From contig PUOC01000033.1 of assembly GCA_003551965.1 (NCBI GenBank), positions 1 to 37,713 of the forward strand: a stretch of DNA of 37,713 nucleotides, in the 5' to 3' direction. Below the pieces are notes generated by a model. The model did not search any database and was not told the DNA's origin. It worked only from the letters and a program-made list of their open reading frames with translations. Numbering within the stretch: position 1 is the first letter of the stretch; the number at the start of each line of letters is the position of its first letter. Positions 1-37,713 of the stretch are shown here, in pieces. The position numbers were made by a program, and so were the translations under genes. The stretch comes from Clostridiales bacterium (GTDB taxonomy: Bacteria; Bacillota; Limnochordia; Darwinibacteriales; B1SED10-159).

Positions 1-2
1 AC

Positions 3-1133
3 AACATCACCGACTACTACCGGATCGATCCCCATTTCGGTGATCTGGAGACTTGCCGGCAACTGGTGCAGAAATGCCATCAGCGAGACATCCGGGTCCT
101 TTTTGATGCGGTGTTCAATCACTGCGGTTATGAGTTCTTTGCCTTTCAGGACGTCATAAAAAACGGCAGAAAATCGCAATACTGGGATTGGTTTCGCATT
201 GAAGGAGACACTGTCAAGACCGATCCTCCCAACTACGAGACTTTTGCCGACGGCATTTGGACCATGCCCAAACTCATGACCCAGAACCCCGAAGTCCGGG
301 AGTACTGCCTCAATGTGGCAGAATACTGGATACAGGAGTGTGACATTGACGGCTGGCGGCTGGATGTGGCCAATGAAGTTGACCACGATTTCTGGAGAGC
401 GTTTCGAAAGCGGGTGAAGGCTGCAAAACCCGATGCTCTGATTGTGGGCGAGGTCTGGCACGAAGCTTCTGCGTGGGTCCAAGGCGACCAGTTCGATTCG
501 GTGATGAACTATCCCTTTGCAGACGCATGCACGGCGTTCTTTGCCGAACAGTCCATTTTGGCGGAGACGTTCGCGCACCGCCTGGCCAAGGTGCAAATGA
601 ACCAACAGCAGGTGGTGAACCGAGCCATGTACAACCTCTTCGGCAGCCATGATACGCCGCGGTTTCTCACGTTGGCCGGTGAGCGGCGGGAAAAGCTGAA
701 ATTAGCAGCGGGCTTTGCCCTTACCTATGAAGGGGCACCCATGATCTACTATGGCGATGAAGTGGGCATGGTCGGCGACAATGACCCCGACTGCCGCCGC
801 GGCATGATCTGGGACAACAAGCGGCAGGACAGACAGCTGCTGCAGTGGTATATGGATCTCATTGCGCTGCGGCGGTCGCAGCCGCTGTTGAAAACCGGAC
901 ACTGCCGTATTGCAGCAGCTGACAGCATTCGCAATCTGATCGCCTTTGTCCGCTATGATGACAGCCAGCAGCTTTTGGTAGTGTTCAACAACTCCGATCA
1001 GGAGCAGTCCCTGGACCTCGGCGAAATATCTTGGCCCCTGCAGCCGCCGAAGGCGGTCCGAGACCTTTTAACCGGCCGCAAGGCGTCAGAGTCCGTGTCC
1101 CTGCAGCCCAACCAGATGATGGTTCTGCAGTAG
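3..1133 (+). CDS. Alpha-amylase family glycoside hydrolase (GH13, neopullulanase/cyclomaltodextrinase-like), 5' end outside the window
   Basis: The reading frame is open from base 3, so the window holds the last 376 codons. Counting from the in-frame GTG at 66, the GH13 signature regions are all present: region I DAVFNHCG (residues 14-21), region II GWRLDVAN with the nucleophile Asp100, region III GEVWH with acid/base Glu129, and region IV FGSHDTPR with Asp196. The upstream residues DYYRIDPHFGDL match the entry to the catalytic barrel in neopullulanases and cyclomaltodextrinases, so the GTG at 66 is internal and not the true start. The end (residues about 290-355) is the beta-rich domain C. 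No signal peptide can be judged because the start is missing. The likely role is intracellular hydrolysis of maltodextrins or cyclodextrins; exact substrate is inference. It converges on the met operon across a shared terminator. Confidence 0.9.
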   Translation, partial: NITDYYRIDPHFGDLETCRQLVQKCHQRDIRVLFDAVFNHCGYEFFAFQDVIKNGRKSQYWDWFRIEGDTVKTDPPNYETFADGIWTMPKLMTQNPEVREYCLNVAEYWIQECDIDGWRLDVANEVDHDFWRAFRKRVKAAKPDALIVGEVWHEASAWVQGDQFDSVMNYPFADACTAFFAEQSILAETFAHRLAKVQMNQQQVVNRAMYNLFGSHDTPRFLTLAGERREKLKLAAGFALTYEGAPMIYYGDEVGMVGDNDPDCRRGMIWDNKRQDRQLLQWYMDLIALRRSQPLLKTGHCRIAAADSIRNLIAFVRYDDSQQLLVVFNNSDQEQSLDLGEISWPLQPPKAVRDLLTGRKASESVSLQPNQMMVLQ

Positions 1134-1136
1134 AAA

Positions 1137-1173
1137 GACAGCCATGATCCTGTATTGCGGGATCATGGCTGTC
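1137..1173. terminator. Bidirectional intrinsic terminator between the amylase gene and metQ
   Basis: A perfect 14-bp stem (GACAGCCATGATCC at 1137-1150 with GGATCATGGCTGTC at 1160-1173) has a 9-base loop. It starts three bases after the amylase stop codon. T-rich sequence follows it on the plus strand, and TTTCTAC follows on the minus strand, so it can end both convergent transcripts. The T tracts are short, so termination efficiency is uncertain. Confidence 0.75.
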
Positions 1174-1269
1174 TTCACTTTCCGTCCAGGCTCCTACCCA
1201 GCCGGTAGAAGCACGAGCAGTGGGGATCGATTTCGGTTTTGGCTCCCACGGCGTTTCCAAGCTCTCGTT

Positions 1270-2058
1270 CTAGAACGTGGGAACAACGCTGCCTTCGTAG
1301 GTTTCCAGGATGAAATCACGGATTGCATCGCTCTGCATGGCAGCAGCCAAGGCCAGGATAGCATCATCTTCTTCACGCCCCGCCTGCACCGCGACCACAT
1401 TGACATAGGGAGAGTCTTCACCTTCCAGGAACAGAGCGTCTTCTGTGGGTACGAGCCCCGCCTGCAGGGCATAGTTGCCGTTGATAACCGCTGCATCCAC
1501 GTCATCTAGGGAACGTGTCAGTTGGGCTGCTTCCAGTTCGTGAAACCGGAAGTCGTAGGGATTGTCGGTGATATCAAAGATGGTAGGTTCAATGCCGGCC
1601 GCTTCGTCCACGGTCAACAGGTCGGCCTCCTGCAGCAGCAGCAGGGCACGACCGCCGTTTGTGGGATCGTTAGGAATGGCGATTTGATCGCCGGAACCCA
1701 GTTCCTCCAACGTGTCGATGCGGCTGCTGTAGACGCCTAACGGTTCAATATGCACGCCGACCACTTCGACCAAGTCGGTGCCCCGATCGGCATTGAACGT
1801 CTCCAAGTAGGGAACGTGCTGGAAGAAGTTGGCATCTAGTTCTCCGTCATCAAGGGCTAGGTTTGGCTGCACATAGTCGGTGAACTCGATGATCTCCAAG
1901 GTAATACCTTCCTCTTCCAAAATCGGTGCGACCTGTTCTAAGATTTCTCCGTGGGGAACCGGGGTGGCGCCAATCCGGACGACTTCGGCCGAGGCAGCGA
2001 AGGAAACACCAGCCAAAAGAGAAAGAACCAGCATCAGAACCAATAAATGTCTGCGCAT
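1270..2058 (-). CDS. metQ: MetQ-like methionine ABC transporter substrate-binding protein
   Basis: This 262-residue protein belongs to the NLPA/MetQ family, which binds methionine outside the membrane and delivers it to the MetNI transporter. Family features are visible: DANFFQHVPYL at 75-85, IPNDPTNGGRALLLL at 128-142 and NGNYA at 193-197. The start is the ATG at 2058, with AAAGGAG nine bases upstream; a longer frame to 2124 would overlap metI and lacks a ribosome site. Residues 1-24 form a signal peptide ending in SFAASA, but the usual lipobox cysteine is absent: the sequence runs LLAGVSF where LAGC is expected, and the protein has no cysteine at all. It is the third gene of metN-metI-metQ, 35 bases after metI, under the SAM-I riboswitch. 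Methionine specificity rests on the riboswitch and neighbours; other NLPA proteins bind different ligands. Confidence 0.93.
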   Translation of the reverse strand: MRRHLLVLMLVLSLLAGVSFAASAEVVRIGATPVPHGEILEQVAPILEEEGITLEIIEFTDYVQPNLALDDGELDANFFQHVPYLETFNADRGTDLVEVVGVHIEPLGVYSSRIDTLEELGSGDQIAIPNDPTNGGRALLLLQEADLLTVDEAAGIEPTIFDITDNPYDFRFHELEAAQLTRSLDDVDAAVINGNYALQAGLVPTEDALFLEGEDSPYVNVVAVQAGREEDDAILALAAAMQSDAIRDFILETYEGSVVPTF

Positions 2059-2093
2059 GAAAAACAACTCCTTTTGAAGTATATTGTGAAGGT

Positions 2094-2750
2094 CTACCGC
2101 TTGTTGACTCTGCGGGAAACCCAATCACCTAACGTCTGCACACCCTGTACTAGTACCACGAGGATGACGACGGTCTGGAGCATAATGTCGCCGCGAAAGC
2201 GCTGGTAGCCAAAGCGGATGGCAAGGTCACCCAATCCGCCGCCGCCTATGGCGCCGGCCATGGCCGAGAAGCCTACCAGACTGACAGCGGTCAGGGTAAA
2301 ACCAAGTACCAATGAGGGCATGGCTTCGGGAAGAAGCACTTTGCGGATGATCTCAGCCGGCGTCGAGCCCATGGCCTGGGCTGCTTCGATTACGCCGGAG
2401 TCCACTTCCTTGAGGGCACTTTCCACAAGACGGGCCACAAAGGGTATTGCTGCCACAGTGAGGGGTACGATGGCAGCGGTGGTGCCGATGGACGTGCCGG
2501 CCACCATGCGGGTGAACGGTATGATAGCGACCATTAAAATGATAAAGGGAATGGAACGCCCTACGTTCACAACCGCACCGATGACCTTATTAAGCGGCAG
2601 ATTCTGCAGAATATGGCCTTTGTCCGTTGTCGTCAGAAGCACACCCAGGGGCAGGCCGATGATGTGTGCGATGCCCACGGATATGGCCACCATATAGAGC
2701 GTTTCTTTGGTCGCATCCCAGAGCATCTGATTGGTCATGGAGTCAAACAT
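2094..2750 (-). CDS. metI: MetI methionine ABC transporter permease
   Basis: The 218-residue integral membrane protein is the usual length for MetI (MetP in Bacillus), the permease half of the D/L-methionine importer. About five hydrophobic segments are visible, starting at residues 18-38 and ending near 190-208. The ATPase-contacting EAA loop reads EAAQAMGSTPAEIIRKVLLP at 122-141. A glycine-rich segment follows near 165-178, as in the family. The ATG at 2750 lies inside the end of metN: the two genes share eight bases (ATGTTTGA), which suggests translational coupling. It lies in the SAM-controlled metNIQ operon. Confidence 0.95.
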   Translation of the reverse strand: MFDSMTNQMLWDATKETLYMVAISVGIAHIIGLPLGVLLTTTDKGHILQNLPLNKVIGAVVNVGRSIPFIILMVAIIPFTRMVAGTSIGTTAAIVPLTVAAIPFVARLVESALKEVDSGVIEAAQAMGSTPAEIIRKVLLPEAMPSLVLGFTLTAVSLVGFSAMAGAIGGGGLGDLAIRFGYQRFRGDIMLQTVVILVVLVQGVQTLGDWVSRRVNKR

Positions 2751-3768
2751 CTTGAAAAACCTCCACTTCTACATCTTGCGACTGCAGGTAGTTGACGGCT
2801 TGGTCCACCAAATCGGCCTCTCCAGAAATCTCCAACAGCAGCATGCCGAAGGGGATATCTTTCATCTGGTCAATGCGGCCGAAGAGGATGTTGGCATTGA
2901 CGGGATGCCTCTTCACCATGTCGGAGATCAGAGGCTCGTGAGCTCCTGGCCCCACAAAGCTCAGTTTCAGGATCCTACGGCAGTCGCCGTTGCTCTTCTC
3001 CGGACGTTGGAGGAGGTCGGGAGGTATGCGGACTTCCATGGTATCCTGGAGCATGCGGCGGGTGGCCTGCGACTTCGGTTTGGTGAAAACGTCAATTACT
3101 CGGCCTTCCTCTTGGATGATGCCGTGTTCCAGCACGGCAACCATATCGCAAATTTCTTGGATGACGGGCATTTCGTGGGTAATCAGCACGATCGTAAGCC
3201 CCATCTGCTGGTTGATTTCCTTCAGCAGCTGCAGCACAGACTTGGTTGTCTCTGGGTCCAGGGCCGAGGTGGCCTCGTCGCAGAGCAGAACTTGGGGCTC
3301 ATTGGCTAAGGCACGGGCGATGCCCACACGCTGCTTTTGGCCGCCGCTCAACTGTGCAGGATAGGCATGGGCTTTGTCTTCCAATCCTACCAGCTTCAGC
3401 ATCTCTTCCACCCGCGTCTTTGTCTCGGTTTTGTCGGCACCGGCTAGTTCCAACGGATAGGCAATATTGCCCGCTGCCGTTCTAGAGGACAGCAGGTTGA
3501 AGTGCTGGAAAATCATGCCCATGCGCTTGCGGGCGCTCCGCAGCTGCCGAGACGAAAGTGATGTAACCTCTGTATCATCTACCCAAATCTGGCCGCTGGT
3601 CGGCCGCTCAAGCAGATTGATGCAGCGGACCAAGGTAGACTTGCCGGCACCGCTTTGGCCGATTACGCCGAAAACCTGCCCCTTGGGGATGTCCAAATCG
3701 ATGCCGCGCAGGGCATGCACCTGGTTCTTGCCTTCAAATGTTTTATACAAGCCTCGCAGTCGAATCAC
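2743..3768 (-). CDS. metN: MetN methionine ABC transporter ATP-binding protein with NIL domain
   Basis: The ATPase drives methionine uptake with MetI and MetQ. From the GTG at 3768 it has 341 residues. Walker A GQSGAGKS is at 37-44, the signature LSGGQ at 140-144, Walker B VLLCDEATS at 160-168 and the switch histidine at 198. Residues about 266-340 form the C-terminal NIL domain, which in E. coli MetN binds methionine and gives trans-inhibition. The GTG start is preferred because an AGGAGG lies about 12 bases upstream and family members begin with I-x-L-x-x-L-x-K-x-F. The longer frame to 3822 would run through the riboswitch terminator hairpin, so its first 18 codons are not credible. It is the first gene of the operon. 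Confidence 0.95.
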   Translation of the reverse strand: MIRLRGLYKTFEGKNQVHALRGIDLDIPKGQVFGVIGQSGAGKSTLVRCINLLERPTSGQIWVDDTEVTSLSSRQLRSARKRMGMIFQHFNLLSSRTAAGNIAYPLELAGADKTETKTRVEEMLKLVGLEDKAHAYPAQLSGGQKQRVGIARALANEPQVLLCDEATSALDPETTKSVLQLLKEINQQMGLTIVLITHEMPVIQEICDMVAVLEHGIIQEEGRVIDVFTKPKSQATRRMLQDTMEVRIPPDLLQRPEKSNGDCRRILKLSFVGPGAHEPLISDMVKRHPVNANILFGRIDQMKDIPFGMLLLEISGEADLVDQAVNYLQSQDVEVEVFQDV

Positions 3769-3784
3769 CGGCGACAGCCACCTC

Positions 3785-3819
3785 CTAAAAAAGAAAACCT
3801 CTTCACAAAGAAGAGGTTT
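3785..3819 (-). terminator. Riboswitch-controlled intrinsic terminator before metN
   Basis: On the minus strand AAACCTCTTC (3819-3810) pairs perfectly with GAAGAGGTTT (3804-3795) around a 5-base loop and is followed by a T-rich run over 3794-3785. The upstream arm can instead pair with the GAAGAGG at 3847-3841, which is the 3' strand of riboswitch helix P1 and the bases just after it. The hairpin is therefore the expression platform of the SAM-I element. Confidence 0.93.
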
Positions 3820-3840
3820 CACAAACGAAATGCTGTGAGT

Positions 3841-3952
3841 CCTCTTCTCATCTCTCCGGGATTGCGCTCCCAGCAGGAATTGGCACCTTGCAGCAGTGCT
3901 GCCGGTTGCCGGGCTTCATCGGGCCAGTCCCTCCACCTCTCTGGATAAGAAG
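3841..3952 (-). ncRNA. SAM-I (S-box) riboswitch controlling metNIQ
   Basis: Read on the minus strand, the element holds the conserved SAM-I landmarks in order: CTTCTTATC opening P1 (3952-3944), CAGAGAGGTGGAGGGACTGG, then CCCGATGAAGCCCGGCAACC, AAGGTGCCAATTCC, and a closing GATGAGAAG (3852-3844). P1 pairs over nine positions with one G-U pair. SAM binding stabilises P1 and should let the downstream terminator form. Without SAM, the 3' strand of P1 with its AGG extension can pair with the 5' arm of the terminator and allow read-through. This places methionine uptake under direct SAM feedback. Confidence 0.97.
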
Positions 3953-3984
3953 AATGTATTTGTGCGCTGGATAATTTATCTTTT

Positions 3985-4013
3985 AGTATAGTGCGCATCA
4001 CTTTGTTTGTCAA
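3985..4013 (-). promoter_or_regulatory. Sigma-A promoter of the metNIQ operon
   Basis: On the minus strand a perfect -35 TTGACA (4013-4008) and a -10 TATACT (3990-3985) are separated by 17 bases. Transcription would begin about 25 bases before P1 of the SAM-I riboswitch, the spacing expected for such leaders. Confidence 0.92.
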
Positions 4014-4034
4014 TGGTTCGCGGTGGTATTTTGA

Positions 4035-4056
4035 AAGGATTGTTCAAGGATTGTTC
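4035..4056. repeat. Tandem 11-bp direct repeat upstream of the met promoter and degS
   Basis: AAGGATTGTTC occurs twice back to back (4035-4045 and 4046-4056). The 11-bp period is one helical turn, so two protein monomers would bind the same face of DNA. It lies 22 bases upstream of the met -35 box and about 120 bases before degS, in the divergent intergenic region. No protein can be assigned; the rest of the region (4057-4176) shows a T8 tract and no clear degS promoter. Confidence 0.5.
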
Positions 4057-4176
4057 AATGGCGTCTCCACAGAAAGCAGGTTTTTTTTACCGCGTCAAGA
4101 AAGATAATAGTTGATTTCCAGGACGGACAATATCTTTCGGTACAGAGGTACGTACGACCAAGGTGGTGGATGATGT

Positions 4177-5367
4177 ATGGCGGATAGGACATCGCTGGAA
4201 AGCCGAGTAGAAGAAATTCTAGATCATACGATGGGTGCGCTGCGGCGGGGAAGGGAACAGATGTATGGAATTGCCGAAACTGCCCGCACAGAATACAACA
4301 GAATTGTGGCATCCATTGAAGAGTTGAAGAAAGAAATTGAGCACTGGATCACCGAAGTCGATCATCTGGAGCGCGAATTTCGCCGCGTCCGCCGCCGTCT
4401 CTATGAGGTAAGCCAGCATTATGACCAATACTCCGAACAGGAGAAAAAGGAAGCATACGAAGAGGCTGATGATGTGCGGGAACGCCTCACTGTGGCCAGA
4501 GAACGGGAAACTCATCTGCGGGTGCGCCGAGACGACCAGGAGCGGGCATTGCTTAAGGTTCGCGACCTAGTGGAGCGCACAGATGGTCTCATGTCTCAAG
4601 TGGGTGTGGCACTGGATTTTCTCGAAGGCAACCTGCAGGATATCAATGAGCAGATTGAGGGGCTAAGGGCCCGCCGCCAGATCGGCAAAAAAATCATCCG
4701 TGTCCAGGAAGAGGAGCGCAAGCGGGTGGCACGGGAAATCCATGATGGTCCTGCACAGGACTTGGCCAATGTGGTGCTGAAAGCGGACATCTGCGAGCGA
4801 ATGCTGTCTTCTGATGAACGCACGGCGGCCATTGCCGAACTGCGCGAGCTGAAAGGTATGGTCAAAGACAGTCTCAAAGAAGTGCGGCGCATCATCCATA
4901 ACCTGCGTCCAATGGCCTTAGACGATCTCGGCCTTGTACCCACGGTCAAACGCTACGTCTCTGACATCCGGCTCCAGCAATGGGCGCAGGTCCACACATC
5001 GATCCTTGGGAGCGAGCGGCGTCTGCCTTCGGAAGTGGAAGTGGCTGTGTTCCGGACCATGCAGGAAGCACTCAACAACATCCGCAGGCACGCCGAAGCG
5101 GATAATGTCTGGCTGCGCCTGGAATATCTGGCCGAAGAACTGGCTGTGTGTATTGAGGACGACGGACGGGGGTTTGCCCGTCACCAGAATACAGCGTCGT
5201 CTGGACCCCATGACCATTTCGGTCTCCTGAACATGAGGGAACGTGTGGAGATGCTCGGGGGAACATGCCAGGTGGAAAGCAGTCTCGGCCGGGGTACAAG
5301 GGTACTGCTGCGAATACCTTTAACGGATACAGAAGGAGGAGCCGAGCATGGAGGCAGGGGCAATTAA
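4177..5367 (+). CDS. degS: DegS-like cytoplasmic sensor histidine kinase
   Basis: The 396-residue protein has the DegS layout. Residues about 5-165 form a long charged coiled-coil sensor domain with no membrane segments. Next comes a HisKA_3 dimerisation/phosphoacceptor segment, RKRVAREIHDGPAQDLANVV (181-200), with phosphorylated His189. The HATPase domain follows: N box EALNNIRRH near 298-306, G1 DDGRGF at 328-333 and G2 GRGT at 371-374. The family autophosphorylates and transfers phosphate to the response regulator DegU, controlling exoenzymes, motility, biofilm and competence in Bacillus. The ATG at 4177 has AGGTGG about ten bases upstream. Its end overlaps degU by 20 bases, so the pair is co-translated. 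The signal sensed cannot be inferred. Confidence 0.93.
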   Translation: MADRTSLESRVEEILDHTMGALRRGREQMYGIAETARTEYNRIVASIEELKKEIEHWITEVDHLEREFRRVRRRLYEVSQHYDQYSEQEKKEAYEEADDVRERLTVARERETHLRVRRDDQERALLKVRDLVERTDGLMSQVGVALDFLEGNLQDINEQIEGLRARRQIGKKIIRVQEEERKRVAREIHDGPAQDLANVVLKADICERMLSSDERTAAIAELRELKGMVKDSLKEVRRIIHNLRPMALDDLGLVPTVKRYVSDIRLQQWAQVHTSILGSERRLPSEVEVAVFRTMQEALNNIRRHAEADNVWLRLEYLAEELAVCIEDDGRGFARHQNTASSGPHDHFGLLNMRERVEMLGGTCQVESSLGRGTRVLLRIPLTDTEGGAEHGGRGN

Positions 5368-6025
5368 GGTGCTGATTGCCGATGACCACAGCTTGCTGCG
5401 CCAGGGATTGGCGCGTTTGATAGAGCGCGAAGAGCGGATTACCGTGGTCGGCCAGGCCGCCAACGGGCAGGAGGCGGTGGAAATGGTGGGGGAGACTTTC
5501 CCGAATGTGGTCCTGATGGACATCAGCATGCCCGTCTGCAACGGCATCGAAGCCACTTGGATCATCCGCCGCCGTTGGCCATCGGTACAGGTACTGGCAT
5601 TGACAATCCACGACGATGAAGGGTATATTTCGGAGATGATCCGCGCCGGGGCCCGCGGCTATGTGCTCAAAGATGCTGAGCCGGACAATGTGTTTCAGGC
5701 CATCTACCGCATACACGACGGGGAGACCTTCTTCCCGCCCGACTTGATGGAAAAAGTCATGGAGCGGTTTCACTACCTCAGTTCTGAACAGAGCCCGCAC
5801 AGCAGTGTCCCATCCCACCAAGAGCCATTGACCCGGAGAGAATTGGATGTGTTGGAGTGCATCGTAAAAGGCCTCAGCAACAGAGAAATTGCTTCGGCCC
5901 TTTATATCAGTGAAAAGACTGTGAAAAACCATATAACGAGCCTGCTGCGAAAACTACACGTCAGCGATCGCACCCAGGCCGCTGTTCTTGCGGTGCAGAG
6001 CGGCATGATTCGGGGCGGCGGCTAA
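5348..6025 (+). CDS. degU: DegU-like response regulator (NarL/FixJ family)
   Basis: The 225-residue regulator has a receiver domain (residues 1-120) with acidic pocket Asp12/Asp13, phosphoacceptor Asp58 in LMDISMP and conserved Lys108 in YVLKDA. A linker leads to a LuxR-type helix-turn-helix at about 158-220, whose recognition region reads LSNREIASALYISEKTVKNH. It would be phosphorylated by the adjacent DegS and bind DNA. AAGGAGGA precedes the ATG at 5348 inside the end of degS. In B. subtilis DegU sits in the same neighbourhood as comFA and flagellar genes and controls both, so those genes here are candidate targets by analogy. The TAA stop at 6023-6025 touches the stop codon of the convergent gene. 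Confidence 0.93.
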   Translation: MEAGAIKVLIADDHSLLRQGLARLIEREERITVVGQAANGQEAVEMVGETFPNVVLMDISMPVCNGIEATWIIRRRWPSVQVLALTIHDDEGYISEMIRAGARGYVLKDAEPDNVFQAIYRIHDGETFFPPDLMEKVMERFHYLSSEQSPHSSVPSHQEPLTRRELDVLECIVKGLSNREIASALYISEKTVKNHITSLLRKLHVSDRTQAAVLAVQSGMIRGGG

Positions 6026-6724
6026 CTAGGCTTCGGTTTTTTGATAGTGCTGGGTTTCCACATGCCCCAGCAGTTCCAGTTCGTTTATCACCAAACGGAA
6101 GCGACTGTTAAGAACGGCTGCGGCCTGCTTACACATTTCCATCCGTTTGAGATATATTTCGAAATAATCCATGACCTGGGAGATACTTTGATCGAAGGTG
6201 ATATCCAGTGTAATGGTGCCATTTTCGGTATCAACAAAGAGATCTGAATCTTCAATGGCCAGGTTCACGCGGTCGTGGATATCCGGTGGCCCTGCATGCA
6301 GGCGGTGCACCCGTGTCCGGTGGGCATCGCTTTTGTCGGCTAGAATCAATGCCGCTGTAAGCGGACTGATGGGTTCACCGATTTCTTCTTCATGATTGGC
6401 TATGGCCGTGGTGATGGTGGCGACCTCTTCGATATCCATGCCCATGTTGCGCAATTCGGCAAAAACAATGTTTGCTCCGGTTACACCGTGATGTTTCCGG
6501 TTGTGCATATTGCCGATGTCGTGAAGATAGCCAGTAATGGCAGCTATTTCGACCATTCGTTCATCGAATCCGAGATCGCGCATGATCTGGGCTGTCTTAT
6601 GGGAAACGAACGTAACGTGGCGCATGCCGTGTTCTGTATACCCTCGGGCCCGCAAGTACTCGTTGGCTTTGGCAATCATCGTTTGGAAATTTTTGTTTTG
6701 GCGGATGTCCTTTAATGTCAGCAA
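6026..6724 (-). CDS. HD-domain phosphohydrolase
   Basis: The 232-residue protein carries a metal-binding HD domain: His36 after HGMR, His68-Asp69 in YLHDIGN, His78/His79 in RKHHG, His111 in IANHEEE and Asp130 in ILADKSD. Such domains hydrolyse phosphoester bonds in nucleotides or nucleotide second messengers; the substrate here is not determinable. The C-terminal part (about 160-225) is a separate alpha/beta segment with no recognised motif. The start is the TTG at 6724, with AAAGGAGGG eight bases upstream. It faces degU tail to tail with no intergenic base and no terminator hairpin between them. A sigma-A-like promoter lies at 6759-6787, divergent from comFA. Confidence 0.85.
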   Translation of the reverse strand: MLTLKDIRQNKNFQTMIAKANEYLRARGYTEHGMRHVTFVSHKTAQIMRDLGFDERMVEIAAITGYLHDIGNMHNRKHHGVTGANIVFAELRNMGMDIEEVATITTAIANHEEEIGEPISPLTAALILADKSDAHRTRVHRLHAGPPDIHDRVNLAIEDSDLFVDTENGTITLDITFDQSISQVMDYFEIYLKRMEMCKQAAAVLNSRFRLVINELELLGHVETQHYQKTEA

Positions 6725-6758
6725 CGAAGAAGCCCTCCTTTACGTTGAATTATCTACT

Positions 6759-6787
6759 AGTATATCGAAAAACATCCCAGAAGTCTA
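6759..6787 (-). promoter_or_regulatory. Probable sigma-A promoter of the HD-domain gene
   Basis: On the minus strand TAGACT (6787-6782; four of six matches to TTGACA) and TATACT (6764-6759; five of six to TATAAT) are separated by 17 bases. The leader to the TTG start would be about 28 bases and include the AAAGGAGGG. Confidence 0.7.
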
Positions 6788-6828
6788 TTTACCGATGGCC
6801 GCGCTGCGTGGTGGGCGGCATGTTTGAC

Positions 6829-6857
6829 TTGAAAAATCAGAAAACATCGAATATAAT
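6829..6857 (+). promoter_or_regulatory. Sigma-A promoter of comFA-comFC
   Basis: TTGAAA (6829-6834) and a perfect TATAAT (6852-6857) are separated by 17 bases. The predicted start point is near 6864, so starts of comFA further upstream, including the ATG at 6856 that overlaps the -10 box, would not be on the message. Confidence 0.8.
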
Positions 6858-6900
6858 GTATTCAAAAGGAGATGATGCCGGTATCAATGGTTTCCGCATC

Positions 6901-8559
6901 GTGGCAGCAGACGATCACAGAGGATATACAGAATATGCGCTGGTACGGACCGTTCATTGGAGACGATTTCCCCCTGCGGCCCGCCACTGGCACGCCTGTT
7001 CTCCTCCGATGCCCTTGGATGAAGCTGAACGACGGCTGCAGGCGTATCGTAAGAAAAGCAACCCCGTGCTTGCCGGTGTTATCGGACTGCGTTGGCTGTT
7101 TGATCGCCAGCATCGGACGGCACTGCCAAGGGCGTCCGACGGACATACACGGCAGCTGGAGGTCCTGGCCGCAGATATCGCCGGCCATCTTGAGGGCCGC
7201 AAGCTGCTTCACTGGCAGATTGCCGCCGAGGTCCGCCGGCGCGGCCTTTGGCCGGCCGATGTGGAAGCAGCCATCGACTACGGCGGCTGGATTCAACTAT
7301 GGCAGTGTAGGGCCGGGGTCGGCGGCAGTATTCGAGAAGAAGCGCAGTGCCGCCGCTGCGGCAGTTACGATATTGCCTTGTTTCCCTGCAGCGCCTGCGG
7401 CCGCAGTGATTGTCCGGTGTGTTTGTGCTGCCAAACGTTGGGAATGGTGCGGGGGTGTACTCCCCTGCTGCAACTGCAAAGCGGTGAGGCAGGCCAATCC
7501 TGTAGGCCGGTCCGGCTGCAGCTGGAATTCCGGTTAACGTCCGCCCAGGCAGCGGCGTCTAGGTTTTTGACGGAATGGCTGTGCGGCAATCAACCGCTGG
7601 CGGTGGTTTGGGCAGCCTGTGGGGCAGGAAAGACCGAAACGGTTTTCGCAGCCATGCAGCGGGTGCTGATGCAAGGAGGGCAGGTACTCTTCGCTATTCC
7701 CCGCCGTGATGTGGTGGCAGAGATGGAGGCAAGACTGCGCAAAGCCTTTCCCGATGTTCCTTTGGCTGTACTCTACGGCGGCCGCAAGGACAGTTGTGAC
7801 GTACCCTTGATCGCGGCCACCACCCATCAGGTGCTGCGTTTTCATCGCCGTTTTGACTTGGTTGTATTGGATGAAGTGGATGCATTTCCCTACCATGGCA
7901 GCGAGATGCTCCGGTATGGGATGGACCAGGCGGTCAAGGAAGGAGGGAAGCGGATTGAAATGACAGCCACTCCCATTTCCTGGCCCGTGCGTGTCCCCAG
8001 TGTTACCATTCCGGCGAGGCACCATGGCTATGCCCTTCCCGAGCCGGTACTGATCCGTTGGAACCAATCGCTGTCTAGCGGGCCGCCTTGGCGGTTGCCC
8101 CCGTCGCTGGTCGGCATCATGCGGGACTCCCGTGATCCTTGGATTCTGTTCTGCCCGACGAGGAAAACATGCGAATCGGTGGCCGCGTGGTTCCAGGACT
8201 GCATGGGCATTCGTACGGAATTCTGCCATTCCCAATCCCAGGGACGCGAAGGGCTTCTGGAAAGGTTAAAGACCGGTCAGCTGAAGTATGCAGCGGCGAC
8301 GTCGGTACTGGAACGGGGGATCACCGTTCCCGGTGTACAGGTTGTGGTTTTGTGGGCCGACCATGATGTCTTCTCGGCCCGCTCCTTGGTGCAGATGGCC
8401 GGGCGGGTTGGACGGACCGCAGCAAAACCCAAAGGCATGGTGTGGTTTGCGGCCAAAGGCTGGAGCGGATCCATGCGCGAGGCTAAAAGAAGAATCCAGT
8501 TCCTAAATTCGCAGGCAGCGGAGCAGGGATTGCTCACGGGAGGAGAGCTGCAGTGTTAG
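6901..8559 (+). CDS. comFA: ComFA-like late competence DNA helicase
   Basis: ComFA is a cytoplasmic ATPase thought to pull transforming DNA inward. From the GTG at 6901 the protein has 552 residues. It has a zinc-binding cysteine cluster (CRRC at 150-153, CSAC at 163-166, CPVCLCC at 171-177) and superfamily 2 helicase motifs: Walker A AACGAGKT (238-245), DEVD (324-327), TATP (355-358) and QMAGRVGR (498-505). The start is uncertain. The frame is open back to 6715, but the promoter at 6829-6857 places the first transcribed base near 6864. The only strong ribosome site, AAAAGGAG at 6864-6871, precedes ATG codons in the next frame. The GTG at 6901 is the first in-frame start on the predicted message and has a poor ribosome site. 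comFC overlaps its end by seven bases. Confidence 0.88.
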   Translation: MAADDHRGYTEYALVRTVHWRRFPPAARHWHACSPPMPLDEAERRLQAYRKKSNPVLAGVIGLRWLFDRQHRTALPRASDGHTRQLEVLAADIAGHLEGRKLLHWQIAAEVRRRGLWPADVEAAIDYGGWIQLWQCRAGVGGSIREEAQCRRCGSYDIALFPCSACGRSDCPVCLCCQTLGMVRGCTPLLQLQSGEAGQSCRPVRLQLEFRLTSAQAAASRFLTEWLCGNQPLAVVWAACGAGKTETVFAAMQRVLMQGGQVLFAIPRRDVVAEMEARLRKAFPDVPLAVLYGGRKDSCDVPLIAATTHQVLRFHRRFDLVVLDEVDAFPYHGSEMLRYGMDQAVKEGGKRIEMTATPISWPVRVPSVTIPARHHGYALPEPVLIRWNQSLSSGPPWRLPPSLVGIMRDSRDPWILFCPTRKTCESVAAWFQDCMGIRTEFCHSQSQGREGLLERLKTGQLKYAAATSVLERGITVPGVQVVVLWADHDVFSARSLVQMAGRVGRTAAKPKGMVWFAAKGWSGSMREAKRRIQFLNSQAAEQGLLTGGELQC

Positions 8560-9215
8560 AGAAAGTGATACCTTGGATCGAAGCATGGGAAGGGCTCTTT
8601 ATGCCGTCGCCTCGGTATTGTCCTCTCTGTCAGCAAAAACCGGTGGACATAGGGCTTCCCGGATGTTGGCCCTGTGTGTCGCGCTTAGAAATAGGCTGGC
8701 ACCGCATTCCTGGGGACGATCTCTGTTTCTGCATCGGTCCGTACCAGGGTCAAGTCAAGGAACGGATTGTGGATTTCAAATTCCTCAACCGCATGGATAT
8801 TGGATGGCTGCTGGGTTCGCTGATGGGCATTGCTGCCCGCGAAGAACCCCTTCTGCAGGATATCCGGGCTATTGTACCCATACCCTTACACCCTGCCCGG
8901 GAAAAGCAGCGGGGATTCAACCAAACCCGGATCCTTGCCGATGGTATAAGTAACTGGTGGAAGAAACCCATTCTGGACTTGCTGGTACGGCCGAAGGAAA
9001 CAAAGCCCCAGGTGGACTTAAATCGCCACCAGCGGGCGCTGAACCTGGCCAATGCTTTTGCCATGAGAGAAGGGGATCGCATGCGCCATCAGGAAGTGCT
9101 TCTTATTGACGACATTTGCACAACCGGGACCACTTTTGCGGCTGCGGCGTCGGTCGTACGAAGGTATGGAGGTAAGCCGACGGGCTTGTTTGTTGCCAGC
9201 GGCCGTATTGAATAG
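8553..9215 (+). CDS. comFC: ComFC-like phosphoribosyltransferase-family competence protein
   Basis: The 220-residue protein has the ComFC/GntX layout: an N-terminal four-cysteine zinc site (Cys23, Cys26, Cys38, Cys41) and a phosphoribosyltransferase fold. The fold shows the family motif KQRGFNQ at 118-124 and the PRPP-loop VLLIDDICTTGTT at 182-194. In transformable bacteria ComFC works with ComFA in DNA uptake, and the reaction it may catalyse is not established. The GTG start at 8553 lies inside the last codons of comFA (TGTTAG), with GGAGGAGAG upstream, giving a seven-base overlap and translational coupling. A 380-base gene-free region with strong secondary structure follows. Confidence 0.93.
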   Translation: MLEKVIPWIEAWEGLFMPSPRYCPLCQQKPVDIGLPGCWPCVSRLEIGWHRIPGDDLCFCIGPYQGQVKERIVDFKFLNRMDIGWLLGSLMGIAAREEPLLQDIRAIVPIPLHPAREKQRGFNQTRILADGISNWWKKPILDLLVRPKETKPQVDLNRHQRALNLANAFAMREGDRMRHQEVLLIDDICTTGTTFAAAASVVRRYGGKPTGLFVASGRIE

Positions 9216-9223
9216 TTCGGTGA

Positions 9224-9526
9224 GGTCATGGACCCCACGGACAAAGCCGGGGGCTTGTGGTGAAAGCCAGACACAAGCCTGCTATGACCAGCCCGAGCCT
9301 TCATTGGCTGCGTTATCTTAGTCATGATGCGTTCTGGGTGCTTCTCCAGCCCGTTTCGCTGTCGTCTAGCATTAAACAGCAAGCTGGGGTGTTTGCAAGC
9401 AGTGTGCTAGGCATGACAAGCTAAGATAGCATTGGCGAGGAGAGATGCCCCTATTGGGTCGCGTTACAAGCCCCATACGGGGTACTGGCAGGGGTTGCCG
9501 TTATCGGTGGTAACACCTGCCGCCAA
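9224..9526 (+). ncRNA. Candidate structured non-coding RNA between comFC and yvyF (raiA-like position)
   Basis: No credible gene occupies 9216-9596, yet the stretch holds many perfect nested stems. Domain 1: GGTCAT (9224-9229) with ATGACC (9284-9289), enclosing GGCTTGTG (9252-9259) with CACAAGCC (9272-9279). Domain 2: TATCTTAG (9314-9321) with CTAAGATA (9421-9428), then TCATG (9322-9326) with CATGA (9412-9416), CTAGCA (9366-9371) with TGCTAG (9405-9410) and AAACA (9374-9378) with TGTTT (9390-9394). Domain 3: TTGGCG (9432-9437) with CGCCAA (9521-9526), holding CCCCATACGGGG (9471-9482) and GGCAGG (9487-9492) with CCTGCC (9516-9521, sharing one base with the outer stem). Its place after comFC, in a cluster that also contains hpf, recalls raiA-motif RNA of Firmicutes. 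That identity is inference; I could not match a consensus. The plus strand is assumed from the flanking genes. No clear promoter was seen, so it may be processed from the comF transcript. Confidence 0.6.
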
Positions 9527-9578
9527 AAAATAAAACGGTTTCCTCCCCATAGCAAAAGCGAGGGGCATCCAACCGTTT
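9527..9578 (-). terminator. Terminator-like hairpin facing the minus strand, upstream of yvyF
   Basis: AAACGGTT (9533-9540) pairs with AACCGTTT (9571-9578), with CCCC (9545-9548) facing GGGG (9562-9565) inside. On the minus strand the stem is followed by TTATTTTTT, the form of an intrinsic terminator. On the plus strand it is followed by GGAAAG and sits just before the yvyF ribosome site. No minus-strand gene lies nearby, so it would stop antisense transcription, or serve the plus strand only as a leader hairpin. Confidence 0.55.
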
Positions 9579-9596
9579 GGAAAGTGGTGAAGTGAG

Positions 9597-9998
9597 ATGC
9601 TGAAAAATTGTGCGGAGTGCGGAAAGGTCTTCTCCCATCCTACGCAGACGCTTTGTGCTGCCTGCCAGCATGAACAAGCGGAAGACTTTGCCAAGGTCAA
9701 GAAATATATTGAAAAGAGGCCGAAAGCGCCCCTCATGGAAGTCGCAGACGAGACCGAAGTTTCTATAGAGACTATCTACGAATATATTCGCAAGGGACGT
9801 TTACAGGTTGTTCCGCCCGATGTTGTACTAGAATGCGAGATCTGCGGGAAAAATATAGAACGGGGCAAGTTATGCCACGCCTGTCGCACGAAGCTGAAGC
9901 CTGATCCACAGCCGCAGCCCCAGCCCCAGGACGAAGAAACCACGCAGACAGGACGAATGCACATATTGAACAAAATGCGCAATCGGCGTGGAAATTGA
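9597..9998 (+). CDS. yvyF: YvyF-like flagellar operon protein
   Basis: The 133-residue protein matches the small flagellar-operon YvyF family. It has two four-cysteine zinc sites: Cys5/Cys8 with Cys20/Cys23, and Cys80/Cys83 with Cys93/Cys96. Between them, a helix-turn-helix-like segment at about 46-70 (LMEVADETEVSIETIYEYIR) resembles excisionase/MerR-type DNA readers. A PQ-rich linker (104-111) and a basic tail (121-132) follow. The molecular role is unknown; a regulatory role is suggested only by the fold and by its constant place before flgM. The ATG at 9597 has a weak ribosome site (GAAGTGAG nearby). The sigma-28 promoter of flgM lies immediately after its stop. Confidence 0.85.
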   Translation: MLKNCAECGKVFSHPTQTLCAACQHEQAEDFAKVKKYIEKRPKAPLMEVADETEVSIETIYEYIRKGRLQVVPPDVVLECEICGKNIERGKLCHACRTKLKPDPQPQPQPQDEETTQTGRMHILNKMRNRRGN

Positions 9999-10000
9999 AC

Positions 10001-10028
10001 TAAAGCTTCCGCAGAAGGGTACCGATAA
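10001..10028 (+). promoter_or_regulatory. Sigma-28 (FliA/SigD)-type promoter before flgM
   Basis: TAAA (10001-10004) is followed after 16 bases by ACCGATAA (10021-10028), against the consensus TAAA-N15-GCCGATAA. The expected start point near 10035 leaves a short leader with GAGGGGG as ribosome site. In enteric bacteria and Bacillus flgM is also served by a sigma-28 promoter. Confidence 0.75.
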
Positions 10029-10051
10029 TACTGATAGAGGGGGAGATGTGG

Positions 10052-10333
10052 GTGTATAACATCACCAATAAGCCCATTGGACACATTGCCCGGGTATACC
10101 AGGATCAGAACCGAGTAAAACCGAACGAAGCGGCTAAATCCACAGCACCGGCCAGTGGCGACAAAGTGACTTTGTCTGCTACGGGTCGCGAAATCAACGC
10201 ACTGATGAAAAAAGTCGAGAATACACCGGATATTCGACCGGAAGCGGAATCCATAAAACAGGCTGTCAAGTCCGGCCGGTACGATGTCTCCGGAGAGGAG
10301 ATTGCTTCTTCCATTCTTAAGACCTTAGAGTAG
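10052..10333 (+). CDS. flgM: FlgM anti-sigma-28 factor
   Basis: The roughly 93-residue protein has the FlgM pattern. The N-terminal half is disordered and polar. The C-terminal half holds helices that clamp sigma-28: REINALMKKVENTPDIRPE, then IKQAVKSGRYDVSGEEIASS, the diagnostic I-x-x-G-x-Y-x-V/I stretch. It keeps sigma-28 inactive until the hook-basal body is finished and FlgM is exported. The GTG at 10052 is preferred because the ribosome site GAGGGGG ends eight bases upstream; the in-frame ATG at 10046 sits too close to it. flgN follows after eight bases. Regulation by the sigma-28 promoter just upstream would give negative feedback. Confidence 0.92.
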   Translation: MYNITNKPIGHIARVYQDQNRVKPNEAAKSTAPASGDKVTLSATGREINALMKKVENTPDIRPEAESIKQAVKSGRYDVSGEEIASSILKTLE

Positions 10334-10341
10334 GTGGTTGT

Positions 10342-10794
10342 ATGCAAGCCCATGAAGCCTTACTAGAAGTGCTTCATCATGAGCTGGAGATCTTGGACGA
10401 GCTGATCAGACTAGGACGGGACAAAGGCGACAACATCCATGATGAGAAAAAGGTGGCGGCTGTTGCAGTCCAAGAGGAAAAAGCTCTGCAGCGCCTGCAA
10501 AAGGCGGAGGCCGATAGGCAGGCGCTCTTTGACGTTGTGGCAACGGGCAGAAGTTTCAGCCAGTGGCTGCATGACCAGGGGCCAGTCCAGGATTCCCTGC
10601 GCCCGGCCTGGCAGCAGCTGCAGGAACGATTTCTGGTCTTACAGGATCTGAATGACATCAATATGCAGTTGGTGGAGGAATCTTTGGCCTATATTCAGTT
10701 TTCATTGAACCTCTTGACTACGCAGGGGCCAACAACCTACGGGCGCAGAGGCCAGTGCGGGACGACACAGTCAATCTTCAACCGAAAGGTGTAG
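10342..10794 (+). CDS. flgN: FlgN-family flagellar export chaperone
   Basis: The 150-residue, mostly helical protein fits FlgN (YvyG in Bacillus), which holds the hook-filament junction proteins FlgK and FlgL for export. It has a heptad-like N-terminal helix (LLEVLHHELEILDELIRLGR) and the family-type QEEKALQRLQKAE at about 48-60. The C-terminal helix DLNDINMQLVEESLAYIQFSLNLL matches the conserved 'N-x-x-L-x-x-x-S-L-x-Y' region. The last 25 residues are polar and unassigned. The ATG at 10342 has TAGGTGGT upstream, and flgK begins four bases after its stop. The identification relies on position plus this weakly conserved pattern. Confidence 0.88.
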   Translation: MQAHEALLEVLHHELEILDELIRLGRDKGDNIHDEKKVAAVAVQEEKALQRLQKAEADRQALFDVVATGRSFSQWLHDQGPVQDSLRPAWQQLQERFLVLQDLNDINMQLVEESLAYIQFSLNLLTTQGPTTYGRRGQCGTTQSIFNRKV

Positions 10795-10798
10795 CCAT

Positions 10799-12355
10799 AT
10801 GAGGACCACATTTACGGGAATTGAAATTGCCCGTCGCGGTACCACCGCCCAGCAGCGATCCCTAGACACCGTTGCCCACAATGTGGCCAACGCCAATACA
10901 CCGGGCTATTCCCGGCAGAGAGCAGTCCATGCAGCCAGCAATCCTTTTCCCATGCCTTCTTTGGCACACACACCGGGCAGTGGACAGGTGGGCATGGGCG
11001 TTCAGATTCAGGAAGTGACGCAGATGCGCGACCAATTTGCAGAAATGCGTCTTCGTCAGGAATACCATAACCTAGGTTACTGGCAGAGCCAGAAGGATGG
11101 CCTGACACAGGTGGAAAGGATATTCAATGAACCATCGGAGCACGCGGTGCATAATGCGCTTGACGAATATTGGAACGCCCTGCAGGATTTGAGCCAGGAT
11201 CCGGAATCGGAAGCAGAGCGTAACGTCGTTGTACAGCGGGCCCAGGTGCTGACTGGGAATATCCGTCATACCTACAAGCGTCTTGCAGGCCTGCGGGAGG
11301 ATGTCAATGCTGACGCAGCAGTCCAAATCGACGCCATCAATTCCAAGGCAGAGGAAATCGCCAATCTGAACCGGGAAATCGGAAAAATTGCCAGCACGGG
11401 AAATAACCCCAATGATCTCATTGACAAACGAACACTGCTTTTGGAGGAGCTGTCTGAAATCGTGGATATCGACGTTCACGTCGATGATGTCAACATGGCT
11501 GCCGTCAGTATCGGCGGCATGCATATTGTGCAGCGGGGTGACGTCAGCCGGCTGGAGGCAGACAACAGCGAAACCGTAACCGAGGGCGTCAATGGAGAGT
11601 ATCGGCGCCAGGTCATGCGCTGGGAAAGCACTGGCCAGGCAGCGGACATCTCGGGAGGACGGCTCGGAGGCATGCTCGAATTCCGGGACCAAAATATCGA
11701 AGAGTACATGTCACAGCTCAACACTTGGGCAGAGGACCTGTATTATTCTATCAATCATGTCCACGGCCAAGGAGAAGTGCATCCGGACGGACAGGAGACA
11801 TCGCCGAAGGAATTCTTTAGCTTTATCGGCGACGAAGATAACGAGGCAGCCAGGAATATCCAGGTAGCAGCGCATATAGCAGAAGATGTCTGGAATATCC
11901 GTGCCAGTTCGCAGCCGGGTGTGGAAGGGAACGGAGAAAACGCCTTGGCCATGGCGGAACTGCGGGCCCATGGTTTGAGTTCTTTGGGCGATGCCGAAGG
12001 TTATCTCTTGGATGCCGATGGGGAACGGGTAGTTAGAGATGGGGAGCTTGTACAACTGGGAACCGAAGCTTTTCCTGTTACCAATACCGATGCGACATTG
12101 GGTGAACGTTTCAATGCGATCATATCCGGCTTGGGCGTGCGGGCCCAAGAGGCGATGAAGATGGTGGAAACCGAGAAGAGCTTGGTCAATCACCTGCAGA
12201 ACCTCAAAGAGTCTACTGCAGGGGTGAACCTCGATGAAGAAATGGCTGATATGATCCGCTTTCAACACTCGTACAATGCGTCGGCCCGGATGATGACCGC
12301 CATGGATGAAGCACTCGAAACCATTATCAACCGTATGGGGCTTGTGGGACGCTAG
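10799..12355 (+). CDS. flgK: FlgK flagellar hook-filament junction protein 1
   Basis: The 518-residue protein joins hook and filament. The N-terminal rod/hook signature, with the consensus ending NVANANTPGYSRQR at about 29-42, and the C-terminal helix (MADMIRFQHSYNASARMMTAMDEALETII) are the two D0 segments typical of flagellar axial proteins. The middle carries the FlgK-type stretch EIANLNREIGKIASTGNNPNDLIDKRTLLLEELS at about 196-229, interrupted here only for naming. Length is normal for the family. The ATG at 10799 follows AAAGGTG; flgL starts 13 bases after the stop, whose TAG forms part of the flgL ribosome site. It is exported through the flagellar type III apparatus and has no signal peptide. 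Confidence 0.97.
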   Translation: MRTTFTGIEIARRGTTAQQRSLDTVAHNVANANTPGYSRQRAVHAASNPFPMPSLAHTPGSGQVGMGVQIQEVTQMRDQFAEMRLRQEYHNLGYWQSQKDGLTQVERIFNEPSEHAVHNALDEYWNALQDLSQDPESEAERNVVVQRAQVLTGNIRHTYKRLAGLREDVNADAAVQIDAINSKAEEIANLNREIGKIASTGNNPNDLIDKRTLLLEELSEIVDIDVHVDDVNMAAVSIGGMHIVQRGDVSRLEADNSETVTEGVNGEYRRQVMRWESTGQAADISGGRLGGMLEFRDQNIEEYMSQLNTWAEDLYYSINHVHGQGEVHPDGQETSPKEFFSFIGDEDNEAARNIQVAAHIAEDVWNIRASSQPGVEGNGENALAMAELRAHGLSSLGDAEGYLLDADGERVVRDGELVQLGTEAFPVTNTDATLGERFNAIISGLGVRAQEAMKMVETEKSLVNHLQNLKESTAGVNLDEEMADMIRFQHSYNASARMMTAMDEALETIINRMGLVGR

Positions 12356-12368
12356 GAGGTGTGCGGCC

Positions 12369-13577
12369 GTGAGGATAACCAATAAAATCGTCAACAACAA
12401 CATGCTCCGCAATCTCAACCAAAACATGCGCCGTCTTGATGAGGTCAACCAGCAGCTGGCTTCAGGAAAAAAGGTCAGCTTTCCATCGGATGACCCCATC
12501 GCTGCCGGTTCGATTATGCGCCTGCGGTCCTCTCTGCACGAGAACGAACAATACCTTCGCAATGTTAAGCAAGGGGTATCTTGGCTGCATGCAACGGATT
12601 CGGTGCTGCAGGATGCGACAGATATGATGCACCGCGCCCGGGAACAGACTGTCTACGGCGCCTCGGGGACCCTGGACGAAACAGATCGGAAAGCGCTGGC
12701 CGATGAGGTTGGCCAGCTGTTCGACAATATGGTGCAGCTAGGCAACTCGACCCACGGCGGGAAGCAGCTTTTCTCGGGGCAGAGAACGCGCGAGACTACC
12801 TTTGAAGAAAAGGACTTAGACGGGGTGGTAGAGAGTATCCAGAGCCTAAACACAGCCATTGAAGGCATGGAGGACGATTTCCCGGACCTGTCCGACGAGT
12901 TGCAGTCGCGGTTGGAAGGACAGTTGGAAGAACACGGGTTGATCGAGCCGGGAGAGACGGCAGCGGATTTTGAATCTGCCAACCAAGAAGCCGACGCTGT
13001 TTCCGCATTTTTGGCGGACCTGCCTGGAGTAATCCTGGAGGCGCGCGACGACGGCTTGGAAACTGACGAACGGGATGCGTTAGACGAGCTTCTGCGGGAG
13101 CAGCCCATCCATTTCTTCGGCTATGGCAATACCTTTGTTTCGTATCATGGAGGTATGGAGGATAATGAGACAGCGTATCTGACCCGTGAAATTGGAGTGA
13201 ATGTTAACATACCGCTGAATGTGTTAGGAAATGATGCGTTCGGTGATGTCTTTGAGGTCATGGCAAAAGCCTATCATTATTTGGACGACGGCAACGCGGA
13301 AGGACTGAGCAGTGACGTTCTCGGCGAATTCGATGATGCGATGGATAATCTGTTGGGATATTGCTCCGAGGTCGGTGCCAAGACAAATCGCCTTGAGTTG
13401 GCGGAACAGCGCCTGTCTGACTTGAAGGTCAATCTGACCGCGCTTTTCAGTGATTCCCACGATGTGGACGTGGCGGAGGCCATTATGCATTTGAAAAACG
13501 AAGAAAACACCTATAGAACGGCTTTATCAGTGGGAGCTCGGATTATCCAGCCGTCGTTAGTGGATTTTCTGCGCTAG
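12369..13577 (+). CDS. flgL: FlgL flagellar hook-filament junction protein 3, with an acidic central insertion
   Basis: From the GTG at 12369 the protein has 402 residues, about 100 more than most FlgL proteins. The N-terminal flagellin-like helix (MRITNKIVNNNMLRNLNQNM, then LASGKKVSFPSDDP) and the C-terminal helix (LKNEENTYRTALSVGARI) identify the family. The extra length lies at about residues 150-245, between the FSGQRTRETTF segment and the return to NTFVSYHGGMEDNE and GVNVNIP. It is rich in Asp and Glu, and is predicted helical with few glycines. The start is supported by TAGGAGGTG (12353-12361), in which the TAG is the flgK stop codon; a longer frame to 12306 lies inside flgK and is rejected. 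FlgL forms the last junction layer below the filament cap. Confidence 0.94.
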   Translation: MRITNKIVNNNMLRNLNQNMRRLDEVNQQLASGKKVSFPSDDPIAAGSIMRLRSSLHENEQYLRNVKQGVSWLHATDSVLQDATDMMHRAREQTVYGASGTLDETDRKALADEVGQLFDNMVQLGNSTHGGKQLFSGQRTRETTFEEKDLDGVVESIQSLNTAIEGMEDDFPDLSDELQSRLEGQLEEHGLIEPGETAADFESANQEADAVSAFLADLPGVILEARDDGLETDERDALDELLREQPIHFFGYGNTFVSYHGGMEDNETAYLTREIGVNVNIPLNVLGNDAFGDVFEVMAKAYHYLDDGNAEGLSSDVLGEFDDAMDNLLGYCSEVGAKTNRLELAEQRLSDLKVNLTALFSDSHDVDVAEAIMHLKNEENTYRTALSVGARIIQPSLVDFLR

Positions 13578-13591
13578 AGGGGTGGTAGGGT

Positions 13592-14101
13592 GTGCGTCTG
13601 GACATTGATATCCGGCTTCCCAGTCACGAAATCCACTATACATGGCCTCAATTGGAGATAGACAAACAATGGCCTCGACTGGATATCACTACATACGGTC
13701 CGGAGTTGACCATTGACAGCAGCGACGCGCGGGAGGATCTCGGCTATGGCGACTACCGCCATTTCGCAAAAGCAGCGGCATCTCGCGGCAGAGAAGCTGC
13801 GCTGGAAGCCACCGCCCGTTGGGCCAGGGATGGAGATCGCATGCAGAGGGATCTGCAGCCTGAAACGATACCCCGTTTGGCTAGGGAGCGGACAGCCGGC
13901 GATCTTCCAGAGCTCAATGTGCAAGCGGCCCCAAAGCGGCGGCCGCGCATTGAAGCCGCCTATGACTATGACATGGTCTGGCATGTCGGAGAGGCGGCCA
14001 TCGTCTTTGATGTTGATCCTCCCCATATCCTCTGGCGCAGGGGAGCGGTGCAGGTGAATGCCGTGTCGAGACAGGGGTGCAAACTTGACGTTAGAGGGTG
14101 A
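13592..14101 (+). CDS. DUF6470-family protein (YviE-like)
   Basis: The 169-residue protein lies between flgL and fliW, exactly where B. subtilis has yviE, and shows the family style. The N-terminus is rich in I-x-I/L-x-I/L strands, with two copies of a W-P-x-L-x-I motif (WPQLEI at about 18-23, WPRLDI at about 27-32). A charged middle follows, and the tail has VQVNAVSR. The function is unknown; the constant location suggests a part in flagellar assembly or its control, which is inference. The GTG at 13592 has AGGGGTGGTAG upstream. Its stop TGA (14099-14101) lies six bases before the preferred fliW start. Confidence 0.78.
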   Translation: MRLDIDIRLPSHEIHYTWPQLEIDKQWPRLDITTYGPELTIDSSDAREDLGYGDYRHFAKAAASRGREAALEATARWARDGDRMQRDLQPETIPRLARERTAGDLPELNVQAAPKRRPRIEAAYDYDMVWHVGEAAIVFDVDPPHILWRRGAVQVNAVSRQGCKLDVRG

Positions 14102-14106
14102 CATGT

Positions 14107-14607
14107 GTGAAATTGGAAACGGCTGCCTTTGGCTCGGTGGAAGTGACAGAGGATGAAGTAATCCATTTTACCAGCGGTATCCTGGGATTTCCAGGCCTGA
14201 AGCGCTATGTCCTGTTGACCCAGGACAATACGCTGTTTAAGTTTCTGCAGGCTGTGGACGATCCGGAGCTGACATTCGTGATGATCATGCCGGAGCTGGT
14301 TCGCAGCGATTATTCTTGTCCTTTAGGTCAAGAGCATGCCGAAGAACTGTGTTTGGAGCATGCCGACGATGCTGAGGTATACTGCATTGTAACCATTCCG
14401 GATAACCTAGCGGACATGACTGTCAACCTCCAGGCTCCCGTGATCATCAACACGAAGCAGCGGCTGGCCAAACAGGTTGTTCTCTTAGAAAGCCATTACC
14501 ATACGCGCCACAATGTCCTGGCGGAAATGCAGCAGAGTGCCTTTGAACATAAGCGGCAGTCGTCATATGACGATTCATCCACGAGGGATGCTCAAAGCGG
14601 CGCATAG
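14107..14607 (+). CDS. fliW: FliW flagellar assembly factor, CsrA antagonist
   Basis: The 166-residue protein matches FliW: MKLETAAFGSVEVTEDEVIHFTSGILGFPGLKRYVLL at the N-terminus follows the family pattern, as do the central Y-C-I-V-T-I-P and the AP-V-I-I-N-T segment. In Bacillus FliW binds either flagellin or CsrA. When flagellin is exported, FliW is released to hold CsrA, and flagellin translation proceeds. The adjacent csrA fits that partnership. The GTG at 14107 is chosen because AGAGGGTG lies about six bases upstream and this start gives the family N-terminus. The GTG at 14098 would add MTC and overlaps the previous gene. Confidence 0.95.
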   Translation: MKLETAAFGSVEVTEDEVIHFTSGILGFPGLKRYVLLTQDNTLFKFLQAVDDPELTFVMIMPELVRSDYSCPLGQEHAEELCLEHADDAEVYCIVTIPDNLADMTVNLQAPVIINTKQRLAKQVVLLESHYHTRHNVLAEMQQSAFEHKRQSSYDDSSTRDAQSGA

Positions 14608-14647
14608 GAGGCGGCCGTGTCCCTCGTGGTCCAGGGAGGGCTGATGG

Positions 14648-14905
14648 ATGTTAGTGCTAACCCGAAAGACGGATCAGGCTATCATGATCGGCGATGCGAT
14701 TAAAGTCGTTGTGGTGGAAATTCGAGGGGATCAGGTGAAGTTAGGCATCGAAGCGCCGCGAGAGGTGGCGATTCACCGCCGAGAGGTGTATGAGGACATT
14801 CAGCGCGAAAACCGGCGTGCAGCTTTGAAAAAACCGGTCGATGTGGAAGCACTTGACGAACTGCTGCAGCAGGAACGCTCGTCAGAGGATTCCAATAAGG
14901 GATAA
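14648..14905 (+). CDS. csrA: CsrA carbon storage/flagellin translation regulator
   Basis: The 85-residue protein is a canonical CsrA dimer unit: MLVLTRK at the start (first RNA-binding strand), then [20 protein letters not shown] and the second RNA-binding segment [11 protein letters not shown]. The tail from about residue 60 is longer than in E. coli (61 residues in total there) and acidic. It represses translation by binding GGA motifs over ribosome sites. Its own leader has GGA motifs, one in the ribosome site (CAGGGAGGG, about 14632-14640) and one overlapping the start codon (ATGGATG), so autoregulation is possible. Neighbouring fliW encodes the protein antagonist. Confidence 0.96.
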
Positions 14906-14921
14906 TGAAAATTTCCCTGCT

Positions 14922-14948
14922 TAAAGTTTTTCCGTGGCGGTTCGATAC
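14922..14948 (+). promoter_or_regulatory. Sigma-28 (FliA/SigD)-type promoter before flaG
   Basis: TAAA (14922-14925), a 15-base spacer and TTCGATAC (14941-14948) match the consensus TAAA-N15-GCCGATAT in the core CGATA and in exact spacing. It would drive flaG, fliS and the FliT-like gene as a late flagellar unit. Confidence 0.75.
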
Positions 14949-14984
14949 GAGGAATACACCAATAGATTATTTGGGGGGAAAGCT

Positions 14985-15368
14985 ATGTCGCTGCGCACGA
15001 ATTCTTCCAGCCAGTCCAATGCCCAAGAGTTAGCAGCCCGAACAGATCGAACACGAGCCAATGGCGGGCGTCCAGCACAGGATACACAGGGTGATGCCAA
15101 AGATCTGCAGTCCCAGCCCGGCAGGACAGAGCCCGACCACTATTCGATGGAAGATTTGACAGAAGCCGTGGAAAGCCTGAACAAAGCAGTGGAGGCAGTG
15201 GATCGCGGCCTGGAATTCGAAATACACGAGCCGACCCAGCGAATATTGGTTCGAGTTATGGACAAGGCGCAAGATGAAGTGATTCGCGAGGTGCCGCCCG
15301 AGAAAATCTTGGACCTAGTGGCCGAACTGCGGGAGTTGGTAGGTATCTTGGTCGACCGCAGGGTGTAA
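14985..15368 (+). CDS. flaG: FlaG family flagellar protein
   Basis: The 127-residue protein has the FlaG domain at the C-terminus: LTEAVESLNKAVEAVDRGLEFEIHE, then a strand-rich segment ILVRVMDKAQDEVIREVPPEKILDLVAELRELVGILVD, with the diagnostic VIREVPPEKIL. The first 55 residues are polar and low in structure. FlaG is linked to filament length control in several species; the mechanism is not known. The ATG at 14985 has TGGGGGGAAAG upstream; a frame reaching to 14934 would start on the promoter itself and is rejected. Usual neighbours hag and fliD are not present between csrA and fliS here. Confidence 0.9.
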   Translation: MSLRTNSSSQSNAQELAARTDRTRANGGRPAQDTQGDAKDLQSQPGRTEPDHYSMEDLTEAVESLNKAVEAVDRGLEFEIHEPTQRILVRVMDKAQDEVIREVPPEKILDLVAELRELVGILVDRRV

Positions 15369-15395
15369 ATGCAGTGACAAAGGAGTGGATGTACC

Positions 15396-15764
15396 GTGAG
15401 CGCCAATGCATACCAGGTGTACAGAAAAACCCAAGTGTCCACGGCTTCGCAGGGCGAACTTCTCATTATGCTGTTCGACGGGGCGATAAAATTCGCCGGC
15501 CAGGCCAAGGAGCTGATCGAGCAGAGGAACTATGAGGCGGCCAACGAAAAACTAATCCGAACCCAAGACATCGTCCATGAGCTGATCTCGTCGCTGAACC
15601 TTGATACCGGCGAAATTGCCCAAAGCCTTTACCAACTCTACCGCTACATGTATGACCGCCTGGTGGAAGCTAACCTTCAGAAAAAAACGGATCCGCTGCA
15701 GGAAGTGCTGCATATGCTGGCAGAACTCCGCGACACATGGCGGCAGGTGGTTGATCAGTCATGA
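15396..15764 (+). CDS. fliS: FliS flagellin export chaperone
   Basis: The 122-residue helical protein begins ANAYQVYRKTQVSTASQGELLIMLFDGAIKF, the conserved FliS opening (A-x-x-x-Y-x-x-x-x-V-x-T-A-x-x-x-x-L-x-x-x-L-Y-D-G). It continues with four-helix bundle residues ending LLAELRDTW-like sequence. FliS binds the C-terminal helix of flagellin in the cytoplasm and prevents early polymerisation. The GTG at 15396 has AAAGGAGTGG upstream. Its TGA stop overlaps the ATG of the next gene by four bases (ATGA). Its flagellin client is encoded outside this window. Confidence 0.95.
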   Translation: MSANAYQVYRKTQVSTASQGELLIMLFDGAIKFAGQAKELIEQRNYEAANEKLIRTQDIVHELISSLNLDTGEIAQSLYQLYRYMYDRLVEANLQKKTDPLQEVLHMLAELRDTWRQVVDQS

Positions 15765-16234
15765 AGGAAATGGAAGAGAAGCTGGATGCTCTGATGGCGG
15801 CTTATGGGCGTCAACTCCATGCTTACAGATCGGTGGAAAATGCCGCCGAACAGGAACGGAGCCTGATTGCAGAGGGCGATATGGATCGCCTTTTGCCGCT
15901 GTTGCAGGCAAAAGGGGAAACCATGGAAGCTGCCCGTGCTGAAGACGCAGAAATCCAACGCATCCAACAGCAGTTGGCTGCCGTGTTTGCATTGGAGACA
16001 TTCACAGTTTCCGGTGTCTTGGAAGGTGCACCCGCTAGGTATCGACAGCGCCTGCAGGCATTGGCCGAGCGTATTCAGGAAGTGGTGGACGCCCTCGAAC
16101 AACTGGAAAGGAACGAAAGCGAACTGGAGGGGCAGTTGCGGGAGTTGGCCGATACACACCAGGGGACGGGGCGGATATCCCAGAGCGCGGTGCGGCAGAG
16201 AGCGCGGCGGGCCTACAGGAAGGAGAAACCGTGA
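15761..16234 (+). CDS. FliT-like flagellar helical protein
   Basis: The 157-residue protein is almost wholly helical and charged, with heptad-like runs at about 4-60 and 85-128 and a basic tail (RQRARRAYRKEKP). Its size, composition and position directly after fliS, with a four-base ATGA overlap, fit the FliT/FlgN type of export chaperone. In other species such proteins bind the cap protein FliD. No strongly conserved motif is visible, so the family call rests mostly on context. A weak hairpin (16234-16256) follows. Confidence 0.65.
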   Translation: MKEMEEKLDALMAAYGRQLHAYRSVENAAEQERSLIAEGDMDRLLPLLQAKGETMEAARAEDAEIQRIQQQLAAVFALETFTVSGVLEGAPARYRQRLQALAERIQEVVDALEQLERNESELEGQLRELADTHQGTGRISQSAVRQRARRAYRKEKP

Positions 16235-16256
16235 AAAGCTGTCATGAAGAGCTTTT
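16234..16256 (+). terminator. Weak terminator-like hairpin after the flagellar block
   Basis: AAAAGCT (16234-16240) pairs with AGCTTTT (16250-16256) around nine bases. The T run is inside the stem and followed by GTGTT, so termination would be weak. Confidence 0.4.
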
Positions 16257-16301
16257 GTGTTGGGAAAATGCACACTATTTTTTCAAAAGGTTTCTTTTTT
16301 C

Positions 16302-16331
16302 TTGACAACAGGTGCCAGGGTGTGCTACCGT
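16302..16331 (+). promoter_or_regulatory. Probable sigma-A promoter of the cold-shock gene
   Basis: A perfect TTGACA (16302-16307) precedes TACCGT (16326-16331) at 18 bases; the -10 match is weak (three of six). A TATAT follows directly. The leader to the ATG at 16390 would be about 50 bases, shorter than the long E. coli cspA leader. Confidence 0.55.
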
Positions 16332-16389
16332 ATATGTACCGGAAGCAGAAACGTGGCCGGTGAACTCGATTTAGGAGGAATGTTTATCA

Positions 16390-16587
16390 ATGCTAGGCAA
16401 AGTTAAGTGGTTTAATGCGGAAAAAGGCTACGGATTTATTGAACGTGAAGATGGCGGCGATGTGTTTGTGCACTTTTCGGCCATCCAGGAGGAAGGTTTC
16501 AAGTCGCTAGAGGAAGGCCAGAGTGTGGAATTTGACATCGTCGAAGGCGAGCGCGGGCCACAAGCTTCCAATGTAACCAAACTATAA
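16390..16587 (+). CDS. cspA: CspA-family cold-shock protein
   Basis: The 65-residue protein is a single cold-shock domain with RNP1 KGYGFIE (residues 12-18) and RNP2 DVFVHF (24-29), and the usual [13 protein letters not shown] opening. Such proteins bind single-stranded RNA and DNA and melt RNA structure. AGGAGG lies 11 bases before the ATG. It is a single-gene unit with its own promoter (16302-16331) and a strong terminator at 16597-16623. Whether it is cold-induced cannot be told, since many Csp proteins are constitutive. Confidence 0.96.
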
Positions 16588-16596
16588 CGAACGCCT

Positions 16597-16623
16597 AAAG
16601 GACTGGTGCTGACCAGTCCTTTT
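16597..16623 (+). terminator. Intrinsic terminator of cspA
   Basis: AAAGGACTGGT (16597-16607) pairs perfectly over 11 bp with ACCAGTCCTTT (16612-16622) across a four-base loop, ending in TTTT. It lies ten bases after the cspA stop codon. Confidence 0.9.
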
Positions 16624-16666
16624 ATGATCTCTGCGGGGCTCGGGTCCCCGCCGTGACGCCGTGGGG

Positions 16667-16691
16667 AGGAATTTCTGCCTCCACCGGGAAT
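16667..16691 (+). promoter_or_regulatory. Possible sigma-H-type promoter of hpf
   Basis: AGGAATT (16667-16673) is followed after 11 bases by CGGGAAT (16685-16691), close to the B. subtilis sigma-H consensus RnAGGAwWW-N11-12-RnnGAAT. B. subtilis hpf (yvyD) is known to have sigma-H and sigma-B promoters. The match is by eye. Confidence 0.5.
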
Positions 16692-16741
16692 CATAATGAG
16701 TAAGGGTGGCAGTACACCTCAGAACAGAAGGAGTGGGTTGT

Positions 16742-17290
16742 ATGGCTTCGATTAATACGATCGTAAAGGGCAAGAACTTGGATATCACTCCCGCCTTGCG
16801 CAGCTACGCAGAAAAGAAAGTAGCCAAATTCGACAAGTTTCTCAACGACGAGCAGCAGGTTACGGCAGAAGTTATGATGCGCACCGAACGGGGACACCAC
16901 ATTGCAGAAATAACCATCGATCTATCAGGTCTGATCCTACGAGGTGTAAGCAAAACCGGGGACATGTACGCGTCGGTGGACGGCGCTATTGAGAGGATTG
17001 AGCGCCAGTTCAACAAATTCAAAACCAAGATCCAGCGTAAGTTCCAAGGGCCCAAGCTGAGCGAGCTACCCAATGACTTGACGACGGATTCCCAGGACAC
17101 CGTCAACGGGCCCCGCATTGTACGGACGAAGCGATTTGCCTTCAAGCCCATGGATGTGGAAGAAGCCGTGATGCAGATGGAGCTTCTCGGGCACGACTTC
17201 TTTGCTTTTCTCAACTCAGGAACCGAAGAGGTCAATGTGGTCTATAAGCGCAACGACGGCAACTATGGGCTGATTGAACCAGAGCTCTAG
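16742..17290 (+). CDS. hpf: Long-form ribosome hibernation-promoting factor HPF (RaiA/YvyD family)
   Basis: The 182-residue protein has the two-part long HPF structure. The N-terminal S30AE domain (residues about 5-100: NTIVKGKNLDITPALRSYAEKKVAKFDKF) blocks the decoding centre of the 30S subunit. The C-terminal domain (about 128-180: RFAFKPMDVEEAVMQMELLGHDFFAF) dimerises to give 100S ribosomes. AAGGAGTG precedes the ATG at 16742; the frame back to 16706 adds residues unlike the family and is not used. It stands between cspA and secA as in many Firmicutes. A possible sigma-H promoter at 16667-16691 suggests induction on entry into stationary phase. Confidence 0.96.
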   Translation: MASINTIVKGKNLDITPALRSYAEKKVAKFDKFLNDEQQVTAEVMMRTERGHHIAEITIDLSGLILRGVSKTGDMYASVDGAIERIERQFNKFKTKIQRKFQGPKLSELPNDLTTDSQDTVNGPRIVRTKRFAFKPMDVEEAVMQMELLGHDFFAFLNSGTEEVNVVYKRNDGNYGLIEPEL

Positions 17291-17379
17291 GGATGTGTCC
17301 ATGTTCCCGTTTTCGGCTTTGGACCGGCACGGTCGCGGCCGCTTCAGCAACACGTTCCTGCCTGGAAGGTGATTAAGTA

Positions 17380-18498
17380 ATGGGGGATATCTCGGCTCTG
17401 GTGGTGTTTGAAGGAGCTCCAGGACCCAGCACAATAGAACAGGACTTCTTTGCCGTCCGCCGAGGTGTGGTCCTTGACCAACTCGAGCAGGCGCACATGG
17501 CTGGAATACGACGCCGCATTCTGTGCACGCCCGATCCGCAGCTGCAAAAAGATGCGGCAGCTGCCGGTGCCGAAGTGGATTGTGAGTCCGTTTCCGAGCA
17601 CCCGTTTCATTTCGGGCAGCGACTGCGGGAGGTCGTAGAACGTCGTCATCTGACACGAGTCCTTTACATGGGGGGAGCCTCGGCTCCCCTTATTTCTGCC
17701 CAGGATTTCCGGCTCCTGCTTTCGTTAATGGACAGCCATGATCACGTTGTCGTAGCGAATAACTATTATTCAGCCGACATTGTCGGGTTTGCTCCGACTT
17801 CGGTACTGTCCCGAGTTACACTGCCGGCTATGGACAACTCACTGCCCTATATCTTGGTTCACGAGGGCGGTTTTCGCAGCGTCAGCGTCCCCCGCCAGCT
17901 GTCTTTGAATTTTGATATCGATACGCCCGGCGATCTGCCGATTTTGGCGTCGCACCCGGGTGTTGGGCGGCATACGGCGTTAGCGCTGCAGCAGATTGAA
18001 CTGGATACCGGCCGGTGCCGGCTGATCCAGCAGATTCTCTACGACCCGTTGGCTGAGATTGTAATATTCGGCCGAGTGGGGGCGGCTTTGTTTCAGTTTC
18101 TGGACAAAGAAACGCGCTGCCGTGTCAGGCTCTATTCTGAAGAGCGCGGCATGAAAGCGCTGGGAAGGGACGCGCGCGGCGAGGTTTGCTCTCTTATGGC
18201 TGCCCTCATTCAAGAACTGGGGTATGAAGCCTTTTTTCAGTTATTGGGTTCCGCAGCCGCCGGTGCTGTGTTGGACAGTCGCGTTCTTTTCGCCCACTGG
18301 AAGTGGCAGCTGGACCGGGACGATCGCTTTCACTCCGATTGGGGACGAAGTGAACGTATTCGGCACCGCGGTCTGCGGCAGTTTACCGAAGCTGCCCTGC
18401 GGGCCCCCATACCCGTTCTCCTTGGCGGCCACAGTTTAGTGGCCGGAGGTCTGTGGACTCTCATGGATGCCGGGCTTCGTAAGGGATGGCACCACTGA
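17380..18498 (+). CDS. Protein of unknown function with a nucleotidyltransferase-like (GT-A/CofC-type) N-terminal half
   Basis: The 372-residue protein is not a family I recognise. Its first half follows the order of sugar- or phospholactate-nucleotidyltransferases. A strand opens it (ISALVVFEGAP, with a Pro/Ser loop where these enzymes bind NTP). A long helix ends in a strand (IRRRILCTPDP). YMGGASAPLISAQDF at about 95-109 stands where GxDxPLL occurs, and LNFDIDTPGDLPIL at about 175-188 matches the F-D-I-D-T-P-x-D-L closing motif of CofC/MobA relatives. The canonical GxG-K loop and catalytic Asp are not obvious, so activity is doubtful. The second half (200-372) is helical and unassigned. The ATG at 17380 has GGAAGGTGATT upstream. 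No signal peptide or membrane segment is clear. It sits between hpf and secA, about 90 bases after hpf. Confidence 0.7.
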   Translation: MGDISALVVFEGAPGPSTIEQDFFAVRRGVVLDQLEQAHMAGIRRRILCTPDPQLQKDAAAAGAEVDCESVSEHPFHFGQRLREVVERRHLTRVLYMGGASAPLISAQDFRLLLSLMDSHDHVVVANNYYSADIVGFAPTSVLSRVTLPAMDNSLPYILVHEGGFRSVSVPRQLSLNFDIDTPGDLPILASHPGVGRHTALALQQIELDTGRCRLIQQILYDPLAEIVIFGRVGAALFQFLDKETRCRVRLYSEERGMKALGRDARGEVCSLMAALIQELGYEAFFQLLGSAAAGAVLDSRVLFAHWKWQLDRDDRFHSDWGRSERIRHRGLRQFTEAALRAPIPVLLGGHSLVAGGLWTLMDAGLRKGWHH

Positions 18499-19032
18499 GC
18501 CTCTTTGGGAGAACCCATGGAGCTCCGAAGCCGCCGATGAGTTTTGCAGCGACCCATGGCCGTTCTGTGTTAGAATGGGCGCGACTATGGTGAAGGTGTG
18601 CCGTCGAATCGGCGGTTCAGCTCTTTTTGCTGGGATACGTCTATACAGCAGGTCTGCAGGAGATCTTGGGTGGGTAGACTAAATATGCTGCATGCTTTCA
18701 ACCGGCGGCAGCAGGTGTTTTTGCTGCAGGTGTTGAATTGTCTGGAAACCGTTTTTGAGACGCTGCACTGCAGCCATGACAGATAGACAGGGTGAAAGCA
18801 GACATAGGGGCAGGGGACAGAGGACGGCGTGCGGCTGCGAAGGATTTTAGTGTGGTGCGGGCGGTGTTTTTGATGTTGACCTGTGTACCTGCCGTGCGGC
18901 GTGCTTCTTAAAGGCCTTGATTATTGGGGATTGGGGAATGATATTTTTCTTTTTCCAACGCCGCACGGAGAGTGATAGTGACGGCCGTTGTCTCGGGGCC
19001 GTCTGCGGGCCCAAAAAGGAGTGGGAAAGACA
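18499..19032 (+). other. Long gene-free region forming the putative secA leader
   Basis: No convincing gene was found in these 534 bases; short open frames (for example 18685-18786, 33 codons) lack a good ribosome site. An extended -10 (TGTTAGAAT, 18568-18576) with no good -35 could start a leader of about 450 bases. Small GC stems occur, such as GCAGCA (18708-18713) with TGCTGC (18722-18727). Immediately before the secA ribosome site there is a two-tier hairpin (18961-19008). Confidence 0.5.
18961..19008 (+). promoter_or_regulatory. Two-tier hairpin just upstream of the secA ribosome binding site
   Basis: CCGCA (18961-18965) pairs with TGCGG (19004-19008), and ACGGCC (18981-18986) pairs with GGCCGT (18997-19002) inside it. 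The AAAAAGGAG of secA starts four bases after the stem, so the fold could affect access to it. Regulation of this kind is inference. Confidence 0.5.
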
Positions 19033-21555
<2,523 letters not shown>

Positions 21556-21578
21556 AGACGACTCGAGGAGGTTTTTCG

Positions 21579-22692
21579 ATGATACAGTTGGAACTAGGAG
21601 ATATTAAGAGCCAATGCCAAGACTTGAAGCGGCGGCTTTTGGAAATGAGGGAATATCTTTGACATTCCTGGGCTGGAAAGTCGCAGCCAGGAAATCGATG
21701 CAATGATGTCGGAACCGGGATTCTGGGATGATCAGGCCGAAGCAGATAGGCGGGTGCAGGAGACAAAGCGTATCAAGCCGGTCTTGGAGCGCTATCGCCA
21801 AGTGTGGTCGCAGTGGGAAGAGTTGGAACTGCTGCTCGAAATGGTGGAGGAAGAACCGGACAGCGGTCTCCGGGAGGAACTGGAGCAGCAGCTGCAGACT
21901 GTGGAAGACAATGTCGCCGAGTTGGAACTGAATGCGATGCTCAGCGGCGATTACGACGGCAATAACGCCATTCTTTCCATCCATCCCGGAGCCGGCGGCA
22001 CGGAATCGCAGGATTGGGCACAGATGCTGCTGCGTATGTACACTCGCTGGGCTGAACAGCGGGGATATGCTGTCAAAACCTTGGATCTTTTGCCCGGTGA
22101 TGAGGCTGGTATCAAAAGCGTAACGCTGTTGATCGAAGGAAACTACGCCTATGGTTACCTGAAGGCCGAGAAAGGAGTCCACCGCCTGGTCCGAATATCG
22201 CCTTTCGATTCGTCAGGGCGCCGCCACACCTCATTCGCTTCGGTGGATGTGGCACCCGACGTGGAAAGCGATACGGAAGTGGATATCCGGCCCGATGATC
22301 TGCGTATTGATACCTTTCGATCCAGCGGTGCGGGCGGGCAGCATGTGAACACGACCGATTCAGCCATTCGCATCACGCACCTGCCCACCAATATTGTGGT
22401 ATCATGCCAAAGTGAGCGTTCACAGCATGCCAACAAGGATTCGGCGATGAAGATCCTTCGTTCGAAGTTGGCAGATCGAAAGCTGGAGGAACAACAGGCG
22501 AAAATGGATGAGCTCAAGGGAGAACAGGGCGAAATCGCCTGGGGAACCCAGATCCGTTCCTATGTTTTCTGTCCTTACACCATGGTCAAAGACCACCGTA
22601 CCAATACCGAAGTAGGCAATGTGGATTCTGTCATGGATGGTCAGATCGATCCGTTCATTGAAGCATATCTGCGGAGCCAAAGCCAAAGTTGA
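21579..22692 (+). CDS. prfB: Peptide chain release factor 2, with programmed +1 frameshift
   Basis: RF2 ends translation at UGA and UAA codons. Codons 1-27 (ATG at 21579, GAGGAGG upstream) end at an in-frame TGA (21660-21662). The rest continues in the +1 frame from GAC at 21661 to 22692, giving 370 residues. The fused protein has the RF2 stop-reading tripeptide SPF at 207-209 and the peptidyl-transfer motif GGQ at 252-254, which agrees with E. coli RF2 numbering within two residues. An annotation that starts at the internal ATG 21703 would lose the first 41 residues. It lies 23 bases after secA and ends at a strong terminator, the end of the secA-prfB unit. Confidence 0.97.
21648..21662 (+). 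promoter_or_regulatory. prfB programmed +1 frameshift site
   Basis: AGGGAATATCTTTGA has the standard parts: a Shine-Dalgarno-like AGGG, the slippery CTT codon and the in-frame TGA followed by C. When RF2 is scarce, the ribosome slips from CTT to TTT and reads GAC. The SD-like run is AGGGAA instead of the common AGGGGG, so stimulation may be weaker. Confidence 0.93.
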
Positions 22693-22698
22693 GCAGGG

Positions 22699-22731
22699 GC
22701 TTTCTCCATGCACGCTGTGGAGAAAGCTTTT
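22699..22731 (+). terminator. Intrinsic terminator of secA-prfB
   Basis: GCTTTCTCCA (22699-22708) pairs perfectly with TGGAGAAAGC (22718-22727) across nine bases and is followed by TTTTCTC. It starts seven bases after the prfB stop codon. Confidence 0.88.
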
Positions 22732-22829
22732 CTCAGTGCATGTGAGGCTGGCCGTTTCGGCCGATGCTGGATATCGCCGGTGCCGGAGACATGATGGCTG
22801 TGAGTATTTCGCACCTTTTGCCGGATTTT

Positions 22830-22859
22830 TTGCAGTGACTGAATCGATACGTCTATAGT
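22830..22859 (+). promoter_or_regulatory. Possible promoter of the DUF5693-csaB-tagA group
   Basis: TATAGT (22854-22859; five of six matches) follows TTGCAG (22830-22835; three of six) at 18 bases. It is the best sigma-A-like pair after the prfB terminator and lies 32 bases before the start codon. Confidence 0.45.
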
Positions 22860-22891
22860 CAGGTCGGGGAAGAGAGGATGAGAACAGCGCC

Positions 22892-24622
22892 ATGGCGAAA
22901 CGGATTCTCTGGGCGTTTGTTTTATTATCAGCCGTCATCGGCATAGCCGTTGCAATGGATCGCATGCAGGTGGAATCCCAAAATCGCCAGGTGGAAATGG
23001 TTTTTGACTTGGCGTCGGCACAACAGCTGGCTGCTGTGAGCGATCAGGAACTTTCCCAGGTACTCCGGGCCTTGGCCGATGCGGGCGTGCATTCTGCGGC
23101 TGTCCTTCCCCGGACCGTCGCCGAGTATGGCGTGGCGGGCCGTCGTATTCCCGATCCGATTCATGGGTTCTGGCAGGACAACCACCAATATCGGGAGCTC
23201 TTGAGTGTCCAGCCGGTAGGCTTCTGGGAAGAAGATCTTGAGGCGGTGGCAGATGCCGGTTTGGGTGTGGTTCCGAGGATAGGCAATCCCCCTTGGGACC
23301 AGGAGCAGATGTGGGAACAGGCGGCTGTCTATGATCCCCACCTGGTTGTTTTCGGAGGCCGCCAAGCGCCGGGCTATCCAGACCAGTTGCAGCAAACGGC
23401 AGAGAAACTCGCAGAACTGGGAGCTTATGCCGGCGTCGTCGAGTTCGCCGCCCAACAGGGTATCGAAGCGATAGCACAGTCCGACAGGGCGGTGCGGGTA
23501 CACGGAATTACTGCACCGGAAATGCGCCGGCTGAGCCCGGAAAGGGTTATTGCCCGCTATATGCGGGCTGTTCGTGAGCGCAACATTCGGGTGCTGTACC
23601 TGCGCGGGTTTGTTGACGAACCGGCAGACTGGGATCGGACGCTACAGCTTGTGGACACATTAAGTTTGTCATTAACCGAAGAAGGCTATGGCTTAGGTTT
23701 TGCTGCGCCTTTTTCGCAGTGGTCCGTGTCTCGCGCGGTATTGTGGACGGCATGGTTGGGGCTGGCTGCAGCCACGGCGCTGTTTATCGGCCTGTGGTGG
23801 GTACTGCCATTTCCAGGGGAGTTAGTGCTGGCCGGGTTGGTATGGATCGGCATTGCGTTGGTCTCCTTGTACGATCTTAGACTGGCACAGACGGGAGCGG
23901 CCTTGGCGGCTGCCGTGATCTTTCCTAGTTTAGCCGTTGTCCGGTTTCCTTACTTGCCGGGCCCTCGTCTGCGTTTGATGGCCGAAACGATCGCAGTGTC
24001 GTTGGCTGGCGCTTTGATCGTCACCGTCAGCCTCAGTGATACTGACTTCATGATCAAACTGTCGGAGTTCCGGGGTGTGAAACTGATGCACGTGGCTCCT
24101 GTAGCCTTTGCGGCAGTGTATGGCTTGTTCTGGCGGCAAGTGCCTGTGCGGCGCTGTGCCCTGGTGGTCCGTCGGGGTGAAGCGCTTTGGAATCAGAAGG
24201 TAGCTGTCAAGCACCTCATCCTAGGGGCCGCTGCTGCAGGGATCGGTTTTGTGTATCTGCAGCGCACGGGAAACTTCGGCCTGCCGGTCATGGAATGGGA
24301 AATACAGATGCGCGAAATGCTGGAACGCGTCCTTTTAGCCCGTCCCCGCTCTAAAGAACTGTTCCTCGGTCACCCTGCCCTGTGGTTGGCCGGCCTCTCC
24401 CAGGGGCGATGGTCCTGGTGGCTGCCTCTGGCAGCCATAGGCCAACTCAGCCTTGTCAACAGCTTCACGCATATCCATACACCGCTGCTGGTAAGCGGCC
24501 TGCGCACTCTATATGGGCTGATTCTTGGCCTGATACTGGGTTGGCTTCTGGAGCTCATCTGGAAGCGCACAAAAGGATGGTGGGCCTATGATCGCATTGT
24601 GCGGCTATTTCGGGTTCGCTAA
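22892..24622 (+). CDS. DUF5693-family multi-pass membrane protein
   Basis: The 576-residue protein has an N-terminal membrane anchor (residues 4-22), a soluble part to about residue 285 and then about seven or eight hydrophobic segments (for example 288-310, 315-335, 340-352, 365-385, 400-412 and 545-563). The soluble part reads as alternating strands and helices (for example GVVPRIGNPPW and LVVFGG), suggesting an alpha/beta barrel facing outside. Its activity is unknown. The family is commonly found next to csaB, and here it overlaps csaB by 35 bases, which implies a joint role in cell-wall polymer modification; that link is inference. The ATG at 22892 has only a weak, distant ribosome site (AGAGGATG). 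Confidence 0.82.
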   Translation: MAKRILWAFVLLSAVIGIAVAMDRMQVESQNRQVEMVFDLASAQQLAAVSDQELSQVLRALADAGVHSAAVLPRTVAEYGVAGRRIPDPIHGFWQDNHQYRELLSVQPVGFWEEDLEAVADAGLGVVPRIGNPPWDQEQMWEQAAVYDPHLVVFGGRQAPGYPDQLQQTAEKLAELGAYAGVVEFAAQQGIEAIAQSDRAVRVHGITAPEMRRLSPERVIARYMRAVRERNIRVLYLRGFVDEPADWDRTLQLVDTLSLSLTEEGYGLGFAAPFSQWSVSRAVLWTAWLGLAAATALFIGLWWVLPFPGELVLAGLVWIGIALVSLYDLRLAQTGAALAAAVIFPSLAVVRFPYLPGPRLRLMAETIAVSLAGALIVTVSLSDTDFMIKLSEFRGVKLMHVAPVAFAAVYGLFWRQVPVRRCALVVRRGEALWNQKVAVKHLILGAAAAGIGFVYLQRTGNFGLPVMEWEIQMREMLERVLLARPRSKELFLGHPALWLAGLSQGRWSWWLPLAAIGQLSLVNSFTHIHTPLLVSGLRTLYGLILGLILGWLLELIWKRTKGWWAYDRIVRLFRVR

Positions 24623-25646
24623 CTGGGGCGATGAAGCGATTTTGGAAGCCATGTGCCGCCAATTGGAGTCCTTGGGGGTTCCCCGGTATCAGATCACTGT
24701 ACTGTCCGGCGATCCTGCTTTCACCGAAGCAATGCATGGGACGAAGGCAGTGTACCGCTATGACCGACGGGCTATTGTCCGTCTGCTGCGAAGGGGCCCA
24801 GCGGTCGTCAGCGGCGGAGGATCCCTGCTGCAGGATACCACAAGCTGGCGCACGATTCCATACTATCTCGGTGTCCTTGAGTTGGCCCGGTTGTTTCGCT
24901 GTCCCACAGCGGTGTATGCCCAGGGAATCGGACCCGTCCATAGGCGGCTGTACCGGCGGTGGGTGGGCAGAGCCTTCCGCTTTGTCCATGCCGGTTCCGT
25001 CCGGGATGCGGCCAGCCGCCAGTGCGTCCTGCAATGGGGCGGCCGTCCGGAGAACTGTGAACTGGCCGTTGATCCGGTGTATTCGCTGTCATCGGCGTCT
25101 ATGGGTGCTGGCCATCGTGACGACCGCACCCTGCTTATAAACCTTCGGCCCGTGGCAGGGAAAGAGCCGGATATGCAGCTGTGGCGGAAGCTCTTGACTC
25201 TGTGGCAGTCTTCCGGATGGCGGATCACCTTTGCAGCACTAGGTCCTGGCGATGAAGAGATGGGAGCACGGCTTAGTGCCGAGGCAGAACTGGTGGATCT
25301 GCGCATCCGGCGCCCCGAGAACTTGGATGAAGTGATGGGATTGTTTGCAGCACACACAGCAGCTGTATGCATGCGCCTCCATGGCCTGTTGTTTGCTGCC
25401 GTTACAGGTTGTCTCCCCCTGGGCATATCGTATGATCCGAAGGTAGAGGCTGCGGCAGAACAACTGGGCATCGAGGCTGTATCCATGGGCGAAGTCTCTC
25501 TGTTGGGGCCGCAGTTGGATGCGCTGTGGCAGCATCGAGAGGAAAACCGGTCTGCCTTGAGCAGCAGGGTGCAGCAGTTGAAGCTGCTCGAAAAGCACAA
25601 CCAAAACGTACTGCGATCCGTTCTGCAGCCATCGGGAAGGCGTTGA
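24588..25646 (+). CDS. csaB: CsaB polysaccharide pyruvyl transferase
   Basis: The 352-residue protein starts MIALCGYFGFANWGDEAILEAMC, the CsaB signature (G-Y-F-G-x-x-N-x-G-D-E-A). It continues with SGGGSLLQD at about 83-91, VYAQGIGPV at about 111-119 and CMRLHGLLFA at about 261-270, all typical of the pyruvyl transferase fold. CsaB adds ketal pyruvate to a cell-wall secondary polymer, the anchor for SLH-domain S-layer proteins, so an S-layer is likely in this organism (inference). The ATG lies inside the end of the DUF5693 gene, with AAAAGGATGG upstream. tagA follows after a short gap. Confidence 0.95.
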   Translation: MIALCGYFGFANWGDEAILEAMCRQLESLGVPRYQITVLSGDPAFTEAMHGTKAVYRYDRRAIVRLLRRGPAVVSGGGSLLQDTTSWRTIPYYLGVLELARLFRCPTAVYAQGIGPVHRRLYRRWVGRAFRFVHAGSVRDAASRQCVLQWGGRPENCELAVDPVYSLSSASMGAGHRDDRTLLINLRPVAGKEPDMQLWRKLLTLWQSSGWRITFAALGPGDEEMGARLSAEAELVDLRIRRPENLDEVMGLFAAHTAAVCMRLHGLLFAAVTGCLPLGISYDPKVEAAAEQLGIEAVSMGEVSLLGPQLDALWQHREENRSALSSRVQQLKLLEKHNQNVLRSVLQPSGRR

Positions 25647-25680
25647 TGCAGGCAGAATGGGAGGAAAGGATTTACTGTCC

Positions 25681-26424
25681 ATGCAGATTCTAGGTGTTCC
25701 CGTGAACCGTGTGACCATGGATGAAGCTGTCAATTGCGTTGAAGCTTTCATTGCAGACCGCCGTCGCCCCCATTTGGTTGTAACCGCCAATTCAGAGATG
25801 GTGATGCGTGCCAACGAAGATCCGCTCTTGGCACACATTATGCAGCGGGCCGACTTGGTGGTACCCGATGGTATTGGTGTGGTTTGGGCAAGCCGTCTTC
25901 TCGGTGAGCCTCTAGGAAGCCGCGTGCCGGGCATTGAACTCATGCACAATCTGCTGTCGCGGTCGGCGGAACGGGGATGGAATGTGTTCCTATTGGGCGC
26001 CGAACCGGGTGTAGCTGAAAGAGCGGCTTCCAACATGCAGCAGGCCTTTCCTGGTCTATCCATTGTCGGATGCCGGCACGGGTATTTCCATCGCCGGGAT
26101 GAGGAAGAGATCGTCGCTGCACTGCAGGCCAGTTCAGCAGACATTCTATTCTTGGCCTTAGGTGTTCCCCGGCAGGAAAAATGGGCAGCGGCTCACTTGG
26201 GGCGACTGAACATCCCGTTGGCCATGGGTGTGGGCGGAAGTTTCAATGTCTGGGCGGGCCTGGAGCGTAGGGCTCCCCAGTGGATGCAGAAAGCGGGAAT
26301 GGAATGGCTCTACCGTCTGCTGAAACAACCCGCCCGCTGGCGGCGCATGGCCGTATTGCCGCAGTTTGTTCTCTTGGTATTGTGGACAAAGCTGCAGTCT
26401 GCTGTTTCCCGGAGCGGAACTTGA
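25681..26424 (+). CDS. tagA: TagA/WecG/CpsF-family glycosyltransferase
   Basis: The 247-residue protein is a GT26-type enzyme. VVTANSEMVMRA at about 33-44, the catalytic-region PDGIGVVWASRLLG at about 60-73, the glycine-rich VFLLGAEPGVAERAA, and LFLALGVPRQEKW with its arginine are all present. TagA transfers N-acetylmannosamine to undecaprenyl-PP-GlcNAc, making the linkage unit of teichoic acids and related polymers. Sharing a run with csaB, it probably makes the polymer that CsaB pyruvylates. The ATG at 25681 is preferred: GGGAGGAAAGG lies about 12 bases upstream and family members begin M-x-I-L-G-V-x-V/I. The ATG at 25657 would sit before that ribosome site. Confidence 0.93.
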   Translation: MQILGVPVNRVTMDEAVNCVEAFIADRRRPHLVVTANSEMVMRANEDPLLAHIMQRADLVVPDGIGVVWASRLLGEPLGSRVPGIELMHNLLSRSAERGWNVFLLGAEPGVAERAASNMQQAFPGLSIVGCRHGYFHRRDEEEIVAALQASSADILFLALGVPRQEKWAAAHLGRLNIPLAMGVGGSFNVWAGLERRAPQWMQKAGMEWLYRLLKQPARWRRMAVLPQFVLLVLWTKLQSAVSRSGT

Positions 26425-26569
26425 TCGTGCTTGTTTTGCGGCTGGTCAGGTGTACGGCCGAACCGTGATTCGTCTGGCGTGCAACACGCAAGAACTTCTA
26501 GTCGAGCCGCCTTTGTCCAGCGCAAGCACTATCGGATTGGCCGAATCCTAGAAAAGGAGCCGCCCGCAA

Positions 26570-27421
26570 ATGAAGCATTCGATGCGAAAGCCTATTACAG
26601 ATGTGATCGGTGTCATGATCGGTGTTGCCATAACAGCTTTCGGCCTGGCCTGGTTTCTGATACCGAACCAAATTGCTGCAGGCGGTGTGGCTGGACTTGC
26701 CACGATCATCTATTATGTTTTCGATCTACCGGTAGGCGTGAGTATGCTGGCACTGAACACGCCTTTATTTATTGCCACACTGAAGATTATTGGAGTTGGC
26801 TTTGGTGCCAAGACTATCCTGGGGGCCGTCTCCCTATCTATCTTGGTTGACGTCTTCTCATGGTATGCAGAGCCGATTACCGAAGACCCTCTGCTGGCAG
26901 CGGTGTACGGCGGAGTCCTGGCTGGAATCGGTCTAGGCCTTGCCTTTCGCTGCGGCGGTTCCACAGGCGGTACCGATATGGCCGCACAGATTCTCTCCCG
27001 CTACATTGCCACCAGTGTGGGACAGGCACTGCTGTTGGTGGACGGAGTGATCATAGTGCTGGCGGGCATTGTCTTCGGACCGGAAATGGCTCTTTACGCA
27101 CTTGTGGCTGTCTTTGTCACCATGAAAGCCGTGGATGTGGTGCAGGAGGGGCAATCCTACGCCAAGGCCGTGTTCATTATTTCCCGGCATCCTGAGGAGA
27201 TGGGCAAGGCGATCTTGTTCGGACTAGACCGCGGAGCCACAGGTCTTCGTGCCCGTGGTATATACACCAACGCTGAGCGGGAAGTTATCTTTGTGATCGT
27301 AGCGCGCTCGGAAATTGCGAAGTTGAAGGAAATAGTCCACGAAAATGACGCCAAAGCGTTTTTTGTCATTGCCGATGTCAACGAAGTCTTGGGAGAAGGC
27401 TTCAAACGATTGAGTACTTGA
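26570..27421 (+). CDS. YitT-family membrane protein (DUF161/DUF2179)
   Basis: The 283-residue protein has five or six membrane helices in residues about 10-170, including the YitT motif FRCGGSTGGTDMAAQIL at about 124-140. A cytoplasmic DUF2179 domain follows at about 190-280, containing GKAILFGLDRGATGLRARGIYT and the EVIFVIVARSEIAKLK strand-helix. The role is unresolved; relatives have been proposed as transporters. B. subtilis has yitT-type gene yvjA in the same region, near minJ and ctpB. The ATG at 26570 has AAAAGGAG upstream. The 145 bases before it hold nothing recognisable. Confidence 0.9.
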   Translation: MKHSMRKPITDVIGVMIGVAITAFGLAWFLIPNQIAAGGVAGLATIIYYVFDLPVGVSMLALNTPLFIATLKIIGVGFGAKTILGAVSLSILVDVFSWYAEPITEDPLLAAVYGGVLAGIGLGLAFRCGGSTGGTDMAAQILSRYIATSVGQALLLVDGVIIVLAGIVFGPEMALYALVAVFVTMKAVDVVQEGQSYAKAVFIISRHPEEMGKAILFGLDRGATGLRARGIYTNAEREVIFVIVARSEIAKLKEIVHENDAKAFFVIADVNEVLGEGFKRLST

Positions 27422-27432
27422 ATACAACCGTC

Positions 27433-27505
27433 CTTCGGCAAAAGGCTGGACTGTAGTTTGTGAGCCCGGGGGCGGCGGTGTGGCGTTTATTGGGCTGGCC
27501 GAAGG
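27433..27505. repeat. Nested inverted repeat between yitT-family gene and ctpA
   Basis: CCTTCGGC (27433-27440) and GCCGAAGG (27498-27505) are perfect inverted copies. AGCCC (27464-27468) and GGGCT (27492-27496) pair inside them. The loop is large and no T run follows, so it is not a plain terminator. It ends 25 bases before the ctpA promoter. Function unknown. Confidence 0.4.
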
Positions 27506-27529
27506 AACTGCGGTCCGGCTGAGAAGCAT

Positions 27530-27558
27530 TGGACAAACAGAAGGGAAACCGGTAGAAT
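27530..27558 (+). promoter_or_regulatory. Probable sigma-A promoter of ctpA
   Basis: TGGACA (27530-27535; five of six) and TAGAAT (27553-27558; five of six) are 17 bases apart. The resulting leader of about 95 bases contains the hairpin at 27573-27618. Confidence 0.72.
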
Positions 27559-27572
27559 AGAATGGAATCAAA

Positions 27573-27629
27573 ACGATTATCAGAGGCGTAACCGAAGAAA
27601 GATTCGGTGCGTAATCGTCACCAAAGGTG
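27573..27629 (+). promoter_or_regulatory. Structured 5' leader of ctpA
   Basis: ACGATTA (27573-27579) pairs with TAATCGT (27612-27618), and ACCGAA (27591-27596) pairs with TTCGGT (27603-27608) around a six-base loop. A small hairpin, CACC-AAA-GGTG, follows at 27619-27629. All stems are perfect and lie on the predicted transcript. It matches no riboswitch I recognise. Confidence 0.5.
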
Positions 27630-27661
27630 GCACGTACAGCAATCTAAGAGGCGGTGATCTT

Positions 27662-28858
27662 TTGTTTAAGCGTTGGCGGGGATTATTGGTACTTTTTGCT
27701 GTTTTCTTGGCCGCTGGGGCAGTATTTGGCATGGTCTACCCCCACGTTTGGGCCAGTGATGAAACCAGCGGCGAAATGGGAACGCTCATGGAAGTGGTGG
27801 GACTGTTAAACAATCGCTATTATTATCAGCCCGTTAATACCCTCGACTTAATCGACAGCTATAATCGCCAGGGAACCATCAACGGTATGCTGCGGGAGGC
27901 GGTGGAAGATCCCTACACCCGGTATATGAGTCCGCAGGCATTCGAGCAGATGATAACCACTACGCGGGGCGAGTACGGCGGAATCGGTATTGTAGTGGGT
28001 ATGCAAGATGGTGAACTTACGGTGATCTCTCCGTTTAAGGGAACGCCCGGTGATGAGGCCGGACTTCGATCAGGAGACAAAATTCGGGCGATCGACGGCC
28101 GCCCCACCACGTATATGAGTCTCGATGAGGCGGTTGGTCTGATGCGGGGTCCTCAAGGCGAGGACATCACCCTCACCATCGGCCGCAATGATGAAGAGTT
28201 CGATGTTCACATTGTACGGGATATCATTGATGTGGTTTCGGTGGAAGAACCGATTTTAATGGAAAACGACATCGGCTATATTGAACTGACGACGTTTTCG
28301 GAACGTACCCACCGCGAGATGCAGGAGGCGCTCGAGCAGCTTGATGATATGGAAGCCAAAGGGCTGGTCCTAGATTTGCGCTTCAACCCCGGCGGTACAC
28401 TGAATGCGGCTGTGGAAGTCACTGATTTGTTCGTCGGTGAAGGCGCATTGGTATACCTTGAAGACCAGGACGGCAATCGGGCACCCTATGAGGCCCAAAA
28501 GGAAGGTACTAGGGAACCAATGCCCATGGCCGTGCTGATCAACGGATCAAGCGCCAGTGCGTCGGAGATTGTCGCCGGTGCCCTGCAGGACAATGATTTG
28601 GCCGTATTGGTTGGAACGCAGACCTTTGGCAAGGGCTTGGTGCAGTCTGTGCACCAACTCCGGGACGGAAGTGCCCTGAGCCTTACTGAACAGGCGTATC
28701 TGACCTCCGGCGGCCGCAATATCGATGCCAAGGGTATAGAACCCGACATTATCGTCGAGATTGACGAAGACAAGGAAGAAGAACTCTATTTGGGAGAAGA
28801 GGACGTGACGGATAAGCAGTTGGAAAAGGCCTTGGAGATTGTGGCTGAGAAACTGTAG
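27662..28858 (+). CDS. ctpA: S41-family C-terminal processing peptidase (CtpA/CtpB-like)
   Basis: The 398-residue serine peptidase has an N-terminal membrane anchor or signal (residues 8-28). A PDZ domain at about 104-175 holds GGIGIVV and GTPGDEAGLRSGDKI. The S41 core follows, with the serine loop INGSSASASEI (293-303) and catalytic Lys324 in TFGKG. The chain acts outside the membrane. B. subtilis CtpB cleaves a sporulation signalling protein; the target here is unknown. The start is TTG at 27662, after AGAGGCGGTGATC. It has its own promoter and structured leader, and a strong terminator follows the stop. The MinJ-like gene downstream matches the ctpB-minJ neighbourhood in Bacillus. Confidence 0.94.
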   Translation: MFKRWRGLLVLFAVFLAAGAVFGMVYPHVWASDETSGEMGTLMEVVGLLNNRYYYQPVNTLDLIDSYNRQGTINGMLREAVEDPYTRYMSPQAFEQMITTTRGEYGGIGIVVGMQDGELTVISPFKGTPGDEAGLRSGDKIRAIDGRPTTYMSLDEAVGLMRGPQGEDITLTIGRNDEEFDVHIVRDIIDVVSVEEPILMENDIGYIELTTFSERTHREMQEALEQLDDMEAKGLVLDLRFNPGGTLNAAVEVTDLFVGEGALVYLEDQDGNRAPYEAQKEGTREPMPMAVLINGSSASASEIVAGALQDNDLAVLVGTQTFGKGLVQSVHQLRDGSALSLTEQAYLTSGGRNIDAKGIEPDIIVEIDEDKEEELYLGEEDVTDKQLEKALEIVAEKL

Positions 28859-28864
28859 TATTCT

Positions 28865-28905
28865 CATCACCCCGGCGCTGAGCCGGGGTGATGGTTGTGT
28901 TTTTC
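28865..28905 (+). terminator. Intrinsic terminator of ctpA
   Basis: CATCACCCCGGC (28865-28876) pairs perfectly over 12 bp with GCCGGGGTGATG (28882-28893) across a five-base loop, followed by GTTGTGTTTTT. It begins six bases after the ctpA stop. Read-through may serve the next gene, which has no clear promoter of its own. Confidence 0.92.
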
Positions 28906-28931
28906 GCCAGGTTCTGGAGGTGTGGCGGACC

Positions 28932-30200
28932 ATGGAGGTTTTGTCGGAACTGGTGGCTTTGATTGCCGAGAACATGCCGCGCATGTTTCTTGATACGGGC
29001 TATCTAATCATCATCGCCATCGTCCTTTTTCTTGTTCACAGCCAGTACAAACGTGTCCAATCCATGGAAAGCCAGATGTTCGGGCTGCGCAGGCGTTTTC
29101 CTTGGAAGGACACAATCGGCGCATTAGGTTACGGTCTGCTGGGCGGCGTACTGGCTACGGCGCTGTTTCTGCTGCTGGGCATATCGCTTTCCGGGACAGG
29201 TATCATCTATCTGTGGTTTGTGGCCGTCGCACTCGTTCTGATTCATCCCCGGTTCATGTGCTTTGCCTACGCGGGCGGCATTGTAGGCCTTTCGCACCTT
29301 GTGTTCGGCTTTCCCGATATCCATGTGGCAGCGGTGATGGCATTGGTAGCAATTCTTCATCTGGTGGAGGCACTGCTCATCCGAGTGCATGGATACCAAG
29401 ATCCCACGCCATTGTACGTTAAACACCGCGATGGGCGGGTTGTAGGCGGTTTTTCCATGCAGAAGTTCTGGCCGCTGCCGTTCATTGCCCTTGTGGCAGC
29501 CGTGATCGCGGACGGAGCCGTGGATTTTGGTACTGTGCAGATGCCCGACTGGTGGCCCCTGCTTGAGCCGGGCCTGGATGTCCCGGGCGGTCATGCCATG
29601 GTCTATATGATGTTTCCTGTGATCGCCGCTTTGGGTTACGGAGACATGGCCGTCACGTCCACGCCGCGTTCGAAGGCGAAAGGTTCCTCGCTGCAGCTGT
29701 TTTGGTTCAGTAGTGTACTGCTTATGCTGGCGGTCGCAGCTGCTTTTGCACCCCTCCTGTCTTGGGTGGCGGCTTTGTTTTCACCACTGGGCCATGAGTG
29801 GGTTATCCACCAAGGTCAGAAACGGGAACAGGCAGCTCCCCCAATCTTCACCGATGAACACGGTTTCATGGTTCTTGATGTATATCCGGGCTCGCCCGCC
29901 GATACCATGGGCCTACGGCCCGGCGACGTGATCCGCAGCATCAACGGATTTCCGGTTCACGAACCCGCGGATTTGATTGAACAGATGCATCCCTGGGTCA
30001 TCGATCCAGTGTTTGAGGTGGAAAACATGATTGAACAGCGCGAGGTGCGGACTGTGTCGTATAAAGGAAAGCTTCCGCCCATCGGCATTATTCCGGTACC
30101 GAATCCCATGCAGTCGAGCTATGTCAAGCTCGGCGAACGAACACTGTTGTCGCGGCTGCATGATGTCATCCGCGGTGGAAAGGGGAGGACCGATGCGTAA
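28932..30200 (+). CDS. minJ: MinJ-like membrane protein with C-terminal PDZ domain
   Basis: The 422-residue protein has about seven or eight membrane helices between residues 20 and 300 (for example 22-36, 63-86, 90-106, 135-150, 180-200, 225-240 and 265-290) and ends with a PDZ domain at about 322-385 (FMVLDVYPGSPADTMGLRPGDVIRSINGFPV). This architecture and the place next to ctpA match B. subtilis MinJ. MinJ links DivIVA to MinCD and keeps division away from the poles. The identity is supported by architecture and synteny, less by motif. The ATG at 28932 has GGAGGTG upstream; the frame back to 28839 would cross the ctpA terminator. Its end overlaps the deacetylase gene by eight bases. Confidence 0.75.
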   Translation: MEVLSELVALIAENMPRMFLDTGYLIIIAIVLFLVHSQYKRVQSMESQMFGLRRRFPWKDTIGALGYGLLGGVLATALFLLLGISLSGTGIIYLWFVAVALVLIHPRFMCFAYAGGIVGLSHLVFGFPDIHVAAVMALVAILHLVEALLIRVHGYQDPTPLYVKHRDGRVVGGFSMQKFWPLPFIALVAAVIADGAVDFGTVQMPDWWPLLEPGLDVPGGHAMVYMMFPVIAALGYGDMAVTSTPRSKAKGSSLQLFWFSSVLLMLAVAAAFAPLLSWVAALFSPLGHEWVIHQGQKREQAAPPIFTDEHGFMVLDVYPGSPADTMGLRPGDVIRSINGFPVHEPADLIEQMHPWVIDPVFEVENMIEQREVRTVSYKGKLPPIGIIPVPNPMQSSYVKLGERTLLSRLHDVIRGGKGRTDA

Positions 30201-31392
30201 GGCGGGAACCCTGTCTAAAGGTTTGGGTTTGAAGCTGGCGGCTGCCATTCTGGCTGTAGTTCTTTTGGGGTCTTGGGCAGTTATCGCCAACCGCACTTCC
30301 GATCCTGCAGCGACGGAAGAACTTCCACCCCTTCATCTTGAGGACTTGCGTTTGGACAAGCCTCTGGATGTACCAAGTTTTTGGGAAGAAGAAGGCTTTA
30401 TTGCTGTGCGAGAGGATACACGAACCGTTTCTAAACAAGATTATGCGGCGCAGCAGTGGGTCTATTGGACACAGCGACAGAGGCACTGGCATTTGATTCC
30501 CTATCGTCCGGACGCCGATTATCCAGCGGCCATGGATAGTATGATGTCACGCTTGAGCGCGCAAGGGTTGACGTTGCAGCGACGCAGCGATGAAGACGGC
30601 AGGGGTGTGTCCTTTTTCGAGGAGATCCCTGGAGCAGCCGGGCAGCGCATGGAACTAGAGGTCTGGCGTTTTACACACCAAACGCCGGATGTGTATACTA
30701 GAGACTACGACGGGCCTCGTTTGGCGGTGGTTATCGATGATTGGGGGTACCGCTCGGCAGCCATGGAACCGCTGTTTAACTATCCGTTTCCGCTGACGTT
30801 CGCAGTATTGCCGCATCTGCCGAAGACCGCTGTTTCTGCAGAACAGGGCAAGAAGTTCGGGCACGAAATTATCCTCCATCAGCCTATGGAAGCAGTGAAC
30901 CCAGAACTAGACCCGGGTCCGGGAACCATTTCTGTCGATATGACAGCCCAGGCCATTGAAGCGCAGTTGCAGAGCAGTTTGGATCAGTTGACCGGTGTTG
31001 TCGGCATCAACAATCATATGGGTTCGAAGGTAACCGAGGACCCTCGAACCATGGAAGTGGTCCTCAATTACCTGCAGGACAAGAACATGTACTTTCTCGA
31101 CAGCATGACATCGCAGCGCAGTGTGGCCCCAGAGGTTGCGGAGAGGATGGGCATTCCATATACTGTGAACCGACTGTTTTTGGATAACGTCAACGAAGTG
31201 GAAGCAGTGAAGGAGCAGATTCGCGAAGCCCTTCGCCGGGCCCAGGATGGTAATACCATGGTGGCCATTGGGCATGTGCGCCCGCCGACGGCGGAAGCAC
31301 TGTGGGCCATGATACCGGAGATCGCCGCAGCGGGTGTGGAGATGACGCCCGTGTCCGAGGTGCTTACCCATCCCGTTCGCGGTAACGAGTAA
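30193..31392 (+). CDS. Divergent polysaccharide deacetylase family protein
   Basis: The 399-residue protein has a membrane anchor (about 11-31), an unassigned segment to about 220 and a divergent polysaccharide deacetylase domain (PF04748 type). The domain shows LAVVIDDWGYR with its Asp pair, LTFAVLPH, EIILHQPME, and GINNHMGSKVTEDP; the His and Asp residues are those expected to bind metal. Later come FLDSMTSQRSVAPEVA and AIGHVRPPT. It would act outside the membrane on a glycan, presumably wall material, though the substrate is unknown. AAGGGGAGG precedes the ATG at 30193, inside the MinJ-like gene. Its last 29 bases overlap the convergent pyrophosphatase gene. Confidence 0.88.
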   Translation: MRKAGTLSKGLGLKLAAAILAVVLLGSWAVIANRTSDPAATEELPPLHLEDLRLDKPLDVPSFWEEEGFIAVREDTRTVSKQDYAAQQWVYWTQRQRHWHLIPYRPDADYPAAMDSMMSRLSAQGLTLQRRSDEDGRGVSFFEEIPGAAGQRMELEVWRFTHQTPDVYTRDYDGPRLAVVIDDWGYRSAAMEPLFNYPFPLTFAVLPHLPKTAVSAEQGKKFGHEIILHQPMEAVNPELDPGPGTISVDMTAQAIEAQLQSSLDQLTGVVGINNHMGSKVTEDPRTMEVVLNYLQDKNMYFLDSMTSQRSVAPEVAERMGIPYTVNRLFLDNVNEVEAVKEQIREALRRAQDGNTMVAIGHVRPPTAEALWAMIPEIAAAGVEMTPVSEVLTHPVRGNE

Positions 31393-31852
31393 TCGCTGCT
31401 TGGATGGTGGCGGCAGCTTGATCTTTGGCGTGCCAATCCCCCACTTCGGTTTTTTTCTCTTCCAATTCCTTGTATACTTGAAAGAAATGGGTCACTTCCC
31501 GCAGCAGATGATCGGGTACATCGTCAAGGTCTTGCACCCAATTCCACTGGGGATCGTTCACGGGCACGCACAGGATTTTCTGGTCGGGCCCTTTTTCGTC
31601 CCACATTTCGAACATCCCCACGGGTGCCACTCGGATATAACAGCCGGGAAAGGTCGCTTCACTGACCAGCACAAGTGCATCAAGCTCGTCGCCGTCTTCG
31701 GCTAACGTATGGGGAATGAATCCGTAGTCGGCGGGGTAGTGGACCGCTGAGAACAGCATGCGGTCTAGGTAGAAGCGGCCTTCGGTTCTGTTGTATTCGT
31801 ATTTATTGCGACTGCCCCGGGGAATTTCGACCATGACGAGAATGCTGTCCAT
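31364..31852 (-). CDS. ppa: Inorganic pyrophosphatase, family I
   Basis: The 162-residue enzyme hydrolyses pyrophosphate and pulls biosynthetic reactions forward. Family I features are EIPRGSRNKYEYN at 9-21, HYPADYGFIP at 38-47 and the metal signature DGDELD at 53-58. A further metal-region stretch, VPVNDPQWNW, follows near 96-105. It is slightly shorter than the usual 170-180 residues. GAGGAGGT lies six bases before the ATG at 31852. The gene is convergent with the deacetylase and overlaps it by 29 bases, with no terminator between them. Its upstream side is divergent from uvrB. Confidence 0.96.
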   Translation of the reverse strand: MDSILVMVEIPRGSRNKYEYNRTEGRFYLDRMLFSAVHYPADYGFIPHTLAEDGDELDALVLVSEATFPGCYIRVAPVGMFEMWDEKGPDQKILCVPVNDPQWNWVQDLDDVPDHLLREVTHFFQVYKELEEKKTEVGDWHAKDQAAATIQAAITRYRERDG

Positions 31853-31891
31853 GCATATACCTCCTCAAAAAGGAACTGGGTCCGTAAGCGG

Positions 31892-31905
31892 CGAACACAT
31901 GTATG
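31892..31905. promoter_or_regulatory. Possible LexA (SOS) operator between ppa and uvrB
   Basis: CGAACACATGTATG matches the Gram-positive LexA box CGAAC-N4-GTTCG in the whole left half and in GT-T of the right half. uvrB is an SOS gene in Bacillus, and the site is 88 bases before its start. The uvrB promoter itself is not clear, so the position relative to it cannot be judged. Confidence 0.45.
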
Positions 31906-31993
31906 GCACATTAGGTGTGTAGGGTTCTGCCGTGTTATTCTTGTTTTGTTCGGCGTTTCCTACTGGCCAGAGGAGATTTAGGAGGCGGTTTTC

Positions 31994-33985
31994 GTGATTG
32001 AAACCAACAGGTTCAAGGTGGTTTCAAACTATCAGCCGGCTGGTGACCAGCCGCAGGCCATTGCCCAGCTGAAAAAGGGCATAGACAATCAACTTCGTGC
32101 CCAGACACTCTTGGGCGTTACCGGTTCGGGAAAGACGTATACCATGGCTAAGGTGGTTGAAGAAGTGCAGAAACCCACGCTTGTTATTGCCCATAACAAG
32201 ACATTGGCTGCACAGCTCTGCAGTGAATTTCGCGAATTTTTTCCTCAGAATGCAGTGCATTACTTTGTCAGCTACTACGATTATTACCAACCCGAGGCCT
32301 ATGTTCCGCAGAGCGACACGTATATTGAGAAGGACTCTTCGATCAATGATGAAATTGATCGCCTGCGCCATGCTGCCACCAGCGCGCTGTTTGAAAGGCG
32401 CGACGTCATTATCGTGGCCAGCGTATCTTGCATCTATGGCCTAGGGTCACCTGAGGATTATATGGGCATGACCCTATCGTTGGAGAATGGTGAGTTTCGC
32501 GATCGCGATCACATTCTGCGGCGTCTCGTTGGCATCCAGTATGAACGCAATGATGTGGGCTTTCGCCGCGGTACATTCCGGGTACGGGGCGATGTGATTG
32601 AAATCATTCCGGCGTATGAAGAAAATGTTCTCCGCATTGAACTGTTCGGTGATGAGGTGGAACGGATATTGGAACTGGATCCCGTGACAGGCGAAATTCT
32701 AGGAGAAACCGAGCAAGTCATGATCTATCCGGCCTCTCACTTTGTTACGTCGGAGGAAAAATTAAAGCGGGCCCTCACTGCCATCGAACGGGAACTCGAG
32801 GAGCGGCTGCAAGAACTGCGGGCGCAGGACAAGCTGCTGGAGGCCCAAAGGTTGGAGCAGCGGACGCGTTATGATCTGGAAATGCTGCGGGAGGTAGGCT
32901 ATTGTACCGGAGTCGAGAACTATGCCCGCCATTTGGCGGGACGAGCAGCGGGGGAAACTCCTACGACGCTTTTGGACTATTTCCCCAGAGACTATCTGAT
33001 GTTCGTCGATGAATCGCACGTCACCATTCCTCAAGTACGGGGCATGTACTTCGGCGATCGGTCGCGTAAAGAGACCTTGGTCAACTACGGTTTTCGGCTT
33101 CCTTCGGCTTTGGACAACCGCCCGTTGACCTTTGATGAATTTGAGAACCATATCAATCAAGTGGTCTTCGTGTCGGCAACACCTGGGCCTTATGAAGAAC
33201 GCCATGCCCAACAGGTAGTTGAGCAGATTATCCGCCCCACGGGCTTGGTCGATCCGGAAGTCATCGTCCGGCCGGTAAAAGGACAGATTGACGATCTCGT
33301 GGATGCCGTTCAAGAGGTTATTGCCCGCAGGGAGAGAGTCTTGGTTACTACACTGACGAAAAAGATGGCGGAAGACCTCACCGACTATCTGGCTGATGTC
33401 GGCATCAAGGTCCGCTATCTTCATTCCGATATCGATGCCCTGGAACGCATCGAAATTCTGCGGGATCTGCGCAACGGCGAGTTTGATGTATTGGTAGGAA
33501 TTAACTTGCTGCGGGAAGGGTTGGACCTTCCGGAAGTTTCTTTGGTCGCCATTCTCGATGCCGACAAAGAAGGCTTCCTGCGCTCCGAAACTTCTTTGAT
33601 CCAGACCATTGGACGAGCGGCGCGAAATCTGCAGGGTCGGGTCATTATGTATGCCGATACAGTGACCGATTCCATGCAACGGGCCATTGACGAAACGAAT
33701 CGCCGCCGCGCCAAGCAAAAAGCCTTTAATGAAGAACACGGAATTACACCGGCCGGCATCAGTAAGGCGGTCAAAGACATTGTCCAGGCAGAGCGCGTCG
33801 TGGATGCCGAGCCGAAGTATGCCGGTATCGAAAGAAAGCCGTCATCCTACAAGGACTTGGCGGCCTATATAAAAGAACTGGAAGAGCAGATGCATGAGGC
33901 GGCTGCCGACTTGGAGTTTGAGCGGGCGGCACAGCTTCGGGACGAGATCCAGCAGCTGCGCGAGGAAATGGGGTTAGTCAATTGA
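31994..33985 (+). CDS. uvrB: UvrB excinuclease ABC subunit B
   Basis: The 663-residue damage-verifying helicase of nucleotide excision repair shows Walker A GVTGSGKT at 41-48 and the beta-hairpin region [20 protein letters not shown] that clamps the damaged strand. It also has LMFVDESHV (DExH), [28 protein letters not shown] and QTIGRAARN. The C-terminal UVR domain ([16 protein letters not shown]) contacts UvrC. The GTG at 31994 has TTAGGAGGCGG upstream. Its TGA stop overlaps the TTG start of uvrA by four bases, so the two proteins are translationally coupled. Confidence 0.98.
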
Positions 33986-36834
33986 GCCGTGACAAGTTGG
34001 TTGTCAAAGGCGCCCGCCAGCACAACCTGAAAGATATAGATGTCGAAATTCCCCGTGATCGTTTTGTGGTCTTGACAGGGCTGTCGGGTTCGGGGAAGTC
34101 CTCACTGGCATTTGATACCATATATGCCGAGGGCCAGAGGCGGTACGTCGAGTCCCTGTCAGCCTATGCCCGCCAGTTTTTGGGTCAGATGGACAAACCG
34201 GATGTGGACTTCATCGAAGGATTGTCTCCGGCCATCTCGATTGATCAGAAAACGACCAGCCGCAATCCGCGCTCGACCGTGGGTACTGTCACGGAGATCT
34301 ATGACTATCTGCGGCTCCTTTATGCGCGGATTGGACGGCCGCACTGCCCGCAATGCGGCAAGCCCATCACCCAGCAGACCGTTCAGCAGATTGTCGATCA
34401 AGTACTCGAACTTGAAGAGCGCACGCGTATCCAGGTGCTGGCACCGGTTGTACGGGGCCGTAAAGGGGAACACAAAAAGACGCTGGACGCCATTCGCCGC
34501 GAAGGGTATGTACGGATTCGGGTCGACGGCGAACTGTATGAGGTGACCGATGCACTGGATCTGAATAAGAACCAGAAACACACCATCGAAATTGTCGTGG
34601 ACCGCATTGTCGTGCGTGAAGATATCCAAGGACGCCTGGCGGATTCGGTCGAAACGGCGCTGAGGCGGGGTGACGGCATTGTCATTATCGATGTAGTTGG
34701 CGGGTCTGAGCTGTTGTTCAGTGAGAAATTTGCGTGCGTAGACTGTGGCGTTTCCATGGAAGAGCTGACGCCGCGGATGTTTTCGTTTAACAGCCCCTAC
34801 GGCGCGTGCCCTACCTGTGACGGTCTAGGGTCCCGCATGGAAATTGATCCGGAGTTAGTGGTGAATCCAAAGAAATCCTTGGCCGGCGGTGGTTTGATTC
34901 CTTGGAAAGACAAACGCAGCCGCTGGCTGGCCGCTATTCTGCAGTCGGTCTGCGAAACCCACGGCATTGATCCCGAACTTCCCCTCGGGCAGTTAGAGCC
35001 AGAGAAGCTCGATGTACTGCTTCACGGAACCGGTGATGATTCGGTGCAGTTTCTCTACACCAATCAGGCTGGTCAGGAGCGGCTGTTTGAGTCGCGCTAT
35101 GAAGGGCTGATTCCCCATTTGAACCGGCGCTATCGCGAAAGCACAACCGATTGGGCCCGCCAGGACATTGAGCAGTATATGAGTACCCGTCCATGCAATG
35201 ACTGCGGAGGAAAACGCCTGCGCCCGGAAATTTTGGGTGTTACCGTGGGCGGCCGCAGCATTGTTGAAGTCACCGAAATGTCTGTGGTGAGGGCTCGCGA
35301 CTACGTAGCTTCTTTGGAACTGACGGAGCGCGAGTATCTGATCGCCCGGCAGGTCCTCAAGGAGATCGGCGAACGGCTCGGATTTCTCGTCAATGTGGGC
35401 TTGGATTACCTCACGTTAGACCGCTCGGCGGGAACGCTTTCCGGCGGCGAAGCACAGCGGATCCGCCTTGCCACGCAGATTGGTTCCAGTCTTATGGGTG
35501 TTCTCTATATTCTTGACGAACCAAGCATCGGCCTCCACCAGCGGGATAACCATCGTCTTCTGGATACATTGAAGGGCCTGCGGGATCTAGGCAATACGCT
35601 GATCGTCGTTGAACATGATGAAGATACCATGCGGGCGGCCGATTGGATTATCGATATTGGTCCGGGGGCAGGAGCCAGCGGCGGCGAATTGGTGGCGGAA
35701 GGGCGTTTTGAAGACATCTGTCAAACCGAAGGCTCCATAACCGGTCAATACTTGTCAGGGCAGCGGGCCATTGCGGTTCCGAGGGTACGTCGTCAACCCA
35801 ACGGCAAATGGATTACTGTCCAGGGTGCGGAGGCCAACAACCTCAAATCCATTGATGTGTCGATACCCATGGGCGTGTTCACCTGTGTGACGGGAGTATC
35901 GGGATCGGGAAAAAGTACATTGGTCGATGAGGTTCTCTATAAGCGCCTGGCGCAAGTGCTGCACAATGCCGGCAGTAAGCCCGGCCCCCATAGGAATGTG
36001 GAGGGTATCGAGCATCTGGACAAGGTGATTGACATCGATCAATCTCCCATTGGACGCACTCCGCGCTCCAACCCGGCAACCTATACCGGTGCCTTCGATG
36101 GCATTCGCGAAATCTTTGCCCTGGCCAATGAATCCAAAATACGGGGATACAAGCCGGGACGGTTTTCGTTCAATGTCAAAGGAGGCCGTTGTGAGGCATG
36201 CAGAGGCGATGGCATTATCAAGATCGAAATGCATTTTCTGCCGGACATCTATGTTCCATGCGAAGTATGCGGGGGGTCCCGCTATAACAGGGAAACGCTG
36301 GAAGTGAAATATAAGGGCAAGACCATTGCTGATGTTCTGCACATGCGCGTAGAAGAGGCAGTGGAGTTCTTTAAGCACATCCCGAAAATCCACCGCAAAC
36401 TCAAGACACTCTATGATGTCGGTTTAGGGTATATCCGCTTGGGGCAGCCGGCCACGGAACTGTCGGGGGGAGAGGCGCAGCGAGTGAAATTGGCGTCGGA
36501 ACTGAGCCGGCGCTCTAACGGAAAGACCCTCTATATTTTGGATGAACCCACAACCGGTCTGCACTTTGAAGATATCCGCCGACTGCTCTCCGTGCTGCAG
36601 CGTTTGGTGGATGCCGGTGATTCGGTGTTGGTCATTGAACACAATTTGGACGTGATTAAGACAGCAGACTATATTATCGATCTAGGGCCCGAGGGCGGCG
36701 AGTTGGGCGGCGAGGTGGTGGCAGCGGGTACACCAGAGGAAATTTGCCGCGTCAGTGGATCCTACACTGGGCAGTTTCTCCGTTCCATGCTTGACGACCC
36801 TAGAATGGAGAGGGTACAATCCAATTTGGCATAG
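33982..36834 (+). CDS. uvrA: UvrA excinuclease ABC subunit A
   Basis: The 950-residue damage-recognition ATPase has two ABC modules. The first Walker A is GLSGSGKS at 33-40, and the second is GVSGSGKST at about 641-649. Signature motifs LSGGEAQR occur in both halves, and Walker B regions [10 protein letters not shown] and [10 protein letters not shown] are intact. Zinc sites are visible: [11 protein letters not shown] with CPTCDGLG (about 252-279), and CEACRGDGI with [10 protein letters not shown] (about 738-768). The TTG start at 33982 overlaps the uvrB stop and has GAGGAAATGGGG upstream. uvrC follows after 18 bases, giving a uvrBAC operon. Confidence 0.98.
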
Positions 36835-36852
36835 TTGCCGGAGGTGTAAGGT

Positions 36853-37713
36853 TTGGAGTTGAAGGAAAAACTGGCGTCACTGCCGGCTAAACCGGGAGTG
36901 TATCTGATGAAGGGCGCCGCCGGCGAGGTCCTCTATGTCGGTAAAGCGGTGAACTTGCGCAGCCGCGTTCGGTCGTATTTCCAGCAGTCCCGTACGCACT
37001 CTGCCAAGATCCGTTCCATGGTTGAAGGGATCGTGGACTTTGAATATATTGTCACCGATTCCGAAGTGGAAGCGCTCATTTTGGAAAACACCATGATCAA
37101 GGAGCATGAACCCTGGTATAACGTGCGACTGAAGGATGACAAGACCTATCCCTTTGTCAAAGTGACCCAGAATGAACCATTTCCCCGTATTCTCGTGGTA
37201 CGGAGGCGCCTTAGGGACGGCGCCCGGTACTTCGGGCCTTATACCAGCGCCTTCGCTGTGCGCCAGACGGTGAAGTTTCTGCGCAAGATCTTCCCCATCC
37301 GGACCTGCCGCAAGGACATTGTCCCCGGCCAGCAGGACCGGCCCTGCCTGAACTATCACATTGGGCGCTGTCTAGCGCCTTGTGCCAGTCTCGTGGATGA
37401 AAAGACGTACGCTGACATGATCGCAGAGGTCTGTTTGGTGTTGGAAGGCCGTCATGAACAGATTGTGCCGCAGCTGAAAGCAAGGATGACGGCTTCTGCG
37501 GAGGCGTTGGAGTTTGAAAAGGCAGCCCGCATCCGCGATCAGCTGCAGGCTCTGGAGGCGGTGGTTGAACGGCAGAAAGTGGTGGCTAACCACCGTCACG
37601 ATCAGGATGTGCTCGGCTACACAAGGGCAGGGGATATTGCCTGCGTGCAGGTATTCTTTGTGCGCGGCGGCAAGCTCATTGGGCGGGACCACTTCCTGCT
37701 CAATTGCGGCAGC
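36853..37713 (+). CDS. uvrC: UvrC excinuclease ABC subunit C, 3' end outside the window
   Basis: The frame runs without a stop from the TTG at 36853 to the window edge and gives the first 287 residues. The N-terminal GIY-YIG nuclease domain (about 10-100) shows PGVYLMKG and VLYVGKAVNLRSRV, then YNVRLKDDKTYPFVKV. Next come YFGPYTSAFAVRQ, the cysteine cluster C-x3-C region CRKDIV..CLNYHIGRCLAPC (about 156-177), and the UVR domain LEFEKAARIRDQLQALE at about 218-234, which binds UvrB. UvrC makes the 3' and 5' incisions. GGAGGTG lies about seven bases before the start. The RNase H-like nuclease half lies beyond the window. Confidence 0.97.
   Translation, partial: MELKEKLASLPAKPGVYLMKGAAGEVLYVGKAVNLRSRVRSYFQQSRTHSAKIRSMVEGIVDFEYIVTDSEVEALILENTMIKEHEPWYNVRLKDDKTYPFVKVTQNEPFPRILVVRRRLRDGARYFGPYTSAFAVRQTVKFLRKIFPIRTCRKDIVPGQQDRPCLNYHIGRCLAPCASLVDEKTYADMIAEVCLVLEGRHEQIVPQLKARMTASAEALEFEKAARIRDQLQALEAVVERQKVVANHRHDQDVLGYTRAGDIACVQVFFVRGGKLIGRDHFLLNCGS

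What the first reader, a model, noticed from the sequence alone, without database searches (positions are those of the whole stretch)
9224..9526. A large structured RNA candidate fills the gap between comFC and the flagellar operon
Three domains of perfect nested stems (8-bp GGCTTGTG/CACAAGCC; 8-bp TATCTTAG/CTAAGATA enclosing TCATG/CATGA and CTAGCA/TGCTAG; TTGGCG/CGCCAA enclosing two hairpins) sit in about 300 bases with no gene. It does not match SAM, c-di-GMP, cobalamin, T-box, tmRNA, SRP, 6S or RNase P signatures as I know them. raiA-motif RNAs of Firmicutes and Actinobacteria occur near raiA(hpf)/comFC genes, and this locus has both. It could be a divergent raiA RNA separated from hpf by the flagellar block, or a new RNA.
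Basis: partly seen in the sequence, partly recalled or inferred. Interest (0 to 1): 0.72.

Follow-up and report, generated by a model that had tools for sequence, protein, structure and literature searches.

The report
Stand-alone OMEGA guide RNA in mobile element
The folded RNA between a competence gene and the flagellar genes is a known type of guide RNA (the kind used by IscB/IsrB, relatives of the ancestor of Cas9), carried by a small 362-base jumping element without any protein gene that landed just in front of a flagellar gene.

Summary
The structured RNA is real, but it is not raiA and not a new class. Window 9225-9450 matches Rfam RF02033 (HEARO) over the full model at 110.5 bits (gathering score 83). 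HEARO is the omega-RNA scaffold of the RNA-guided nucleases IscB/IsrB. It lies in a 362-bp mobile element (9225-9586) with no protein gene and a DNA hairpin near its right end. The element is followed directly by host GTGA, matching the published IsrB target-adjacent motif (NTGA). Five more copies of the same subfamily (91-96% identical over the RNA) sit elsewhere in the genome, each with a different left flank (the guide); all right ends read are followed by GTGA. Two same-family genomes have only 22-23 bp between comFC and yvyF, so this is an insertion. Copies covary strongly on the HEARO structure. No intact IscB/IsrB was found in the draft genome, only an IscB C-terminal piece at a contig end. 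Most likely this is a non-autonomous omega-RNA element whose guide acts in trans with IscB/IsrB to re-cut and restore the excised donor site. Stand-alone omega-RNAs are already known. Less expected: copies often sit in Shine-Dalgarno regions and bring a replacement one.

The parts
8553..9215 (+). comFC (ComF family), upstream gene; its 3' end supplies part of the guide
   Evidence: TIGR00201 E 6.3e-25
9205..9224 (+). Presumed 20-nt guide: host sequence directly 5' of the RNA scaffold, different in every copy
   Evidence: Left flanks of copies unrelated up to GTCAT; 20-nt 5' guide of IsrB omega-RNA in PMC9581776
9225..9450 (+). omega-RNA scaffold, HEARO RF02033, full-length match
   Evidence: 110.5 bits, gathering 83; covariation
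9225..9586 (+). Whole non-autonomous element, 362 bp, no protein gene assigned
   Evidence: Shared ends among copies; no insert at this place in two relatives
9533..9578 (.). Imperfect DNA hairpin near the right end (AAACGGTT...AACCGTTT)
   Evidence: DNA folding, sequence shared by copies
9587..9590 (+). GTGA: target-adjacent motif / insertion tetranucleotide next to the right end
   Evidence: GTGA follows the right end in all copies where it is readable; IsrB motif NTGA in PMC9581776
9597..9998 (+). yvyF (flagellar region protein), start codon 10 nt after the G of GTGA
   Evidence: TIGR03826 E 3.2e-33

Best explanation
This is a non-autonomous IS200/IS605-like (ISC-type) element of 362 bp whose only recognisable cargo is an omega-RNA (HEARO) gene. 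Shown: the RNA family, the repeated copies, the sharp ends, the fixed GTGA on the right, the variable left flank, the absence of an insert in relatives and the absence of a recognisable protein gene. Inferred: read-through transcription of the comFC operon yields an omega-RNA whose 5' guide is the 3' end of comFC and the yvyF leader. An IscB/IsrB protein encoded elsewhere binds it in trans. When a single-strand tyrosine transposase excises the element, the rejoined site (guide followed by GTGA) becomes the exact target of this RNA. The nuclease nicks or cuts it, and repair from the sister copy restores the element. The occupied site should not be cut, because there the guide is followed by GTCA instead of NTGA.
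For: Rfam HEARO full-length. 12 HEARO matches in the genome, five others at 91-96% identity. Common ends, variable left flank, GTGA on the right. comFC-yvyF gap of 22-23 bp in two relatives. 20 pairs with two-sided changes against 7.7 +/- 1.7 in shuffles and 3-5 in slid controls. IsrB motif NTGA, 20-nt guide, and reported stand-alone omega-RNAs working with IscB (PMC9581776). Retention by cutting the excision junction, described for TnpB (PMC11870625). IscB C-terminal piece at a contig end in the own genome; HEARO followed directly by an IscB N-terminus in a same-class genome.
Against: No intact IscB/IsrB found in the assembly. No expression data. No promoter-like site nearby. The transposase that moves the element is not identified; the Y1 enzymes found are an intact one closest to REP-associated transposases and a broken one.
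Confidence: 0.8

Rival explanations
1. The same mobile element, but a passive relic: a MITE-like element moved by a transposase, whose omega-RNA no longer has a partner nuclease and does nothing. The fold persists because the copies are recent.
For: No intact nuclease gene in the assembly; broken nuclease remnants in relative G002.
Against: Two-sided changes that keep pairs between subfamilies suggest selection on the RNA fold, at least in the past. The nuclease may be missing because repeats break the assembly; an IscB C-terminus runs off a contig end.
Confidence: 0.17
2. A domesticated guide RNA that regulates the flagellar operon, in analogy to TldR RNA-guided repressors of flagellin.
For: Location in front of flagellar genes only.
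Against: Not present at this place in either same-family genome. Other copies of the element stand before unrelated genes such as rnfC-, lon- and pepF-like genes. The guide seed plus motif has no second site in the genome above the reversed-pattern control.
Confidence: 0.02
3. A divergent raiA RNA or a new RNA class.
For: Proximity to comFC and hpf; strong fold.
Against: Full-length HEARO match and no raiA match at E up to 10; repeated and not present at the same place in relatives.
Confidence: 0.01

Closest known systems
HEARO RNA (Rfam RF02033), the omega-RNA of IscB/IsrB
   Same: Full-length covariance-model match, same fold, variable 5' guide, NTGA-type motif at the other end
   Different: No iscB/isrB gene follows it; the scaffold is followed by 136 bp of element right end
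Stand-alone omega-RNAs that function with IscB (Altae-Tran et al. 2021, cited in PMC9581776)
   Same: omega-RNA without an adjacent nuclease gene
   Different: Here the whole element with both ends, the insertion site and several copies can be read; trans activity is not shown
Non-autonomous IS200/IS605 elements (MITE/PATE-like)
   Same: Short, no protein gene, subterminal hairpin, insertion next to a fixed tetranucleotide, no target duplication seen
   Different: Carries a complete guide-RNA scaffold; the cognate transposase was not identified

Membership tests
HEARO / omega-RNA (RF02033) | Covariance-model score above the curated threshold | tested here: met
   110.5 bits against 83, model positions 1-211 of 211
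HEARO / omega-RNA (RF02033) | Consensus base pairs kept and covarying | tested here: met
   58 of 65 pairs canonical in the window; 20 pairs with two-sided changes among 11 copies, 3-5 in slid controls
HEARO / omega-RNA (RF02033) | Variable guide directly 5' of the scaffold, taken from flanking DNA | tested here: met
   Left flanks of copies unrelated up to the common GTCAT
HEARO / omega-RNA (RF02033) | Target-adjacent motif NTGA at the far end of the element | tested here: met
   GTGA after every right end read; motif from PMC9581776
HEARO / omega-RNA (RF02033) | iscB/isrB gene directly downstream (usual but not universal; stand-alone forms are reported) | tested here: not met
   yvyF follows; no nuclease gene in the element
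HEARO / omega-RNA (RF02033) | Expressed RNA that guides a nuclease | not testable with these tools
   Needs RNA sequencing and biochemistry
Non-autonomous IS200/IS605-type element | Repeated with sharp ends next to a fixed tetranucleotide, no target duplication | tested here: met
   the comparison with relatives is indirect, as no exact empty allele of the same species was available
Non-autonomous IS200/IS605-type element | Subterminal DNA hairpin | tested here: met
   AAACGGTT/AACCGTTT hairpin at 9533-9578; the fold of the 140-nt end is moderately better than shuffles (z = -1.91, 8 of 200 shuffles as good)
Non-autonomous IS200/IS605-type element | A Y1 transposase in the genome able to move it | tested here: inconclusive
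   One intact Y1 enzyme closest to REP-associated transposases and one broken one; no link to these ends shown
raiA RNA | Match to the Rfam raiA model | tested here: not met
   No raiA match at E up to 10 over 9100-9700
TldR-like domesticated guide RNA | Conserved position and a guide matching a regulated promoter | tested here: not met
   Not present at this place in both relatives; no second seed site above chance

The most novel reading that the evidence does not exclude
A family of protein-less omega-RNA elements that insert preferentially inside Shine-Dalgarno regions of operon genes at GTGA, use the host operon transcript as the source of their guide RNA, and carry a replacement Shine-Dalgarno sequence at their right end (GGAAAGTG|GTGA), so that the downstream gene stays translated.
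Probability: 0.3. Interest if true: 0.5.

Novelty: new member of a known kind. Interest (0 to 1): 0.3.

Why it matters
It removes a false lead (raiA or a new RNA class) and gives a clean case of guide-RNA-only OMEGA elements: ends, several copies, the insertion site and the guide can all be read from sequence. If the Shine-Dalgarno pattern holds in more genomes, it would explain how such elements spread in dense operons with little harm and are transcribed without a promoter of their own.

Tried and rejected
raiA and other Rfam families: no match. A protein gene in the gap: none recognised. The element in plasmid or phage records: no match. A second genomic target of the guide seed: no excess over the reversed-pattern control. 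A loop-to-tail pseudoknot as in IsrB omega-RNA: a 6-bp match exists in the window (TTCTCC with GGAGAG) and similar ones in some relatives, but the comparison was not controlled and several diverged copies lack it. RNAalifold on the MAFFT alignment recovers only part of the HEARO fold; several copies are cut at contig ends. In one search the window's right end was set four bases short (9582 instead of 9586), so the window's pairing energies there are ignored; the other copies are unaffected. Laying the whole genome in the Python box was not available.

Full report
Observation. The + strand of 9190-9560 folds at -149.9 kcal/mol against -129.4 +/- 5.3 for shuffles (z = -3.87, none of 100 as good); the opposite strand is ordinary.

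Identity. cmscan against all 4227 Rfam families gives two matches in the window: a SAM riboswitch at 3845-3951 (-) and HEARO (RF02033) at 9225-9450 (+), 110.5 bits, gathering score 83, full-length. At E up to 10 over 9100-9700 nothing else of note appears and raiA is absent. HEARO is the omega-RNA of IscB-type nucleases (PMC9755519). In the window 58 of 65 consensus pairs are canonical.

It is a repeat. The genome (3.87 Mb, 329 contigs) holds 12 HEARO matches, seven over the gathering score. L001, L002, L003, L007 and L008 are 91-96% identical to the window copy over the RNA; L005, L006, L009, L010 and L012 form more diverged groups at about 76%. Copies with a left end share the first bases (GTCAT...) while the sequence to the left is unrelated in each. 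On the right, L001, L002, L007 and the window copy end ...CCAACCGTTTGGAAAGTG and then read GTGA. The diverged copies L006 and L011/L112 end ...CGAG and then read GTGA. The partial copies L113 and L111 also run into GTGA. The window element is therefore 9225-9586, 362 bp, followed by GTGA at 9587-9590. Its right part contains an imperfect hairpin (AAACGGTT/AACCGTTT) in the DNA fold.

It is an insertion. In both other genomes of the same family, ComFC (47-50% identical) is followed by yvyF after 23 and 22 bp that contain a Shine-Dalgarno sequence. In the window the gap is 381 bp; without the element it would be 19 bp: TTCGGTGAG|GTGAAGTGAG. No duplication is seen, although an exact empty allele of the same species was not available.

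Structure. On a MAFFT alignment of 11 copies, not fitted to structure, the HEARO consensus keeps 86.9% of cells paired. Twenty pairs show two-sided changes, against 7.7 +/- 1.7 in shuffles and 3-5 in slid versions. Relatedness inflates such counts against shuffles, but the slid control shares that relatedness.

Partner protein. PF14239 finds nothing in the own genome; that search had no positive among its 14 controls, but the same model does find pieces in relative G002. NF040563 finds an IscB C-terminal segment running off the end of contig C12 (153 aa; E 1.3e-7) and a weak hit in an HNH region of C103. Relative G002 has short or broken RRXRR pieces. In a member of the same class, G049, a HEARO is followed at once by an IscB N-terminus (L118; E 2.9e-46). 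Several HEARO copies of the own genome stop at contig ends, so a full iscB/isrB element may be missing from the assembly. An intact Y1 transposase closest to REP-associated enzymes (C91) and a broken one (C308) exist.

Mechanism. IsrB uses a roughly 300-nt RNA with a 20-nt 5' guide and the motif NTGA; stand-alone omega-RNAs that work with IscB have been reported (PMC9581776). For TnpB, the excision junction joins the motif and the guide match, giving a target whose cutting restores the element (PMC11870625). The same logic fits here: the guide (9205-9224) followed by GTGA exists only after excision, whereas in the occupied site the guide is followed by GTCA; the seed plus motif has no other site in the genome above chance. 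Trans action and transcription by read-through are inferred. No sigma-70-like promoter was seen in 8500-10400.

Placement. All eight right ends read are followed by an open frame in the same direction whose possible start lies 0-32 nt away. With the start codons I judge most likely, six of eight lie 7-10 nt after the G of GTGA. In the window 4 of 229 GTGA sites (4 of 44 non-coding ones) lie 7-11 nt before a start, which gives p of about 1e-5 against non-coding sites. This rests on choosing TTG or GTG starts for three genes and on a baseline that includes the element's own site at 9587; with ATG starts alone it is three of eight, which is only suggestive. The right end supplies Shine-Dalgarno-like sequence next to GTGA: L001, L002, L006 and L007 pair with the anti-Shine-Dalgarno at -9.0 to -11.8 kcal/mol when occupied, against -4.3 to -16.1 for the rejoined sites; random sequence carrying GTGA averages -7.6. 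This side pattern is the less expected part and needs a wider count.

Verdict. A standard HEARO/omega-RNA in a non-autonomous mobile element: a new member of a known kind. The raiA and new-RNA readings are rejected.

Noticed in passing
window 3845-3951 (-): SAM riboswitch (RF00162, 94.1 bits) in front of a MetN-like ABC transporter gene on the minus strand; ordinary.
   Followed up: no
right ends of L001, L002, L004, L006, L007, L111, L112, L113: Element copies tend to end directly before GTGA within or near the Shine-Dalgarno region of a co-directional gene, and the right end brings its own Shine-Dalgarno-like sequence.
   Followed up: partly
L114 (own genome contig C12, last about 460 bases): IscB C-terminal fragment of 153 aa running off the contig end, with an RNA-guided nuclease profile match over its first 36 residues; the rest is not in the assembly.
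   Followed up: partly
G037 loci L120, L123, L125-L130: A genome of the same class with eight weak HEARO matches, several followed by broken IscB-like reading frames, as if an OMEGA family were decaying there.
   Followed up: no
G049 L124 and G052 L121: Weak HEARO matches without a nuclease gene lying in front of long open frames that look like aminoacyl-tRNA synthetase genes.
   Followed up: no
own genome C308:36118-36419 (L013, L015): A Y1 transposase gene split between two matches, one with stop codons inside, so apparently broken.
   Followed up: no
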